A stretch of DNA of 64,000 nt from Hyphomicrobiales bacterium (GTDB lineage: Bacteria; Pseudomonadota; Alphaproteobacteria; Rhizobiales; Rhizobiaceae): NCBI GenBank assembly GCA_900469475.1, contig UBXG01000016.1, positions 71,407 to 135,406 on the forward strand, in the 5' to 3' direction. Both the position numbers and the translations under genes were made by a program. Positions 1 to 64,000 of the stretch are shown in pieces. The notes under the pieces are model-generated. The model was not told the origin of the DNA, did no database searches, and saw only the letters and a list, made by a program, of their open reading frames with translations. Every line of letters starts with the position of its first letter. The stretch's first letter is position 1.

Positions 1-538
1 GAAATGCACGCACATCCAGCGTGGTCACGCCGCTGCCGCTGTCGGTGTGCACATTGATGAAACGAAGATAATGCTGATACAGCTCCTCATTATTGGCCTC
101 AGCCCAGGGTAGCGGATAGCGGCTGAGGAAGTCGCCTTCCGGTCGGGAAAGAATCGCTTTCAGATCGTCCCTGCTCGCCAGCGCGTCGACGGCTGCGCGC
201 GACTTGATGAACTCGGTGACGATGTAGCTATCGTCCTGTGCGCGAACGAACCCAGTGCTCTGAAGGAACCCGCTGAGCAGGCCGGCAGCATTTCTATTAG
301 GGCTGCGCACGACAAATTGCGTTTCCGAGGCATATTGATCAGCGCAGATGAAACCATAATAGATCGCCCCGAACACGCCGGGGACGACGACGATCAGCAA
401 TAGCAGCAGCTGCGATCGAACCCACCGCACAACGGAATAGGGCCAGGAAACCGGTTGGCCTATGATGACGCCGGACGAACGAGCATCCACCAGTGTAATG
501 AAGTCGGTAAATTCCTTATTATTCTCGATGCGGCTCAT
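1..538 (-). CDS. KpsE/RkpR-like capsule export inner-membrane protein (C-terminal part outside window)
   Basis: The first 179 codons of a gene running off the left edge; there is no stop in the window. The protein starts MSRIENNKEF, has one membrane segment at about residues 42-63 (LLLLLIVVVPG core), and continues with YASETQFVVRS and RAQDDSYIVTEFIKSR. That matches the start of the periplasmic domain of KpsE/CtrB/Wzz-type polysaccharide co-polymerases, which link the inner-membrane ABC exporter to the outer-membrane channel. It is clearly paralogous to the gene at 7932-9149 (shared ..SRSQDD/RAQDD, the YIxSR stretch and spacing). It is divergent from the KpsC-like gene at 1174. Family assignment is firm; the C-terminal membrane segment cannot be checked. 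Confidence 0.85.
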   Translation of the reverse strand, partial: MSRIENNKEFTDFITLVDARSSGVIIGQPVSWPYSVVRWVRSQLLLLLIVVVPGVFGAIYYGFICADQYASETQFVVRSPNRNAAGLLSGFLQSTGFVRAQDDSYIVTEFIKSRAAVDALASRDDLKAILSRPEGDFLSRYPLPWAEANNEELYQHYLRFINVHTDSGSGVTTLDVRAF

Positions 539-1173
539 CTGGGACCATCAAATCTCTCTCGGAATTGCCAAGACCATTCCACTGGCTGCCTCTCCGAAAT
601 TCCATCGGCTCTCGTGAATCTCGCGGCTTGCGCCGTTCAGCATCCCCTTCTGCGACAATGCGCGGGGACGATTTAGGCGGAAATTTACTCGCAAGAGATT
701 CCCATATATCCTTCAAAAGTCAAATATAATTCCGACGTTTGAAAATTTTTACATGGGTATGCAAGAATAATTTCCCTTCTGTCGCAATTAATACTTTGAC
801 GACGCGATCCGTATGGCGAGGCGAGATTGCGACGGCAATAACTGCCATTCGATTAGCTGTTTTTCCCTCATTGCTGGTTCAAGGATTCGGAATGGGAAAG
901 CTCGGAGGCACCTTGAGGCAAGTCGGCAGTAACGTTGCGACGCATGGTCATGAAGACCTGCTGTTCGGCCGGCTTCAGCGAAGCCTCCTGAAATTTCTCG
1001 CCCGCCGCCGGCGCAAATCAGCAAGCGGAATATTTGCGGATGTCATCCGGCTGCAACTGCTTTTCGTGCCCCCGAAAGCGGTTCCGCTCATGCAGCTGGC
1101 CGTGGTCGGATATCGCAGGCCCCGCCGCTCCGGCACGGGTGATTGCTCCTAGCGGCATCTCGGGGGGATTTAT
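539..1173. other. Intergenic region between divergent capsule genes
   Basis: About 635 bases with no convincing gene. The stretch 680-800 is clearly AT-richer than its surroundings and is the likely promoter region for the two divergent capsule transcripts. On the minus strand at about 857-1060 one reading frame looks protein-like (contains EASLKPAEQQ and MTMRRNVTADLPQG) but is interrupted by a TGA and has no good start. It may be a decayed gene remnant. The plus-strand open frame at 739-1152 is its antisense and is not believed. Confidence 0.4.
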
Positions 1174-3294
1174 ATGTACAGGGATTCGACGGTCTTTCCC
1201 GAAGGAGCGCAATCTTCGGTCGTAAAACCAAATGAGCAGCCGTCCTGGTTACCGCCAATCAACGCGCGGCTGCTTGCTTTCCTTCCGACGCGTCAGCGCT
1301 TTCCCCTTATCGGTCCCGCCTTTTCCGCGTCTCTCAGGCCGATCGAATTGACGATGGGTGCGGCAGATGGCGTCGTCAGCTGGGGAAACGGTCCGCTTTC
1401 CCGCCTGGCGCGCCTCTATGCGCAGGTGCTGCGCCTGCCTTTCTGGACGGTGGAAGGTGGCTTCCTGCAATCGACCGACCCGGACGCCGCTTCACCGATC
1501 TCCGTTATCGCCGACGACCTCGGCATTCATTTTTCCGCACGCCAACCTTCGCGGCTCGAGGCACTGCTTCAAGACGCGTCCTCCGATGCGGATGTTCGGC
1601 GAGCGCGGGACCTGCGGCGCTGGATCAACCGCGAGAGACTTTCCCAAGATGGCCACGTCCCCGAAGGAACGTTTCGTCTTCGCCGAAGCCATCGCAGGCG
1701 CATCCTGCTCGTCGACGAAGTGGTCGGAAATAGCGCCGTCGAAAGCGCCGGCGCCAATGCAGAGACCTTCGCGAGAATGTGGACGGCGGCTCTGGCGGAG
1801 GCAAATGCCGACATCATCGTAAAATGCCATCCCGACGTCGTCGCTGGCCGCGCGCGAGGTTTTCTTCAGCCTCTTGCGCAAACCGTGGATGTGCAATTCG
1901 TGGACAAGGCGATTTCAACGCACTCTCTTCTGGATATGGTGGATGAGGTCTGGACGGTATCAAGCCAGCTCGGCCTCGAAGCTCTCCTGCGGGAAATACC
2001 CGTCGTTACCTTCGGCATGCCCGCCTATGCCGGCTGGGGACTGACCGCAGACCGTGCCGAAGGCACGGTAGCGGCTACGGCACGCTCCCGTCGAGGGCGC
2101 CATGTCAGCATAGACGAGTTTGCCGCGGCTTCATTTTTTCAATACTCGCGCTATGTTGATCCCGTCTCACGCAGTCCGATCACGGCCGAGCAGGCGGTGG
2201 AACGGCTCCTTGAATCGCGCGCTCGCGCCCGCTCACTCACGGGCCGTTACCTTTGCGTCAATTTCTCGCTTCATAAACGCGCGGTCATGCGCCGATATCT
2301 GAGCAGTCCCCGGTCGCAAGTTCATTTCGCCAACAATCCGAGCGCTTCGGAAATCCAAAGCGCCGACACGATCGTTCTTTGGGGCAATGCTCCCGCTCCC
2401 GAGGAAGGAGTTCTATGGAAGCATGGCAAGAGATTGCCGGTCATGCGGGTTGAAGACGGGTTTATCCGCTCTTCCGGCCTTGGCAGCTCGCTCGTGCCGC
2501 CATCCTCGCTCTGCTTCGATGAGGAAGGCATCTATTTTGATGCCTCCGCGCCGAGCCAGCTCGAAACAATCCTGAACAGGACGAATTTCGATGATGCACT
2601 TCTCGAGCGGGCGCAACGCTTGCGGCAAGCCATCGTTTCCATGGGCATCACCAAATACAATCTGCCGCCGCAGCCTGCTCCGGATTATCGTGCACTGGCC
2701 GAAGGCCGCACCATCGTTTTGGTGGCCGGCCAAGTTCCGAACGACGCCTCATTGCGCTTCGGCATGGCAAGCCATTCCTCCGATATCGAACTGCTGAGGG
2801 CCGTCCGACGCGCCAGGCCCAAGGCGTTCATCGTCTATAAGCAGCATCCGGATCTTCTAGCGAAGGCGACCGGCCGTCACCCAACTCCATCCCCGCCAGC
2901 GGAGGCCGCCGATCTGGTGATCGGCAATGTCGATCTGGGCAACCTTCTGAGTGTGGTCGACGAAGTTCATGTCGCAACCTCGCAGATCGGATTCGAGGCG
3001 CTGCTGCGCGAAAGACCGGTATGGTGCCATGGCCTCCCCTTTTACGCGGGCTGGGGTCTTACGCATGATGCGGTCGTCTCCTTGCGGCGAAAGCGGGTGC
3101 TAACGCTTGACGCACTGGTTGCAGGCACGCTCATCCTCTATCCCCGATACTGGTCGAATATCACCAATCTTCCATGCGAGGCGGAAGACGTCGTCGCCGA
3201 ACTCTATCGCTCCCGCCAGGGCATTGCTCCAAATCCATCGCGGCGGCGCTGGCTGGCGCAGGCTATCCATATGCTTGAGGCCAGAAAATTATGA
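1174..3294 (+). CDS. KpsC/RkpZ-like capsule polysaccharide Kdo transferase
   Basis: A 706-residue protein of the Capsule_synth (KpsC/LipB) family. KpsC enzymes add the beta-Kdo linker to phosphatidylglycerol from which ABC-exported capsule chains are attached; they are cytoplasmic and membrane-associated. Two homologous halves are visible. The first contains WGNGPLSRLAR, VEGGFLQS and SSQLGLEALLREIPV..YAGWGLT (about residues 70-290). The second repeats WGNAPAPEEG, VEDGFIRS and TSQIGFEALLRERPV..YAGWGLT (about 390-630). This is the usual two-module KpsC layout and normal length. The ATG at 1174 follows a GGGGGGAT ribosome site. The stop overlaps the next gene's start (ATGA), so the two are probably co-translated. 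The partner KpsS is not in the window. Confidence 0.9.
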   Translation: MYRDSTVFPEGAQSSVVKPNEQPSWLPPINARLLAFLPTRQRFPLIGPAFSASLRPIELTMGAADGVVSWGNGPLSRLARLYAQVLRLPFWTVEGGFLQSTDPDAASPISVIADDLGIHFSARQPSRLEALLQDASSDADVRRARDLRRWINRERLSQDGHVPEGTFRLRRSHRRRILLVDEVVGNSAVESAGANAETFARMWTAALAEANADIIVKCHPDVVAGRARGFLQPLAQTVDVQFVDKAISTHSLLDMVDEVWTVSSQLGLEALLREIPVVTFGMPAYAGWGLTADRAEGTVAATARSRRGRHVSIDEFAAASFFQYSRYVDPVSRSPITAEQAVERLLESRARARSLTGRYLCVNFSLHKRAVMRRYLSSPRSQVHFANNPSASEIQSADTIVLWGNAPAPEEGVLWKHGKRLPVMRVEDGFIRSSGLGSSLVPPSSLCFDEEGIYFDASAPSQLETILNRTNFDDALLERAQRLRQAIVSMGITKYNLPPQPAPDYRALAEGRTIVLVAGQVPNDASLRFGMASHSSDIELLRAVRRARPKAFIVYKQHPDLLAKATGRHPTPSPPAEAADLVIGNVDLGNLLSVVDEVHVATSQIGFEALLRERPVWCHGLPFYAGWGLTHDAVVSLRRKRVLTLDALVAGTLILYPRYWSNITNLPCEAEDVVAELYRSRQGIAPNPSRRRWLAQAIHMLEARKL

Positions 3295-4658
3295 CCAAGC
3301 CCGTCGTCATGGATATTTCTCGATTGATGGAACGGGCGCATTGCCCGACGCCCACCGGTATCGATCGCTATGAGCTTCATTACGCCAACTGGCTGAACGA
3401 ACGCCGCAAACGGACTGCCTTGACAGATTTCGATGTGTTTTCGCAGCCGTCCTGGTTTGTCGAGACCGGTCGCAACAGCGCCGTTGCCATTCCGTCCGAA
3501 CGGGCGGACAGGCTGGTCTCCATCCTCAATAGTCGCTGGTCGGCGACAGATATATCGCCAACGCAGGCCGCTCTTCTCGAACGGATTTTCGCCGCTATCG
3601 ACGGCAAGATCAGGTGGCAGGCCGCAGCGGAAGTAAGGGCAGGCGAAGCCCATACGCAAAAGCTGCGCAAGATCGCGCATGCTGTCGCCAGCCATTTCAC
3701 GCATGGCCTGCTGCTGCCGCCCAGGGCTTCCTTTGTCCACGTGTCGCACAGCCGGCTGGATCGAACATCCGCCTTCTCCTGGCTTGGAGAAACCGGTCGC
3801 AACGGCGTCTTTTACGTCCACGACCTTATCCCGCTATCGCATCCGGAATTCGTCCGACCGGAGGAGCCTGAGCGGCATCGCCGCAGGATGGAGACGGTGC
3901 TGAAACATGCATCGCTGGTGCTTTGCAATTCGCAGGTAACCGCACGGGCCCTGCGCACGTTTGCTCAGCAGAGCGACAGGACACCCCCCTCGATCGCAGT
4001 CCTGCCTCCAGGCATCGAGCGTTGCTTCCTCTCTCCGCCAAACGACATGCCGCGCCCCCGGATGCCTTACTTCGTGACGCTCGGAACGATCGAACCGCGC
4101 AAGAACCACATGCTATTGCTGCATCTGTGGCAATATCTGGCCGAACGTGATGGGGCGATGGCCCCGCGGCTCGTAATTGTCGGCAAGAGAGGGTGGGAAA
4201 ACAGTCACATCCTAGCAATGCTGGAGCGGTGCCCTGCCCTGCCCGGGCTCGTCATCGAGGTGCCGGGGCTCGAGGATGCGGCTTTGGCGCGGTTGGTCGC
4301 CGGCGCAGCTGGTCTTTTGGCACCATCCTTTACCGAGGGTTACGGCATGCCCGTCGCCGAGGCGATCGCGCTCGGCACACCGGTCATCGCCTCCAACATC
4401 AGTGCCCATCGTGAAGCCGCCGCCGGACAGCCCGCCATCTTCCTCGACCCGCTTGATGGGCTGAGTTGGAGAGCCGCGCTCGACATGATCACCGCCTCGC
4501 CACAACGCCGAATGAAACCCGGCCTATCGAGCGGGTGGGACACGCATTTCGATGATTTGGAGACGCTGATCGAAGCCGATTTTTCGGCGCGACGCCATGC
4601 TGCCCAACGGGCTCCGCGGCGCATCGAGAGAATATCGACCTCGCCGATTTTGCAGTGA
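3291..4658 (+). CDS. GT4-family glycosyltransferase (capsule)
   Basis: A 455-residue glycosyltransferase group 1 (GT4, GT-B fold) enzyme, translationally coupled to the KpsC-like gene through an ATGA overlap. The acceptor half begins DISRLMERAHCPTPTGIDRYE, a start seen in polysaccharide-locus GT4 proteins. The donor half shows LGTIEPRKNH (about residue 265) and the E-x7-E nucleotide-sugar motif within FTEGYGMPVAEAIALGTPVI (about 345-365). The likely job is transfer of a sugar during capsule repeat or terminus assembly; donor and acceptor cannot be read from sequence. The last 50 residues are Arg-rich and poorly conserved looking. Confidence 0.85.
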   Translation: MTKPVVMDISRLMERAHCPTPTGIDRYELHYANWLNERRKRTALTDFDVFSQPSWFVETGRNSAVAIPSERADRLVSILNSRWSATDISPTQAALLERIFAAIDGKIRWQAAAEVRAGEAHTQKLRKIAHAVASHFTHGLLLPPRASFVHVSHSRLDRTSAFSWLGETGRNGVFYVHDLIPLSHPEFVRPEEPERHRRRMETVLKHASLVLCNSQVTARALRTFAQQSDRTPPSIAVLPPGIERCFLSPPNDMPRPRMPYFVTLGTIEPRKNHMLLLHLWQYLAERDGAMAPRLVIVGKRGWENSHILAMLERCPALPGLVIEVPGLEDAALARLVAGAAGLLAPSFTEGYGMPVAEAIALGTPVIASNISAHREAAAGQPAIFLDPLDGLSWRAALDMITASPQRRMKPGLSSGWDTHFDDLETLIEADFSARRHAAQRAPRRIERISTSPILQ

Positions 4659-4719
4659 GAGGCAGTGGTGCAGGCGCAACAAATAACAAAGTTCGTCAGC
4701 AGGACGTAGGAGCAGCGAC

Positions 4720-5805
4720 GTGACAAGCTTTTACGACATCGAGAATTGCTACAAATTCATTCTCGGCCGTCCCATCAACGACGATGAGCGAAATGTCATC
4801 GGCCACCATCTCCTGCAAATCACCGACCTTCCGCTGGACGACCACCGCAGACGTTTTCTGACTTCCAACGAATTTCACCAACGTCATAGCGAATTGCTGT
4901 TTCACAATTTCGTGCCGAAGTCGATCGTCGTGCTTTTTGAAACCACATACAATTTCAAATTGTATCTGGACCTTCGCCAATATCATATTTCTTTTGGCAT
5001 CATGAACGGTGAGTATGAGAAGTTCGACATTGAGCTCGTGAAAGCCATCGTGCCCGATAACGGGCAATTCATCGATGTCGGTGGAAATGTGGGGTACTAT
5101 TCCCTCTCTGTCGCAGCCCATCATTCGCCGTTTAGAGGAACGGTTCTCGCCTTCGAGCCTTTGCCGAAGCTCTGGGAGTTGTTCAATCGATCGATCGTGG
5201 AGAACGGACTTGGAGACCGAGTGAGCGTTCGCCAGCTCGCCCTTGCCGATGCGCCAGGAGAACTGCCGCTCAATGACGCGGCGGAAACGGTCAACGCTGG
5301 CGCCACGCGATTGGTTACCGATCTCGCCGACACCAAGATCGGTTACATCGCCAAGGTCGAGACACTTGATCGTGTCATTGGAAATCTGCGGCCTGATGTT
5401 ATGAAAATCGACATACAGGGAGCAGAAGGTCTGTTTTTGAAAGGTGCACTAAGAACCATTACCACGAGCAAGCCTTCCCTATTGATGGAGATCAATCATG
5501 ATATGCTCTCGATTGTCTCCAGAACCACTCCAGGCGCGATCCACCGCCAGCTCGCCGATCTCGGTTACTACGTCTGGACCAGCTCCCAACAGCGGCTGAC
5601 GCGGATGGCAACGTCCGAGGAGTTCAACTCGAACTTCTCGGCTGGTACTGCGAAGAACATATTTGCGGTTCACGAAGATCGTGCGGAAGACGTAACCCAG
5701 CGGCTTCCGCACCTGGAGTTGCTGCCGATTCCAACCAAGCGAAAAAGGCAACGCCAGAAGGACCACCGCCTAGCCGCCGCATCTGACTTGCGGCTTCCAA
5801 CCTAA
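4720..5805 (+). CDS. FkbM-family SAM-dependent methyltransferase with N-terminal ILGR module
   Basis: A 361-residue protein started by GTG behind a good GGAG site. The C-terminal part is an FkbM methyltransferase: FIDVGGNVGYYSLS is the SAM-binding glycine loop (about residue 110), followed by AFEPLPKLWE and VMKIDIQGAEG (about 228-238). FkbM enzymes in polysaccharide loci usually O-methylate a sugar. Residues 3-60 form a separate helical module (YDIENCYKFILGRPINDDE, then TSNEFH). It resembles the C-terminus of the next gene product and a stretch of the protein at 10000-10977. The tail is basic (KRKRQRQKDHR). Base composition is a little less GC-rich than the flanking catabolic genes, as is common for surface polysaccharide genes. 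Confidence 0.85.
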   Translation: MTSFYDIENCYKFILGRPINDDERNVIGHHLLQITDLPLDDHRRRFLTSNEFHQRHSELLFHNFVPKSIVVLFETTYNFKLYLDLRQYHISFGIMNGEYEKFDIELVKAIVPDNGQFIDVGGNVGYYSLSVAAHHSPFRGTVLAFEPLPKLWELFNRSIVENGLGDRVSVRQLALADAPGELPLNDAAETVNAGATRLVTDLADTKIGYIAKVETLDRVIGNLRPDVMKIDIQGAEGLFLKGALRTITTSKPSLLMEINHDMLSIVSRTTPGAIHRQLADLGYYVWTSSQQRLTRMATSEEFNSNFSAGTAKNIFAVHEDRAEDVTQRLPHLELLPIPTKRKRQRQKDHRLAAASDLRLPT

Positions 5806-5852
5806 GCGGGGATCGAGAATGAAGACCTTGTTGAGCAAAAAGGGGCAATCAT

Positions 5853-6947
5853 ATGGGTGGCATCGCCTATTATGGCTCTTGCCCTAGCGAGGAGTTCGTC
5901 CGGTATGTATTTGCGGACAGCAGTATCGCCTTCTTCTGCTACGGCATTAACGTCGCCAGCTTCATGAATGACAAGCAAGCGAGCATCAGCGGCCTCAAGG
6001 GGTGGCCTGAGTCGGTCTGGAAGAAGCTGCAGTTCGAAGCCAATAAAGGCTTTTGTGACCGATTGAAGAAGGCTGCGCCGACGACACTCGTGGTCGATTT
6101 TAGTCGGGCCACTCGCGCCTCGCTGATGGACTACGAGGGTACCTTACTCACGGTTCCCTATGAGCTTCTGGAAGCCGCGCCGAATTTGCAGCGCGAGACC
6201 TTCAATATCTTCAAGGTGATTCCGTTCGGCAGCCGCGATTTCTGGACGCTCGTCATCGACGCGGCTCGAAGGTTCTGCGAGTTCGTGATTGCGAACCTGC
6301 CGGATACAAAGGTAATATTGCTCGATATGCCCCCCACATCCGACTATCGCGGCACACTTATCGACAGTAACACCTATATGATCGACTTCTGCCGCTGGCA
6401 GATACGTTATCCGATTTCTCGCATGCTCATCGATTTTTGCCGGGAGCGTATCGAAAGCAGCCGTATACTTGCGCCGGCATCAAGCCTCTATTCTGACGAT
6501 ACTGCACTCTACGGACCCGCACCGATGCACTATTCCGTAGAGGTCTGGAAGGAGATAGCGGTTCGCTATCATGCAAATGGCGGCTTTGAGGGGTTACCGC
6601 GTTCGAGCGATGCAGTTTCCGCTCTCACCAATTATTCCGGCCTCATGGACGCGTTCACCAAGACGGCTTTGTCCAGCCCGAATCTCCGTCGGTTCAGCCT
6701 CGATATTCTGCACGGTGCGCTGCCGTATCTCTTCGCAAAAATCGACAGTCCCGCCCATAGCCACTTTGGCGACCCTATCGATGCCCATGACGTCGTTGCA
6801 GCCTTTCGCTGGATTCTCGGGCGCGAGCCTGAATCCGCCGAAACCTTCCTCAACCACTATGCTTTGCCCAATCGAAAAGAGTTACGTGAAACGTTGTTAC
6901 GCTCCTTCGAATTCCAGCACCAGGTGATGGACTATGTCAAATATTAG
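5853..6947 (+). CDS. DUF6270-like protein with C-terminal ILGR module
   Basis: A 364-residue cytosolic-looking protein with no signal peptide. The N-terminus (IAYYGSCPSEEF) carries the GSC motif near the start that is typical of DUF6270 proteins, an uncharacterised SGNH-like family common in polysaccharide loci. Later VVDFSRATRAS and a region with VILLDMPPTSDYRG are consistent with that fold. Residues about 308-364 (DAHDVVAAFRWILGREPESAE, then SFEFQHQ) repeat the module found at the N-terminus of the upstream FkbM protein. The gene follows FkbM by 47 bases in the same direction and is convergent with the permease at 6964. Possible roles are modification or anchoring of the polysaccharide; no activity can be assigned. 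Confidence 0.6.
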   Translation: MGGIAYYGSCPSEEFVRYVFADSSIAFFCYGINVASFMNDKQASISGLKGWPESVWKKLQFEANKGFCDRLKKAAPTTLVVDFSRATRASLMDYEGTLLTVPYELLEAAPNLQRETFNIFKVIPFGSRDFWTLVIDAARRFCEFVIANLPDTKVILLDMPPTSDYRGTLIDSNTYMIDFCRWQIRYPISRMLIDFCRERIESSRILAPASSLYSDDTALYGPAPMHYSVEVWKEIAVRYHANGGFEGLPRSSDAVSALTNYSGLMDAFTKTALSSPNLRRFSLDILHGALPYLFAKIDSPAHSHFGDPIDAHDVVAAFRWILGREPESAETFLNHYALPNRKELRETLLRSFEFQHQVMDYVKY

Positions 6948-6963
6948 TTCGGCCGCCGCCGCG

Positions 6964-7773
6964 TCATTCGAATTTGATGTGGTGGCGTGCGCTATTGATC
7001 AGGAAAAGCCCGACAGCGGTAGTGAACAGGCAGCACTTAACGAGATAATCGATGTTGTAGAAGGTTTGCACCGACTCGCCGAAGACGCCAGCGCGGAAAA
7101 GCTCAAAGCAATGGACGGTCGGGACATAGAGCGCCAGCTTCTGAGGGCCGCTCGGCAACCAAGCCACCATGAAGAACATGCCACAAATGGGCAATGTGAG
7201 ATATTGAAATGGCGGCACAAGCTTCTCAACAAACTCGAACCGCTCCGAACCGGCGGCAAAGATGAGCGCCACCGCGAAAGAGAACCAGGCCATGAACAGC
7301 CAGCCCGCCAGCAGCAGACCGAGGTTCTGATAGGGCGGGATGATGCTTCCCAAACGCGCAACCGTATAGACCACGATCAGAGCTGCCGTCGTGCCGGCAG
7401 TCTCAAGAAGCGTGCGGGCGATTATGGCGTCAGCCAGCCGGATCTGACGATGATACATCAGAGGCATATTCTGACGAAGACAAGAGACCGCGTGACCACT
7501 TATGTGGCGCCAGAGTGTCAGCGGCATGTAACCGCTCAAAACGAAGGCCGCGACCGTCAATCCGTGCGCCTCGTGATTGAGCACCGTCCACATGATCATG
7601 ACGCCCGTGGTCAGGATCATCGGTTCCAGCGCAAGCCAGAGAAATCCGATGTTTTCCCGCCCGTAGCGTATGAGCATTTCGCGCATGATCAGCGCACCGA
7701 GGACGCGTCCCTGAATCTTCAATCCGGTAATGAACTGCGAATTCCCACGCGTGCCTGCCGATACCTGATGCAC
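6964..7773 (-). CDS. KpsM/RkpT-like capsule polysaccharide ABC transporter permease
   Basis: A 269-residue ABC-2-type permease that exports capsular polysaccharide across the inner membrane with a KpsT-type ATPase. It shows an N-terminal amphipathic stretch (GALIMREMLIRYGRENIGFLW) typical of KpsM/Wzm and about six hydrophobic segments. KIQGRVLGALIMRE followed by FLWLALEP is diagnostic of the family. The GTG start has an AGGAGGG site six bases upstream. The cognate ATPase is not adjacent and does not occur in the window, so it is presumably to the left beyond the truncated KpsE paralogue. It is divergent from the KpsE-like gene at 7932. Confidence 0.88.
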   Translation of the reverse strand: MHQVSAGTRGNSQFITGLKIQGRVLGALIMREMLIRYGRENIGFLWLALEPMILTTGVMIMWTVLNHEAHGLTVAAFVLSGYMPLTLWRHISGHAVSCLRQNMPLMYHRQIRLADAIIARTLLETAGTTAALIVVYTVARLGSIIPPYQNLGLLLAGWLFMAWFSFAVALIFAAGSERFEFVEKLVPPFQYLTLPICGMFFMVAWLPSGPQKLALYVPTVHCFELFRAGVFGESVQTFYNIDYLVKCCLFTTAVGLFLINSARHHIKFE

Positions 7774-7931
7774 TCGAAGCCCTCCTGGTCGCTACGCCGT
7801 CTCCATCAGACGGTCGGTCAACGATACCGGCGGAGTGCGACCGCTCAACCTTCATTGCGCCGGACTTGGACAATTACCGTCCATAGCGTCCGCTTGCGGA
7901 TATCTAACGACAGGCGATCATCAGAAAGGGC

Positions 7932-9149
7932 ATGGCCATGGCTCTGATAAACTCCGAGAACGAAAATAAGAAAGTGGATACTGAGCAGCGCTCGCAATCT
8001 TTACGTCAAATGGTCGCAAAATCGATCAGCGGACCGACACAAGCCCGCAGGCATCGCAAGCGCCTTGGCCGTATGCGCGTTTATTTACTGGCAGTTGTCG
8101 CCCCTACCCTTGCCGTCAGCGCCTATTACGCGTTTATCGCCGCCCCAATCTATGTATCGGAATCCTCCTTCGTCGTTCGTATGGCGGCGCCACCATCATC
8201 CAGCGTCTTCGGCTCTCTGTTGCAGAACAGCGGGATCACGCGTTCGCAGGACGATACTTTTTCCGTGCAGGAATATATCCGCTCGCGTCAGGCGCTGAAG
8301 GAACTTGCCGAACGGCTTCCCGTACGTGCTATTTTCGGTAGCCCGCAGGCGGACTGGCTGACGCGCTTTCCACGCTTCTGGGAAACCAATAGTGAGGAGC
8401 AACTCTATAACTATTATTCAAACCGGGTGTCCGTCATTCACAACGACACCACGGGTATCACCGTCCTGCGGACGACGGCCTTTCACGCGCAGGATGCCGC
8501 GGACATGAACGCCTCACTCCTGGCGCTCGGCGGCGACCTTCTCGACCGGCTCAACAATCGCGCTCGCGGCGATGCGGTTCGCTTTGCCGATGGCGAGGTG
8601 CAGCAGGCGCAGCAGCGGGTCATCGATGCGCAGAAAAGCATAACCACATTTAGGAACAAGGAGCTGATGATCGACCCGAATGCCAGCTCCATGTCGATGA
8701 TCGATCTCATCAGCAATCTGACGTCGGCTCTCGCCAACACGCGGGCACGCCTTGCAGAAACACGCAAGACTGCGCCGGACAGTAACTCCATCCCGTTTTT
8801 GACGAGTCAGGCTGCTGCACTGGAGCAGCAAATCGAGAGTGAACGAGCCAAAATGGTCGGATCCGACAAATCCGTCGCGCCCAGAATTGCCGATTACGAA
8901 AGTCTCGTCCTGATGCGGGAGTTTGCCAACAAGGCGCTCGTTGCCTCACTTGATGCACTCGAAGCAGCCAGGGCTGATGCGCGCCGCCAGCAGCTGTATC
9001 TCGAGGTCGTCGTTCCACCGCAGATGCCCGACGAGGCAGAGATGCCTTATGAGCTCAAGAACATTGCAGTCGTTTTTCTGTCCTTGAGTCTTTGCTACCT
9101 GTTGGGCTGGCTCATGGTCACCGCCATCAGGGATCACGAAAGCGGCTGA
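7932..9149 (+). CDS. KpsE/RkpR-like capsule polysaccharide export inner-membrane protein
   Basis: A 405-residue co-polymerase/export protein with two membrane anchors, about 46-68 (YLLAVVAPTLAVSAYYAFI) and about 375-398 near the C-terminus. Between them is a long periplasmic domain with coiled-coil character (EVQQAQQRVIDAQKSI..., LETRKTA). The motif SRSQDDTFSVQEYIRSR and the overall length fit KpsE/CtrB/BexC. The role is to bridge the KpsMT exporter and the outer-membrane channel. Two in-frame ATGs lie six bases apart; 7932 has the better AGAAAGGG spacing. It is a paralogue of the truncated gene at 1-538. The gene ends nine bases from the convergent TPR gene. Confidence 0.88.
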   Translation: MAMALINSENENKKVDTEQRSQSLRQMVAKSISGPTQARRHRKRLGRMRVYLLAVVAPTLAVSAYYAFIAAPIYVSESSFVVRMAAPPSSSVFGSLLQNSGITRSQDDTFSVQEYIRSRQALKELAERLPVRAIFGSPQADWLTRFPRFWETNSEEQLYNYYSNRVSVIHNDTTGITVLRTTAFHAQDAADMNASLLALGGDLLDRLNNRARGDAVRFADGEVQQAQQRVIDAQKSITTFRNKELMIDPNASSMSMIDLISNLTSALANTRARLAETRKTAPDSNSIPFLTSQAAALEQQIESERAKMVGSDKSVAPRIADYESLVLMREFANKALVASLDALEAARADARRQQLYLEVVVPPQMPDEAEMPYELKNIAVVFLSLSLCYLLGWLMVTAIRDHESG

Positions 9150-9157
9150 TCCAGAAA

Positions 9158-10003
9158 TCAATCAGGATGCCAGAAGCAGGTATAAATCTCCGTCATGCAG
9201 GCGCGGATTTCTCGGCTGGCGATCGAATCCGGCGTAACATGGCCATAGAGACTGAATTCCGCATCGCGTGCGCGAATGTAATATCGCAAGGCAGCATCGA
9301 TATCCCGCATCGCTTTATACAGATGCGCAGTCTGGATTTCGACGTCGATCACTGAGGCTGCATCGAGGTTTTGCGCATATTCACGATAAACATCGTAGAG
9401 CCTCAGCGCTTCGTCGAAATCGCCGGCTTCCTTGGTCGCGTTAGCGTAAACGGCAATCAGATCGATTTCGCCATCCGTCTCCACCAGATCGTACAATTGC
9501 GCCCGCGCCTGATGCCAGCGTCGTGATTGAAGCAATTCCATCGCGTTCTGGCGTTTGCGCTCTATATCGATGCGCGAAAATCGAAGACGTGCCGACTCCA
9601 GATGAGCGGCGATATCAGCATTATCGGGCGCGAGAACATGGGCTTGCTCGTACCATTGAAGTGCGGATTCCCACTCATTCATCCGATTGTAGAGGTGCCC
9701 GAGCTGGAGGTGAATGTCGACATCGTCGGGCTCTTCCGCGAGGAAGTGCTGGTATGCCTCAAGCGCCGCATCGAAATCGCCATTCTCCTTGTGAGCATGC
9801 CCAAGCTGAACGAATAGCGATACTCGCGCGGGATTTTGCTTCAGCGCTTGCTGATAATAGAAGGCGGCCGCCGCCCAATCGCGCCGATCGCGCGCGGCAT
9901 CCGCCGCGGCGAGAGCATTGACTGGCGTATCGGCTTCGGCTGCCTCTTTCTCCGCCTGGCCGACGCGCAGGAGCGTCGATGCAAATCTCAGTTCTCGTCT
10001 CAT
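9158..10003 (-). CDS. Tetratricopeptide-repeat protein, polysaccharide locus
   Basis: A 281-residue protein starting MRRELRFAS; its ATG overlaps the upstream stop in an ATGA, which decides the start over longer in-frame options. It contains three clear TPR units: RDWAAAAFYYQQALKQNP, GDFDAALEAYQHFLAEEP and NEWESALQWYEQAHVLAP (about residues 40-145). More degenerate helical repeats follow (GDFDEALRLYDVY, RDIDAALRYYIRA). No signal peptide or membrane segment is seen. TPR proteins in capsule loci often act as scaffolds or as regulators of chain assembly; no specific partner can be named. It is the last gene of the minus-strand run that begins with the Omp and Hint genes. Confidence 0.8.
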   Translation of the reverse strand: MRRELRFASTLLRVGQAEKEAAEADTPVNALAAADAARDRRDWAAAAFYYQQALKQNPARVSLFVQLGHAHKENGDFDAALEAYQHFLAEEPDDVDIHLQLGHLYNRMNEWESALQWYEQAHVLAPDNADIAAHLESARLRFSRIDIERKRQNAMELLQSRRWHQARAQLYDLVETDGEIDLIAVYANATKEAGDFDEALRLYDVYREYAQNLDAASVIDVEIQTAHLYKAMRDIDAALRYYIRARDAEFSLYGHVTPDSIASREIRACMTEIYTCFWHPD

Positions 10004-10977
10004 GATACGCGCCGCATCGAAATGTTTCGGGGACGCAGCCAGCGGTCTTCGGGAGAGCGCTCGTGAATGCGAACACGCAATTCGATGAAACGATGCTCCC
10101 GCTTGATGGCCATACACACGGTTCCGGAGAACGAACCGACCAGCGTCATGACCTGTAGAAAATCGAGACCTGAATTGGCGACGATCTCGATATCGAGCTT
10201 GGCCGTTTGCGGTTGGATAATGTCGAGATCCAGCAACCAGTCGCCTTCCGCCATACTGCGCTTGGGACCTGTCAACAGCCAGCCCGACTGCACCGTCCAG
10301 TTGCCGTCATTGATCTGCAGCGGCTGGCACAGGAGATCTGGAGCGATCATCCAGCCGACGTTTTCGACCTCACGCACAAGGACGAGCATCGCCTGACCAT
10401 CCGGATTGACCAGCAGTCCCGACGGCGTGATGTTTGCGTTGGAGGCATCGGGCAGATCATGCGTGTCATCGTCATTTTCAGGCAGCAGCGTATCCCAATA
10501 CGCTGTCTTGCCATCCCGGCGCGCAATGGCGACAATCCGCTTCACCACGTCTCTTCGCTTAAGGACGCCGCGCCTAAGGTCGAACTCCATCCCTAACCGC
10601 TCGGCGGATGTCGGATCGCGGCCGCAGATCCGCGAAAATGCATGGCGCAGGAAAGCCGGGTCATCGTCTTTCGCGAATCGAACGAAATTCTCCACCATGG
10701 CGAACTGGTCCGGTTCCCGACGCAATGCATGCAGGCCGGACAGGCCGTTCAATGATTGTGGGACGGGACGGCGAGCCTTCAGCGCGTCCACCACACGCAG
10801 CCGACTGGTGCCGCCGCGAATGGCGTTTGCAAGCGAAAGACGATCGTCCGCTGTCAGATCGACCTCCGTCAGGTCCAATGCCTTTGCCCAGGCGTCGATG
10901 AAGGATTCCGCGGGCAAGGAGAACACGTCTTTCGGCAGCGAGCTCAAAGGCTGCCTATGCAACTCGGCGATGGTCAA
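10000..10977 (-). CDS. Hypothetical protein with DUF4214-like (ILGR) module
   Basis: A 325-residue protein of unknown function. No ATG is suitably placed. A TTG at 10977 lies behind a strong GGGGGA site and gives a start LTIAELHRQP, overlapping the end of the upstream glycosyltransferase gene by 23 bases. Residues about 100-150 (DPAFLRHAFSRICGRDPTSAE) match the helical module found in the FkbM and DUF6270-like proteins of this locus, close to the DUF4214 pattern. The C-terminal half is beta-rich (GWMIAPDLLCQPLQ, SGWLLTG, IHERSPEDRW) and could be a carbohydrate-binding or jelly-roll domain. The tight coupling to a glycosyltransferase on one side and a TPR protein on the other suggests one assembly unit. 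Confidence 0.6.
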   Translation of the reverse strand: MTIAELHRQPLSSLPKDVFSLPAESFIDAWAKALDLTEVDLTADDRLSLANAIRGGTSRLRVVDALKARRPVPQSLNGLSGLHALRREPDQFAMVENFVRFAKDDDPAFLRHAFSRICGRDPTSAERLGMEFDLRRGVLKRRDVVKRIVAIARRDGKTAYWDTLLPENDDDTHDLPDASNANITPSGLLVNPDGQAMLVLVREVENVGWMIAPDLLCQPLQINDGNWTVQSGWLLTGPKRSMAEGDWLLDLDIIQPQTAKLDIEIVANSGLDFLQVMTLVGSFSGTVCMAIKREHRFIELRVRIHERSPEDRWLRPRNISMRRVS

Positions 10978-13273
10978 TATTTTCCCCCAACATCTTCTCG
11001 ATGGCTGTGACATGCCGCGCGGCAGTGCGCGGATAGGAATACCAGTGGGCCGCCTGGCTGCGGTCTCGATCCAACATCGAGAGCAGCGAGGGATTTTGAG
11101 CAAGGCTGAGAAGCGCTTCCGCGATGCACTCTATCTCGGTACTCCTCACGACGTGACTGAACGGCCACAAGTCGCGCAGAACTGGCGAGCGAGAGCAAAG
11201 CAGCGGGCGGTCAACGCTCATTGCGATACGCGCTGCCCCGGTCGCCGTTTCGGTCGAGTGGCCATACAGGAAGGAAAGCAGGTCGCAGGTCATAAGTTCG
11301 CGACGCAGCTCTCTTTCCGGAATGAAGTCGAAACGTGCGGTGATCTTGTCGGATAGTCCGAGATAGGCGATCAGATTTTCGATCATGGCGCGTGCCGCAC
11401 GCGATTCGTCGTTGGGCACCGTGCAGTTGAACAACTTGAGGCGCAGTCTCGGCTCGTAGTTCAATGCCTCCGCAAAGGCCAATACCAGACGGTCGATATT
11501 CTTGTGTGGCATCAGGAACCCAAAGGAACCGATGGTGAAATGCGACGGGTCCGGTGCGGGTGCATCTTCCGGCACCAAGAGGACACCGTGCGGTATGACG
11601 ATCGGGTTCGGGTGGCCGGCAGCCGAAACGGCTGCCGCATCCTCTGCCGAATGTAAGAAGATGATGTCGAATGCGCGTGTCCAGTCGAGTGACCCACCGC
11701 GCAGCGCCTCTTTCACGCTATGCATGGTCAGCACGCGCAGCCGATGACTGGTTGCTGCGATCGGCTGGGCCAGTAATTCCATATCCGGTGTTGAGAAATG
11801 CCCCGGATGATGTTGCATCCATAAGACATCGCCGCGTGCCTGCTCCAGCCGTCCAGCCAGGCGTTTCAGCGAAGCAAGATCATAGCCCCACAGCCTCGAC
11901 ATGCTGCGCGGTGTTGCCTCGATCATATCAACGGGCGCTTCGGGCAGCGCATCGTCCATGATCCGCCGGGCAAAGATATGCTCGATCCTGCCCTCGAATG
12001 CGGGCGTGCTATAGAGGTGCTGCGAATAGGTGGCGATACCGCACTGCTGTTGCCAGGAGGAGATGAGATCGATGGTCCAATCCTGCCGTGGTTGAGCCGC
12101 TGTCCGCACGGATTTTGCAAGAGCGCTCAGGGTACGGATAGCGACCGATCTCCAGCTGAAATGCGCTTTCAACAGTGATTTCGCCTTTTGCGTTCGGCTT
12201 TGAGCCTCGTCGGGATGGTCGAGCACGGCGCGCATCTGCGTTCCCAGATGCTGCACAGAGGGTTCGGCCCAAAGACTATGAGAGCCGGCCACATGAGCCT
12301 GAGATGCCGACATATGGCAATCGACCAGCCAAGCCGTGTCGGGACGGCAGAAATCGAGCTGGCCGCTGTAATTCGTGGTGACAACGGGAACATCGAGCAG
12401 CATAGCTTCCGCCAACGGCAAGCCGAAACCCTCGCCCCTGCTCGGCGCCACCAACATCGCGGCCGATCGATAGAGCGCGCGGAGCTGGCTTGGATTGTAA
12501 TGCTTGTCGATGATGGTGATGGGGGGAGCATCGGCGAGTCTGTCACGCCTGTCGGCCAGAACAGATGCCGAGATATTATTCGGATTCGGAAAAGTCTTGA
12601 TTACCAGTTCGACCGGATCATCCGCACGGAAGCTGTCCAGGAACGCATCGATCAGGACGTCGACACCCTTGCGCGGAAAGCAGGAAGAGACATGCAGAAT
12701 GCGTCTGCGTCTGCTTTCGGGCAATGGGGATGGCACGTCTTCAGCAAGAGCCGAGAGATGATCACAGCCATTTCCGGTAACTTCCACCGGTATTGTGACG
12801 CCGGACCGCGCGAAACTGTCGCGAACGAAATTCGAAATGACGGTTACAAGGTCGAGATCGCGGTTGAAGCGATCCACCAGGTATTGCGGAAATTCGAGCT
12901 CCTCCCAGGCAAAGGCAACATAGGCATTCTGCCGTCCGACCATGTTATGGGTCACAGGGGGCCAGGTATTGCGGAGATGGATGTCGAATGTCTCTTTGAA
13001 CGGGTAGTCATCGCGCATTCGGCGGATGATATCCGGTGCTGTCGCCAGGTTGACATCGCTCTGCCAATCGTCTTCGGCCGTATGACAAGTGAGATTGATG
13101 CCCAAATCGATGAGCGCCTGCGCAAGGTGGCGATTGACGATCGCCAGGCTGTAATCGCCTTTGAACACCCCGTCGAAGAAAACTGTCTTGCCGGCAAATT
13201 TTTCGATCAGCGATCGCTCATTGATGCGGTCTGCATCGAGCAAGTAGGGCGAGACAGCATCGTCATGGCGCAT
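10955..13273 (-). CDS. Tandem-domain GT4-family glycosyltransferase
   Basis: A 772-residue enzyme with two GT-B glycosyltransferase units. The first (about residues 30-400) shows FDGVFKGDYSLAIVNR, HVSSCFPRKGVDVLIDAF and the E-x7-E motif in SRGEGFGLPLAEAMLLDVPV (about 279-297). The second (about 410-765) begins DLISSWQQQCGIATYS and includes IPHGV and SFGFLMPHKNIDRL, but its E-x7-E region is eroded (TATGAARIAMSVDRPLL), so it may be catalytically weak or structural. Bi-modular GT4 proteins usually add two successive sugars in polysaccharide repeats. ATG 13273 follows GGGAG at good spacing. Its 3' end overlaps the start of the next gene. Confidence 0.82.
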   Translation of the reverse strand: MRHDDAVSPYLLDADRINERSLIEKFAGKTVFFDGVFKGDYSLAIVNRHLAQALIDLGINLTCHTAEDDWQSDVNLATAPDIIRRMRDDYPFKETFDIHLRNTWPPVTHNMVGRQNAYVAFAWEELEFPQYLVDRFNRDLDLVTVISNFVRDSFARSGVTIPVEVTGNGCDHLSALAEDVPSPLPESRRRRILHVSSCFPRKGVDVLIDAFLDSFRADDPVELVIKTFPNPNNISASVLADRRDRLADAPPITIIDKHYNPSQLRALYRSAAMLVAPSRGEGFGLPLAEAMLLDVPVVTTNYSGQLDFCRPDTAWLVDCHMSASQAHVAGSHSLWAEPSVQHLGTQMRAVLDHPDEAQSRTQKAKSLLKAHFSWRSVAIRTLSALAKSVRTAAQPRQDWTIDLISSWQQQCGIATYSQHLYSTPAFEGRIEHIFARRIMDDALPEAPVDMIEATPRSMSRLWGYDLASLKRLAGRLEQARGDVLWMQHHPGHFSTPDMELLAQPIAATSHRLRVLTMHSVKEALRGGSLDWTRAFDIIFLHSAEDAAAVSAAGHPNPIVIPHGVLLVPEDAPAPDPSHFTIGSFGFLMPHKNIDRLVLAFAEALNYEPRLRLKLFNCTVPNDESRAARAMIENLIAYLGLSDKITARFDFIPERELRRELMTCDLLSFLYGHSTETATGAARIAMSVDRPLLCSRSPVLRDLWPFSHVVRSTEIECIAEALLSLAQNPSLLSMLDRDRSQAAHWYSYPRTAARHVTAIEKMLGENIDHRRVA

Positions 13274-13388
13274 TCAGTACTCCCAAGCGCTGAAAACAAA
13301 AAAATGAACGATATCTTTGGGGCTAAGAGTTTCTCGGCCAAACGAAAGTCGAGATGGGACCGACACCTCAACATCCCGCTTCAATCGC

Positions 13389-13414
13389 CTGCGGGCGGTC
13401 TTAACCGCCCGCAG
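13389..13414 (-). terminator. Strong hairpin between Hint gene and glycosyltransferase gene
   Basis: A perfect 11-bp stem, CTGCGGGCGGT paired with ACCGCCCGCAG around a CTTA loop, lies just downstream of the Hint-domain gene stop. No run of T follows on the minus strand, so it is more likely an attenuator or mRNA-stabilising hairpin than a complete terminator. It would favour expression of the Hint protein over the glycosyltransferase genes further down. Confidence 0.5.
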
Positions 13415-13433
13415 TTCGCTTTGCATTCGAGTA

Positions 13434-14624
13434 TCAGGATGCTTGCGCATCCTGAACGATGTAACCCAGTTCCTCGGCTCGCTGTTCAAGGATCGCGCGG
13501 GCTTGCTCCAGCACCTTGCCGGCATAGACCGGAGGATAGCACCAGTCGTTCCAGTTGCGTGTTGCCGTGCCCGACATCGCGCCGAACCGCAGGACGCCCG
13601 GTTCAAGGAAGGACATGCGGCCACCGAGATCGAGATAGGTTTCCGTCGGAGCGCCTTCGGCGAGAATGATCGAGTGCTGCTCCAGTTCGATATGGAAATA
13701 CTCGAAAGGTGCCAGCGTCGCCTCCTGGGTAACGGTGGTGCCGTTGATGAGGAACTTGGCGGGGATCAGGGACTCCTCGAGGAACATGCAGTGGTCCGGA
13801 GAGACGTAGAGATCCCGGGATGGAATATTTTCCGCAAATGCCCCCACCCGGATACGGATCGGAAGCGTATCGCGGGGCTTGTCGATTGCCTTCGGATCGA
13901 GCCGACGTCGACCGACCCATTTGATATCCGCCACGCCATTGTGCGTGACCACAAGATCCCCGACCCGCAAATCCTCGACCGGAGTATCTCCCTCGGGCGT
14001 CCGGATGAGCGTACCGCGCAGGAAGCAGCTCGTGAAGGTCAGCGTGTCGGTGTTGGCATCGTAGCTGTACGTGACGCCGGCCGGTATCGTATAGGAACCG
14101 AGCGGCACTGCGTTCAACAGACCGCCGAAGAAGGTAACGGTATTCCCGGATTGCGAGACAACATTCGAGCCAACAACTTCGATCTTGTCGCCGGATTGAA
14201 CGTTCACCACATTTGGCGGGGTTGAGAGGTTCAAATTGATCCCGCCGGGATTGTAAGCGAACAGCCCACTACCGTTTGCGTTGGCAAAGTCTACGGTAAC
14301 GCCATTCAACAATCCAACCGTCAGCAAGCTCGAGTCGACGGTAATGCTGGATCCAGCACCGATTGCATAGGTATAAGTCGAGCCAGCTCCAATGTTGGCG
14401 AGGCCTGCATCGATCGTCACGTTCGCACCGTTGATCGCTTCGATAGTTGTGCTCGAAAGCGCACCAGTACCAACAAGACTGCTGATATTGACGTCCACGC
14501 CATCAACGATCACCGTGCCGTTGGAAACCAGATTGAGCTGGATTGTATCTCCCGCTGAGCCAGCATTGCTGCTGTCGATCGTAGTCGTGCCGTTGTTGAT
14601 TAGGTTGATGCCAATCAAAGCCAT
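13434..14624 (-). CDS. Hint-domain (Hedgehog/intein-type) secreted-like protein
   Basis: A 396-residue protein with two parts. Residues 1-195 are low-complexity, Gly/Asn/Thr/Val-rich beta-type sequence without Cys, resembling a surface-exposed or type I-secreted passenger. Residues about 198-340 form a Hint_2 domain. It starts at the putative nucleophile C200 in TSCFLRGTLIRTPEGDTPVEDL and carries VGDLVVTHNG and YVSPDHCMFLEESLIPAKFL (H278 in SPDHC). Hint domains can cleave the peptide bond before the Cys. About 55 residues follow. No Sec signal is visible at the start (MALIGINLINNGTTT). The ATG is preceded by GGAGAGGAT. It is flanked by an outer-membrane barrel gene and polysaccharide genes. 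Confidence 0.75.
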   Translation of the reverse strand: MALIGINLINNGTTTIDSSNAGSAGDTIQLNLVSNGTVIVDGVDVNISSLVGTGALSSTTIEAINGANVTIDAGLANIGAGSTYTYAIGAGSSITVDSSLLTVGLLNGVTVDFANANGSGLFAYNPGGINLNLSTPPNVVNVQSGDKIEVVGSNVVSQSGNTVTFFGGLLNAVPLGSYTIPAGVTYSYDANTDTLTFTSCFLRGTLIRTPEGDTPVEDLRVGDLVVTHNGVADIKWVGRRRLDPKAIDKPRDTLPIRIRVGAFAENIPSRDLYVSPDHCMFLEESLIPAKFLINGTTVTQEATLAPFEYFHIELEQHSIILAEGAPTETYLDLGGRMSFLEPGVLRFGAMSGTATRNWNDWCYPPVYAGKVLEQARAILEQRAEELGYIVQDAQAS

Positions 14625-14675
14625 GTTATTATCCTCTCCATTAGATTAACACATTGTCTTCAAGGCAAACTATTG

Positions 14676-15368
14676 TCAGAACTTGTAGTTCAGACCCACA
14701 CGAATGGCATGGAAATCAAGGCTGGCTTTGGAGTTAAGGGCGTCCCCACCCATGTTGCTGCTGCCGAAATCAACATACTGATATTCGAGTTTTGCCGTCA
14801 CATGGTCGGTGAAAGCATGTTCGACACCGGCACCGACAGTCCAGCCGGCCTCGGTTTTGTCATCGTCGAAGCTTGCGCCGGCCAAGGCGCCCTTGTATTT
14901 GACGTGTCCATAGGCGAAGCCGCCGGTTCCGTAGAACAAGGTGTTGTCATAGGCATAACCGATGCGAGGACGAACGGTGCCGTACCAATCGATCTTCGAA
15001 GATGCGCTTGCGATATCGCTTCTGAAGGAATCGCTGATATCAGCACCCTGGAAATCAGCTTCAAGGCCGACTACCCAGTTAGGATCGAATTGATAGTTGT
15101 AGCCGATTTGACCACCACCGAGAAAACCGGATCCCTCAAGCTTGCCAAACCTGCCAAGATAATCTCCGAACGAATGGAAACCGACAGTGTCGTTGCCGCC
15201 GAAACCGCCGCCGGCGTTCACACCCACATAGAAGCCGGTCCACGAAAATACCGGCGCCGCTTCAACAGGAGCTTGAGGCGGTGTGGAAACCGCAAGATCC
15301 GCTGCATAAACGGTACTCCCCGCAACCGCCGCCATCAGAAAAACGGTGGATCCCAAAAACTTGCGCAT
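14676..15368 (-). CDS. Outer-membrane beta-barrel protein (Omp25/RopB-like)
   Basis: A 230-residue precursor. The chosen ATG (MRKFLGSTVFL) lies nine bases after AAGGAG and opens a Sec signal peptide ending at VYAADL (cleavage about residue 22/23). The mature part starts with a proline-rich linker, then SWTGFYVGVNAGGGFGGND, the hallmark of the Omp25/31 eight-stranded porin-like family of Rhizobiales. Later strands include YNYQFDPNWVVGLEADFQG, RPRIGYAYDNTLFYGTGGFAYG and the terminal IRVGLNYKF with the C-terminal Phe used by the BAM machinery. It is abundant and structural in relatives. It sits 51 bases upstream of the Hint gene and may be co-transcribed with it. Confidence 0.9.
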   Translation of the reverse strand: MRKFLGSTVFLMAAVAGSTVYAADLAVSTPPQAPVEAAPVFSWTGFYVGVNAGGGFGGNDTVGFHSFGDYLGRFGKLEGSGFLGGGQIGYNYQFDPNWVVGLEADFQGADISDSFRSDIASASSKIDWYGTVRPRIGYAYDNTLFYGTGGFAYGHVKYKGALAGASFDDDKTEAGWTVGAGVEHAFTDHVTAKLEYQYVDFGSSNMGGDALNSKASLDFHAIRVGLNYKF

Positions 15369-16282
15369 TCGAAAATTCTCCTTAAAGGAATTCACGAGAT
15401 TCAACATGTAACTTGTGAAAGTTCACGTTGAAGCCATAATATCGGCGTGATTATAACTGTAAATACGTGATTGCTAATAAATATTTTCATAAACTATACA
15501 TTATTTGTATAACGCTGTCGCAATATGTATTGAGGTAATGGTGATTCTATACTTTGGGATCACCCAAATATTCCGGAATCTAGCGTTGTCGATCAACACG
15601 GTTTAGAATCGGAAGGCGGACTTCGCGTCGCTGCATGCGAATAACTTTTTTCGTCGGCAAAAGGCCGCCGTCAATTTCCGGTGACGTAATTGGATGCAGC
15701 CTGTCGCTTTCGATATAGACAGTCCACGCGCTGTTCTGCAGGTTTCGAGCGCTACCGCAGATACCAATCTGCTGCGCCGGGAGGCCTGACGTGGCGGACC
15801 CTTTGAAGGAACGTCTGGCCTCCTAACTGCACTCAATGCCCTGCCCCAACATCCCTTTCGGAAAGAACCTGCCGGCAGCGCATGCGCGAAAACAGACGTA
15901 TATGGTCTGTGCTTGCCATAACATTCAAACGGGAGAAGAACTGGGCATCTCGGGCTGCAGCATTGCGAGACAAGCGGCGTGTCGGTGTTAGGTATCGGCT
16001 TACTTTAAAACCGGCTTTCCAACGTCAGGCGCAATCGGACCTCTGCTGTCGCTTTGCGTATGGACGACGGGACGGTGACAAGCCACATCTTTGTAGCTAT
16101 CGCAACCGCCAATTTGCGATGGACGGGAGGCCCGGTCGCCTTGCTTCAAGCACCGGTCGGGCCTCCTCGTTTGCACCATGCGCGGCTCACGTGCAGTTGC
16201 GTCTTTTCTTGCACACGCGATGGTGCTCTGTGATTTCAGGGGACGGGATTTCAGGGGACGGGAAGGTTTAACAGACCGGGCT
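15369..16282. other. Long intergenic region, AT-rich then featureless
   Basis: About 914 bases without a believable gene. 15420-15600 is strongly AT-rich (promoter and upstream region of the Omp gene). At 16126-16166 a nine-base stem (GGAGGCCCG with CGGGCCTCC) encloses a 23-base loop; no T-run follows on either strand. A two-copy tandem repeat lies at 16232-16261. The open frames at 15603-15836 (minus) and 15882-16271 (plus) have no homology-like content. Confidence 0.5.
16232..16261. repeat. 15-bp tandem duplication
   Basis: GATTTCAGGGGACGG occurs twice head to tail with no spacer, just downstream of the DUF982 gene stop at 16283. It is probably a replication-slippage product; no mobile element ends are visible beside it. 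Confidence 0.85.
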
Positions 16283-16879
16283 TTAATCGCCGGAGATAAC
16301 AACGCGTATACTCACCGCATCTGCGGCCTTCAGGAAAGCAGAGCGAACCTGCTCAGGTGAGGCTCTGCCTTTGACGCCGTCGATACAGGCTTGCAGCGCT
16401 TCTTCGAAGGCATCCCCGCTGCGGATCGGCCATTGCGTGGTAAGATACTCGATCGCCTGGCCAATTGAAGCGATGAATTGAAGCTCGTCACCATCACGCG
16501 ATGCAATGCCGATAGGCGCGAACGCCAGTTCTTCCGGATCGCTGGAGGCGTCAAATGGCGGCGCCTGATCTTGATCCCCGGCGTTTTCGGATTTCGCGTG
16601 TCGCCGCCTCGTCACGAGCGTAGCGAGCAATGTCATGTCCCGAGCGATCTGGTCCAGGGCTGCTAGTTTGTCCTCTTTAGCTGGCGCTCGATCCAAACTA
16701 CTCCCTTCAGCTTGCGTTCGCTCCTGGGGTAATGGCGGGCGGTCATCCGCGTTCGTCTGAGGACTGGGAATTTCAACAGGGATTGAATTAACGAGCTGCT
16801 CACCATGATCGAGGTCGGCGCCGCCATTCTCATCATTCCGCCGCATGTTGTACGTCCCAATGAGCGTCATCGAATACAT
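16283..16879 (-). CDS. DUF982-domain protein with long N-terminal extension
   Basis: A 198-residue hypothetical protein. The C-terminal 75 residues match the small DUF982 family nearly confined to Rhizobiales: TQWPIRSGDAFEEALQAC, then GRASPEQVRSAFLKAADA and IRVV at the end. The first 120 residues are hydrophilic and rich in Pro, Gln, Asp and Glu (RPPLPQERTQ, DQDQAPPFD), so probably disordered, with a short helical piece (LDQIARDMTLLATLVTRRR). Free-standing DUF982 proteins are about 80-100 residues, so this one is about twice the usual size. The start is uncertain: MYSMTLIG at 16879, or the ATG giving MRRNDENGG eleven codons later. Function unknown. It stands alone, with a perfect dyad just upstream. 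Confidence 0.65.
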   Translation of the reverse strand: MYSMTLIGTYNMRRNDENGGADLDHGEQLVNSIPVEIPSPQTNADDRPPLPQERTQAEGSSLDRAPAKEDKLAALDQIARDMTLLATLVTRRRHAKSENAGDQDQAPPFDASSDPEELAFAPIGIASRDGDELQFIASIGQAIEYLTTQWPIRSGDAFEEALQACIDGVKGRASPEQVRSAFLKAADAVSIRVVISGD

Positions 16880-16885
16880 CTCACT

Positions 16886-16903
16886 TACGGCAGGCGTGCC
16901 GTA
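16886..16903. promoter_or_regulatory. 18-bp inverted repeat upstream of DUF982 gene
   Basis: TACGGCA-GGCG-TGCCGTA is a perfect 7-bp dyad with a 4-bp centre, seven bases before the earliest start of the DUF982 gene and followed upstream by AT-rich DNA. The geometry fits an operator for a dimeric regulator (size and symmetry resemble LuxR-type boxes). It could equally be a 5' leader hairpin. No regulator can be named. Confidence 0.4.
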
Positions 16904-17217
16904 TCATGCTGCTTCGATAAAAGTACGACTAATAAAACGTATTTGATTGGTACAGGTTAAAGCTTTGAAACGATTTTGACCAGTATCGCGACAGGAAAAA
17001 GAGCGAATACTCATAAAATCACGCGAATATTGGCTTATTTTCGATGTATAATTATGGGAGTTTTCGCTTAAAAAGCCGATAGACATGCATGAGCGCGACC
17101 GGCGCTTTTCGGAAGTCGTCGCGCCGACCCGGTGCATGTCGCGTCAAGATCTGCGGTGTTTTGCGACGAAAAGTGCCGTCGGAACGTTGAAGGGGCGCAC
17201 CGAAGTGCGCCGCCTGC
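16904..17217. other. AT-rich intergenic region
   Basis: About 310 bases. The half near 16910-17070 is AT-rich and is the likely promoter region of the DUF982 gene. The rest is the 3' flank of the small HTH gene. No gene or terminator-like hairpin was recognised. Confidence 0.4.
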
Positions 17218-17463
17218 TCAGACGATGAAGAAAGTCGATGGCGGAACCTGTAATGCGGTGGCAATACGGCGAAGTTTTGCCGGATCGGCCTCGGCTCCAG
17301 CCTCAATTTCAATGATTTCCTCACTGGTGAGGCCGCAGGTCTCCGAGAGGTCGTCAACGGTGTAGCCAATGGCTTCACGCGCCTGCCGCACAGCAGCAGC
17401 AATCTCACCATCAGGAACCGTAGAAACCTTTGAACTATCGATATTATTCGGAGTAATGGACAT
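17218..17463 (-). CDS. Small XRE-type helix-turn-helix protein
   Basis: An 81-residue protein. ATG 17463 sits seven bases after AAGGAG, which is preferred over an upstream in-frame start. Residues about 25-80 have the XRE/Cro HTH pattern: AVRQAREAIGYTVDDLSETCGLTSEE as helices 1-3, then IIEIEAGAEADPAKLRRIATALQVPPSTFF, the classic helix 4-5 ending. There is no sensor domain. It may be a stand-alone DNA-binding regulator or a truncated one. The neighbours (DUF982, NUDIX) do not suggest a target. Confidence 0.75.
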   Translation of the reverse strand: MSITPNNIDSSKVSTVPDGEIAAAVRQAREAIGYTVDDLSETCGLTSEEIIEIEAGAEADPAKLRRIATALQVPPSTFFIV

Positions 17464-17764
17464 GAAATTTCTCCTTCCAAAGTCCGCCGGCCAAATCGTT
17501 GCCGGGTGAAGGCAGCTATTGCAGCCATGAGGCATATCGACCTAAACAGACACGGCCGAACGCTGCGTCAATATAGGCATCAATGCGGCGAGGGCAAGCA
17601 CGGAAGCGCATAGCTGCCAATCGCCTGGCTCTCGGCTAATTTCGCGATTTAATATTCTGTGATAGCGACAACACGTCACGGTTACAGAGGAACGAGCGCT
17701 GCAGCGCGCCGTCTTGCGACGACAGCCGCCGGCCGGCTGCGAACCCACTCAGTAACGATGAAGA
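17464..17764. other. Intergenic region, nothing recognised
   Basis: About 300 bases between the small HTH gene and the NUDIX gene, both on the minus strand. It includes the HTH gene's ribosome site and presumably its promoter. No gene, hairpin of note or repeat was recognised. Confidence 0.4.
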
Positions 17765-18298
17765 TCATTTCTTGCCTTTTGCCTTGCGCACCTTCCGCTC
17801 GGCCGCAAGCAAAAGTCCCTTGAGTTCCGGTTCACGCACACGGTTGGCTGCTTCGACGAAGGAAACCCACTCGACACGGCGCTGGCCTCGCTCCGGGAAG
17901 TCCTGAAAGGTCTGATCAACCTCAAGCAGATGTAATCCGACAATGCAGGGAACGCGATTGCCGTCGGCAAGCTGCTTTAAATAGGTGAAATAGCCGAACG
18001 GCTTTTTCTTAACCTTGCCGCGTACGCCGGCTTCTTCGTAAGCCTCGATGGCAGCAACCTCATGCGGCTTCTTGCCCTTGATCGGCCAGCCCTTGGGCAC
18101 GACCCATCGGCCGCTTTCCCGGCTGGTGACGACGAGCATCTCGGCTTCATCGCAGTCGGGCGTCTTCCTGTAGCAGATGGCGGCATATTGCTCATGGACC
18201 TGGCCGTGCAGCAACTCGTCCGCATGAGAGGCAAGTTCGGACAGAAAGCTCTCCGACCGTCGCAAGGCTTTTTGCTGCGCTGAGAGTGAGGAAGCCAT
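17765..18298 (-). CDS. NUDIX hydrolase
   Basis: A NUDIX-fold hydrolase of about 177 residues from ATG 18298 (MASSLSAQQK). In-frame starts 18 and 33 bases upstream are also possible; the most distal, a GTG, lies close behind GAGGAG. The Nudix segment reads RWVVPKGWPIKGKKPHEVAAIEAYEEAG. The core E-A-Y-E-E-A-G is intact while the usual R of the REUXEE box is Ile, and the distal Glu is Lys. The PKGWP..GK start is characteristic of the diphosphoinositol-polyphosphate/Ap6A-like subgroup common in rhizobia. It probably hydrolyses nucleoside diphosphate-linked or polyphosphate substrates in the cytoplasm. The C-terminus is Lys-rich (KVRKAKGKK). Confidence 0.8.
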   Translation of the reverse strand: MASSLSAQQKALRRSESFLSELASHADELLHGQVHEQYAAICYRKTPDCDEAEMLVVTSRESGRWVVPKGWPIKGKKPHEVAAIEAYEEAGVRGKVKKKPFGYFTYLKQLADGNRVPCIVGLHLLEVDQTFQDFPERGQRRVEWVSFVEAANRVREPELKGLLLAAERKVRKAKGKK

Positions 18299-18546
18299 GT
18301 GCGCTACTCGCGACATGGTCGATCGACGCACATGCTCCTCGAAACTGGCTGGCTTATGCTCACAAAAATCGTCTGTGACACGCTGCCCTCCTGTCCGCTT
18401 GGGTTTCGTCGAAATTCACAACTGTCAGTATGATGCTGTGAGCTGTTGCAGTGACAGTTTTATGAAGGCGGCTGTTGATGATGCGAGGGGCAGCAGCCAT
18501 CTGACGGTGCTACACGAAACTGTGATCGAACGGCACGGAAGTGGAA

Positions 18547-18570
18547 AAACGGCCCTTGAGAGGGCCGTTT
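18547..18570 (-). terminator. Rho-independent terminator of dctA
   Basis: AAACGGCCCT and AGGGCCGTTT pair around a four-base loop, 25 bases past the dctA stop. On the minus strand the stem runs into TTTTTCC. A textbook intrinsic terminator. Confidence 0.85.
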
Positions 18571-18595
18571 CATCCTTGGGAGGATAATGCGAAGT

Positions 18596-19924
18596 TTACT
18601 CGGCCGCCTGCAGGGCAGGCACCTCGATTTCTTCGCCCAATTGCCCCGCCATGGCGGCGGCAAACTTGGTCTGGTCGAGTTCATTTTCCCAGCGGGCGAC
18701 GACGATCGTAGCAACCGCATTGCCGACAAAGTTCGTCAGTGCACGGCATTCGGACATGAAGCGGTCGATGCCGAGGATCAGCGCCATGCCGGCGATCGGA
18801 ACCGAAGGCACGACTGCGAGCGTCGCGGCAAGCGTGATGAAGCCTGCACCGGTGATGCCGGCAGCACCCTTGGAGCTCAACATGGCGACGAGCAGCAGCA
18901 GGATCTGGTCGCCGAAGGTCAGCGGCGTATCAGTAGCCTGAGCGATGAACAGCGCCGCCAGCGTCATATAGATATTAGTGCCGTCCAGGTTGAAGGAGTA
19001 ACCCGTGGGGATAACGAGGCCGACGACGGAGCGTTTGCAGCCGGCACGCTCCATCTTGTTCATCAGGCCCGGCAATGCAGCTTCGGACGACGAGGTGCCG
19101 AGAACGAGTAGCAGCTCTTCCTTGATGTAGCGGATCAGCGCCAGGATCGAGAAGCCGTTATAGCGAGCGACGGCGCCGAGCACGACGAGCACGAACAGCA
19201 GCGACGTGGCGTAGAAGGTGCCGATCAGGAAGGCCAGATTGGCGATCGTGCCGATACCATATTTGCCGATAGTGAAGGCCATGGCGCCGAAGGCACCGAT
19301 GGGAGCGAACTTCATCAGCAGGGCAACCATGCGGAAGATCGGCGTGGTCAGTGCCTGCAGGAAGTCCGTCACCGGGCGGCCGCGTTCGCCAGCAGCGCCA
19401 AGCGCAATACCGAAGACGACCGAGAAGAACAGCACCTGGAGAATATCGCCCTTGGCGAAAGCGCCGACGATGGTATCCGGAATGATGTTCATCAGGAAGC
19501 CGACGACCGACGCGTCATGGGCCTGTGCCGCATAGTTGTTGACGGCCTTCGTATCCAGCGTCGCCGGATTGATGTGCATGCCGGCACCCGGCTGCACGAC
19601 GTTGGCAATGATGAGACCGACGATCAGCGCCAAAGTCGAGAAGGTCAGGAAGTAGATGAACGACTTGCCGACGACGCGACCGAATTTCTTCAAGTCCGAC
19701 ATGCCGGCGATGCCGGTCGTGACCGTCAGGAAGATGACGGGCGCGATGACCATGCGCACCAGCTTGATGAAGGCATCGCCGAGCGGCTGCAACGACGTGC
19801 CGAGCTGCGGATAATAGTGACCAAGCAGGATGCCGGCAGCGATGGCGGTGAGAACCTGCACATAGAGATGCCGGTAGAAGGGAACTTTGGCGCGCGTTTC
19901 CGCGGCAGCGATGGGAGCAATCAT
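18596..19924 (-). CDS. dctA: C4-dicarboxylate transport protein DctA
   Basis: A 442-residue inner-membrane symporter of the dicarboxylate/amino acid:cation (DAACS) family that imports succinate, fumarate and malate, the main carbon supply of rhizobia in nodules. Recognisable pieces are [41 protein letters not shown], the serine-rich re-entrant loop [29 protein letters not shown] and the C-terminal [19 protein letters not shown]. Length is normal. The ATG at 19924 has GGAGG at ideal spacing and is preferred to a start seven codons upstream. It is transcribed from a sigma-54 promoter and is divergent from its regulators dctB and dctD. Confidence 0.96.
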
Positions 19925-20009
19925 GATGTCCTCCGTTAAGCCCAACCGATCTCTCGGCCCTCCGGGCGACGACTAGAATTCAACAGCCTCCGACTGTTTC
20001 ATCATCCGT

Positions 20010-20025
20010 TGCAATGACCGTGCCA
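20010..20025 (-). promoter_or_regulatory. Sigma-54 promoter of dctA
   Basis: On the minus strand, TGGCACG-GTCA-TTGCA matches the -24/-12 consensus for RpoN polymerase at every conserved position, about 85 bases upstream of the dctA start. This agrees with the known RpoN- and DctD-dependent expression of dctA in rhizobia. Confidence 0.93.
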
Positions 20026-20093
20026 AATGCGCGCCATGATTTTAACACATTGCTTTTGTTGAATTTTAATTTCCGACCCGGATCGAAGATCAT

Positions 20094-20121
20094 CGATCTG
20101 TGCGATTATTCGCACAGATCG
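20094..20121. promoter_or_regulatory. DctD-type upstream activator dyad
   Basis: A perfect 12-bp inverted repeat, CGATCTGTGCGA with TCGCACAGATCG around TTAT, sits about 70 bases upstream of the sigma-54 promoter. It lies in the dctA-dctB gap just before the dctB start. Position and symmetry are those of an enhancer site for the NtrC-family activator DctD. A second weaker site expected nearer the promoter is not clear by eye. Confidence 0.75.
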
Positions 20122-20142
20122 AATTGCGGCGCGCGCGAAATC

Positions 20143-22020
20143 ATGCACAATACGGCAATGCTGCAGCGCCCGGCCAACGAACGATTTCTAACGCCCGAGC
20201 AGCTGGGCCGGCGCTCACGCCGGGTCTGGCTCGTGTTTGCGTTTCTAAGTGCGGCTGTCATTGCGGCTGGTCTTTATGGCGCGAATTTCTATGGTCGGCT
20301 CTCGGCAATAGAAACGCTGCAGAGGCAGGGGCACACGGATGCGAACCTCAAGGTTGCCCTGCTGCGCGCAGTCCTCGAACGTCCGCGCGCCCTGCCGCTC
20401 TTGCTGGCCGACGATCAGCAGGTGCGAGATGCGCTCGCCGAGAAGCACATCGACGATGTTGTCGCCCTGGACCGTAAGCTTGAAAGTCTCGTCTCGGGCA
20501 CCAGCGCATCCGTCCTTTACGTCACCGGCAAGGACGGCGTTGCCATGGCTTCCAGCAACTGGCGAGAACCGTTGAGTTTCGTCGGCAACGACTATTCCTT
20601 TCGCGACTATTTCCGCAAAGCCATGGAAACGGGAACCGCTGAGCATTATGCACTCGGCACCGTCAGCAATCGCCCCGGCCTCTACATTTCCCGCCGTGTC
20701 GGCGATGTCGGCTCTGCGCTTGGTGTCGTTGTGGTGAAGATGGAGTTCGATCAGCTGGAGGCTGACTGGAGCGAGACCGGCCGCCCTGCTTACGTGACCG
20801 ACGAACGCGGTGTCGTGCTCATCACCAGCCTGCCCTCATGGCGCTTCATGACGACCGCTCCGCTTGCGCGCGAGGAAGCCGACGCGATTCGAAAAAGTCT
20901 GCAATTCGGCGCAGCACCGCTTTCGCCCCTTCCGGTCAGCCATCCCGAAGAAATTGGCCCGGATGCAACCATCGTGCGTGCCATTCTGCCTGGAAGCAGC
21001 GCTGCGGAATATTTGCGGCTGGCGGTCGCGGTTCCATCGACGCCCTGGCAGCTCGGCTATCTGATCCCGACCGATCAGGCGATCGCCTCGTCCGTGCGCG
21101 AGACACGCTTCCTTACCTTGACCGTGCTTCTACCGATCCTCGCATTCGCCGCTTTCCTGCTGCGCCGCCGCGATGTTTCCGCCATGCAGATCGCCGTCAG
21201 CAGGATCGCGCGCGAAGAGCTGGAACGCCGGGTTCTCGAGCGCACGGAGGATCTCAGTCGGGCCCGCGACCGGCTGGAGGCGGAAATTGCCGACCACCGT
21301 GCGACGGAAGCCAAGCTGCAGGGTGTGCAGCAGGATCTCGTGCAGGCCAATCGCCTTGCCATCCTGGGTCAGGTCGCCGCCGGCGTAGCCCATGAGATCA
21401 ATCAGCCGGTCGCGACGATCCGTGCCTATGCGGAGAATGCGCATATTTTTCTCGACAGGCATCAGACGGAGCCGGTGAAGGAAAACCTTTCGGCAATCGC
21501 GGCGCTGACGGAGCGTATCGGCACGATCACCGAAGAACTGAAAGCCTTCGCCCGTAAGGGAAGGACCGCACCGGAGCCGGTTGATCTCAGAAGCGTGATA
21601 GAGGGGGCCGTGGTCCTGCTGAGGAGCCGCTTTGCCGGCCGCCTGGATGCGCTGAAGATCGAGTTGCCACCAACGGGGCTCGGCGTTGTCGGGACCCGCA
21701 TCCGGCTGGAGCAAGTGCTGATCAACCTCTTTCAAAATGCTCTAGAGGCCCTTGAAGGTCGCGACGAGGCCAAGGTGGAGGTGTCAGTGCGCGAAACTTC
21801 AGAGGAAGTCGAGATTGTGGTTTCTGACAACGGCCCCGGCATTCCCGCGGCGATCCTCGACTCGCTGTTTACACCCTTCAACACGTCCAAGGAAAAAGGC
21901 CTCGGCCTTGGTCTCGTCATTTCGAAGGATATCGTCGTCGATTATGGCGGCCGGATCGATGTCGAGAGCAATGACAGCGGCACCCGCTTCACCGTCCATT
22001 TGCGCAAGGCCACGCCATGA
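20143..22020 (+). CDS. dctB: C4-dicarboxylate sensor histidine kinase DctB
   Basis: About 625 residues from the ATG at 20143 ([10 protein letters not shown]; an ATG five codons later is possible, and the longer open frame would run through the DctD dyad). Layout: a membrane segment about 28-48 ([18 protein letters not shown]), a periplasmic double-PAS sensor containing [15 protein letters not shown] and [12 protein letters not shown], a second membrane segment about 335-355, a coiled coil ([23 protein letters not shown]), and the kinase core. The phospho-acceptor is H417 in [20 protein letters not shown], followed by the N box [17 protein letters not shown] and GLGLGLVIS. It senses dicarboxylates and phosphorylates DctD. 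The stop overlaps dctD (ATGA). Confidence 0.95.
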
Positions 22021-23393
22021 ATGAGAGTTCCCCCGTTTTCCTGATCGACGACGACAAGGATCTGTTGAGAGCGACGAAGCAGACGCTTGAACTGGCTGGC
22101 TTTGGCGTCTCCGCCTTTTCTGCCGCAAGCGAAGCGCTCCATGCTCTCAAGGCCGATTTTGCCGGTGTCGTCGTTTCCGATATCCGCATGCCGCAGATGG
22201 ACGGGCAGCAGCTCTTTGCCCGCATCAAGGCGCTCGACGCCGATCTGCCGGTCATTCTCATGACGGGTCATGGCGATATTCCGATGGCGGTTCAGGCGAT
22301 CCAGGATGGCGCTTATGATTTCATCGCGAAGCCCTTCGCCACGGATCGGCTTGTGCAGAGCGTGCGGCGAGCAGCTGAAAAGCGACGGCTTGTGCTGGAA
22401 AATCGGGTGCTGCGGCAAGTGGCCGAACAGGCACAGGGCGATCTGCCGCTGATCGGACAGACTCCTGCCATTGAGCGGCTGCGCCATACGCTGCGGCAGA
22501 TCGCCGATACGGATGTCGATGTGCTTGTCACGGGCGAGACTGGCAGCGGTAAGGAAGTGGTGGCGAGCCTGCTGCATCGCTGGAGCCGGCGAGCGAAGGG
22601 CAATTTCGTTGCGTTGAATTGTGGTGCCCTGCCCGAAACCGTGATCGAGAGCGAGCTTTTCGGCCACGAACCGGGCGCTTTTACTGGCGCCCAGAAGAAG
22701 CGCGTTGGGCGCATCGAACATTCAAGCGCCGGCACCCTGTTTCTCGACGAGATCGAAAGCATGCCGCCGGCAATCCAGGTGCAGATGCTGCGCGTGCTGG
22801 AAATGCGCGAGGTGACACCGCTCGGCACCAATGAAGTTCGTCCCGTCGATCTTCGCGTCGTCGCGGCAGCGAAGGTCGATCTTGCCGATCCTCGCCAACG
22901 CGGCGATTTTCGCGAGGATCTCTACTATCGCCTCAACGTCGTCACGCTTTCCATTCCGCCATTGCGTGAACGGCGCGATGACATTCCGTTGCTCTTCGGC
23001 CATTTCGCCGATCGCGCCGCCGGCCGCTTCAAACGCGAGGTGCCGGCCCTATCGACAACGGTGCGCCGCCATCTGCAGCAGCACGACTGGCCAGGCAACG
23101 TTCGCGAACTCTCGCATTTTGCCGAGCGCTTCGTGCTCGGTCTCGAATCGGCGACAATGGCAAAATCCGACGAGGCGCCGGCGGCGGACGAAGGTTTGCC
23201 GTTGCCGGTTCGGGTGGAACGTTACGAAGCCGAGCTCATCCGCGAAACCCTGTCGCAGAACAATGGCGATGTGCGCCGTACCATCGAAGCGCTCGGCATT
23301 CCCAGGAAGACCTTCTACGACAAGCTCCAGCGACACGGCATCGTCAGAGGCGATTTCGCCGGCTTTGATGGGGATGATCGCCGAGGCTCATGA
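22017..23393 (+). CDS. dctD: C4-dicarboxylate transport response regulator DctD
   Basis: A 458-residue NtrC-class activator, translationally coupled to dctB. The receiver domain has the acidic cluster LIDDDKD (10-14) and the phosphorylation site D55 in [12 protein letters not shown]. The AAA+ domain carries Walker A GETGSGKE (173-180) and the sigma-54 contact loop GAFTGA (220-225), then [10 protein letters not shown] and the second-half motif LRERRDDIP. The C-terminal Fis-type helix-turn-helix is in [25 protein letters not shown]. When phosphorylated it activates dctA from the upstream dyad through RpoN. Confidence 0.96.
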
Positions 23394-23440
23394 TCCGCTG
23401 CCGATGAGCCACCGCGCCAGCTGAAGCCGTCGTGTGAACT

Positions 23441-25048
23441 TCAGGCGCTGCGGCGCATGTCCCTGGCATTGCCTTGCCTTTGCCGGGCCGCTGCCTCGGC
23501 GGTGCGATCCAGAACCAGCATCGCTTGCGCAACCACCGCTGCGAGCGCTTCATCGCTCCTGGAAGCGGCCACGACCAGCGGCGCGCTCAGGCAAATTCTA
23601 AGAGCACTTGCCGGTACATCACCAAAATCGGCACAGCGAACGGGCTGGCCGAGACGCACCAAGGCAACTCCATCGCCTTCGACGGCCAGCTCCTTGTAGA
23701 CCGCTGCCATTTCCGCTGCGGTCAGCATGGCGCCATCTGTGCAATTGCGCAGGTAAAACGAAAAGATGGAGGGAATTTCATCCCAGCGAAGAGCCGATGA
23801 TGCGCCCCACAGCTCACGCCGCTCCAACGGCCGGCTCTGCAAAGGCTCGAAAGCCGGATCGTTCGCAAGACGATCGGAGACTGCCTCGGCAAAAATGGAC
23901 AAAACCTTGACTACACGGTCTTCAGGAATATCGAGGAAGCATCCGAGTTCGAACAGCGCGGCTTTCCAGCGCAGCAGCAGGCCGAGATTGGCGCGGTCCG
24001 GCAAAATGTCGCGAGCGGCCCAGTCTTCCGGCCACTCTGCCTTCCCGCAATAGTCGGCCAAGGCTCCGGGCAGCGCACGCGATTCGAAGCGTTCCGACAT
24101 TTGCGGCGGGCACAAAAGCGCACCGCTGAAAATCGGCCCGGCAAGGAATTTCGAACCCGTGAGCGCGACCATGAAGCCATGGGCGAGATAGGCGCGGATC
24201 GTTGCCGCTGACAGGCGAAACTGGCAGGCATCGATCATGATATCCAGCACAGTGCCGAAACGCTCCTTCAGGCGCATGACGGTCTCAAGGCTCGGCGCCA
24301 GTAGGCTGGTCTTCGATACGTCTGTTACGACGAGAAGGCATCTGAGGCCGGCTGCGCGGGCAAGCTCGATGAGGCCGCGTAGCTCCTCTTCCACCTCGCT
24401 ATCGGCGCGAAGGGAACCATCCTTGTTGCGCACGGCAATGGTGGCGTTGCGCGTTGCGTCCCCTGGCCGCAATTCTTCGCCCTTGGCGACAGATCGTGCG
24501 CTGCTGACGCGGCTCATGAAATGCCGCCCGGCCGACGCCATCATGACGCCGCTGCCCGTCTCGTTCCCCATCAGCGTGATGGTCATCAGGGCAGGCTCGT
24601 CCTCATCCGCCAGCAGCGCGGCCGAAAAAAGGTGGATGTCCGTGCCTGACGTGGCCAGGATCGCATCGATCCGCGGCTGCGACGATTGACCGAGGCCAAG
24701 CAAGCGCAGCAGATCGTCACGCACACGCCCGATTTCGCGATCGTAGACAGCCGTCGGCGAGCTTGTTTCCATCTCCCGCCTCAGATCCGCGTAAAAGGAT
24801 TCGACCGTGGCAAAGGCGGCGGCGGATATGGTCGATGCCGTCGACGAGCCGAAAGCGAGATCTTCGGGCCGGGGTGCCGGACCATAGCCATACATGTTGA
24901 GCCCGGTGAGCGGATCGCAATCCAGCCGTTCATCGCCACCCGACACCAGGTATTTCAGCAGCGCATCCCTCGCCTCGCTTTGTTGCTTCGACAACGCACC
25001 CGTAGTCGCATTTTTATCCAGGGTGCGGTCGTCAGCAACTTGCTGCAT
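23441..25048 (-). CDS. PLP-dependent aminotransferase-fold enzyme, unassigned
   Basis: A 535-residue protein with the fold-type I signature of PLP enzymes. LATSGTDIHL (132-140) would hold the cofactor phosphate, D273 in DIMIDACQFRLS would face the pyridine nitrogen, and K300 in ALTGSKFLAGP is the likely Schiff-base lysine. The arrangement is closest to class V/decarboxylase-like proteins, but length and many segments do not match a named enzyme I know. SPTAVYDREIGRVRDDLLRLLGL near residue 100 is the usual helix before the small domain. It stands alone, convergent with dctD and upstream of a glutathione transferase gene. The substrate cannot be inferred. Confidence 0.65.
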   Translation of the reverse strand: MQQVADDRTLDKNATTGALSKQQSEARDALLKYLVSGGDERLDCDPLTGLNMYGYGPAPRPEDLAFGSSTASTISAAAFATVESFYADLRREMETSSPTAVYDREIGRVRDDLLRLLGLGQSSQPRIDAILATSGTDIHLFSAALLADEDEPALMTITLMGNETGSGVMMASAGRHFMSRVSSARSVAKGEELRPGDATRNATIAVRNKDGSLRADSEVEEELRGLIELARAAGLRCLLVVTDVSKTSLLAPSLETVMRLKERFGTVLDIMIDACQFRLSAATIRAYLAHGFMVALTGSKFLAGPIFSGALLCPPQMSERFESRALPGALADYCGKAEWPEDWAARDILPDRANLGLLLRWKAALFELGCFLDIPEDRVVKVLSIFAEAVSDRLANDPAFEPLQSRPLERRELWGASSALRWDEIPSIFSFYLRNCTDGAMLTAAEMAAVYKELAVEGDGVALVRLGQPVRCADFGDVPASALRICLSAPLVVAASRSDEALAAVVAQAMLVLDRTAEAAARQRQGNARDMRRSA

Positions 25049-25207
25049 GGAGAAGCATTCCTCTTTCGCCTATGTCGACACGCTTTGCAGAATCGCGCTG
25101 CGGTCTACGCCGAGCGGGGGAGCCTCGGCAGCCGAACATTACGCTTCACAAGATGGAGCGAGGCTGACTTGCCGGGACCGACAGCACCCGCAGTAAGCGC
25201 AATAAAA

Positions 25208-25236
25208 GAGCTCGCGATCCGGAGGGCCGCGAGCTC
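25208..25236 (-). terminator. Intrinsic terminator of the yghU-like gene
   Basis: GAGCTCGCG and CGCGAGCTC form a nine-base stem with an 11-base loop. The minus-strand continuation is TTTTATT. It lies 25 bases past the stop of the glutathione transferase gene. Confidence 0.8.
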
Positions 25237-25260
25237 ATTTCTGCAAAGCGAATGGTCGGA

Positions 25261-26136
25261 TCAGCCGGCAGCTTCCAGCTTATCCTGCGTCTTCGTCTCG
25301 AAGTCGCTGGCATCGTGGCGCTCACGCAGCTGCTCGGATGGATCGCCCGACATGCGGTTGACCATGCGGCCGCGCTTGACGGCAGGACGCGAGTAGATTT
25401 GCTCGGCCCAGCGCTGCACGTTCTTGTAGTCCTGCACCTGCAGGAACTCGGCCGCACCGTACTGCCACCCCTTGGCTAAACCGCCGTACCACGGCCAGAT
25501 GGCGATATCAGCAATCGTATAGTCGCTGCCGGCGATATATTCGCTTTCGGCCAGGCGACGATCGAGAACATCGAGCTGACGCTTCACCTCCATGGCAAAA
25601 CGGTCGATCGCGTATTCGATCTTCGTCGGCGCATAGGCGTAGAAATGACCGAAACCGCCGCCGAGATAGGGCGCGCTGCCCATCTGCCAGAACAGCCAGG
25701 AGATGCATTCGGCCCGAGCCGGCTGCTCGGTCGGCAGGAAGGCGCCGAATTTTTCGGCGAGATACATCAAAATCGAGGCCGATTCGAAAACGCGAACCGG
25801 CTTCGGGCCACTGCGGTCGAGCAAAGCCGGGATCTTCGAATTCGGATTGATGTCAACGAAACCGCTGCCGAATTGATCGCCCTCACCAATCTTGATCAGC
25901 CAGGCATCATATTCCGCACCGCTGTGACCAAGCGCCAGCAGCTCTTCGAGCATAATCGTGACCTTCACGCCGTTGGGCGTTCCAAGCGAATAGAGCTGAA
26001 GGGGATGGCGTCCTAGCGGCAGCTCCTTCTCGTGAGTCGGGCCGGCAATCGGGCGATTGATATTGGCGAACTGGCCGCCATTGGCCTTGTTCCAGGTCCA
26101 GATTTTCGGCGGGGTATATTCGGCAGGGCCGGTCAT
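25261..26136 (-). CDS. yghU: YghU-type glutathione S-transferase/disulfide-bond reductase
   Basis: A 291-residue protein of the Nu-class GST (YghU/YfcG) family, which binds two glutathiones and has disulfide reductase and peroxidase activity in E. coli. Typical features are the N-terminal extension PPKIWTWNKANGGQFANINRP, the thioredoxin-fold segment LYSLGTPNGVKVTIMLEELL (Thr-Pro-Asn in place of a Cys motif), INPNSKIPALLD, and RVFESASILMYLAEKFG, the glutathione gamma-glutamyl site. The helical domain contains ADIAIWPWYGGL. The second of two close ATGs is used because GGAGG touches the first. It is monocistronic with its own terminator. Confidence 0.92.
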   Translation of the reverse strand: MTGPAEYTPPKIWTWNKANGGQFANINRPIAGPTHEKELPLGRHPLQLYSLGTPNGVKVTIMLEELLALGHSGAEYDAWLIKIGEGDQFGSGFVDINPNSKIPALLDRSGPKPVRVFESASILMYLAEKFGAFLPTEQPARAECISWLFWQMGSAPYLGGGFGHFYAYAPTKIEYAIDRFAMEVKRQLDVLDRRLAESEYIAGSDYTIADIAIWPWYGGLAKGWQYGAAEFLQVQDYKNVQRWAEQIYSRPAVKRGRMVNRMSGDPSEQLRERHDASDFETKTQDKLEAAG

Positions 26137-26338
26137 GGGCATCCTCCTTTTTCGGGAATCGAATTTGGGCGATCTTCGATGTAGCGCGCTACATAGATCG
26201 CACATAGGGGCCGCTCTCCATTTTTGCGAGAGGAGAATGCGCACTCTTTAACGCGGAAGCGCTCTTGCCGCCTGGGTTAGGGCGCGGACTCTTCGATCGC
26301 GTTAGGCCATTGGCAAATGCCTGGAGGTTCATGAAACG

Positions 26339-26376
26339 AAAAAGCCTGCCGCGGGAGGAGGAGCGGCAGGCTTTTT
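26339..26376 (-). terminator. Terminator hairpin closing the small RNA
   Basis: AAAAAGCCTGCCGC and GCGGCAGGCTTTTT pair perfectly around TCCTCCTCCC on the minus strand. Because the flanks are A5 and T5, it could also act on plus-strand transcripts. Confidence 0.9.
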
Positions 26377-26495
26377 ACAAGAACCGAACAGCGGATGGGA
26401 GGAGGAGTTCCGCTATTCCTGCAGCCGTCCCTGGGAGGAGGATAAGGACGTCTGCCAAGCGAAGGGATGCGGGAGGAGATGCATCGCTTCGATGA
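26339..26495 (-). ncRNA. Cuckoo/alpha-r14/CcsR-type small RNA with four CCUCCUCCC hairpins
   Basis: Read on the minus strand, four consecutive stem-loops each present a C/U-rich anti-Shine-Dalgarno loop. Stem positions are 26457-26489 (loop CTCCTCCC), 26426-26450 (TCCTCCTCCC), 26390-26414 (CTCCTCCTCCC) and 26339-26376 (TCCTCCTCCC). The last has a perfect 14-bp stem ending in TTTTT, so it is also the intrinsic terminator. Stem sequences differ while loops are kept, which is the pattern of selection on the loop. This is the arrangement of the cuckoo/alpha-r14 RNAs of Rhizobiales and the CcsR1-4 RNAs of Rhodobacter, which follow a DUF1127 gene; a DUF1127 gene lies directly upstream here. The 5' end and any processing sites are estimates. 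Confidence 0.85.
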
Positions 26496-26636
26496 ATACG
26501 AACATACCAGTCTTTTGCTCAGTTCATAGGCATTTCTTTGCAAGGCAGTTATGCGCCATGCGAAAATCGGGCAGCTGGGTCGATCGTAATCTTCAGCCAG
26601 GGCGGCGAAGAATGAGCGGCATGCCCATAAAGCAAA

Positions 26637-26662
26637 AGCGCCTGCTCGGGGGAACAGGCGCT
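26637..26662 (-). terminator. Partial terminator or processing hairpin after the DUF1127 gene
   Basis: AGCGCCTG pairs with CAGGCGCT around a 10-base loop containing CCCCC, followed on the minus strand by TTTTGCTTT, 38 bases past the DUF1127 stop. Read-through here would place the downstream small RNA hairpins on the same transcript. Confidence 0.65.
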
Positions 26663-26699
26663 GGTATAATGCAGTTTTTATAAGGAGCCGTCGCGGCCG

Positions 26700-26846
26700 T
26701 TAGCGAGCGATCGCTGCGCGGGCAACATTGCGGATCTCACCGCGATCGATACCCAGGTCGTGCAGTTCGCGCGTGGACATACGGCCCAGTTCGGCGACCG
26801 TCTGACGATACTTGCGCCAGTTGTTGAAAGAGCGTGCTACGTTCAT
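26700..26846 (-). CDS. DUF1127 small basic protein (CcaF1-like)
   Basis: A 48-residue Arg-rich protein, MNVARSFNNWRKYRQTVAEL at the start and STRELHDLGIDRGEIRNVAR near the end: the full-length DUF1127 signature (RxTxxELxxLsdreLxDIGixRxdI). The ATG has AGGGGAT six bases upstream. In Rhodobacter the DUF1127 protein CcaF1 is encoded with the CcsR small RNAs and binds RNA. In Agrobacterium small DUF1127 proteins affect phosphate and carbon metabolism. Here, too, a CCUCCUCCC small RNA follows. An AT-rich stretch with TATATAG at about 26920-26926 (minus strand) may be its -10 region. Confidence 0.9.
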   Translation of the reverse strand: MNVARSFNNWRKYRQTVAELGRMSTRELHDLGIDRGEIRNVARAAIAR

Positions 26847-27083
26847 GATGATCCCCTTTCCTTGGGCTTTGGAAGCTGAGCAGCCGTGCTTGGCGCTCCC
26901 GTCGCTTCGATAAGAACTATATAGTCGAACCCATTGGCTTTTTGCAGAGCTAAGGAATCACTGCACCTATGCGTCTACTGCATGCGTCGCCCGAAATGCA
27001 GGCGATCTTCATTCGTCGGTCACACCTGCCTTTGCGATTCGCTGATGACAGCGCCGCCTTTGTCTGCAAAAAGAAGAGAGATG

Positions 27084-27168
27084 AGAGACAGGGGCGTCCG
27101 CTTATCCGGCGGGCTGAGAAGCACCCTTCGAACCTGAACCAGATCATGCTGGCGGAGGAAGTCGCTCG
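27084..27168 (+). ncRNA. TPP riboswitch (THI element)
   Basis: The conserved core is present in order: ACAGGGG, then GGGCTGAGAA with CACCCTTCGAACCTGAACC, CAGATCATGCTGGCG and GGAGGAA. This is the TPP aptamer with the CUGAGA and ACCCUU/GAACCUGA blocks. It lies about 60 bases upstream of thiM. Binding of thiamine pyrophosphate should switch off the thiMED operon. No intrinsic terminator is obvious between aptamer and start, so control is probably at ribosome access (AAAGGGGCG site). Confidence 0.95.
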
Positions 27169-27227
27169 GGACCTCGCGAAGCTGAAGCACGTCGTCCCTG
27201 CGCGTCTCGCCGCCTGAAAGGGGCGAT

Positions 27228-28031
27228 ATGCAAGACCAAATCACACCGGGCAATCTACTTCGCACCATGCGGGCGAACCCTCCCCTGGTGCAATGCATCA
27301 CCAATTTCGTCGCCATGAATATCGCGGCCAATGTGATGCTTGCCGCCGGCGCATCGCCGGCAATGGTACATGCCGAAGAGGAAGCCGGAGAGTTTGCCGC
27401 TATCTCCGGCGCGCTGACGATCAATATCGGCACGCTTTCGTCCGGCTGGCTTGCGGGCATGTGGAAGGCCGCTCAGTCGGCAAACAATGCCGGCAAGCCC
27501 TGGGTCCTCGATCCCGTCGCCCATTATGCGACCGCGTTTCGTCGCGATGCCATCACGCGCTTGCTGGAACTAAAGCCGACAATCATTCGCGGCAACGCAT
27601 CCGAGATCATCGCGCTTGCCGGCGGGACGAGCCGCGGCCAAGGCGTCGATAGCCGCGATGCCGTCGAGCAGGCGGAAGATTCCGCCCTTCAACTCGCGGA
27701 AAAGCACGGCTGCGTAGTGGCAGTCACAGGCGTTACGGATTTCGTGACGGATGGGCAGAAGGCGAAGCGCATTGCAGGCGGTTCGCCATTGATGCCGCAA
27801 GTAACCGCACTTGGATGCTCGCTAACCTGCCTCGTCGGTGCGTTTGCGGCGGCAGCTCCGGATGATCCGTTCCATGCGACCATAGCGGCGCTTGCCGTCT
27901 TTGCCGTGGCCGGCGAACAGGCGGGGGCCGCTGCTGGGGGACCAGGCTCCTTCTCCTGGCGCTTCCTTGACGCACTCGCCGCTTTGAGCCCGGAGACACT
28001 GGATCGCGACGCAAGGATATCGGCAGCATGA
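27228..28031 (+). CDS. thiM: Hydroxyethylthiazole kinase ThiM
   Basis: A 267-residue salvage enzyme that phosphorylates 4-methyl-5-(2-hydroxyethyl)thiazole. Typical stretches are PLVQCITNFVAMNIAANVMLAAGASPAM at the N-terminus, LTINIGTLSSGW, GKPWVLDPVAHYAT, TIIRGNASEIIALAGG and VAVTGVTDFVTDG. The C-terminal VTALGCSLTCLVGAF contains the glycine-cysteine active-site loop. Length is normal. It is the first gene of a riboswitch-controlled salvage operon and overlaps thiE by ATGA. Confidence 0.96.
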   Translation: MQDQITPGNLLRTMRANPPLVQCITNFVAMNIAANVMLAAGASPAMVHAEEEAGEFAAISGALTINIGTLSSGWLAGMWKAAQSANNAGKPWVLDPVAHYATAFRRDAITRLLELKPTIIRGNASEIIALAGGTSRGQGVDSRDAVEQAEDSALQLAEKHGCVVAVTGVTDFVTDGQKAKRIAGGSPLMPQVTALGCSLTCLVGAFAAAAPDDPFHATIAALAVFAVAGEQAGAAAGGPGSFSWRFLDALAALSPETLDRDARISAA

Positions 28032-28666
28032 AGACAGACTTCGATCTCTCGCTCTATCTCGTCCTCGATCCGCTGTTATGCCGTGATCTCGGCATGGTGG
28101 AGACAACGCGGGCGGCGGTGGCGGGCGGCGCCACCATGATCCAGCTTCGCGACAAGGAGGCTTCGACCCCCGCCATGATCGAAACCGGCCGTGCCCTCAA
28201 GCAAATCCTGCACGGAACGAATGTCCGGCTGATCGTCAACGACAATGTCGAGGCTGCCATCGCCATCGGCGCCGATGGCCTTCACATCGGCCAGGAAGAT
28301 ATGAATGCCGCCGACGCCCGCCGCCTGATCGGACGGGACATGATCCTCGGCCTCTCGGTGGAAACGGAGGCTCTCGCCTCCTCCATAGATGCCGGAATCA
28401 TCGACTATGCCGGGATCGGTCCGGTCTTTGCCACATCCACCAAGCCCGACCACAAGCAACCGATCGGCTTTGACGGGCTTGCCCGCATCGTCAGGCTTTG
28501 CCCGGTTCCTTCAGTGGCAATCGGCGGCCTGAAGGCTGTTCATACCGCCGATGTCCTTTCGTGCGGCGCAGATGGCCTCGCGGTCGTCTCGGCCATATGC
28601 GGACAACCGGACCCGCAAGCGGCGACAATCATCATCGCGAAAGCCATCAAGGAGGCTCGCCAATGA
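28028..28666 (+). CDS. thiE: Thiamine-phosphate synthase ThiE
   Basis: A 212-residue TIM-barrel enzyme that joins HMP pyrophosphate and thiazole phosphate to thiamine phosphate. Motifs are TMIQLRDKEAST (about residues 37-48), RLIVNDNVEAAIAIGADGLH with GQEDM (about 71-95), GLSVET, and the phosphate loop IGPVFATSTKPDHKQPIG (about 130-150). The final SVAIGGL is the second phosphate-binding loop. The start overlaps thiM and the stop overlaps thiD, both through ATGA. Confidence 0.96.
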   Translation: MKTDFDLSLYLVLDPLLCRDLGMVETTRAAVAGGATMIQLRDKEASTPAMIETGRALKQILHGTNVRLIVNDNVEAAIAIGADGLHIGQEDMNAADARRLIGRDMILGLSVETEALASSIDAGIIDYAGIGPVFATSTKPDHKQPIGFDGLARIVRLCPVPSVAIGGLKAVHTADVLSCGADGLAVVSAICGQPDPQAATIIIAKAIKEARQ

Positions 28667-29475
28667 TCCGCAACGTTCTATCTATCGCCGGCTCCGATCC
28701 CTCCGGCGGTGCTGGCATTCAAGCCGACCTGAAGGCTTTCTCCGCCCGCGGCGTTTATGGAATGGCGGCTCTGACCGCCTTAACCGCGCAAAACACTCAG
28801 GGCGTCTCCGGCGTCCATCCCGTGCCCCCTCATTTCGTGGCAGACCAGATCAATGCGATCTTTGCCGACATCCGTGTGGATGCCGTGAAGATCGGCATGA
28901 TCGCCAATGCCGCCATCGCCAGTGCCGTCGCGGACATTCTGGCGCGACATCGCGATGTACCCGTCGTCCTCGACCCGGTCATGATCGCCAAGGGTGGCGC
29001 AGCCCTGCTGGCTGCCGATGCCGTTGACGTGCTGACCACGCGGCTGCTGCCGCTTGCGACCGTCATTACCCCGAACCTACCCGAGGCGGCTGCGCTGTTG
29101 CATGACGCCGAGGCGACGAACCGCGAAGACATGGCGCGCCAGGCGCGTGCGCTGGCAGCGCTCGGGCCTTCAGCAGTCCTCGTCAAGGGTGGTCATCTCG
29201 AGGGTGACGAAAGCCCGGATGTGCTCGCAAGCGGCGATCATGTGGCCTGGTTCGAAGCTCAGCGGTTGCCGACCAAGAATACGCATGGAACGGGCTGCAC
29301 GCTCTCCAGCGCTATCGCGGCAGAGATCGCCAAGGGCCTGCCGCTCCCCGAAGCTATCGCCGTCGGCAAGGCCTATCTCGCCGCCGCGGTTGCTGCCGCA
29401 GGCCAGCTTTCCGTCGGAAGCGGCCATGGGCCTGTTCAGCATTTCCATGCACTGTGGGCCACAAATAAGGAGTAG
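28663..29475 (+). CDS. thiD: Hydroxymethylpyrimidine/phosphomethylpyrimidine kinase ThiD
   Basis: A 270-residue ribokinase-fold kinase that phosphorylates HMP twice to HMP-PP. The true start is the ATG overlapping the thiE stop (MIRNVLSIAGSDPSGGAGIQ), not the longer open frame. Other signatures are YGMAALTALTAQNTQGV, DAVKIGMIAN, DPVMIAKGGAALL, TPNLPEAAALL, VLVKGGHLEG and the anion hole with catalytic Asp region THGTGCTLSSAIAA. Together with ThiM and ThiE this forms a salvage operon; no thiC or thiG biosynthetic genes are present nearby. Confidence 0.96.
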   Translation: MIRNVLSIAGSDPSGGAGIQADLKAFSARGVYGMAALTALTAQNTQGVSGVHPVPPHFVADQINAIFADIRVDAVKIGMIANAAIASAVADILARHRDVPVVLDPVMIAKGGAALLAADAVDVLTTRLLPLATVITPNLPEAAALLHDAEATNREDMARQARALAALGPSAVLVKGGHLEGDESPDVLASGDHVAWFEAQRLPTKNTHGTGCTLSSAIAAEIAKGLPLPEAIAVGKAYLAAAVAAAGQLSVGSGHGPVQHFHALWATNKE

Positions 29476-29480
29476 CGAGC

Positions 29481-29540
29481 CTGTTACTCAAGGATCAGGT
29501 CGCCGTTTCTGGTGCCGGCCGCGGCCTCGATCGGGCATAA
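29481..29540 (+). pseudogene. Remnant of a short-chain dehydrogenase gene start
   Basis: Twenty codons read LLLKDQVAVSGAGRGLDRA then stop. This is recognisably the first strand and NAD(P)-binding loop (TGxGxGxGxA type) of an SDR, but with a missing residue in VVTGAG, Gly to Asp in RGLGRA, and an early TAA. It sits right after thiD, with AAGGAG before it. The rest of the gene is gone; the uppP terminator follows nine bases later. Confidence 0.55.
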
Positions 29541-29548
29541 GACAAAAA

Positions 29549-29570
29549 GCGCCGTCCTGATGGGCGGCGC
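29549..29570 (-). terminator. Intrinsic terminator of uppP (possibly bidirectional)
   Basis: GCGCCGTCC and GGGCGGCGC form a GC-rich stem with one mismatch around TGAT; TTTTTGTC follows on the minus strand. It lies between the convergent thiMED operon and uppP. Confidence 0.75.
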
Positions 29571-29605
29571 CTCCTCTTCATTGGCGATCGAATGGTACGG
29601 GCGGC

Positions 29606-30478
29606 TCAGGCCCAGCCCATGGTAAACACGCCAAAAAGGATGACGGCGCCAAGACCGATACGGTAGATGACGAAAGGCCAGGTCGAAAAGCGTTCGAGAA
29701 AGCGCATCAGCCCCCAGATGGTGATGAAGGACGATATGCTGCCGACAATCAGGCCAACGAGCAGTACCGACCAGGCTTCCATCGGAATATGCGCCTTGTG
29801 AAGCTCATAAAGCTCCTTCAAGCCGGCAAGAGCGATGGCCGGTAAGCCGAGCAGGAAGGAGAACCGTGCCGCCTCCTCTCTTTTTAAGCCGAGGAACAGT
29901 GCGCCGGTTAGGGTCGACCCCGAGCGCGAGACACCGGGGATAAGAGCACCGACCTGCGTGATGCCGACAAAAAGGGCATCCATCAGCGTCATCTGTCCGA
30001 TATCCTTCCTATGGCGGCTGTAAAGCTCAGCGACCGCCAAGAGCAAGCCCATGACCACGCAGGCGATGCCGATGACCCAGAGGCTGCGGAAAGACGTGCC
30101 GCAAGCGTTCAGGGAGGATGACAGCAGCAGGCCGGCGATCACGATCGGTATGGTGGCAATCACGATGGCGATCGCAAGCCGGATGGAAGGAGAGCTCCAG
30201 TCCCTTTGCCTGATCGCATCGAGCGATCCAAAGGTGACGTAGCGGACGTCGCTCCAGAAATAGGAGACGATCGCTGCCAGTGCTGCAAGCTGCATCGTAG
30301 CCGAGAAGGCAGAACCAGGGTCCTGCCAGCCCAGCAGGGCGGGCACCACGCGCATATGGGCAGTGGACGAGACCGGCAGTAGCTCGGTCAATCCCTGCAC
30401 GATGCCCAGAATTGCGATCTTGGCATAGCCCAGGGCAACAAAGCCCGTATCCACGCCTTGCGTACAAACATCAGCCAC
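29606..30478 (-). CDS. uppP: Undecaprenyl-diphosphatase UppP (BacA)
   Basis: A 290-residue polytopic membrane enzyme that dephosphorylates undecaprenyl diphosphate to recycle the lipid carrier for peptidoglycan and polysaccharide synthesis; overexpression gives bacitracin resistance. The two catalytic regions are intact: GLTELLPVSSTAHM (E32 and the serines) and PGVSRSGST (181-189). About eight hydrophobic segments are seen. The start is a GTG with GAGGAT eight bases upstream. It is somewhat longer than the usual 270 residues because of the N-terminus. Confidence 0.94.
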   Translation of the reverse strand: MADVCTQGVDTGFVALGYAKIAILGIVQGLTELLPVSSTAHMRVVPALLGWQDPGSAFSATMQLAALAAIVSYFWSDVRYVTFGSLDAIRQRDWSSPSIRLAIAIVIATIPIVIAGLLLSSSLNACGTSFRSLWVIGIACVVMGLLLAVAELYSRHRKDIGQMTLMDALFVGITQVGALIPGVSRSGSTLTGALFLGLKREEAARFSFLLGLPAIALAGLKELYELHKAHIPMEAWSVLLVGLIVGSISSFITIWGLMRFLERFSTWPFVIYRIGLGAVILFGVFTMGWA

Positions 30479-30676
30479 GTTTTGATATCCTCAGTTGTTC
30501 AGGGGCTTAGCACCGAGTGGTGCGACGAACTAGCTGTGAAACTGGTTCCCAATTTGAAATTGACAACACCTGGCGAAGGTGTCGCCAATTTCACATCGGG
30601 ACAAGCTGAGGATATAGCCGCGCAGGCTGAACTCTATCTGAAATTGCCGGCTCGAATTTCAGAGTTTGGCGTATTT
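30479..30676. other. Intergenic region with short hairpins
   Basis: Short imperfect hairpins (GCACCGAGTGGTGC near 30510; ACACCTGGCGAAGGTGT near 30567) but no gene. It contains the uppP ribosome site and presumably its promoter. The plus-strand open frame across it is not credible. Confidence 0.35.
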
Positions 30677-30889
30677 CTAGCCGTCATCCTCCGGCAACGC
30701 CTGCATGTAGCGGATCATGGTGTAGAAGCCGGCGAGGAGGACCAACGCGCCTGCCGCATGATGCAGATTGTGCAGCATCGTATGGTGATGCCTGAGCAGA
30801 AGGCAGCTTAAATTATAAAGGGTTATGGCCACCGCCGTCATGAGAGCGGCCAGGAATAGCGCCATGTTTCGCTGAAAGAAATCAATCAT
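30677..30889 (-). CDS. Small two-helix membrane protein, unknown
   Basis: About 70 residues from ATG 30889 (MIDFFQRNMALF, AGAGGTG upstream). Two hydrophobic segments (ALFLAALMTAVAITLYNLSCLLL and AAGALVLLAGFYTMIRYM) flank a His-rich cytoplasmic or periplasmic turn, RHHHTMLHNLHH. No family is recognised. The histidines might bind metal or haem, but this is speculation. It lies between the GntR regulator and uppP on the same strand. Confidence 0.5.
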   Translation of the reverse strand: MIDFFQRNMALFLAALMTAVAITLYNLSCLLLRHHHTMLHNLHHAAGALVLLAGFYTMIRYMQALPEDDG

Positions 30890-30992
30890 CACGCACACCT
30901 CTTTTGAGTGCCAACAGATTCCATAAGGATTGGGGAGGAATTACGACAAAGGCACAGAGCCGTGGCACCGTGGCGGGCGAATGCCGACGGGT

Positions 30993-31697
30993 TCATTTCG
31001 TATAGAGCGCACGCGATCTTTCCAGATGCTTGAGCATCGCCTGCTCGGCGCCATCTGCATCGTTTTCAGCCAGGCGCGCGAGGATTTCCTCATGTTCGAC
31101 CAGCGTGAACTTTTCCTTGCCGGTCCAGATCAGCATGTCGGTATGATAGGCTTTCAGCCATGCGAGCATCGCTTCGCTGACGGCAGCAAAGATTGGATTG
31201 CCGGAAATCTGGGCGATGCGCGTATGGAACTGCATATCAGCAGAAATGAAGTCCTCGGCATGACCGAGAGATGCGCGCTGCCGGTCGATGATTTCACTGA
31301 GATCGGCAACATCTTTCTTGCTCGCGCGCTGTGCGGCCTCGCGTGCCATGCCGCGCTCGAAGAAGATGCGGGCGCTCTTCAGCTGCTCAAGGGAATCAGG
31401 TGATTGCGACAACATGATCTTTGCGGTCAGGTCGACCTGCCGAAAGATCGACTTCGCTGTGAGCTGAAGCACCTTGGCACGTTCGCCATGGGAAATGTTG
31501 ACCAGCCCCATATTGGCAAGGGCCTGCATGGCCTCCCGGATCGCCGGACGTCCGACACCGAAGCGCTCCATGAGGACACGCTCGGACGGCATCTCATCAC
31601 CCGGCTTGAGCTCTCCCGACGTGATCAACCGTTCCAGCCGATCGAATACTTCATCGGATAGCTTTCGGCGTACAATTTGTTCGACTGGCTCGCCCAT
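30993..31697 (-). CDS. GntR-family (FadR subfamily) regulator, NanR-like; proposed regulator of the apiose genes
   Basis: About 234 residues from ATG 31697 (MGEPVEQIVRRKL); a TTG six codons upstream is also open. The winged HTH is at about 5-75: LSDEVFDRLERLITSGELKPG, MPSERVLMERFGVGRPAIREAMQALANMGLV. The C-terminal all-helical FCD domain contains the metal/ligand pattern D..FH..I (ADMQFHTRIAQISGN) and H in LVEHEEILARL, near the end AMLKHLERSRA. The N-terminal half is strikingly NanR-like. E. coli NanR binds GGTATA repeats, and three identical or near-identical GGTATA-containing sites precede the catabolic operons here. It is divergent from the RuBisCO-like gene and probably controls it and itself. 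Confidence 0.85.
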   Translation of the reverse strand: MGEPVEQIVRRKLSDEVFDRLERLITSGELKPGDEMPSERVLMERFGVGRPAIREAMQALANMGLVNISHGERAKVLQLTAKSIFRQVDLTAKIMLSQSPDSLEQLKSARIFFERGMAREAAQRASKKDVADLSEIIDRQRASLGHAEDFISADMQFHTRIAQISGNPIFAAVSEAMLAWLKAYHTDMLIWTGKEKFTLVEHEEILARLAENDADGAEQAMLKHLERSRALYTK

Positions 31698-31806
31698 GGA
31701 ATCCCGCTTTCCCAAAGCTTTTACCCCTTATGCATTTTTGGCCGCCATGGCGGAAGCCCCACCCTACCGACAACCGGGCAAAAAATAGTTTGCAGAAGTT
31801 GGAATA

Positions 31807-31818
31807 CTCATTATACCA
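31807..31818 (-). promoter_or_regulatory. Proposed GntR operator 1 (TGGTATAATGAG)
   Basis: The minus strand reads TGGTATAATGAG, preceded by CTGGTGGTC (a partial second TGGT unit). It lies 57 bases before the RuBisCO-like gene and 109 before the regulator gene, between the two divergent starts. The same 12-mer occurs at 34530, and one copy with a single change lies at 44403. Confidence 0.65.
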
Positions 31819-31874
31819 GACCACCAGTTTGTGCCACGCGGAAAATCGTCGGCGAGAGGAGCATTCACCCACTC

Positions 31875-33134
31875 ATGACTATTACCATCACCTACCGCAT
31901 CGAAACGCCAGGCAGCGTCGAGGCGATGGCTCGCAAGATCGCCAGCGATCAGTCGACAGGCACCTTCGTCGCTGTGCCGGGCGAGACGGAAGAACTCAAG
32001 GCGCGTGTGGCCGCGCGTGTCGTCGCGATCCACCCTCTTCCTGACGCGGAGCGTCCGACTTGGCCGGAGGTGGCCGAGGGCTATGGCCCGATCCATCGGG
32101 CCGATATCGACATCGCCTTCCCGCTGGATGCGATCGGCACCGATCTTGCGGCACTCATGACAATCGCGATCGGCGGCGTCTTCTCCATCAAGGGCATGAC
32201 CGGCATCCGCATCGTCGATCTGAAGCTGCCCGAGGCCTTTCGCGACGCTCATCCCGGCCCGCAATTCGGCGTTGCTGGCAGCATGCGCCTGACCGGCGTC
32301 AGCGGTCGCCCGATCATCGGCACCATCGTCAAGCCGGCGCTCGGCCTTCGGCCGAAGGAAACGGCCGCCCTTGTCGGCGAGCTGATCGGCTCCGGTGTCG
32401 ATTTCATCAAGGACGATGAGAAGCTGATGAGCCCGGCCTATTCACCTCTGAAAGAGCGCGTCGAAGCCATCATGCCGCTGATTCTCGACCATGAGCAGAA
32501 GACCGGCAAGAAGGTGATGTACGCCTTCGGCATTTCGCATGCCGATCCCGACGAGATGATGCGCAACCACGATCTCGTGCTGAAGGCCGGCGGCAATTGC
32601 GCCGTTGTCAACATCAACTCTATCGGATTCGGCGGCATGAGCTTCCTGCGCAAGCGTTCCGGACTGGTGCTACATGCGCATCGCAATGGCTGGGATATCC
32701 TGACCCGTCATCCCGGCGCCGGGATGGATTTCAAGGTGTATCAGCAATTCTGGCGCCTGCTCGGGGTCGACCAGTTCCAGATCAACGGCATCAGGGTCAA
32801 ATATTGGGAACCAGATGACAGCTTCGTCGAATCCTTCAAGGCGATCCGCACACCGCTCTTCGATCCCACAGACTGTCCGCTCCCCGTTGCCGGTTCCGGT
32901 CAATGGGGCGGCCAGGCGCCCGAAACCTACCAGCGCACCGGCCGGACGACCGACCTTCTCTATCTCTGCGGCGGCGGCATCGTCAGCCACCCCTTCGGAC
33001 CCGCTGCCGGCGTTCGTGCAATCCAGCAGGCCTGGCAAGCGGCGGTTTCGGACATACCGCTTGCCGACTATGCCAAGGACCATCCGGAGCTTGCCGCCTC
33101 GATCGCAAAATTCAGTGACGGCAAGGACGCCTAA
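31875..33134 (+). CDS. RuBisCO-like protein acting on 3-oxo-isoapionate 4-phosphate (OiaX or OiaC type)
   Basis: A 419-residue form IV RuBisCO-like protein. Catalytic landmarks remain: K153 in IGTIVKPALGLRPKE (RuBisCO K175 position), the carbamylation and Mg site GVDFIKDDEK with K179, D181 and E182, and H267/H269 in VLHAHRNGW. The loop-6 lysine segment is not recognisable, so it is not a CO2-fixing enzyme. RLPs next to a DUF1537 kinase and apnO/apsD/apnL are known to act on 3-oxo-isoapionate 4-phosphate. OiaX is a transcarboxylase/hydrolase giving 3-phosphoglycerate and glycolate; OiaC is a decarboxylase. Sequence alone does not decide which. ATG 31875 follows GAGAGGAG. Confidence 0.82.
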   Translation: MTITITYRIETPGSVEAMARKIASDQSTGTFVAVPGETEELKARVAARVVAIHPLPDAERPTWPEVAEGYGPIHRADIDIAFPLDAIGTDLAALMTIAIGGVFSIKGMTGIRIVDLKLPEAFRDAHPGPQFGVAGSMRLTGVSGRPIIGTIVKPALGLRPKETAALVGELIGSGVDFIKDDEKLMSPAYSPLKERVEAIMPLILDHEQKTGKKVMYAFGISHADPDEMMRNHDLVLKAGGNCAVVNINSIGFGGMSFLRKRSGLVLHAHRNGWDILTRHPGAGMDFKVYQQFWRLLGVDQFQINGIRVKYWEPDDSFVESFKAIRTPLFDPTDCPLPVAGSGQWGGQAPETYQRTGRTTDLLYLCGGGIVSHPFGPAAGVRAIQQAWQAAVSDIPLADYAKDHPELAASIAKFSDGKDA

Positions 33135-33170
33135 CAGCAATGTCCAGTCTTCCAGCAATGTCCAATCTTC
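33135..33170. repeat. 18-bp duplication spanning the oiaK start
   Basis: CAGCAATGTCCAGTCTTC is followed directly by CAGCAATGTCCAATCTTC (one mismatch). Each copy carries an ATG in the same frame, so either could initiate the kinase. Confidence 0.85.
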
Positions 33171-34492
33171 TTCTCAGCTATTACGGCGATGATTTCACTG
33201 GCTCCACCGACGTCATGGAGGCGCTTGCCTCGAACGGCGTGCCGACGGCTCTCTTTCTCGGCGTTCCGAGCAAAACCATGCTGGAGCGGTTCAAGGATTG
33301 CCGCGCCATTGGCATTGCCGGCACCAGCCGCAGCGAAACACCGCAGTGGATGCATGAACATCTGACGCCCGCATTCGAATGGCTGAAGAGCCTCAATGCC
33401 GCGATATGCCATTACAAGGTCTGCTCGACCTTCGATTCCAGCCCCAGGATCGGCAACATCGGCAAGGCAATCGAGATCGGCAAGGCACTCTTTGAGCAAT
33501 CCGTCGTGCCTATTGTGGTCGGAGCGCCGCAGCTCAAGCGCTACACCGCTTTCGGCCACCTTTTCGCGGCCTATCAGGGCCAGGTCTTCCGCATCGACCG
33601 GCACCCGGTCATGAGCCGGCATCCCGTCACCCCGATGGATGAGGCCGATCTGGCCGTGCATCTGAGCAGGCAGACGTCCCTTCCCGTCAGCCTCGCCGAT
33701 CTCGTCGCACTCCGGGCAACCGATGCCGACGCACGGATCGATGCGCTGACGGGAGGCAATGAGGGTATCCTGCTGCTTGACGTCGACAGTGCGGAAACCC
33801 AGGCCGCCGCCGGTCACCAGCTATGGCGTCTCACAAGCAAGGGCAACGCCTTCATCGCAGGTTCATCCGGTGTCGAATATGCCCTTCTCGATGCCTGGCG
33901 CAACGAAGGATTGATCGGAGAGAAGCCGGATTTCGCTCCTCCGGGTAGGGTCGATCGCCTGGCGGTCGTCTCCGGCAGCGTATCGCCTACGACCGAACGT
34001 CAAATCCGCCGGGCTGCGGCCGGCGGATTTGACGGCATCGATCTCGATCCATTGGCGCTTGTCGGAGAAAATGCCGAGCAGGCGCTGGAGACAGCGGTCG
34101 CCGCGGGCGTGGCCAGCCTCAAGGTCGGACGCAGCGTCATCCTTCACACAGCACTCGGCCCATCGGCGGATCGCGGCGGCGATATAGACCGTATTCCCGG
34201 CGCCCGCCATCGCCTGGGGCAGGCTCTCGGCACGATCCTGCGACGGTTGATCGAACAGGAAAATCTCGGCCGCGCCGTCATCGCCGGCGGCGACACGTCG
34301 AGCCACGCGCTCAAGGAATTGCGTGTCGAAGCGCTGACAACGCTTCTTCCATTGCCGCAAACCCCCGGCTCGCCGCTTTGCACGGCCCACGGCAGCTACG
34401 CGCCCACCAATGGTCTGCAGATCGCGCTGAAGGGCGGCCAGGTCGGCACCGATGATTATTTCACACAGATCCGCGACGGCAGGGGATCGTAG
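33140..34492 (+). CDS. oiaK: 3-oxo-isoapionate kinase OiaK (DUF1537 four-carbon acid sugar kinase family)
   Basis: About 450 residues, two-domain DUF1537 kinase. The N-terminal domain starts LLLSYYGDDFTGSTDVMEAL and has IAGTSRSETPQ and FDSSPRIGNIG. The nucleotide-binding C-terminal domain shows AVVSGSVSPTTERQI, LGTILRRLIEQ, AVIAGGDTSSHAL and CTAHGSYAPTNGLQIALKGGQVG. Neighbours make 3-oxo-isoapionate the likely substrate, phosphorylated at O4 before the RLP. Two in-frame ATGs (33140, 33158) come from an 18-bp tandem duplication, so the true start is uncertain. It is five bases behind the RLP gene, same transcript. Confidence 0.82.
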   Translation: MSSLPAMSNLLLSYYGDDFTGSTDVMEALASNGVPTALFLGVPSKTMLERFKDCRAIGIAGTSRSETPQWMHEHLTPAFEWLKSLNAAICHYKVCSTFDSSPRIGNIGKAIEIGKALFEQSVVPIVVGAPQLKRYTAFGHLFAAYQGQVFRIDRHPVMSRHPVTPMDEADLAVHLSRQTSLPVSLADLVALRATDADARIDALTGGNEGILLLDVDSAETQAAAGHQLWRLTSKGNAFIAGSSGVEYALLDAWRNEGLIGEKPDFAPPGRVDRLAVVSGSVSPTTERQIRRAAAGGFDGIDLDPLALVGENAEQALETAVAAGVASLKVGRSVILHTALGPSADRGGDIDRIPGARHRLGQALGTILRRLIEQENLGRAVIAGGDTSSHALKELRVEALTTLLPLPQTPGSPLCTAHGSYAPTNGLQIALKGGQVGTDDYFTQIRDGRGS

Positions 34493-34529
34493 CGCGTCAT
34501 TCTTTGGCATTCATTGGCATGCTCATTGA

Positions 34530-34553
34530 CTCATTATACCACTTGCGATACCA
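34530..34553 (-). promoter_or_regulatory. Proposed GntR operator 2 (two GGTAT units)
   Basis: The minus strand reads TGGTATC-GCAAG-TGGTATA-ATGAG: two TGGTAT units 12 bases apart, the second inside the exact 12-mer shared with site 1. It lies 28-51 bases upstream of apnO, so it would overlap the promoter or transcript start. Confidence 0.7.
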
Positions 34554-34580
34554 CATTCTGGAAGTGAACGAGGTACTAAC

Positions 34581-36429
<1,849 letters not shown>

Positions 36430-36447
36430 TGGCGGGCCAGATACGTT

Positions 36448-36474
36448 GGAGGGCGCGGGAAAACCGCGCTCTCC
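36448..36474 (+). other. Intercistronic hairpin after the sugar-binding protein gene
   Basis: An 11-bp stem (GGAGGGCGCGG with CCGCGCTCTCC, one G-U pair) and a GAAAA loop, 19 bases past the stop. Such hairpins after binding-protein genes commonly protect the upstream message from 3' decay and raise its level. Confidence 0.6.
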
Positions 36475-36505
36475 GGAGCTTTTCTGCAAGATCGAGGTGC
36501 ATTGC

Positions 36506-37150
36506 ATGTTGAGGATCAGAGGCGCGCTCGTGGCCTTTGTATTGGCCGCGGCATTGCCCGGCTGCAAGATTATCAAGACACCAACGCCCGAGGAGAAGGC
36601 AGCGGCGGCGGCAAGGAGCGCCTTCGATCCAGCGGCAAAGGTCGAGGCGATTTGGCAATCGAAAGTGGTGCCCGGCGTCGAAAAGCGCGCGAGTGACCTC
36701 AAGACTGTGTTGCAGGCGGTAGCAACTAATCCCGATGATGCCGGCGCGAAATACGGAAATCCGCGCAAGCAGAGTTCCTCGCCCTGGACCTATGCCGTCA
36801 AGCTAAGCGGTAAGATCGTGGCTGCCGATACAGCCTCCCGCGCGGGCACTCTCGACGTCGACGTGGATGGCGACGGCAAGGTGGATGCGAAGGTGCAGAT
36901 CGGCCCGGCGGTCCGCGGCACGGCGCTGCGCGACGCGCTGGATTTCCTGGACTTCAACGAATTCAGGAACCAGATCGAGTGGGCCCAATTCGGCAAAGCC
37001 TTCAATGAAAAGGCAAACTCGTCCTTTCTGGCGGCACTACCTCGGGACGGGCTGATTGGAAAGACGATCACGGTGACCGGCGCGTTTCCTCTGCCTCCAT
37101 CCGGCCAGCTTCCCTTAATCACCCCTTCGGCCCTGACATTGGGGCAATGA
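36506..37150 (+). CDS. DUF2291 lipoprotein of the sugar ABC operon
   Basis: A 214-residue predicted lipoprotein: MLRIRGALVAFVLAAALPGCK gives a short signal peptide and lipobox LPGC with Cys20. The rest (VEAIWQSKVVPGVEKRA, SSSPWTYAVKLSGKIV, TLDVDVDGDGKVDAKVQIGP, FNEFRNQIEWAQFGKAFNE) fits the DUF2291 family, which is nearly always encoded inside CUT2 sugar ABC operons. The role is unknown; it probably sits on the periplasmic face of the inner membrane beside the transporter. The stop overlaps the ATPase gene start (ATGA). Confidence 0.8.
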   Translation: MLRIRGALVAFVLAAALPGCKIIKTPTPEEKAAAAARSAFDPAAKVEAIWQSKVVPGVEKRASDLKTVLQAVATNPDDAGAKYGNPRKQSSSPWTYAVKLSGKIVAADTASRAGTLDVDVDGDGKVDAKVQIGPAVRGTALRDALDFLDFNEFRNQIEWAQFGKAFNEKANSSFLAALPRDGLIGKTITVTGAFPLPPSGQLPLITPSALTLGQ

Positions 37151-38700
37151 CCATGAGCGAAACGCCAAGCAACGACATCATCCTGCGCCTGGAGGACGTT
37201 TCCAAGGTCTATTCCGGCATCGTGGCCGTCAGGCACGCCAACCTCGAGCTGCACCGCGGCGCGGTCAACGTGCTCGTCGGCGAAAACGGCGCCGGCAAAT
37301 CTACCCTGATGAAGATCATCGCCGGCGTCGAACGGCCAACCTCCGGCCGCATCCTGCTCGAGCGCGAGGAAGTCTCCTTCAGCAGCCCCGCCGACGCGCA
37401 GGCTCGCGGAATCGGCATGATCTTCCAGGAGCTCAATCTCTTTGCCAATATGACGGTGGCCGAAAACATCTTTGCGACGCGCGAAATCACCCGCGGCATC
37501 TTCGGCATCGATCACAAGGCACAGATCGCAAGGGCCAACGAGTTTCTGGATCGGCTCGATGCCGGCATAAGCGCCGAAACCATGGTGGAGGACCTGCCGA
37601 TCGGGCAGCAGCAGCTTGTCGAGATCGCCAAGGCCATCTCACTTGATGCCCGCATCCTCATCATGGACGAGCCGACATCGGCGCTGTCTGCTGCGGAAGT
37701 CGACATTCTGTTCAAGGTGATTGCGGAACTGAAGGCTCAGGGTGTTGCGATCGTCTATATCTCGCACCGGCTGGAAGAGCTGATGCGTATCGGCGACTAT
37801 ATCACCGTACTGCGGGATGGGCAGATCACCGGCCAGGCCAGGGTTTGTGATATCGACACGAAATGGATCGTCCGGTCGATGATCGGATCGGATGCCAAGG
37901 ATTTCGCAAGGGACGGAGGCCATGCCATCGGTAAGGAAGCCTTCCGCGCCGAGGAGATCAGCCTGCCGAGACGTACGGGCGGCCTTGCCGTCGATCATGT
38001 CTCGCTGTCGGTGCGCGCCGGCGAAATCCTCGGCATCTATGGCCTGATGGGTGCCGGGCGCAGCGAATTCTTCGAATGCGTGATGGGCCGGCATATGCAT
38101 TCGACCGGGCGGATCTACATCGATGGCGTGGAGGTTCGCGCCCGCGACACCACCCGGCGCATCCGGCATGGCCTCGCCTTGATTCCAGAGGACCGTCAGC
38201 GCGAAGGATTGGTGCAGGTGCTGTCGATCGCCAGCAATTTGACGCTTGCGAGCCTCGGCCGCTTCGCCCGGCTGTTTTTCCATATCGATCCAGGTGCCGA
38301 AAAGAACGCCATTCGCGACATGATCCGCGATCTTTCCATTAAGGCGCCCAATCCGGACTTCGAGGTTACCTCCATGTCCGGCGGTAACCAGCAGAAGGTC
38401 GTCATCGGCAAGGCGCTGATGACCGATCCGAAGGTGCTTTTGATGGACGAGCCGAGCCGCGGCATCGATGTCGGCGCCAAGGCGGACGTTTTTCGCACCA
38501 TGCGCAGGCTCGCCGGCAAGGGCCTGGCAATCTTGTTTTCAACATCGGACCTTGAAGAGGTCATGGCACTTTCGGACCGCATCGCCGTGCTCAGCAACGG
38601 CAAGCTCGTCACCGTTCTCGACCGAAGCGAAGCGACGGAAGAGGCCATCATCGCGGCATCCGCCAAGGGACACGGACATACAGGGAAACTCGCGTCATGA
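37147..38700 (+). CDS. CUT2 sugar ABC transporter ATPase (RbsA type)
   Basis: A 517-residue double ATP-binding protein. The first cassette has a canonical Walker A GENGAGKST, Q-loop FQELNLF, DLPIGQQQLVEIAKA as its signature region and Walker B RILIMDEPTSAL. The second has the degenerate Walker A GLMGAGRSE, but a good signature SMSGGNQQKVVIGKAL and LLMDEPSRGIDVGAK. This asymmetry is normal for RbsA/MglA/XylG proteins. The start is ATG 37147, or the ATG two codons on. It energises import through the permease at 38697. Confidence 0.93.
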   Translation: MTMSETPSNDIILRLEDVSKVYSGIVAVRHANLELHRGAVNVLVGENGAGKSTLMKIIAGVERPTSGRILLEREEVSFSSPADAQARGIGMIFQELNLFANMTVAENIFATREITRGIFGIDHKAQIARANEFLDRLDAGISAETMVEDLPIGQQQLVEIAKAISLDARILIMDEPTSALSAAEVDILFKVIAELKAQGVAIVYISHRLEELMRIGDYITVLRDGQITGQARVCDIDTKWIVRSMIGSDAKDFARDGGHAIGKEAFRAEEISLPRRTGGLAVDHVSLSVRAGEILGIYGLMGAGRSEFFECVMGRHMHSTGRIYIDGVEVRARDTTRRIRHGLALIPEDRQREGLVQVLSIASNLTLASLGRFARLFFHIDPGAEKNAIRDMIRDLSIKAPNPDFEVTSMSGGNQQKVVIGKALMTDPKVLLMDEPSRGIDVGAKADVFRTMRRLAGKGLAILFSTSDLEEVMALSDRIAVLSNGKLVTVLDRSEATEEAIIAASAKGHGHTGKLAS

Positions 38701-39761
38701 CCGCAGATACGTCCTCCGCCTTTGCGACCAATCGCTCGAACGGCTCCGTTCTCCTGACGCTGATGAAGCTCAGGACCTTCATCGCGCTGTTCGCCGTCGT
38801 CATATTCTTTGCGATCTTTGCACCGAACTTCACCTCGACCGCCAACATCATCCTGATGTCGAAGCATGTCGCGCTCAACGCCTTTCTCGCCATGGGGATG
38901 ACCTTCGTCATCGTCACCGGCGGGATCGATCTATCGGTGGGTTCGATCGTCGGCCTTTGCGGCATGGTGGCCGGTGCCCTCATCCTGAACGGCGTCGAAC
39001 TGCCGATCGGATATACGGTCTACTTCAACATCTACGAGATCATCCTCATCACACTGGCCGTCGGCCTGGGGATCGGACTCATCAACGGCCTGCTGATCAC
39101 CAAGCTCAACGTCGCGCCCTTCATCGCCACGCTCGGAACGCTCTATATCGCCCGCGGCCTGGCGCTCCTGTCGTCCGACGGTCAGACCTTCCCGAACCTG
39201 GTCGGACGGCCGGAATATGACACGACGGGCTTCGACGTCTTCGGCGCCGGCCGTATGCTCGGTCTTCCGGTTTCCATCTGGATCCTGATCGTGTTGGCGC
39301 TACTCGCCGCTTACGTCGCCCGCTCGACGCCGATTGGCCGGCACATCTTCGCTGTCGGCGGAAACGAGCGCGCCGCACGCATGTCCGGCATCCGTGTCGA
39401 TGTGGTCAAGATCTTCGTCTATATGTTCTCAGGCCTCTGCGCCGCCATCGTCGGTATCGTCATATCGTCGGAGCTGATGGCGGCGCATCCGGCAACCGGC
39501 GAGAGCTTCGAGCTGAACGCCATTGCAGCAGCCGTGCTTGGCGGCACCTCCATGTCCGGCGGGCGCGGCACTATCGGCGGGACGATCATCGGCGCCTTCG
39601 TCATCGGCATTCTTTCGGATGGCCTCGTGATGATGGGCGTATCATCCTTCTGGCAGATGGTGATCAAGGGATGTGTCATTATCATCGCTGTGGTCGTGGA
39701 TCAGGCGCAGCGGCGTCTCCAGCAGCGCGTAACTCTCATGCAAATGGCAAAGGCAGGCTGA
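38697..39761 (+). CDS. CUT2 sugar ABC transporter permease (RbsC type)
   Basis: A 354-residue permease with about ten hydrophobic segments. Signatures are ALNAFLAMGMTFVIVTGGIDLSVGSIVGL (BPD_transp_2), TLGTLYIARGLALL, VGGNERAARMSGI, and AAHPATGESFELNAIAAAVLGGTSMSGGRGTIGGT, the EAA-like cytoplasmic loop of this class. ATGA overlap with the ATPase gene; one base separates it from apsD. Confidence 0.93.
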   Translation: MTADTSSAFATNRSNGSVLLTLMKLRTFIALFAVVIFFAIFAPNFTSTANIILMSKHVALNAFLAMGMTFVIVTGGIDLSVGSIVGLCGMVAGALILNGVELPIGYTVYFNIYEIILITLAVGLGIGLINGLLITKLNVAPFIATLGTLYIARGLALLSSDGQTFPNLVGRPEYDTTGFDVFGAGRMLGLPVSIWILIVLALLAAYVARSTPIGRHIFAVGGNERAARMSGIRVDVVKIFVYMFSGLCAAIVGIVISSELMAAHPATGESFELNAIAAAVLGGTSMSGGRGTIGGTIIGAFVIGILSDGLVMMGVSSFWQMVIKGCVIIIAVVVDQAQRRLQQRVTLMQMAKAG

Positions 39762-39762
39762 A

Positions 39763-40797
39763 ATGGCAGAACTCAAGGGCGCATTGATCGGTTGCGGCTT
39801 TTTCGCGATCAATCAGATGCATGCATGGCGAGACGTCAAAGGCGCCAGCATCGCTGCGATCTGCGACCGCGACCCGGAGCGGCTGAAGATCGTCGGCGAC
39901 CAGTTCGGCATCGAGCGTCGCTATACGGATGCAGCCGCCATGTTCGCCGATGGTGGCTTCGATTTCGTCGACATCGCAACAACGGTGGCAAGCCATCGCG
40001 CCCTGGTGCAGATGGCCGCATCTCACAAGATCCCCGCAATCTGCCAGAAGCCTTTCGCAGAAACGCTGAGCGATGCCAAGGCCATGGTCGCGACCTGTGC
40101 CGCGGCCGGCGTGCAGCTGATGGTGCATGAGAATTTTCGCTGGCAGACACCTATTCAAGCCGTCAAGACTGCTCTGCAATCCGGCGCAATCGGCGAGCCC
40201 TTCTGGGGACGTTTCTCTTTCCGCTCGGGCTATGACGTCTTTTCCGGCCAGCCTTACCTGGCGGAAGGCGAACGGTTCATTATCGAGGACCTCGGTATCC
40301 ACACGCTCGATATCGCCCGCTTCATCCTCGGCGACGTTTCTTCACTGACGGCCCGCACCAAACGGGTCAACCCGAAAATCAAGGGCGAGGATGTCGCAAC
40401 CATCCTGCTCGATCATGAGAATGGCACGACATCGATCGTCGATGTCAGCTATGCCTCCAAGCTTGCGACCGAACCTTTCCCGGAGACCCTTATCGAGCTC
40501 GACGGTACGAAGGGTAGCATTCGGCTGTCGCAGGGGTATCGTCTCGAGGTAACCGGCCCCGAGGGCGTGCGCGTCTCCGATGCATCGCCGCGGCTTCTGT
40601 CCTGGGCTTCGCGTCCCTGGCACAATATCCAGGAAAGCGTTCTGGCGATCCAGCAGCATTGGATCGACCGTCTTGCCTATGGCGGCGAGACTTCCACGTC
40701 AGGTGCCGACAATCTCAAAACTCTGGCACTTGTCGAAGCCGCCTATGAGAGTGCCGCCAACGGGAATCCCATCGATATCGGAGCGATGCTGCGATGA
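39763..40797 (+). CDS. apsD: D-apiose dehydrogenase ApsD (Gfo/Idh/MocA family)
   Basis: A 344-residue oxidoreductase. The N-terminal NAD(P) loop is ALIGCGFFAINQMHAW (about residues 6-21), followed by IAAICDRDPERLKI. The catalytic lysine lies in ICQKPFAETL (EKP-type motif with Gln), and DLGIHTLDIARFILGD carries the catalytic Asp/His pair of the family. The start ATG lies one base after the permease stop. In the described apiose pathway ApsD oxidises D-apiose to D-apionolactone; the adjacent lactonase gene supports this. Another branched aldose dehydrogenase is the alternative. Confidence 0.8.
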   Translation: MAELKGALIGCGFFAINQMHAWRDVKGASIAAICDRDPERLKIVGDQFGIERRYTDAAAMFADGGFDFVDIATTVASHRALVQMAASHKIPAICQKPFAETLSDAKAMVATCAAAGVQLMVHENFRWQTPIQAVKTALQSGAIGEPFWGRFSFRSGYDVFSGQPYLAEGERFIIEDLGIHTLDIARFILGDVSSLTARTKRVNPKIKGEDVATILLDHENGTTSIVDVSYASKLATEPFPETLIELDGTKGSIRLSQGYRLEVTGPEGVRVSDASPRLLSWASRPWHNIQESVLAIQQHWIDRLAYGGETSTSGADNLKTLALVEAAYESAANGNPIDIGAMLR

Positions 40798-42677
40798 AGA
40801 CCGAGATCGATCCGTTTCAGCTTTACGGCACGCACGAGCTCGAAACGCCGCCGATGCGACTGACTGCGGGCAGGCTGGATGTCGATTTCAAGGACGGCAA
40901 TCTCCGGACCATTCGCTATGATGGCATCGAGGTTCTGCGGGCTGTTTCCTATCTGATCCGCGATCGCGATTGGGGCACCTATTCGCCCGGTATCGACGAT
41001 CTACGGATCGAACAGCGTCACGATGGTTTTTTCGTCAGCTATCGAGCCCGCTGCGCCGGCCCCGAGAACACCGAGCTTACAGTCGACGTTCGGATAACGG
41101 CTCAAGTCGATGAGGCCCTGATCTTCGAAGCGACGGCGCTCTCGACGACCGGCTTCGAAACCAACCGCTGCGGCTTCTGTATCCTGCACCCGATCGTCGG
41201 CGTTGCCGGGATGCCCGTCTCGGTTGAGCATGTCGACGGCAGCCGCGAGAGCACGCATTTTCCCGACCTCATCGAACCCTGGCAGCCCTTCAAGGATATG
41301 CGGGCGATTACGCATAGCGTGGTGGCGAACGTGACAGCCGAATGCCGCATGGAAGGCGACACCTTCGAGATGGAAGATCAGCGCAACTGGTCTGATGCTT
41401 CCTACAAGACCTACGTTCGCCCGCTTGCCCTGCCCTGGCCTTATCGAATTCCGGCTGGAAAGCCGATGCGGCAGCGCATCGTTCTGACCATCGGGGATAT
41501 GCGCCGCCTGCCTCCCACCTCCACCTATGGTTCGGAAGAAACGCCCCCGGTCGGGCTTAGCGCTGGAGCAAGGTCCGGAATCATGCCGTCCATCGGCCTT
41601 GTCATTACACCGGAGGAGGCGGATGCGACGCTAGCTGCGCGCGACCGGCTGGCTGAAATCGGACCGCAGGAGCTGCTGTTTCACTTCGATCCCGATGCCG
41701 GCCACGGTGCTGACGCCTTCAGGCGCTTCGCCGCCGTTGCCGCACTCCATCCAGGCAATTCGACGCTCGAAATCGCATTGCCCTGCCGCCAGGCACCTCC
41801 TGTCGAGACACAGCAAATAGCAGACTGGATGCAGGCGGCCGGCTTCAAACCCGATGCAATCATGATCTCGCCTTCCGTCGACCGGCAATCGACGCCGCCG
41901 GGCAGCAAATGGCCGGAATGTCCGCCGCTCGAGGAGGTCTACGCCGCCGCGCATGCGGCCTTCCCCGATATGCGTGTCGGCGGCGGCATGCTGAGCTATT
42001 TCACCGAACTCAATCGCAAACGGGTTCCCGCCGACACTCTCGATTTCATCAGCCATTGCACCAATCCAATCGTGCATGCGGCTGACGATCTCAGCGTCAT
42101 GCAGACGCTGGAAGCACTGCCGTTCATCACGCGCTCCGTGCGCGCCATCTACGGCGACAAACCCTATCGTATTGGCCCATCGACCATACCGATGCGGCAG
42201 AACCCCTATGGCAGCCGGACGATGAACAATCCTCACGGCGGTCGCATTGCCATGGCCAATATCGATCCACGGCCCAACGCCCGCTTCGGCGAGGCCTTTG
42301 CGTTTGGCTATGCCGCCCGCGTCCTCGATGCCGGATTGGAGTGCCTGACGCTTTCGGCACTGACGGGGTCCTTCGGGCTGATCGCCGGAGAGAACGAACC
42401 GTCGGCGGCGGGAACCACGCGGCCGCTCTTCAATACGGTCTCGACCTTGTCTCACCTCGCCGGCCAGCAATGGCAAGAGTGCCTGTCGTCCGATCCGAGC
42501 GCCGTACTCAGCTTCATCACGGCACGATCCAACGGATTGCGTTCGCTCCAGCTGGTCAACATAACGCCCATTCCACAACTGGTGGAGCTGGGGGAGTTTC
42601 CGCTTAAGGAACAGAGCGGAAGCAAGAGGCTTATGCTTGATGCCTATAGCACTGTTTCGGCTGAGTTGATGGATTGA
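40794..42677 (+). CDS. apnL: D-apionate lactonase ApnL
   Basis: A 627-residue cytoplasmic protein with no signal peptide and no common domain that I recognise by motif. Length, context after apsD, and segments such as GRLDVDFKDGNLRTIRYDGIE, YLIRDRDWGTYSP, NRCGFCILHPI..VEHVDG and ADDLSVMQTLEALPFI fit the D-apionolactone-hydrolysing ApnL family (about 620-630 residues). The N-terminal part looks like a beta-sandwich; the middle (GLVITPEEADATLAARDRLAEI) looks like a TIM-barrel start. It would convert D-apionolactone to D-apionate. ATGA overlap with apsD. Confidence 0.75.
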   Translation: MKTEIDPFQLYGTHELETPPMRLTAGRLDVDFKDGNLRTIRYDGIEVLRAVSYLIRDRDWGTYSPGIDDLRIEQRHDGFFVSYRARCAGPENTELTVDVRITAQVDEALIFEATALSTTGFETNRCGFCILHPIVGVAGMPVSVEHVDGSRESTHFPDLIEPWQPFKDMRAITHSVVANVTAECRMEGDTFEMEDQRNWSDASYKTYVRPLALPWPYRIPAGKPMRQRIVLTIGDMRRLPPTSTYGSEETPPVGLSAGARSGIMPSIGLVITPEEADATLAARDRLAEIGPQELLFHFDPDAGHGADAFRRFAAVAALHPGNSTLEIALPCRQAPPVETQQIADWMQAAGFKPDAIMISPSVDRQSTPPGSKWPECPPLEEVYAAAHAAFPDMRVGGGMLSYFTELNRKRVPADTLDFISHCTNPIVHAADDLSVMQTLEALPFITRSVRAIYGDKPYRIGPSTIPMRQNPYGSRTMNNPHGGRIAMANIDPRPNARFGEAFAFGYAARVLDAGLECLTLSALTGSFGLIAGENEPSAAGTTRPLFNTVSTLSHLAGQQWQECLSSDPSAVLSFITARSNGLRSLQLVNITPIPQLVELGEFPLKEQSGSKRLMLDAYSTVSAELMD

Positions 42678-42734
42678 CCTTCAATCGCAGACGCGCATGT
42701 TAGTCCCAATAATCGCAATGATTTGGAGGACTGC

Positions 42735-43754
42735 GTGAAGACGAAGAAGCTGATCAACGAAGGCGCGGCCGCCGTGGATGAGATGCTGGCCGGGATATTG
42801 GCGGCTCATCCGCGCCATCTCCGCGCCGTTGAAGGATCGCCACGCTCGATCGTGGCAAACCATGGCCCGCGAGCCGGCAAGGTCGGTCTGGTCATCGGCG
42901 GTGGTTCCGGGCACGAGCCGACATTTCTCGGCTTCGTCGGCAAGGGGCTGGCCGATGCCGCCGCGATCGGCAATGTCTTTGCCTCGCCGCCGCCCGATCC
43001 GATCATCGAATGCGCCAAGGCCGTCGATGGCGGTGCAGGCGTGCTGTTCATGTACGGCAACTATGCCGGCGACGTCATGAATTTCGACATGGCGGCGGAA
43101 ATGCTGGCCATGGACGATATCGAGGTGCGTACCGTACTGACGACGGACGACATCGCTTCCGCGCCAGTCGATCAGAAGGAGCGCCGTCGCGGGGTTGCCG
43201 GCAACCTCTTCATCTTCAAGGCCGCCGGTGCCGCCTGTGATCTGATGTACAGTTTCGACGACGTGGAACGGCTGGCACGCTGGGCGAATGAGCGCACCTA
43301 TACCATGGGGGTGGCGCTTTCGCCCTGCTCGCTGCCGCAGACACGCAAGCCGAATTTCGAGATCGGTCCCGACGAGATGGAGATCGGCATGGGTATCCAT
43401 GGCGAGCCCGGCGTCGCACGCGGGCCGATGCGATCGGCGGATGAGGTGACGAGTGAGCTCGTCGGCAAAATTCTCGATGAGATGAAGCCGGCGCGCGGCG
43501 ACCGGGTCGCCGTGCTTGTCAATTCACTTGGCTCGACGCCGCTCATGGAGCTCTACATCATGATGCGCAAACTCAAGAGTATGCTCGACGATGTCGGCCT
43601 TGTTATCCATCTGTCATTGGTCGGCAATTACTGCACGTCGCTGGAGATGGCCGGCGCCTCGATTACGCTCATGCATCTGGACGACGAACTGCAGCGGCTG
43701 ATCGATTATCCCTGCGATTGCGCCATGTTCCGCTCCGGCGAGGCTCTGCAATGA
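42735..43754 (+). CDS. dhaK: DhaK-type dihydroxyacetone/tetrulose kinase subunit
   Basis: A 339-residue DhaK-domain protein started by GTG with GGAGG upstream. GGGSGHEPTFLGFVGKGL holds H60 (general base position), GNYAGDVMNFDMAAEML is the conserved substrate-site stretch, and H222 in GMGIHGEPGV is the residue expected to bind the keto substrate covalently. It pairs with the DhaL gene immediately downstream. No DhaM phosphotransfer gene is in the window, so phosphoryl donation may be by ATP. In this operon a ketose such as erythrulose or dihydroxyacetone from apiose breakdown is a reasonable substrate, but the described OiaX route does not need it. Confidence 0.85.
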   Translation: MKTKKLINEGAAAVDEMLAGILAAHPRHLRAVEGSPRSIVANHGPRAGKVGLVIGGGSGHEPTFLGFVGKGLADAAAIGNVFASPPPDPIIECAKAVDGGAGVLFMYGNYAGDVMNFDMAAEMLAMDDIEVRTVLTTDDIASAPVDQKERRRGVAGNLFIFKAAGAACDLMYSFDDVERLARWANERTYTMGVALSPCSLPQTRKPNFEIGPDEMEIGMGIHGEPGVARGPMRSADEVTSELVGKILDEMKPARGDRVAVLVNSLGSTPLMELYIMMRKLKSMLDDVGLVIHLSLVGNYCTSLEMAGASITLMHLDDELQRLIDYPCDCAMFRSGEALQ

Positions 43755-44389
43755 CGACGGTTACAATGGAAGAGCTGAAGTCGCTTTTCGCGCGGATCGC
43801 CGAAGCGATGGCCCGCGAGAAGGATCGCCTCTGCGAACTGGACGGCGTCATCGGCGATGCCGATCACGGCATCGCCATGGAGCTCGGCTTTGCCGCCGCA
43901 GCCAAGGCGGTTTCGGAGCTGGACACGACGGCAGCCGATCCAACGCTGGTCTTCAATACGGCGGCAAAATCCTTCCTCAATGCAGTCGGCGCCTCGTCCG
44001 GGCCGCTCTATGCGACAGCGCTGATGCGTGCAGGCGCGGTGGCCAAGGGGAAGAGCACTCTGAACGACGACGATATGGTCGAGATATTCGCAGCCCTCGC
44101 CAAGGGCATTCAGGATCGGGGCAAAGCAGAGGTCGGCGAAAAAACCATGGTCGATGCCTGGGCGCCCGCCGCCGCGGCCTGCCGCGCCGCCCGGGATCAA
44201 GGGCTTTCACTTGCCGGCTGTTTTGCCGCCGCCCTCAAAGCCGGTGAAGCGGGTGCAGAAGCCACTAAAGATATGGTCGCGGCAAAGGGCCGTTCGTCGC
44301 GCCTCGGCGATCGAGCCCTGGGGCACATGGACCCCGGCGCGGCGTCCGCCGTTGTCGTCATCGCCTGCTTTCACGATCACTTCATGTGA
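43751..44389 (+). CDS. dhaL: DhaL-type kinase subunit (nucleotide-binding)
   Basis: A 212-residue all-helical DhaL domain. The Mg-nucleotide site is DGVIGDADHGIAM with D31, D36 and D38 coordinating Mg. GASSGPLYATALMRAG, EVGEKTMVDAWAPA and the C-terminal GRSSRLGDRALGHMDPGAAS are the other family landmarks. It overlaps dhaK (ATGA) and is the last gene of the transcript beginning with apnO. The two together form a split kinase in the manner of DhaK-DhaL. Confidence 0.88.
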   Translation: MTTVTMEELKSLFARIAEAMAREKDRLCELDGVIGDADHGIAMELGFAAAAKAVSELDTTAADPTLVFNTAAKSFLNAVGASSGPLYATALMRAGAVAKGKSTLNDDDMVEIFAALAKGIQDRGKAEVGEKTMVDAWAPAAAACRAARDQGLSLAGCFAAALKAGEAGAEATKDMVAAKGRSSRLGDRALGHMDPGAASAVVVIACFHDHFM

Positions 44390-44402
44390 TACTGCTGATA
44401 AG

Positions 44403-44414
44403 CTCATCATACCA
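44403..44414 (-). promoter_or_regulatory. Proposed GntR operator 3 (TGGTATGATGAG)
   Basis: The minus strand reads TGGTATGATGAG, one base different from sites 1 and 2, preceded by CATGTCAAC. It lies 63 bases before the CUT1 binding-protein gene, in the only gap between the apnO-dhaL and CUT1-glycosidase transcripts. Confidence 0.6.
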
Positions 44415-44476
44415 GTTGACATGTTGACAACGATTTGTCAAAACCGCCCTCAGCTTTGCTCAGAGGAGGACGGGAG

Positions 44477-45730
44477 ATGGCTGGCAACTTCAAATATGCG
44501 CGTTGGTTCGGGGCAGCTGCTATGGCAGCGGCGGCCTTTTCGGCAACCAATGTTGCCGCGGAAGACCTGACGCTATGGACGCTGAACTTCGACAATGGTG
44601 CGGCAAACGGCGCGCTGAAGAAGGTGGCGAAAGACTTCGAGGCCGCCAATCCCGGCACCCATGTCGAAATCGTCCAGCGCGGCGTCGATGAACACAAGAC
44701 CGCACTTCGCGTAGCCGCGGGCTCCAGCAAAGGCCCGGATATCTATTTCAGCTGGGCCGGCCTCGGCCTCGGCGGCGAATATGTGAAGGCGGGCCTCTCC
44801 CTGCCGCTGGACAAATACTACACTCAGTACAAGTGGAACGACGAACTGCTTCCCTCAGCTGCCGCTTTTGCCGATCTCTATCCGGGCGGTAAGCATGGCG
44901 TTCCCTTCACCTTCAAGGGTGAGGCGATCTACTACAACAAGAAGCTCTTCCAGAAGGCTGGTATCACCGGGGAACCGAAGACCTACGAGGAGCTTCTGGC
45001 TGCAGCCGACAAACTCAAGGCAGCAGGCATTCCGGCCTTCACCTTCGGCGGCTCGGTCAACTGGCATGTCATGCGCCTGATGGACGTGCTGCTCGAAACC
45101 AAGTGCGGCGCCGACAAGCATGACGCGCTGATGGCGATGAAGGCCGATTGGACGAAGGAGCCCTGCGCGACCGACGCCTTCACCGAATTCGCCAAATGGA
45201 CCAAGGATTATACGCTGAAGCCCTTCATGGGGATCAGCAACCAGCAGTCCTATACGCTGTTCGTCGCCGGCCGCGCCGCGATGATGCTCGAAGGCGACTG
45301 GCTGGTCAGCCAGCTGAGCGGTAGTAAGGTCAATCTCGACGACTACGGCGTCCTGCCGTTCCCGACGAACACCAATCGCCTCTATGGCTTTGCCGAGTAC
45401 AATTATGTCAGCACCAAGAGCAAGAATCCGGATCTTGCGGCAAAATTCCTCGACTACTTCCTGTCGACGAAGGTGCAGCAGGATCTCGTCGGCCAGATCA
45501 GCTCGATCTCGGTCAACAAGAATGTCCAGTACACCGACCAGAAGCCACTCGAGGCGAAGTGGCTTGAGATCTTCAAGACCTACAGCAAGGTCTACATGAA
45601 TGGCGACCAGGCCTTCCCGCTTGACGTGACAACCGAATACTTCCGGGTGATCAACGATGTCGCCTCCGGCAATGTCCAGCCGGCCGATGCTGCCAAGCAG
45701 CTGCAGACCTTCATCTCCGGCCGCACCTGA
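44477..45730 (+). CDS. CUT1 sugar ABC transporter, periplasmic binding protein (probable apioside)
   Basis: A 417-residue family 1 extracellular binding protein (MalE-like). The ATG behind GGAGGACGGGAG is used; the signal peptide runs through FGAAAMAAAAFSATNVAAED (cleavage about residue 26-28). Mature landmarks are LTLWTLNFDNGAANGALKKV, YFSWAGLGLGGEYVKAG, KHGVPFTFKGEAIYYNKKLFQKAGI and MLEGDWLVSQLSG. CUT1 systems carry di- and oligosaccharides or glycosides. The co-transcribed apiosidase-like enzyme suggests an apiose-containing glycoside. A stem (45737-45774) follows the stop. Confidence 0.85.
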   Translation: MAGNFKYARWFGAAAMAAAAFSATNVAAEDLTLWTLNFDNGAANGALKKVAKDFEAANPGTHVEIVQRGVDEHKTALRVAAGSSKGPDIYFSWAGLGLGGEYVKAGLSLPLDKYYTQYKWNDELLPSAAAFADLYPGGKHGVPFTFKGEAIYYNKKLFQKAGITGEPKTYEELLAAADKLKAAGIPAFTFGGSVNWHVMRLMDVLLETKCGADKHDALMAMKADWTKEPCATDAFTEFAKWTKDYTLKPFMGISNQQSYTLFVAGRAAMMLEGDWLVSQLSGSKVNLDDYGVLPFPTNTNRLYGFAEYNYVSTKSKNPDLAAKFLDYFLSTKVQQDLVGQISSISVNKNVQYTDQKPLEAKWLEIFKTYSKVYMNGDQAFPLDVTTEYFRVINDVASGNVQPADAAKQLQTFISGRT

Positions 45731-45736
45731 TCGATC

Positions 45737-45774
45737 GAGGGGCCGCCAATGCCAGTTGTAGCGACGGCTCCCTC
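45737..45774 (+). other. Intercistronic hairpin after the CUT1 binding-protein gene
   Basis: GAGGGGCCG and CGGCTCCCTC pair with one bulge around a 19-base loop, in the gap before the first permease gene. Like the hairpins around the CUT2 binding-protein gene, it could raise binding-protein message relative to the permeases. Confidence 0.45.
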
Positions 45775-45816
45775 ACCTTCATGCCCACGTGCCAGCTGCC
45801 GCCGGGAGCAAGCAGA

Positions 45817-46716
45817 ATGTCATTCCGCAATCGTACTCATGATCCCCGCTTTCAGGCAGCGATACTGCTTGCGCCGGCCATGCTGATCTACGCGATTTTC
45901 GCGCTTTACCCGATGCTGAACGTGGTGGTGCTGAGCTTCCAGAAATGGAACGGCCTCGACCCGCAGCGCCCATTCGTCGGCTTGGCGAACTATCAATATA
46001 TCTTCACACAGGATCCCGTCTTCTGGGTCGCCTTCCGCAATACGGTGATCTGGACGATCATGTGCGTGATCTTTCCGCCCATGGTCGGGCTGCTGCTGGC
46101 GCTGAGCCTCAATCAGAAGCTCTTTGCCCGCAATACCTTCCGCGCCATCTTCTATCTCCCGGTCATCATCGCCCCGATCGCTGTCGCAACCATGTGGAAA
46201 TGGATGTACGATCCGTTCTTCGGCCTCTTCACCGAAATCCTGACTTCCATGGGCTTACAGGGCTGGATCCAGGATTGGCTCGGCGACAAGGATATCGCAC
46301 TTTATTCGGTCTTCGTCGCCTTTCTCTGGCAATCCGTCGGCTTTTCCATGGTGCTGTTTCTCGCCGGCCTGCAGAATGTCTCGCAGACGCTGGTGGAAGC
46401 CGCCCGCATCGACGGCGCCGGGCGCTGGAACATCTTCCGCTACGTGACCCTGCCCGCACTGCGCACGACGCTGACCATCGTGCTGGTACTCTCGGTCATT
46501 TCCTCACTGAAGGCCTTCGATATCGTCTACGGCCTGACCGGCGGCGGTCCTGCGCAATCGACCCAAATGCTGGCGCTTTGGGCCTTCACGCAGGCCATGC
46601 AGATCTTCGATTTCGGCCGCGGTGCTGCGATCTCCGTCGTCCTGCTGCTCATCACCATCGCCATCGTCATTCCCTATCTGCGCTGGACGCAGAAGCATGA
46701 GGAGGCCGAACAATGA
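45817..46716 (+). CDS. CUT1 sugar ABC transporter permease (MalF type)
   Basis: A 299-residue permease with six hydrophobic segments (AAILLAPAMLIYAIFALYPM first). The EAA cytoplasmic loop is QTLVEAARIDGAGRWNIFRYVTLPAL with the conserved EAA...G. The start is taken at MSFRNRTHD (GGGAGCAAGCAG upstream) rather than an in-frame ATG 12 codons earlier. Its stop overlaps the next permease gene (ATGA). Confidence 0.92.
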   Translation: MSFRNRTHDPRFQAAILLAPAMLIYAIFALYPMLNVVVLSFQKWNGLDPQRPFVGLANYQYIFTQDPVFWVAFRNTVIWTIMCVIFPPMVGLLLALSLNQKLFARNTFRAIFYLPVIIAPIAVATMWKWMYDPFFGLFTEILTSMGLQGWIQDWLGDKDIALYSVFVAFLWQSVGFSMVLFLAGLQNVSQTLVEAARIDGAGRWNIFRYVTLPALRTTLTIVLVLSVISSLKAFDIVYGLTGGGPAQSTQMLALWAFTQAMQIFDFGRGAAISVVLLLITIAIVIPYLRWTQKHEEAEQ

Positions 46717-47600
46717 CGGCAACATCGGCCACATCCATGTCGGACGACTTCGAGACCATCATACCGGCAAAGCGCAAGCGCGATCCTGTCCTGATCGGCC
46801 TATGGATCGCACTGCTGGTCGTCGCCGCGATCTGGCTTGCACCTTTCGTCTTCATCGTCTTCACCTCGCTGAAAACGCAGGCAGACGTGACGTCTACCGG
46901 TGCCTTCATGCCACCGCTCGATCCGGCCTTCGAGAATTATTCGAGCGCCTGGGGTCGTGGCAATTTCGCCAGCGCCTTCCTGAACAGCACCATCATCACC
47001 GTGATCAAAGTGCCGCTCGGGCTTATCCTCTCGGCAATGGCCGCCTATGCGCTCGCCAAGATCAGGCTGAGGTTCAGCAAGTTGCTGCTACTCCTCGTCG
47101 TTTTCGGCACGATGATCCCTTTTCAGGTCATGCTGGCGCCGCTGTTTACGCTGGTCAATTCGCTCGGACTGATCGACACCTATCCCGGCGTGATCCTGCC
47201 TTACATCGCCTTCGGCGTGCCCTATCAGGTCTTCATTCTCCACGGCTTCTTCAAAGGCATTCCGAAGGAACTGTCAGAGGCAGCCCTGATCGACGGCGCA
47301 AGCCATTTCACCATCTTCCGCCGGATTTTCCTGCCCGTCTGCCTGCCGGTGCTTGCCGCGCTACTGATCCTGGACTTCGTCTCGACATGGAATGAGTTCG
47401 CCATGGCGCTCGTGCTGCTGCAGGACCAGCATATGTGGACCCTGCCGCTGGGGCTCATGTCCTTCCAGGGCCAGTTTTCCAATGATTACGGGCAGTTGAA
47501 TGCCGCAATTGTCATGACCGTGCTGCCGGCAACCATCGTTTATCTGATCTTCCAGCGCTACTTCGTCTCCGGTCTCACTTCCGGCGCGGTCAAGGGCTGA
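46713..47600 (+). CDS. CUT1 sugar ABC transporter permease (MalG type)
   Basis: A 295-residue inner-membrane permease. Six hydrophobic segments start at LIGLWIALLVVAAIWLAPF. The EAA loop reads KELSEAALIDGASHFTIFRRIFLPV, and AMAAYALAKIRLRFS is the MalG-type segment before it. It forms the channel with the MalF-type partner and is driven by the ATPase gene at the end of the transcript. Confidence 0.92.
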   Translation: MTATSATSMSDDFETIIPAKRKRDPVLIGLWIALLVVAAIWLAPFVFIVFTSLKTQADVTSTGAFMPPLDPAFENYSSAWGRGNFASAFLNSTIITVIKVPLGLILSAMAAYALAKIRLRFSKLLLLLVVFGTMIPFQVMLAPLFTLVNSLGLIDTYPGVILPYIAFGVPYQVFILHGFFKGIPKELSEAALIDGASHFTIFRRIFLPVCLPVLAALLILDFVSTWNEFAMALVLLQDQHMWTLPLGLMSFQGQFSNDYGQLNAAIVMTVLPATIVYLIFQRYFVSGLTSGAVKG

Positions 47601-47638
47601 GCGGTCGAACCATCTATACATCTTCCGAGGAGAACATC

Positions 47639-49153
47639 ATGTCCAACGCGTCCGTCGAAAAATGGGGTGTCTTCGAAGCGGCCTTCAACGGTCCTTCGAG
47701 CGGCAATCCCTATCTCGATGTGGCATTCGATGCCGTCTTCAGCCAGAACAGCCGCGAGATCCGCGTACCCGGCTTCTACGATGGCGACGGCGTCTATCGC
47801 GTTCGCTTCATGCCGGACAATGAAGGCGATTGGTCGTTCCGCACGCGCTCGAAGACATCGGAACTAGATGGCAAAACCGGCTCTTTCTTCGCGACCAAGC
47901 CTTCCGAGAGCAACCACGGGCCCGTGCACGTCCATAACAAATTCCACTTCGCCTATGCCGACGGCAAGCCCTTCCTGTCGTTCGGAACGACCTGCTATGC
48001 CTGGACGCATCAGCCGCTCGAGATGCAGACCCAGACGCTCGAAACGTTGAAGAAATCGCGCTTCAACAAGATCCGCATGGGCGTCTTTCCGAAGGACTAT
48101 CCTTATAACGTCAACGAGCCACTCTACGCCTGCTTTGAAAAGGGTGCGGACGGCAAGGAGGACTTCGATCGCCCGAACCCGGTTCTATTTCGCCATTTCG
48201 AGCGCCAGGTCGCAGCTCTTTGCGAACTCGGCATCGAGGCCGATATCATCATGTTCCACCCCTACGATCGCTGGGGATACGCCGACATGTCGGCCGAGCA
48301 GGATTTCCGCTATGTCGCCTATCTCGCGGCGCGGCTTGCCGTCTATCGCAACGTCTGGTGGGCGCTCGCCAATGAGTACGACTTCCTTCTCGACACCAAA
48401 CCGCTGCAGCAATGGGATCGCTATTTCCACATTCTCGAGGAGAACGATCCCTACGGCCATCTGAAGTCGATCCACAACGGCGAGCCGACGATGAACTTCG
48501 ATCATCGCAAGCCATGGGTGACACATACCTGCATCCAGAACTGGGACGTGAAGCGCACACAGGAATGGCGCGAGGCCTATGGCAAGCCTGTTGTCAACGA
48601 CGAGCCGGAATATGAAGGCAACATTATCCAGTCCTGGGGCAACTTGACGGCGCAGGAGCTGGTGCATCGCTTCTGGATCACGGTGACGCGCGGCGGCTAT
48701 GCCGGCCACGGCGAAACCTATTCGCATCCGCAAGACCTGATCTGGTGGGCGAAGGGCGGCGAACTGCGCGGCGAAGCCTGGAAGCGCATCGGCTTCCTGC
48801 GCGACCTGCTGGAGCAAGATGTCGTCAACGGCCTCGAACCCATGTCCTCCTACGGCGAATGGCCGTGGACGCGCGTTTCCGGCGCGCGAGACGGTGATGT
48901 CAGCTACATCTATCTCGGCGAACACCAGCCGGTCATCTGGTCTACCGGCCTGCCCGAGGACGGAACCGACTATGACGTCGACATCATCGACACATGGGAG
49001 ATGACGATCACGCCTGCAAAGAAGGTGGAAGCGCCCATCCCGCATCCGACGCGCCATGGCGCGATCGTGCGCGGCGGCAAGGCGGATGCCGCCTTCGGCG
49101 TGGAACTGCCGGGCAAGCCATACCAGGCGCTGCGCATACGCAAGAAGCATTGA
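47639..49153 (+). CDS. DUF5060/DUF4038 glycoside hydrolase, apiosidase-like (GH140-type), cytoplasmic
   Basis: A 504-residue protein. Residues about 5-95 are the DUF5060 beta-sandwich (EKWGVFEAAFNGPSSGNPYLD, FYDGDGVYRVRFMPDNEGDWSFRTR). Residues about 100-420 are the DUF4038 barrel called apiosidase-like: GKPFLSFGTTCYAWTHQ, KKSRFNKIRMGVFPKDYPYN, VWWALANEYDFLLD with E246 as a likely acid/base, and VVNDEPEYEGNI with E322, E324 and E326 as nucleophile candidates. GH140 enzymes release apiose from plant rhamnogalacturonan II side chains. There is no signal peptide, so it acts on glycosides after import by the CUT1 transporter. Apiose released would feed apsD and apnL upstream. Confidence 0.82.
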   Translation: MSNASVEKWGVFEAAFNGPSSGNPYLDVAFDAVFSQNSREIRVPGFYDGDGVYRVRFMPDNEGDWSFRTRSKTSELDGKTGSFFATKPSESNHGPVHVHNKFHFAYADGKPFLSFGTTCYAWTHQPLEMQTQTLETLKKSRFNKIRMGVFPKDYPYNVNEPLYACFEKGADGKEDFDRPNPVLFRHFERQVAALCELGIEADIIMFHPYDRWGYADMSAEQDFRYVAYLAARLAVYRNVWWALANEYDFLLDTKPLQQWDRYFHILEENDPYGHLKSIHNGEPTMNFDHRKPWVTHTCIQNWDVKRTQEWREAYGKPVVNDEPEYEGNIIQSWGNLTAQELVHRFWITVTRGGYAGHGETYSHPQDLIWWAKGGELRGEAWKRIGFLRDLLEQDVVNGLEPMSSYGEWPWTRVSGARDGDVSYIYLGEHQPVIWSTGLPEDGTDYDVDIIDTWEMTITPAKKVEAPIPHPTRHGAIVRGGKADAAFGVELPGKPYQALRIRKKH

Positions 49154-49176
49154 TCGATCTTCAGGGAAAGAATGTC

Positions 49177-50241
<1,065 letters not shown>

Positions 50242-50265
50242 GAGACAGCGCCTGGCGGACCTAAA

Positions 50266-50628
50266 TCACTCAGCTGCGCGCCTTTGGGTACCATTCATGA
50301 CCGAAAAAACGCGTTTGACGAAGGCATCGCCGTCGAACTGCCGCGCAGCTCCCTCGGTCACATGATCAGGGCGATCGAATATGAACGTCTCTATGTTGAC
50401 GATCGGCAAGTTCAATCGCGTCCGCACGTCCCCGATCATCGCGGTATGCGTCACCACCAGGTGACAGCCGGTTGGATCGAACCATTCCTGAAGACCGGTC
50501 GTCGGTATGGCTGCGACCGTCAATCCCTGTTGCGACAAAAGCGAACTGATGCGCGAGGCAATCTGCTGATTATCCAGACAGATCAGCACATCAGTCTGCG
50601 AAGGGGACGGCGCATGGTTAGCCAGCAT
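50266..50628 (-). CDS. Degenerate receiver-like protein
   Basis: A 120-residue protein starting MLANHAPSPSQ behind GAGAGG. DVLICLDNQQIASRISSLLSQQGLTVAAI resembles the first strand and helix of a response-regulator receiver. The expected phospho-acceptor Asp after CHLVV is Thr (VVTHTAMIGD) and the acidic pocket is reduced, so it is not a normal phosphorylatable receiver. A Lys near the C-terminus (FDGDAFVKRVFSVMNG) sits where the conserved receiver Lys would be. No output domain. It ends 24 bases from the end of the convergent ATPase gene. Confidence 0.6.
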   Translation of the reverse strand: MLANHAPSPSQTDVLICLDNQQIASRISSLLSQQGLTVAAIPTTGLQEWFDPTGCHLVVTHTAMIGDVRTRLNLPIVNIETFIFDRPDHVTEGAARQFDGDAFVKRVFSVMNGTQRRAAE

Positions 50629-50631
50629 CAA

Positions 50632-50864
50632 ACAACCTCTCGTTCACTCACATGCCGAATATAATGATTCGGCAGGTAACGGGGTGTTATAAGTTGTTAC
50701 ATTTTGTTTCAAAATTAAGGCAGTTCCCACAACCATGTCGCGGCGGCGGAATCTCACATATCACTTAAGACATCCAAGATATTGCATTGACATCATGAAT
50801 TTTATTGGCAACCGCAAAAATGTCTGGCGTGATAATGCGGTCAAAGTCGACAATCCCGATGATC
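50632..50864. other. AT-rich intergenic region with a 22-bp dyad
   Basis: About 230 bases. The stretch 50653-50760 is AT-rich and probably the promoter of the receiver-like gene. The remainder is the 3' flank of the flavin oxidoreductase gene. No small gene was found. Confidence 0.4.
50653..50674. promoter_or_regulatory. Inverted repeat upstream of the receiver-like gene
   Basis: TGCCGAAT-ATAATG-ATTCGGCA is a perfect 8-bp dyad with a 6-base centre, 24 bases upstream of the receiver-like gene start. It may be an operator or a leader hairpin. Confidence 0.4.
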
Positions 50865-52907
50865 TCACAGAAGCGAGCAATAGCGCAGCGCGTCGTAAAT
50901 CGCGGCATGTATATTGCGGCTTGCGATCGCATCACCGATGCGGATCAGATCGAAGGAACCAGCTTCGTTCTTGACGGGCAGCGGCGATCGCCTGGCGATC
51001 AATGCGGGATAATCGACGGCACCGAGATTGCGCGACGAGGCCTTTAGCTCAAGGTAAAGTTCATCATTCGCCACCGTGCCATGCTCGACGACCACCTGGG
51101 ACACCCGCCGCTCCCATTGCGTTTCCTCCGAGAAGTCGGACCCTAGAACCGCAACTAATGCATTGCCGTCGCGGCGCACCGATTTCAGGCGCGTATTGAT
51201 GGTGACTCGGACATTCTTCTCGGCGAAGGTCTTGGCATAGGGCACATGGTTCATGCCGCCCATCTCGGGGGCGAAGAAGCGCTCCGGCGAGACGAGTTCT
51301 AGTTCAGCGCCGCCATTGGCAATGACTTCTGCCGCCGACATGCCCGGATGTCCGCCATTGTCGTCGTAAAGCAGCACCTGGCCCTCGGGCTTAACCGCGC
51401 CGGCCAGAATGTCCCAGGAGGAGGTGACGAGGTTGTCGCCGCTCTCCAGCTCGGGGGATTGCGCGATGCCACCCGTTGCCACGATGACGAGATCAGGCTC
51501 GAACGCGAGGACATCGTCAGCTCCCGCATAGACGTCGTAGTGGATCGTGACGCTCAACCGCTCCAGCTCTGCCAGCCGCCAGTCGATGATGCCGATCATC
51601 TCCTTGCGGCGCGGATTGCGCGTGAGCAGATTCACCTGTCCGCCGGCCTTGCTGCTCGCCTCCAGCACATCGACCTTGTGACCGCGCTCCGCCAGCACGC
51701 GCGCCGCTTCCAACCCCGCAGGGCCGGCACCGATGACGACGGCCTTGCGTGATGCTGTTGCGCGCTCGATCCGGTGCGGCATCTCGGCCTCGCGGCCGGT
51801 AGCCGCATTGTGAATGCAGAGCGCCTCGCCGCCCTCATAAATACGGTCAAGACAGTAGGTCGCGCCGACGCAGGGGCGGATATTGGCCTCCTGCCCGGAC
51901 ATTACCTTGTTGACGATATGCGGGTCGGCGATATGGGCGCGCGTCATGCCGACCATATCGAGCTTGCCTTCCGCGATCGCATGACGCGCCGTGGCGACAT
52001 CGGCGATGCGGGCCGCATGGAAGACGGGGAATTTCGTCGCTGCCCTCACCTCGCCGGCAAAATCGAGATGCGGCGCCGAGGCCATGCCCTGGATCGGGAT
52101 GACATTGTTGAGCGCCGCATCGCTATCGATATGGCCGCGAATGATATTGAGGAAATCGACATTGCCGGAGGCCACCAGCCGCCTGGCGATCTCGACGCCT
52201 TCTTCCCGAGAAAGCCCCTTCTCCCAGTCCTCGTCGGCTACCATGCGCATGCCGACGATGAAATCCCGGCCGACAGCCTTGCGAATAGCTTCTGTCACCA
52301 TCATCGAGAACCGCATGCGGTTTTCAAGCGAACCACCGAATTCATCATCGCGCCGGTTGGTTGCCGGCGACCAGAAGCCATCCGTCAGGTGGCCATAGGC
52401 CTCGATCTCGATACCGTCCAGGCCGGCTGCCTGCATGCGTTGCGCCGCCGCGGCAAAGTCTCCAATGATCCGTTCGATATCCCAATCTTCAGCCGCCTTC
52501 GGAAAGGCGCGGTGCGCCGGCTCGCGGATTGGCGACGGCGCCAATACCGGCAGCCAGTCACCTTTGTTCCAGCCGGTGCGACGACCGAGGTGGGTCAGCT
52601 GGATCATGACGGCAGCCCCGAACTCGTGACAGTCGTCGGCAAGCTTCTTCAGCCAGGGCACGATCTCATCGCGATAGGCATGGAGATTGCCGAAGGCCGG
52701 CGGCGAATCCGCCGAGACGATCGCCGAGCCCGCCGTCATCGTCAGCGCGATGCCGCCCTTTGCCTTCTCGCGATGGTAGAGCCGGTATCGATCCGTCGGC
52801 ATACCGCCTTCCGAATAGGCCGGCTCATGAGCCGTCGACATGATGCGGTTCTTCAGCGTCAGATGCTTGAGCTGATAGGGCTGGAGCAAGGGATCGTTGG
52901 AAGTCAT
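50865..52907 (-). CDS. NADH:flavin oxidoreductase of the N-methylproline/dimethylglycine demethylase type
   Basis: A 680-residue enzyme of the old-yellow-enzyme/trimethylamine dehydrogenase superfamily. The FMN TIM barrel spans about 1-375 (LLQPYQLKHLTLKNRIMSTA, MIQLTHLGRRT, DGIEIEAYGHLTDGFWSP). The FAD/NAD half is about 385-640 with AVVIGAGPAGLEAARVLAERG and VIVATGG. The Fe-S segment has C346, C352 and C364, but Ala349 replaces the fourth ligand of the usual CxxCxxC...C pattern. Relatives include P. aeruginosa DgcA and stachydrine demethylase. Next to carnitine breakdown genes, which yield glycine betaine, removal of a methyl group from a betaine-derived N-methyl compound is likely. Confidence 0.78.
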   Translation of the reverse strand: MTSNDPLLQPYQLKHLTLKNRIMSTAHEPAYSEGGMPTDRYRLYHREKAKGGIALTMTAGSAIVSADSPPAFGNLHAYRDEIVPWLKKLADDCHEFGAAVMIQLTHLGRRTGWNKGDWLPVLAPSPIREPAHRAFPKAAEDWDIERIIGDFAAAAQRMQAAGLDGIEIEAYGHLTDGFWSPATNRRDDEFGGSLENRMRFSMMVTEAIRKAVGRDFIVGMRMVADEDWEKGLSREEGVEIARRLVASGNVDFLNIIRGHIDSDAALNNVIPIQGMASAPHLDFAGEVRAATKFPVFHAARIADVATARHAIAEGKLDMVGMTRAHIADPHIVNKVMSGQEANIRPCVGATYCLDRIYEGGEALCIHNAATGREAEMPHRIERATASRKAVVIGAGPAGLEAARVLAERGHKVDVLEASSKAGGQVNLLTRNPRRKEMIGIIDWRLAELERLSVTIHYDVYAGADDVLAFEPDLVIVATGGIAQSPELESGDNLVTSSWDILAGAVKPEGQVLLYDDNGGHPGMSAAEVIANGGAELELVSPERFFAPEMGGMNHVPYAKTFAEKNVRVTINTRLKSVRRDGNALVAVLGSDFSEETQWERRVSQVVVEHGTVANDELYLELKASSRNLGAVDYPALIARRSPLPVKNEAGSFDLIRIGDAIASRNIHAAIYDALRYCSLL

Positions 52908-52974
52908 GTCGCTTTCATCGCTTTTGTGAGATCTAGGCTCAAGCCGCTATCTTTGCTGAGACGAGAGGTTATGG

Positions 52975-53892
52975 CTATAGCGCATTGATAGGCGCTCGAC
53001 GGCGGCGGCTATGCCGCAGGTCGATCGCAGTATGCCAAACGATCGTCGCGAAGATGATCGCTCCGCCGATGAAAGTGGCAACCGGTGGCATCTCCGAGAA
53101 GAAGAGCCAGACCCAGAAGGGCGTCAGCACGATTTCCATCGAACTGATGAGAGCGGCGTCGGCGGCGGGCATCTTCCTTGATCCGAACAGGAAGAGGACG
53201 AAGGCGAGCGCGAAATTCGTTGCGCCGAAAGCCGCGAGCAGAAGCCAATTTTGAACATCCACCGAGCTCGTCGACGCAAAGGGCACGAATACGACGAATG
53301 TCAAAAGCCCGCTGACGACACTCGACGGCAGGATCGGAATGCTGGGGTCCATGCGCGGGATGACGATGATGAGGGCGAAGGTGACTGTCATGCCGAGCGC
53401 CAGCAGATCGCCGATGCCCGTACCGCCGCCGATCGATGAGGCAACGATGACCGCCACGCCGATGAGGCAGACGGTCCCGGCCACCAACGTACGTTTTGCT
53501 ACCCGTTCCTTCAGCATGGTCCAGCTGAGGAAGGCGGCAATGAACGGTGCCGTCGCGTAGATCATGGTCACATTGGCGACCGTCGTCATATAGAGCGCGC
53601 CAATGAAGCAGGCCTGGCTGATCGTCTGGCAGACCAGCATCGCCAGCCCGGCAGGATGAAAGATCGATGCCCATTGCCGCCTGGAAAACCCGCCTTCGAG
53701 GAAAAAGCTGGGAATCAGCAGAAACAGGCCGCCGAACAGCGACCGCCAGGCGATCGCCGTCCATATGTCCGTGGTTAGCAGGCGGGCGTAGATGCCGCTG
53801 CAGCTCCACGCCAGCATTGCCGTTGCCACGAGTACGACGCCCCTCTCATAATCGCTGGCAAGAGCGGAGCGGGTTGGAAGCTGGAATGTCAT
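52975..53892 (-). CDS. EamA/DMT-family transporter
   Basis: A 305-residue drug/metabolite transporter with ten hydrophobic helices in two EamA repeats: VLVATAMLAWSCSGIYARLL..AWRSLFGGLFLL, and the second around LVAGTVCLIGVAVIVAS with AADAALISSMEIVLTPFWVWLFFSE. Direction and substrate are unknown. It is divergent from a LysR gene with a dyad between them, suggesting it is that regulator's target, and it lies upstream of the demethylase on the same strand. Confidence 0.85.
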   Translation of the reverse strand: MTFQLPTRSALASDYERGVVLVATAMLAWSCSGIYARLLTTDIWTAIAWRSLFGGLFLLIPSFFLEGGFSRRQWASIFHPAGLAMLVCQTISQACFIGALYMTTVANVTMIYATAPFIAAFLSWTMLKERVAKRTLVAGTVCLIGVAVIVASSIGGGTGIGDLLALGMTVTFALIIVIPRMDPSIPILPSSVVSGLLTFVVFVPFASTSSVDVQNWLLLAAFGATNFALAFVLFLFGSRKMPAADAALISSMEIVLTPFWVWLFFSEMPPVATFIGGAIIFATIVWHTAIDLRHSRRRRAPINAL

Positions 53893-53969
53893 GTATGGAC
53901 TCGAGGAACGAAGCAGAAGGAACGCCTCTGTGTGCGCCGATATTTGACATCAGGCAAACGAATAGTAGA

Positions 53970-53982
53970 GATAGTAACTATC
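53970..53982. promoter_or_regulatory. LysR-type operator candidate
   Basis: GATAGT-A-ACTATC is a perfect 13-bp dyad in the gap between the divergent EamA and LysR genes, 20 bases before the LysR start. It fits the T-N11-A interrupted palindrome used by LysR regulators for autorepression and activation of the divergent gene. Confidence 0.55.
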
Positions 53983-54001
53983 AGAAATATTTGTGACCCC
54001 A

Positions 54002-54877
54002 ATGCGCGACCCCATTGAGAGCGACCTTCTGCGGACGTTCCTCGTCATCACCGAGACGTCCAATTTTTCCACGGCCGCTCAAAGGATCGGCCGCACGCAA
54101 TCGGCCGTCAGCGCCCAGATCAAGCGGCTCGAAGATACGATCGGCGAAACGCTCTTCGAAAGAAGCGCCCGCGGGGCCGTTCTCACCCGAGCCGGCACTC
54201 AATTGCTTCCCTATGCACAGCGCGTGATCGAGCTTCTGAACGAGGCAGCAGCGAATATTCGCACCAAACCGCTCGACGGGCCGGTCCGGATTGGAATTCC
54301 GGAGGAATACAGCCAGACTGTTCTGCCCGCGGCACTGGCCGCCTTCGCTATCAGGCATCCGGCCGTCGAAGTCACTGTCTCCTGCGATTACACGGCGCAT
54401 AATCTGGCCGCTCTCGAGAAAGACGAACTGGACCTCGCCGTAGTCTTCGATTGGAGCAACCAGAACAAGGGTGAAGTTCTCTGCATCGACCCCACGGTCT
54501 GGGTAACATCGATGGTGCATCGCCTGCATGATGCCGTGCCGCTGCCTGTTGCTACGTATAGGAACTCGACATGGGCGCGTGATTTCGCCTTGCGCTCGCT
54601 GGAGCAGCAGGGCCGCGTCTATCGTATCGCCTTCATCGCCGACACGAGTTCCGGCTTGAAGAATGCTGTCTCCGCGGGCCTCGCCGTGACGACGCTGTCG
54701 CGCAGCAACATTCCGCATGGCTGCCGCGAATTGACGAGCGACGACGGTTTCCCGCCGGTCGATTCGTCCCGCGTGGTGCTTCGCCGCAACCCCTATCATT
54801 CGAGCGAGGCGATCCGGGAACTGGCAGAAATGGTTCGCGAGGCCTTCCGGCCTATGTCGGCTCTCCTGCAGGCGTAG
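54002..54877 (+). CDS. LysR-family transcriptional regulator
   Basis: A 291-residue regulator from ATG 54002 (MRDPIESDLLRTFL); a GTG three codons earlier is also possible. The N-terminal HTH is textbook: FLVITETSNFSTAAQRIGRTQSAVSAQIKRLEDTIGETLFERSARGAVLT. The effector domain (VRIGIPEEYSQTVLPAALAAF onward) has the usual two-lobed pattern. Gene position suggests control of the divergent transporter and perhaps the demethylase. Its 3' end overlaps the convergent AraC-type gene by 26 bases. Confidence 0.9.
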   Translation: MRDPIESDLLRTFLVITETSNFSTAAQRIGRTQSAVSAQIKRLEDTIGETLFERSARGAVLTRAGTQLLPYAQRVIELLNEAAANIRTKPLDGPVRIGIPEEYSQTVLPAALAAFAIRHPAVEVTVSCDYTAHNLAALEKDELDLAVVFDWSNQNKGEVLCIDPTVWVTSMVHRLHDAVPLPVATYRNSTWARDFALRSLEQQGRVYRIAFIADTSSGLKNAVSAGLAVTTLSRSNIPHGCRELTSDDGFPPVDSSRVVLRRNPYHSSEAIRELAEMVREAFRPMSALLQA

Positions 54878-55844
54878 TCCGGCGCCGTAACCGACGTCGT
54901 GTGCCGGACGGGCTTTCGGAAAAGCTGGCACGATAGCTGCGCGAAAAGGCTGATGCCGAATTGAAGCCGGTCGCGGCCGCGATCTCGGCGAACGAAGCCT
55001 TCGTCTCGATGACCTTGCGCCGCGCCGCGTTGAGCCTCAACGCCAGATAATGCACATGCGGCGGCGCGCCGATGCTCTCCTGGAAAAGGGCCTGCAGATG
55101 GCGTGCACTGACGCCGACACGGCGCGCTAGACGCGCGAGAACCAGCGGCTGCTCGATATGGTCCTCCATCAGACGGATCGCCTGTGCCACCCGCGGATCG
55201 CGCATACGCAGGCCGGCCGTCGATGGTGAAAGTTCTGCCGCGCTCGGCATGCTCGCTGGCTCGTAGATGAAGAGGCGGCTGACCTCGAGTGCCAGCGAAT
55301 AGCCTTGCCGTCGCCGGATGATCTCCAGCATCAGATCGACCGTCGGCAAGGAGCCGGCCGTGGTGATCCGCTTGCCGTCGATGACGTAGCGGTCCTTGAC
55401 GGCGCGCACCTGCGGATAGGCGAGCGCGAAATCGTCGTAATCCTCCCAGTGGACGGCAGCAGAGACATTGTCGAGCAGGCTCGCCTCGGCAAGCAACCAG
55501 GTACCGGACTCGATGCCGGCAACCATCGAGCGGTGACGGGCGGTTTGCGACAATTGCATTTTCAGTGCTTGCGTGGCGCTGCGCCGCCAATTGTAGCTGG
55601 CGAGCACGAAAAGCGGTGTCGCATCCGATGTCGGGCGAAAGCTGGAGCAGGCAGGCACCGGGATAAGGCTCGTCGTCTCAGCGGGAGAGCCGTCCGGCGT
55701 GAAAAGCCGCCAGCGATAAAGCTCGGCTCCGGAAATGCGGTTGGCCCCGCGCAAGGGTTCGATCACCGACGCGATCAGGATCAGGTTCGTCTCCGGAAGG
55801 ATCAGGAGGTCGATGTCGAGCGTCTCATTGGCCGATGTGAGCAT
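54852..55844 (-). CDS. GATase1-like AraC-family regulator (CdhR/GlxA type)
   Basis: A 330-residue regulator. Residues about 8-195 form a DJ-1/PfpI-like ligand domain (IDLLILPETNLILIASVIEPLRGAN, MVAGIESGTWLLAEASLLD where Glu replaces the catalytic-type Cys neighbourhood, TAGSLPTVDLMLEII). Residues about 220-315 are two AraC HTHs (MEDHIEQPLVLARLARRVGVSARHLQALFQ, SFAEIAAATGFNSASAFSRSYRASF). P. aeruginosa CdhR, which activates carnitine catabolism, has this architecture. It is divergent from the carnitine genes at 55952. Start behind GGAGG. Confidence 0.85.
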   Translation of the reverse strand: MLTSANETLDIDLLILPETNLILIASVIEPLRGANRISGAELYRWRLFTPDGSPAETTSLIPVPACSSFRPTSDATPLFVLASYNWRRSATQALKMQLSQTARHRSMVAGIESGTWLLAEASLLDNVSAAVHWEDYDDFALAYPQVRAVKDRYVIDGKRITTAGSLPTVDLMLEIIRRRQGYSLALEVSRLFIYEPASMPSAAELSPSTAGLRMRDPRVAQAIRLMEDHIEQPLVLARLARRVGVSARHLQALFQESIGAPPHVHYLALRLNAARRKVIETKASFAEIAAATGFNSASAFSRSYRASFSESPSGTRRRLRRRTTPAGEPT

Positions 55845-55865
55845 TCAGCAATCCTCCGAGAGTTC

Positions 55866-55888
55866 CGAAACTGTATCGAACGTTTCCG
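55866..55888. promoter_or_regulatory. Imperfect dyad in the regulator/BKACE promoter gap
   Basis: CGAAAC and GTTTCCG lie ten bases apart (one extra base in the right arm) between the divergent CdhR-like gene and the carnitine operon. A candidate activator site only; seen by eye. Confidence 0.25.
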
Positions 55889-55951
55889 ATAATGCAAAGC
55901 ATGTGGGCGTCACATGGCTCGTAATGCCTTCAATACGAGGGAGAACAAAAG

Positions 55952-56854
55952 ATGCCTCTTGCGATGAATCGCGATGTCTTCATCACCTGTGCCGTGACCG
56001 GCGCCGGCGATACGGTTTCCAAATCCAGCCACGTTCCGATCACTCCCAAGCAGATCGCGGAATCCGCGATCGATGCCGCCAAGGCTGGGGCGGCAGTGGT
56101 TCATTGCCACGTCCGCGATCCGGAAACGGGCGCTGCCAGCCGCCGCAACGAGCTCTATAGGGAAGTCACGGACCGCATCCGTTCGGCAGACATCGATGTC
56201 GTGCTGAATCTGACCGCCGGCATGGGCGGCGACTTGATTTTCGGCGATGTCGAGAGCCCCCTGCCGCTGAATGATAGGGGTACCGACATGGCAGGCGCCA
56301 CCGAGCGCGTCAGCCACGTTGCCGAATGCCTGCCGGAAATCTGCACGCTTGACTGCGGCACGATGAATTTCAATCTTGGCGACTACGTCATGACCAACAC
56401 GCCCTCGATGCTGCGAGCCATGGCGAAGAAGATGACCGATCTCGGCGTCCGGCCGGAGATCGAGGCCTTCGATACCGGTCACCTCTGGTTTGCCAAGCAG
56501 CTTGCCGAGGAGGGCTTGATCGAGGACCCGGTTCTCATCCAGCTCTGCATGGGTATCCCCTGGGGGGCACCCGATGACCTCAACACCTTTATGGCGATGG
56601 TCAATAACGTTCCCAAAAGCTGGACCTTCTCGGCCTTTTCCATCGGTCGCAACGCCATGGCCTATCCGGCAGCGGCGATCCTTGCCGGCGGCAATGTCCG
56701 CGTCGGGCTGGAAGACAATCTCTATGCCGGAAAGGGCATGTTGGCGACCAATGCCCAGCTCGTCGAAAAGGCGGTGCAAGTGGTCGAAGGCATGGGCGCC
56801 CGCATTATCGGCCCCGAAGACGTCCGCAAGAAATTGAAACTGACGAAGCGCTGA
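55952..56854 (+). CDS. Beta-keto acid cleavage enzyme (BKACE, DUF849), dehydrocarnitine type
   Basis: A 300-residue Zn-dependent TIM-barrel enzyme. H51 and H53 in VVHCHVRDPETG are two Zn ligands, and the family landmarks VLNLTAGMGGD, CTLDCGTMNF, EAFDTGHLWFAKQL and LAGGNVRVGLEDNLY are all present. BKACEs split a beta-keto acid with acetyl-CoA. With L-carnitine dehydrogenase next door the substrate should be 3-dehydrocarnitine, giving betainyl-CoA and acetoacetate. First gene of the carnitine operon, behind GGGAG. Confidence 0.9.
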   Translation: MPLAMNRDVFITCAVTGAGDTVSKSSHVPITPKQIAESAIDAAKAGAAVVHCHVRDPETGAASRRNELYREVTDRIRSADIDVVLNLTAGMGGDLIFGDVESPLPLNDRGTDMAGATERVSHVAECLPEICTLDCGTMNFNLGDYVMTNTPSMLRAMAKKMTDLGVRPEIEAFDTGHLWFAKQLAEEGLIEDPVLIQLCMGIPWGAPDDLNTFMAMVNNVPKSWTFSAFSIGRNAMAYPAAAILAGGNVRVGLEDNLYAGKGMLATNAQLVEKAVQVVEGMGARIIGPEDVRKKLKLTKR

Positions 56855-56861
56855 GGCCCCG

Positions 56862-58352
56862 ATGACGAAGATCAACAAGGCGGCCTGCATTGGCGGCGGC
56901 GTCATCGGTGGCGGATGGATCGCCCGGTTTCTGCTCGCCGGCATCGATGTCGATGTCTACGACCCGCATCCGGAGGCGAAACGCATCGTCGGCGAAGTTC
57001 TGGCTAATGCGGAAAAAGCCTATGCGATGCTGACCGGCGCTCCGCTTCCGCCGCGCGGCAAGCTCACATTCAGGGACACGCTGCAAGCCGCCGTCGCTGG
57101 CGCCGACTGGATCCAGGAAAGCGTGCCCGAGCGGCTGGATCTCAAGCGCAACGTGCTGACGCAGATCGATGCAGCCGCAAGGCCCGATGCCTTGATCGGC
57201 TCATCCACCTCCGGCCTGTTACCGACCGATCTGCAACGCGACATGCTCCATCCCGAGCGCCTGTTTGTCGCCCATCCCTATAATCCCGTCTATCTCCTGC
57301 CCCTCGTCGAGATCGTCGGCGGCGAAAAGACCAGCGCCGCGACCATCCAGGCGGCGATGGAGCGCTTGCCGCCCATCGGCATGAAGGGCGTGCATATCGC
57401 CAAGGAAATCGAGGCTTTCGTCGGCGACCGCCTGCTGGAAGCGCTGTGGCGCGAGGCGCTGTGGCTGATCAAGGACGATATCTGCACCGTCGAGACGCTT
57501 GATGATGTCATCCGCTATTCCTTCGGCCTGCGCTGGGCGCAGATGGGCCTGTTCCAGACCTATCGTATCGCTGGCGGCGAAGCCGGCATGCGTCACTTCC
57601 TCGCGCAGTTCGGCCCTGCCCTGCAGTGGAACTGGACGAAGCTGATGGATGTCGTCGACCTCGACGATGCCCTTGTCGAAAAGATCGGCCAGCAGTCGGA
57701 CGAACAGGCAGATGGTCTGTCGATCCGCGAACTCGAGCGTATCCGCGACGAGAACCTCGTCGGCATCCTTCAGAGCCTGAAGGGAAGCCATGGCGGCAAG
57801 GGCTGGGGCGCCGGCAAGCTGCTGAAGGATTTCGAGCACCAGCTTTGGGCCGCCGGCGGGGACAAGAAAGAGACGCTCGACGTCACAAAGCCGCTGCGCC
57901 TGATCGACACCAAGGTCAGCCCGGCCTGGGTCGACTATAACGGCCATATGAGCGAGCATCGCTACCTGCAGGTCTTCGGCGACACCTCGGATGCACTGCT
58001 GCGGCTGATCGGCGTCGATCTCGATTATGTTGAGCGCGGTCATAGCTACTACACGGTAGAAACCCATATCCGCCACCTCGGCGAGGCCAAGCTCGGACAG
58101 ACCATCCATTCGACGGCGCAGATTCTCGCATCCGACGAAAAGCGGCTGCATGTCTTCCATGCGCTGCACGATAGCGCCAGCGGCGACGTGATCGCCACCG
58201 CAGAACAAATGCTGCTGCATGTCGACGCGAAAGCAGGCAGAGCCACGGCCGCACCGGAGGAGGTGCTGGTGAAGCTCAGGCCGCTTTCTGCCGCGCACGC
58301 AGTCTTGACCATGCCGGAGGGAGCCGGCCGTCATGTGGGACAAAAACGCTAG
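56862..58352 (+). CDS. lcdH: L-carnitine dehydrogenase fused to betainyl-CoA thioesterase
   Basis: A 496-residue fusion. Residues 1-320 are a 3-hydroxyacyl-CoA-dehydrogenase-like NAD enzyme: ACIGGGVIGGGWIARFL (8-24), FVAHPYNPVYLLPLVEIV with H138, and the helical domain DRLLEALWREALWLIKDD. Residues about 345-480 are a hotdog thioesterase (VSPAWVDYNGHMSEHRYLQVF, HVFHALHDSASGDVIATAEQMLLHVD). This fusion, well known in Rhizobiales, oxidises L-carnitine to 3-dehydrocarnitine and hydrolyses the betainyl-CoA made by BKACE to glycine betaine. Seven bases after BKACE. Confidence 0.92.
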   Translation: MTKINKAACIGGGVIGGGWIARFLLAGIDVDVYDPHPEAKRIVGEVLANAEKAYAMLTGAPLPPRGKLTFRDTLQAAVAGADWIQESVPERLDLKRNVLTQIDAAARPDALIGSSTSGLLPTDLQRDMLHPERLFVAHPYNPVYLLPLVEIVGGEKTSAATIQAAMERLPPIGMKGVHIAKEIEAFVGDRLLEALWREALWLIKDDICTVETLDDVIRYSFGLRWAQMGLFQTYRIAGGEAGMRHFLAQFGPALQWNWTKLMDVVDLDDALVEKIGQQSDEQADGLSIRELERIRDENLVGILQSLKGSHGGKGWGAGKLLKDFEHQLWAAGGDKKETLDVTKPLRLIDTKVSPAWVDYNGHMSEHRYLQVFGDTSDALLRLIGVDLDYVERGHSYYTVETHIRHLGEAKLGQTIHSTAQILASDEKRLHVFHALHDSASGDVIATAEQMLLHVDAKAGRATAAPEEVLVKLRPLSAAHAVLTMPEGAGRHVGQKR

Positions 58353-58364
58353 GAGGAAGCGATC

Positions 58365-59525
58365 GTGAATTTCGGGCTCAGCGAAGAACAGGAAATGATC
58401 GTCAAGACGGTCAGAGACTTCGTCGAGACGGAGATCTATCCGCACGAAAACGAGGTCGAGCGCACCGGCATCGTGCCGCCTGAAATCGGAGACGAGATCC
58501 GACGCAAATGTATCGAGCTCGGCTTCTATGCCTGCAATTTTCCTGAGGAAATCGGTGGCGCCGGACTCGACCACGTCACCTTTACGCTCGTCGAACGTGA
58601 GCTTGGCCGCGGCTCGATGGGGCTCACCGTCTTCTTCGGACGCCCTTCCGGTATTCTGATGGCTTGCGAGGGCGAGCAGAGAGAGCGCTATCTCCTGCCG
58701 GCGGTGCGCGGCGAGAAAATCGATGCGCTCGCCATCACCGAGCCGGATGCCGGCTCCGACATGCGCGGCATGAAATGCGCGGCACGGCAGGATGGTGGCG
58801 ACTTCGTGCTCAACGGCACGAAGCACTTCATCTCGCACGCCGATGTCGCCGATTTCGTCATCGTCTTTGCGGCGACCGGCGAGGAGGAAACGCACAAGGG
58901 CGTCAAGAAGAAGATCACCGCCTTCCTGGTCGATCGCGGCACGCCGGGCTTCGAGATCCTGAAGGGTTATGACTCGGTTTCCCACCGCGGCTATCACAAT
59001 TCCATTCTGAATTTCTCCGACTGCCGCCTGCCGAAATCGCAGGTACTGGGAGAGGTGCATCGCGGTTTCGATCTTGCCAATCAGTGGCTTTACGGGACGC
59101 GCCTGACGGTCGCCGCCACCTGTGTCGGCCGGGCACACCGTGTCTTCGATCTCGCCCTGCCCTATGCGGCCGAGCGCAAACAATTCGGCAAGCCGATCGG
59201 CGCCAATCAGGGCGTATCGTTCAAGCTTGCCGACATGATTACCGAGATCGATGCCGCCGACCTGCTGACGCTGTCAGCCGCGTGGAAGCTCGATGCCGGC
59301 ATTCCGGCCAATCGCGAAATTGCGTCCGCGAAACTCTACGCCTCGGAAATGCTTGCCCGCGTCACCGACGAGGCGATCCAGATCTTCGGCGGCATGGGAT
59401 TGATGGACGACTTGCCGCTCGCTCGCTTCTGGCGTGACGCCCGTGTCGAGCGTATCTGGGACGGCACGTCTGAAATACAGCGCCACATCATCAGCCGCGA
59501 CCTGCTTCGGCCGTTCGGAGCATGA
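58365..59525 (+). CDS. Acyl-CoA dehydrogenase (CaiA-like, probable gamma-butyrobetainyl-CoA)
   Basis: A 386-residue FAD enzyme started by GTG behind AGGAGG. Standard blocks are FGLSEEQEMIVKTVRDFVE, ALAITEPDAGSDMRGMKCAA (flavin/CoA region), FRDCRLPKSQVLGE-type loop as FSDCRLPKSQVLGE, YAAERKQFGKPIGANQG and the C-terminal DARVERIWDGTSEIQRHI. By context it should oxidise gamma-butyrobetainyl-CoA to crotonobetainyl-CoA, the first oxidation before hydration by the CaiD-like enzyme. Other short-branched substrates cannot be excluded. Confidence 0.88.
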   Translation: MNFGLSEEQEMIVKTVRDFVETEIYPHENEVERTGIVPPEIGDEIRRKCIELGFYACNFPEEIGGAGLDHVTFTLVERELGRGSMGLTVFFGRPSGILMACEGEQRERYLLPAVRGEKIDALAITEPDAGSDMRGMKCAARQDGGDFVLNGTKHFISHADVADFVIVFAATGEEETHKGVKKKITAFLVDRGTPGFEILKGYDSVSHRGYHNSILNFSDCRLPKSQVLGEVHRGFDLANQWLYGTRLTVAATCVGRAHRVFDLALPYAAERKQFGKPIGANQGVSFKLADMITEIDAADLLTLSAAWKLDAGIPANREIASAKLYASEMLARVTDEAIQIFGGMGLMDDLPLARFWRDARVERIWDGTSEIQRHIISRDLLRPFGA

Positions 59526-59529
59526 GCCC

Positions 59530-61587
59530 ATGACGCAACGCTCGCTCGACCGCCTCATTCGCCCCAGAACGATCGCCGTCTTCGGCGGCAGAGAGGCGCG
59601 GCGCGTCATCGAGCAATGCGACCGCATGGGGTTCGCCGGCGAGATCTGGCCAGTGCATCCGACACAAGAAAGCGTCCTCGGCCGCCGCTGCTACCGGTCG
59701 GTTGTCGGCCTGCCTGACGCGCCGGACGCCGCCTTCGTCGGCGTCAACCGGACGCTCACCGTCGAGATTGTTCGTGATCTCGCAGCCATGGGAGCAGGCG
59801 GTGCCGTTTGTTATGCCTCGGGCTTCAGCGAGGCCGTGGCGGAACTGGCTGATGGCGCGGACTTGCAGCGCGCGCTAGTCGAAGCGGCAGGTAGCATGCC
59901 GATCGTCGGCCCGAACTGCTATGGCATGATCAACGGGCTCGACGGCGCCCTGCTTTGGCCGGACCAGCATGGCATCGTCAGAACCGAGCGCGGCGTTGCC
60001 ATCCTCACACAATCTTCCAATATCGCCATCAATCTCAGCATGCAGAGGCGCGGCCTGCCGATCAGCTATCTGATGACGGCGGGCAACCAGGCGCAGACCG
60101 GCCTCTCGGATCTCGCCCGCGCCGTCCTTGAAGACCCGCGCGTCACAGCGGTCGGCCTGCATATCGAAGGCTTCGGCGATATAAGGGCGCTGGAAGCACT
60201 CGCCATGCGCGCCCGTGAACTGAAGAAGCCCGTCGTCGCGCTGAAGGTTGGAAAATCCGAACAGGCGCAGCGCGCTGCCGTCACGCATACGGCCTCGCTT
60301 GCCGGCAGCGACGCAGTTGCTGACGCCGTTCTCGAACGTCTCGGCATCGGCCGCGTCGCGACTTTGCCGGAACTCATCGAAACGCTGAAACTCCTGCATG
60401 TTGCCGGCCCTCTCGAAAGCGATGCGATCTCCTCGATGAGCTGTTCAGGCGGCGAGGCATCGCTGATGGCCGATGCCGCCGTCGGCCGCAATGTCGAATT
60501 CCGCGCGCTGAAAGGCGAACAGCTGCCCGCCTTGCGCGCAACTCTCGGCCCGATGGTGACGCTCTCCAATCCGCTCGACTATCACACCTTCGTCTGGGGC
60601 AATCTGGCCCGGCAGACGGAGGCTTTCAGCGCCATGTTTGCCGGCGGCTATGCCCTCAATCTCCTCGTTCTCGACTTCCCGCGCGAGGATCGTTGCGATG
60701 GCGCCGACTGGATGATTACTGTTGCGGCGGTTGCCGCGGCCGCGAAGCAGACGGGCGCCCGCGCCGGCATTCTGGCGACGCTGCCGGAAAACATGCCGGA
60801 AGCGATCGCTGAGCAATTGATCCAAGCCGGCATCGTGCCGCTCTGCGGCATCAACGAAGCGCTGGCGGCGGCAGATATTGCCAGCGGCATCGCCAGTGCC
60901 TGGAAGAAACCGCAACCATTGCCGCTCCTCAGCGCGCACACGGAGGCCGGTGAAATCGACACCCTGAGCGAGGCCGAAGCCAAGGCCGAGCTTGCAGCCT
61001 CTGGTCTTGCGATTCCGCGGGGCAAGATTGCCGCCGCAGCAAGCGAGGCGGCCGAATGTGCAGAGCAACTCGGTTTCCCCGTTGCACTCAAGGCACTCGG
61101 CGTCGAGCACAAGTCCGATGTCGGCGCCGTCAAACTCAACCTATGGGATAGGAATGCCGTCACGGACGCGGCGGAAGGCATGGCTTCCGTGGCACGTGGC
61201 TTCCTCGTCGAAAAGATGGTCGAGCGCCCTGTCGCCGAGCTCATCATCGGCGCAGTACGCGATCCGGTCGTCGGCTTGACCCTGACGGTCGGCGCGGGCG
61301 GAATCCTCGTGGAATTGCTTGAGGATTCCGTCGTTTTGCCACTCCCCGTAACGAAAGCCGAGGTTCTTGAGCGGATTTCGCGGCTGAAGGTTCGCAAATT
61401 GATCGAAGGCTATCGCGGTGGCACGGCAAGCAACCTGGAGATTGTAGCCGACGCCGTCCTATCAGCGGCAGAATATGTCGTAACGAACGCCGCACATCTT
61501 GAAGAACTAGACATTAATCCATTGATGGTCCTAGCAGAATCCCGGGGCGTTGTTGCTGCGGATGCTCTCATCCGGCGAAGGAGGTAG
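59530..61587 (+). CDS. NDP-forming acyl-CoA synthetase (betaine-CoA ligase candidate)
   Basis: A 685-residue ADP-forming acetate-CoA ligase-type protein. CoA-binding domain 1-125 (IRPRTIAVFGGREARRVIEQC, GFAGEIWPVHP), succinyl-CoA-ligase-like domains about 150-460 with the phosphohistidine candidate H253 in AVTHTASLAGSD, and an ATP-grasp domain about 480-685 (LSEAEAKAELAASGLAIPRG, FPVALKALGVEHKSDVGAV, LDINPLMVL). The start is the ATG five bases after the acyl-CoA dehydrogenase stop. It would make the CoA thioester of gamma-butyrobetaine or carnitine, replacing the AMP-forming CaiC used by E. coli. Confidence 0.87.
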   Translation: MTQRSLDRLIRPRTIAVFGGREARRVIEQCDRMGFAGEIWPVHPTQESVLGRRCYRSVVGLPDAPDAAFVGVNRTLTVEIVRDLAAMGAGGAVCYASGFSEAVAELADGADLQRALVEAAGSMPIVGPNCYGMINGLDGALLWPDQHGIVRTERGVAILTQSSNIAINLSMQRRGLPISYLMTAGNQAQTGLSDLARAVLEDPRVTAVGLHIEGFGDIRALEALAMRARELKKPVVALKVGKSEQAQRAAVTHTASLAGSDAVADAVLERLGIGRVATLPELIETLKLLHVAGPLESDAISSMSCSGGEASLMADAAVGRNVEFRALKGEQLPALRATLGPMVTLSNPLDYHTFVWGNLARQTEAFSAMFAGGYALNLLVLDFPREDRCDGADWMITVAAVAAAAKQTGARAGILATLPENMPEAIAEQLIQAGIVPLCGINEALAAADIASGIASAWKKPQPLPLLSAHTEAGEIDTLSEAEAKAELAASGLAIPRGKIAAAASEAAECAEQLGFPVALKALGVEHKSDVGAVKLNLWDRNAVTDAAEGMASVARGFLVEKMVERPVAELIIGAVRDPVVGLTLTVGAGGILVELLEDSVVLPLPVTKAEVLERISRLKVRKLIEGYRGGTASNLEIVADAVLSAAEYVVTNAAHLEELDINPLMVLAESRGVVAADALIRRRR

Positions 61588-61593
61588 CGGAAG

Positions 61594-62376
61594 TTGCAAG
61601 ACCCCATTCGAACCCGCTCCGAAGACGGCATCCTCGAGGTCATCATCGACCGGCCCAAGGCGAATGCCATCGACCTGGCGACCAGCCGCGAGATGGGGCT
61701 GATCTTTCGCGACTTTCGCGACAACCGGGATCTGCGCGTCGCCATCGTAACCGGTGCCGGCGAGAAATTCTTTTCCGCCGGTTGGGATTTGAAGGCTGCG
61801 GCTGATGGCGACGCCGTAGACGGTGACTATGGAGTTGGCGGTTTCGGTGGCATGCAGGAACTGCGCGATCTCAACAAGCCGATCATCTGCGCCGTCAACG
61901 GCATCTGTTGCGGCGGCGGGCTGGAAATCGCGCTCTCCACCGATCTGATCATCGCCGCCCCGCACGCGACTTTCGCTTTGCCCGAGATCCGCTCCGGCAC
62001 CGTCGCCGATGCGGCATCGATCAAGCTGCCGAAGCGCATTCCCTATCATATCGCCATGGATATGCTGCTGACCGGCCGCTGGCTCAATGTCGAGGAGGCC
62101 CATCGCTGGGGCTTCGTCAACGAGATCGTCATCGCCGACAAGCTGATGGACAGGGCCTGGGAACTCGCCCGCCTGCTGGCAAGCGGACCGCCCCTGGTCT
62201 ACGCAGCGATCAAGGAAATCGTTCGTGAAGCGGAAGGTTCGACGTTTCAGACTGCCATGAACAAGATCACCAAACGGCAGTTTGCAACCGTCGACCTCCT
62301 CTATTCAAGCGAAGATCAATTGGAAGGCGCACGGGCTTTTGCCGAGAAGCGAGCCCCCATCTGGAGAGGAAGGTAG
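61594..62376 (+). CDS. caiD: Carnitinyl-CoA dehydratase CaiD-like (crotonase family)
   Basis: A 260-residue crotonase. FFSAGWDLKAAADGD and the following GVGGFGGMQELRDLNKPIICAVNG are very close to what I know of E. coli CaiD, as is the C-terminal SSEDQLEGARAFAEKRAPIWRGR. The oxyanion-hole segments are AGWDLKA and CCGGGLEIAL, and ALPEIRSGTVADAAS carries the catalytic-loop Glu. It hydrates crotonobetainyl-CoA to carnitinyl-CoA. The start is a TTG with GGAGG nine bases upstream; no ATG is near. Seven bases after the ligase gene. Confidence 0.9.
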   Translation: MQDPIRTRSEDGILEVIIDRPKANAIDLATSREMGLIFRDFRDNRDLRVAIVTGAGEKFFSAGWDLKAAADGDAVDGDYGVGGFGGMQELRDLNKPIICAVNGICCGGGLEIALSTDLIIAAPHATFALPEIRSGTVADAASIKLPKRIPYHIAMDMLLTGRWLNVEEAHRWGFVNEIVIADKLMDRAWELARLLASGPPLVYAAIKEIVREAEGSTFQTAMNKITKRQFATVDLLYSSEDQLEGARAFAEKRAPIWRGR

Positions 62377-62503
62377 GAGGCGGCGGCAACCGCTGAATTT
62401 CCCGCATGCTCGCGGGCGACAGGCTTCAGGCGGAAGAGGAACCGTGACCTGAGGTGGCTTGCTCGATAGCTTTGTCAACACGGCAAGAAGAAGGAACAGG
62501 GGA

Positions 62504-64000
62504 ATGAACGACTATACGAAATATCTTGCAAGCCGCGTCACCGCGGGCGGTCTCAGCCGCCGCGAATTCATGGGACGCGCAATGGCAGCGGGCGTGACTT
62601 TGACGCTCGCCGACAAACTCTTTACCGAAAGTGCAATGGCGGCCGAACCGAAGCGCGGCGGTCATCTGAAACTTGGCCTTGAAGGCGGCGCTGCAACCGA
62701 TTCAAAAGACCCGGCAAAATTCCTGTCGCAGGTCATGTTCTGCATCGGCCGCTGCTGGGGTGACATGCTGGTGGAATCCCATCCGCTGACGGGTGCCGCC
62801 GTTCCGTCGCTCGCAGAATCCTGGGAGCCGTCGAAAGATGCGGCCACCTGGACCTTCAAGATCCGCAAGGGCGTCAAGTTTCACAACGGCAAGGAACTGA
62901 CGATCGACGACGTGGTCGCCACGCTCAAGCGCCATACCGATGCGAAATCGGAATCGGGCGCGCTCGGCGTCGTGAAGTCGATCAAGGAGATCAAGGCCGA
63001 CGGCGACAATCTCGTCCTGACGCTGACCGAGGGCAACGCCGACTTGCCGTTGCTTTTGACCGATTACCACCTCGTTATCCAGCCGAATGGCGGCTATGAC
63101 GATCCCCTCGCCTCGATCGGCACCGGTCCCTACAAACAGGTCAGCTTCGAGCCCGGCGTGCGCGCCACGTTCGAGCGCAACAAGGACGACTGGCGTACCG
63201 ACCGCGGTTTCGTCGACAGCATCGAAATCATCTGCATGAACGATGCCACAGCTCGCATCGCGGCGCTCTCATCCGGCCAGGTCCATTACATCAACCGCGT
63301 CGACCCGAAGACTGTGGATCTTCTGAAACGCGCGCCGAACGTCGAGATCCTGGCCACCGCCGGCCGCGGTCACTACGTCTTCATCATGCATTGTGACAAG
63401 GCGCCTTTCGACAACAACGACCTGCGTCTGGCGCTGAAATACGCCATGGACCGCGAGACCATGGTCAAGAAGATCCTCGGCGGCTACGGCAAGGTCGGTA
63501 ACGACTTCCCGATCAACAGCACCTATGCGCTCTTCCCTGAAGGCATCGAGCAGCGCAAATACGATCCCGGCAAGGCCGCCTTCCATTACAAGAAGTCCGG
63601 CCACAGCGGCTCGGTCTTGCTGCGCACCTCCGAAGTCGCCTTCCCCGGCGCCGTCGATGCAGCCGTCCTCTATCAGGAAAGCTGCAAGAAGGCCGGCATC
63701 AACATTGAGGTCAAGCGCGAGCCGGGCGATGGCTACTGGACGAATGTCTGGAACGTTCAGCCCTTCTCCACCTCCTATTGGGGCGGACGGCCGACGCAGG
63801 ACCAGATGTACTCCACCGCCTATCTCTCGACAGCGGATTGGAACGATACGCGCTTCAAGCGCCCCGACTTCGACAAGCTTCTGCTTCAGGCCCGTTCCGA
63901 GCTGGACGAAGCCAAGCGCAAGGAGCTCTACCGCACCATGGCGATGATGGTGCGCGACGAGGGCGGCGTCATCCTGCCGATGTTCAACGATTTCGTGAAC
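62504..64000 (+). CDS. ABC transporter substrate-binding protein, family 5 (cut by right edge)
   Basis: 499 codons open to the window end, no stop yet. The N-terminus MNDYTKYLASRVTAGGLSRREFMGRAMAAGV has a twin-arginine motif SRREFMG, so export by Tat is likely, with cleavage near SAMAAEPK. The mature part is a DppA/OppA-type protein: KRGGHLKLGLEGGAATDSKDP, AESWEPSKDAATWTFKIRKGVKFHNG, IGTGPYKQVSFEPGVRATFERN, DLRLALKYAMDRETMVKKI. Members of this class beside carnitine genes may bind betaines or peptides; the ligand is not readable. It starts 127 bases after caiD and may be the first gene of the transporter operon. Confidence 0.9.
   Translation, partial: MNDYTKYLASRVTAGGLSRREFMGRAMAAGVTLTLADKLFTESAMAAEPKRGGHLKLGLEGGAATDSKDPAKFLSQVMFCIGRCWGDMLVESHPLTGAAVPSLAESWEPSKDAATWTFKIRKGVKFHNGKELTIDDVVATLKRHTDAKSESGALGVVKSIKEIKADGDNLVLTLTEGNADLPLLLTDYHLVIQPNGGYDDPLASIGTGPYKQVSFEPGVRATFERNKDDWRTDRGFVDSIEIICMNDATARIAALSSGQVHYINRVDPKTVDLLKRAPNVEILATAGRGHYVFIMHCDKAPFDNNDLRLALKYAMDRETMVKKILGGYGKVGNDFPINSTYALFPEGIEQRKYDPGKAAFHYKKSGHSGSVLLRTSEVAFPGAVDAAVLYQESCKKAGINIEVKREPGDGYWTNVWNVQPFSTSYWGGRPTQDQMYSTAYLSTADWNDTRFKRPDFDKLLLQARSELDEAKRKELYRTMAMMVRDEGGVILPMFNDFVN

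Follow-up and report, generated by a model that had tools for sequence, protein, structure and literature searches.

The array of anti-Shine-Dalgarno hairpins described here is a further member of the known ar14/cuckoo family of small RNAs, and we think it likely that its locus gives rise to two transcripts: a DUF1127 mRNA and an independent, trans-acting sRNA of ~155 nt whose four loops would block ribosome sites. Both lie on the minus strand of the stretch of DNA that we analysed (the window, 64 kb). Three observations are added here to what is known of this family, namely the conservation of the four loops, the separation of the RNA from DUF1127 by a terminator and a promoter-like block, and the existence of long arrays behind DUF1127 genes elsewhere. 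In the scheme that we favor, a short mRNA would encode the 48-aa DUF1127 protein and end at its own terminator, and the ~155-nt sRNA with its four hairpins would start from its own promoter behind that terminator, near position 26493. A LysR activator of the LsrB kind would drive DUF1127 and perhaps also the sRNA, each loop would pair with purine-rich Shine-Dalgarno sites and so block translation, and transporter mRNAs would be the favored targets.

The array consists of four successive hairpins on the minus strand (26491-26339). All four loops contain CUCCUCCC, and the fourth hairpin is a terminator with a U-tract. The motif CTCCTCCC starts at 26478, 26440, 26404 and 26360 on this strand, and there are only two further copies of it in the whole window, at 35484 (minus strand) and 12899 (plus strand). 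The 157 nt from 26493 to 26337, which we annotate as the sRNA with a putative 5' end at about 26493, fold into four hairpins with every motif unpaired, at −65.5 kcal/mol; shuffled sequences reach −42.3 ± 3.9 kcal/mol (z = −6.0), and none of 200 was as good. Folded singly, the hairpins have z-scores of −4.1 (H1, 26460-26491, motif 26478-26471), −2.4 (H2, 26421-26455, motif 26440-26433), −3.4 (H3, 26386-26418, motif 26404-26397) and −6.7 (H4 with the terminator, 26339-26376, motif 26360-26353). H2 alone is the least convincing fold, equalled by 5 of its 200 shuffles. A first-pass annotation of this DNA had described four minus-strand stem-loops with unlike stems under a common loop motif, the last of them doubling as a terminator, and the motif positions and the predicted fold agree with that description. 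Its account of the loop motifs holds as far as CUCCUCCC is present in all four, but the loop of H1, AUCUCCUCCC, contains this motif without the complete nine-letter CCUCCUCCC.

The same annotation had placed the RNA in the ar14/cuckoo group, and this is confirmed by a covariance-model match to the Rfam family ar14 (RF02344) at 26337-26460 on the minus strand (99.7 bits against a cut-off of 58.8, model positions 1-123 of 123). The match covers H2-H4, which show the ar14 arrangement of three hairpins with an unpaired anti-Shine-Dalgarno motif and a terminal terminator; H1 is extra, in front of them and beyond the model. Over H1-H2 the CcsR1 model (RF02791) scores 35.3 bits, under its cut-off of 65.3, and no AbcR-type family is among the Rfam matches at the array locus. 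The 6.35-Mb genome has four ar14 loci over the cut-off and one weak partial locus, and a search of it for triple-motif arrays gave four loci that are identical to the four over the cut-off (the backward pattern gave 0). Only the window locus has four motifs, the other three having three loops each. The array thus has both marks of the four-hairpin cuckoo form: adjacent hairpins with a common loop, and multiple copies in the genome.

Two of the other copies have neighbors that can be described. The weak one (45 bits; L005:1501-1606, on contig C27 of the same genome) has two hairpins that by eye resemble H3-H4 of the window and lies downstream of a gene resembling those for TetR regulators; it is perhaps a decayed partial copy. 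At C11:164929-166021, a three-hairpin ar14 copy is followed on the same strand by two DUF1127 genes, so that there the sRNA precedes DUF1127, and the first of these two DUF1127 proteins appears by eye to be nearly identical to the one in the window.

A whole-locus search matched 100 of 100 genomes of the genus (including the window's own), many of the matches being partial, and we analysed the best 30 loci, that is, the window's own and 29 relatives. Four loops are kept in 28 of these 29 relatives, and L040 has three. A plasmid of Rhizobium tropici CIAT 899 has a copy that is 96% identical, with its four loops and DUF1127 retained. A separate ar14 search was positive in 60 of 60 genus genomes (again including the window's own), but because its best loci favor three-hairpin copies it is no basis for hairpin counts. 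In an alignment of 29 four-loop sequences (including the window's; 27 distinct), standard pairs make up 95.2% of pair cells. The covariation score is 0.140, compared to 0.088 in shuffles, of which none in 500 was as high, and to 0.025-0.071 when the structure is slid along the alignment. Pairs changed on both sides are in weak excess (7, compared to 4.8 in shuffles; 22 of 500 shuffles were as high), and one of the five covariation measures, that of further pair types, shows no excess (22, compared to 21.7; equalled or exceeded by 291 of 500). Most of the support is due to H3, where 6 of 10 pairs have changed on both sides. H1 and H4 are nearly invariant (9 of 10 and 11 of 14 pairs, respectively), so neither contributes covariation support, and H2 has the weakest pairing, with 88.4% of cells paired. 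Among the 27 sequences, one pair of H2 is broken in 19 and another in 13; in H3 one pair is broken in 8, and H4 has lost its outermost pair in 17.

DUF1127 and the sRNA form a unit that stays together as the neighboring genes change, because the two neighbors seen in the window, a GST-like gene (identified by Pfam) and a thiM-like gene (identified by eye), are both missing in 14 of the 29 relatives within the fetched flanks of ~1.5 kb, and DUF1127 and the sRNA are still together there. On the far side of DUF1127, a TPP riboswitch (RF00059, 60 bits) is located at 27080-27177 on the plus strand, ahead of genes that by eye are thiM-, thiE- and thiD-like.

The DUF1127 gene itself (26700-26846, minus strand) encodes a protein of 48 aa, and its assignment in the first-pass annotation was correct (PF06568, E = 3.5e-17, 62.3 bits against a cut-off of 23.3). 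The pairing of DUF1127 with a cuckoo RNA in alphaproteobacteria is described in the literature as the CIN1 locus, and as in CIN1 the short DUF1127 gene adjoins the RNA on the same strand. The array had been said to follow DUF1127 directly. It is indeed downstream of the gene and on its strand, but the distance from the DUF1127 stop codon to the first loop motif is 222 nt, and a terminator hairpin lies in between (26637-26662, minus strand, followed by TTTGCTTT; −19.9 kcal/mol, z = −5.65). The stem of this terminator is present in the window and in 29 of 29 relatives. Its loop (26654-26648, minus strand) is TTCCCCC in the window and TCCTCCC in 15 of the 30 sequences, the window's included. We considered whether the terminator might be a fifth, decayed anti-Shine-Dalgarno hairpin, in view of those 15 TCCTCCC loops, one of which (in L045) has the full CTCCTCCC, but the idea was not upheld: the window has TTCCCCC, and the relatives from other genera (L087, L089 and L090) have unrelated loops.

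The promoter of DUF1127 can be assigned by comparison with NfeR1 of S. meliloti, which is reported to have a TGCA-N6-GCAT box bound by LsrB at −72 to −60 and a core of the form CTTAGAC-N17-CTATAT. Upstream of DUF1127 in the window there is a TGCA-N6-GCAT box (26969-26982, minus strand) that agrees with the NfeR1 box in form and distance, lying at about −71 to −58 counted from the expected start, and a core promoter (26919-26947, minus strand) made up of CTGCAA (26947-26942), 17 nt and CTATAT (26924-26919). The whole layout–TGCR-N6-GCAT, 21 nt, CTGCAA or ATGCAA, 17 nt, YTATAT–is found in the window and in 29 of 29 relatives. The regulators VtlR and LsrB are related to each other. In Brucella melitensis, VtlR is reported to activate three DUF1127 genes and the AbcR2 sRNA. 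DUF1127, and perhaps the sRNA too, would thus be activated by an LsrB-like regulator of the LysR type.

Between the DUF1127 terminator and H1 there is a second, promoter-like block (26494-26566, minus strand), in which 38 of 73 columns are invariant and the mean majority is 0.86. In the spacer that precedes it only 4 of 66 columns are invariant and the mean majority is 0.55 (30 sequences, including the window's), so the spacer is as variable as the flanks. The block contains an LTTR-like box, TTCG-N6-GCAT (26551-26564, minus strand; it fits T-N11-A), which begins 86 nt 5' of the first loop motif and would belong to the putative sRNA promoter. In two of the three-hairpin paralogs (L001 and L004), TGCG-N6-GCAT begins 87 nt 5' of the first loop motif; the third (L002) has no such box at the corresponding place. 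Because the distance of 86-87 nt from box to first loop is common to the window and these two paralogs, H1 is expected to be the 5' end of the sRNA. The candidate promoter has a poor −35 element (CTATGA), its box lacks the TGCA half-site, and T-N11-A by itself is a weak motif. Sigma-54, RpoH-type and ordinary sigma-70 readings of 26494-26566 were also tried by eye, and none of them fits. Given the terminator after DUF1127, the conserved block and the shared box distance, a separate transcription start near 26493 is the best reading of the sequence, albeit with a poor core promoter. The predicted first ten bases of the DUF1127 mRNA (26911-26902) and of the sRNA (26493-26484), both on the minus strand, are identical (ATCGAAGCGA), and in the sRNA these bases make up most of the 5' arm of H1.

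Three other readings of the locus have to be weighed against that of an independent four-loop sRNA. It is very improbable that function resides in the plus strand, or that the hairpins are mere DNA-level or coding features. An ORF of 76 aa on the plus strand does span the array region, but the alignment of 27 distinct sequences, of which the window's is one, has 56 pair cells that are G-U in the minus-strand reading, compared to 11 that would be G-U only on the plus strand, and both the U-tract behind the array and the Rfam match are on the minus strand, which the first-pass annotation had also chosen. We also regard it as unlikely that the array is processed into pieces of one or two hairpins, each acting as an sRNA of its own. 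The related SmelA075 is reported to have several processed forms, and the relative in Rhodobacter to have two stem-loops; against this, the spacers between the hairpins in the predicted fold are only 4, 2 and 7-9 nt long, which leaves little room for cutting, and among the hairpins only H4 ends in a U-tract. That the four loops belong to one molecule, as had been proposed, is supported by inference, although the contrast then drawn, of a single molecule instead of separate RNAs, is nothing new. By analogy, redundancy is the most likely relation among the four loops of this one molecule.

The remaining alternative is an RNA of the CcsR type, co-transcribed with DUF1127 as part of its 3' UTR and released by RNase E with the aid of the DUF1127 protein. 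CcsR1-4 are reported to be made in this way from ccaF1. To see how DUF1127 genes and arrays are arranged in general, we compiled a table of 68 distinct DUF1127-array pairs lying within 700 nt of each other, from 177 loci with repeated arrays dropped. The DUF1127 genes were detected by a strand-aware scan with a profile made from nine DUF1127 segments of the window's own genome, and the table leaves aside the 29 genus relatives, except for one that re-entered as L085. In 62 of the 68 pairs, as this alternative would have it, the first loop is 18-130 nt behind the DUF1127 stop codon and no terminator was detected, with 2-17 hairpins per array. The window locus, however, is among the other six (the window, one genus relative and four loci from other genera of the family), in which 163-222 nt separate the stop codon from the first loop; five of the six have a detected terminator, and all six have four hairpins. 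Similarly, in 21 distinct loci of the genus the gap is 190-224 nt and the terminator test was passed by 20. Together with the separate promoter-like block behind the DUF1127 terminator, these counts make origin from the 3' UTR a doubtful explanation for the window locus, and we prefer two separate transcripts. The earlier suggestion that the RNA is the counterpart of CcsR consequently stands for the pairing with DUF1127 and for the loop motif, but is not supported as regards transcription, since a terminator and a promoter-like block intervene and the CcsR1 model stays below its cut-off. Among 30 loci from the family search, four with four hairpins (L086, L091, L092 and L093) have no DUF1127 gene in their fetched flanks.

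Much longer arrays exist outside the genus. A pattern designed to find arrays of five or more hairpins matched 14 of 20 genomes in one related family. Nine folding hairpins are present in 12 of these 14, beginning 31-34 nt downstream of DUF1127, and eight in the remaining two, where they begin at 45 and 130 nt. The folds of one nine-hairpin and one eight-hairpin array have z-scores of −11.7 and −6.4, respectively. The longest arrays have 17 hairpins in Wenxinia marina DSM 24838 (L249:393-1154) and 14 in Tropicimonas sp. IMCC34011 (L256:7484-7972), the latter with a repeated three-hairpin unit. These two and the nine-hairpin arrays of L134 and L145-L156 begin 27-34 nt behind DUF1127; L235 also has a nine-hairpin array, truncated by the end of its slice. 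An Rfam search of seven long-array loci gave ar14 over the cut-off in four, in one stretch each, and no family over the cut-off in the other three. A contig scan found at least 118 stretches. Among the matches listed, 37 have at least five folding loops, and in 34 of these 37 a DUF1127 gene lies upstream at a distance of no more than 700 nt. The exceptions are L222 (Streptomyces), L268 (a 3.2-kb contig) and L274 (Mesorhizobium), and many of the remaining stretches among the matches listed look like chance matches in unrelated bacteria. Among the papers available to us, a search on anti-Shine-Dalgarno hairpin sRNAs in Rhodobacteraceae found none. With two loops each, CcsR1-4 of R. sphaeroides would already add up to eight at a single locus, and the long arrays are thus an extension of a known arrangement. 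We tentatively propose, at slightly less than even confidence, that DUF1127 and tandem anti-Shine-Dalgarno hairpins may form one modular alphaproteobacterial system in which hairpin number determines the dose: in the common wiring 2-17 hairpins would be part of the DUF1127 transcript, in the wiring of Rhizobiaceae four hairpins would stand behind a terminator under their own LysR-type promoter, and arrays of 5-17 hairpins would be high-capacity decoys for ribosome sites.

Candidate targets were sought by the Shine-Dalgarno sequence GGGAGGAG at 2-10 nt before an ATG. The genome has 62 matches at 59 places (three places being counted twice, and one being the complement of an ar14 loop), compared to 8 for the backward pattern. 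We fetched 30 of these loci, which gave 18 distinct ORFs of at least 100 aa. According to Pfam, eight of these encode transport proteins (five solute-binding proteins, two ABC ATPases and one sugar/MFS transporter), and four of the 18 have no Pfam family match. In a control with AAGGAGGT, a Shine-Dalgarno sequence that the loops match less well, 0 of 10 ORFs were transport proteins (one-sided P = 0.014); this control is small, its backward count is high (7, compared to 20), and its ORFs are perhaps not all real genes. Pairing energies with the four loops were calculated for five starts in the window, and the best was that of a sugar-binding-protein gene at 35488 (−17.9 to −21.0 kcal/mol), followed by the GST-like gene (−12.0 to −14.2), the thiM-like gene (−8.1 to −13.0), DUF1127 (−9.2 to −10.4) and the thiE-like gene (−4.9 to −10.8). 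The gene at 35488 (L300) encodes a sugar-type periplasmic binding protein, and its Shine-Dalgarno sequence GGGAGGAG, within 35477-35490 on the plus strand, pairs with all four loops. NfeR1, an ar14 RNA, is reported to silence ntrB through three functionally redundant loops, to be among the Hfq-independent sRNAs, and to have predicted targets that are mostly ABC transport systems. By analogy, the sRNA of this soil bacterium probably turns down nutrient-uptake genes.

An apparently new sRNA is thus placed as a regular member of a family whose function has been tested in a legume symbiont. It is predicted to differ from its Rhodobacter relatives in a way that can be tested, having an independent promoter where those are cut out of the DUF1127 transcript. 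The long arrays, with as many as 17 hairpins, are only partly described by the Rfam models and by the range of 2-4 hairpins in the published text available to us, and they pose the question of why one RNA should carry many identical loops directed against ribosome sites.

Among known systems, AbcR1/AbcR2 (alpha-r15) resemble the window RNA in having unpaired anti-Shine-Dalgarno motifs and ABC-transporter targets, but are described as Hfq-binding, with two CU-rich motifs in three stem-loops. At the ccaF1 locus of Rhodobacter sphaeroides, a DUF1127 gene likewise has hairpin RNAs behind it, CcsR1-4, which share the loop motif; these are reported to be cut from the ccaF1 3' UTR with the involvement of RNase E, whereas in the window a terminator and a promoter-like block lie in between. 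The alpha-r14 RNAs (RF02344), which include NfeR1, are described as single molecules with three anti-Shine-Dalgarno loops, and the loops of NfeR1 as silencing ribosome sites. H2-H4 of the window match the full alpha-r14 model, and the window RNA has one hairpin more, at its 5' end. The box-and-promoter layout reported for NfeR1 is resembled in the window by the DUF1127 promoter; the putative sRNA promoter has TTCG-N6-GCAT in that place and a poor core. The closest likeness is to the RFMSmelA099/cuckoo family (Reinkensmeier et al. 2011; Reinkensmeier and Giegerich 2015), described as multicopy RNAs with four successive CCUCCUCCC-loop hairpins and variable stems. Reinkensmeier et al. (2011) give three- and four-hairpin models with CCUCCUCCC in every loop and propose them as one family with a varying number of modules, and a later paper gives 2-4 hairpins per RNA. 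A four-hairpin locus on pSymA of S. meliloti, which lies beside dinB and is perhaps SmelA099, has no DUF1127 gene within 2.5 kb, whereas the window locus adjoins one. Given the published three- and four-hairpin family, the CIN1 link and the origin of CcsR1-4, the array RNA is of a known kind and four loops per molecule are not new: in the RNA itself, there is no essential difference between cuckoo RFMSmelA099 and the window locus.
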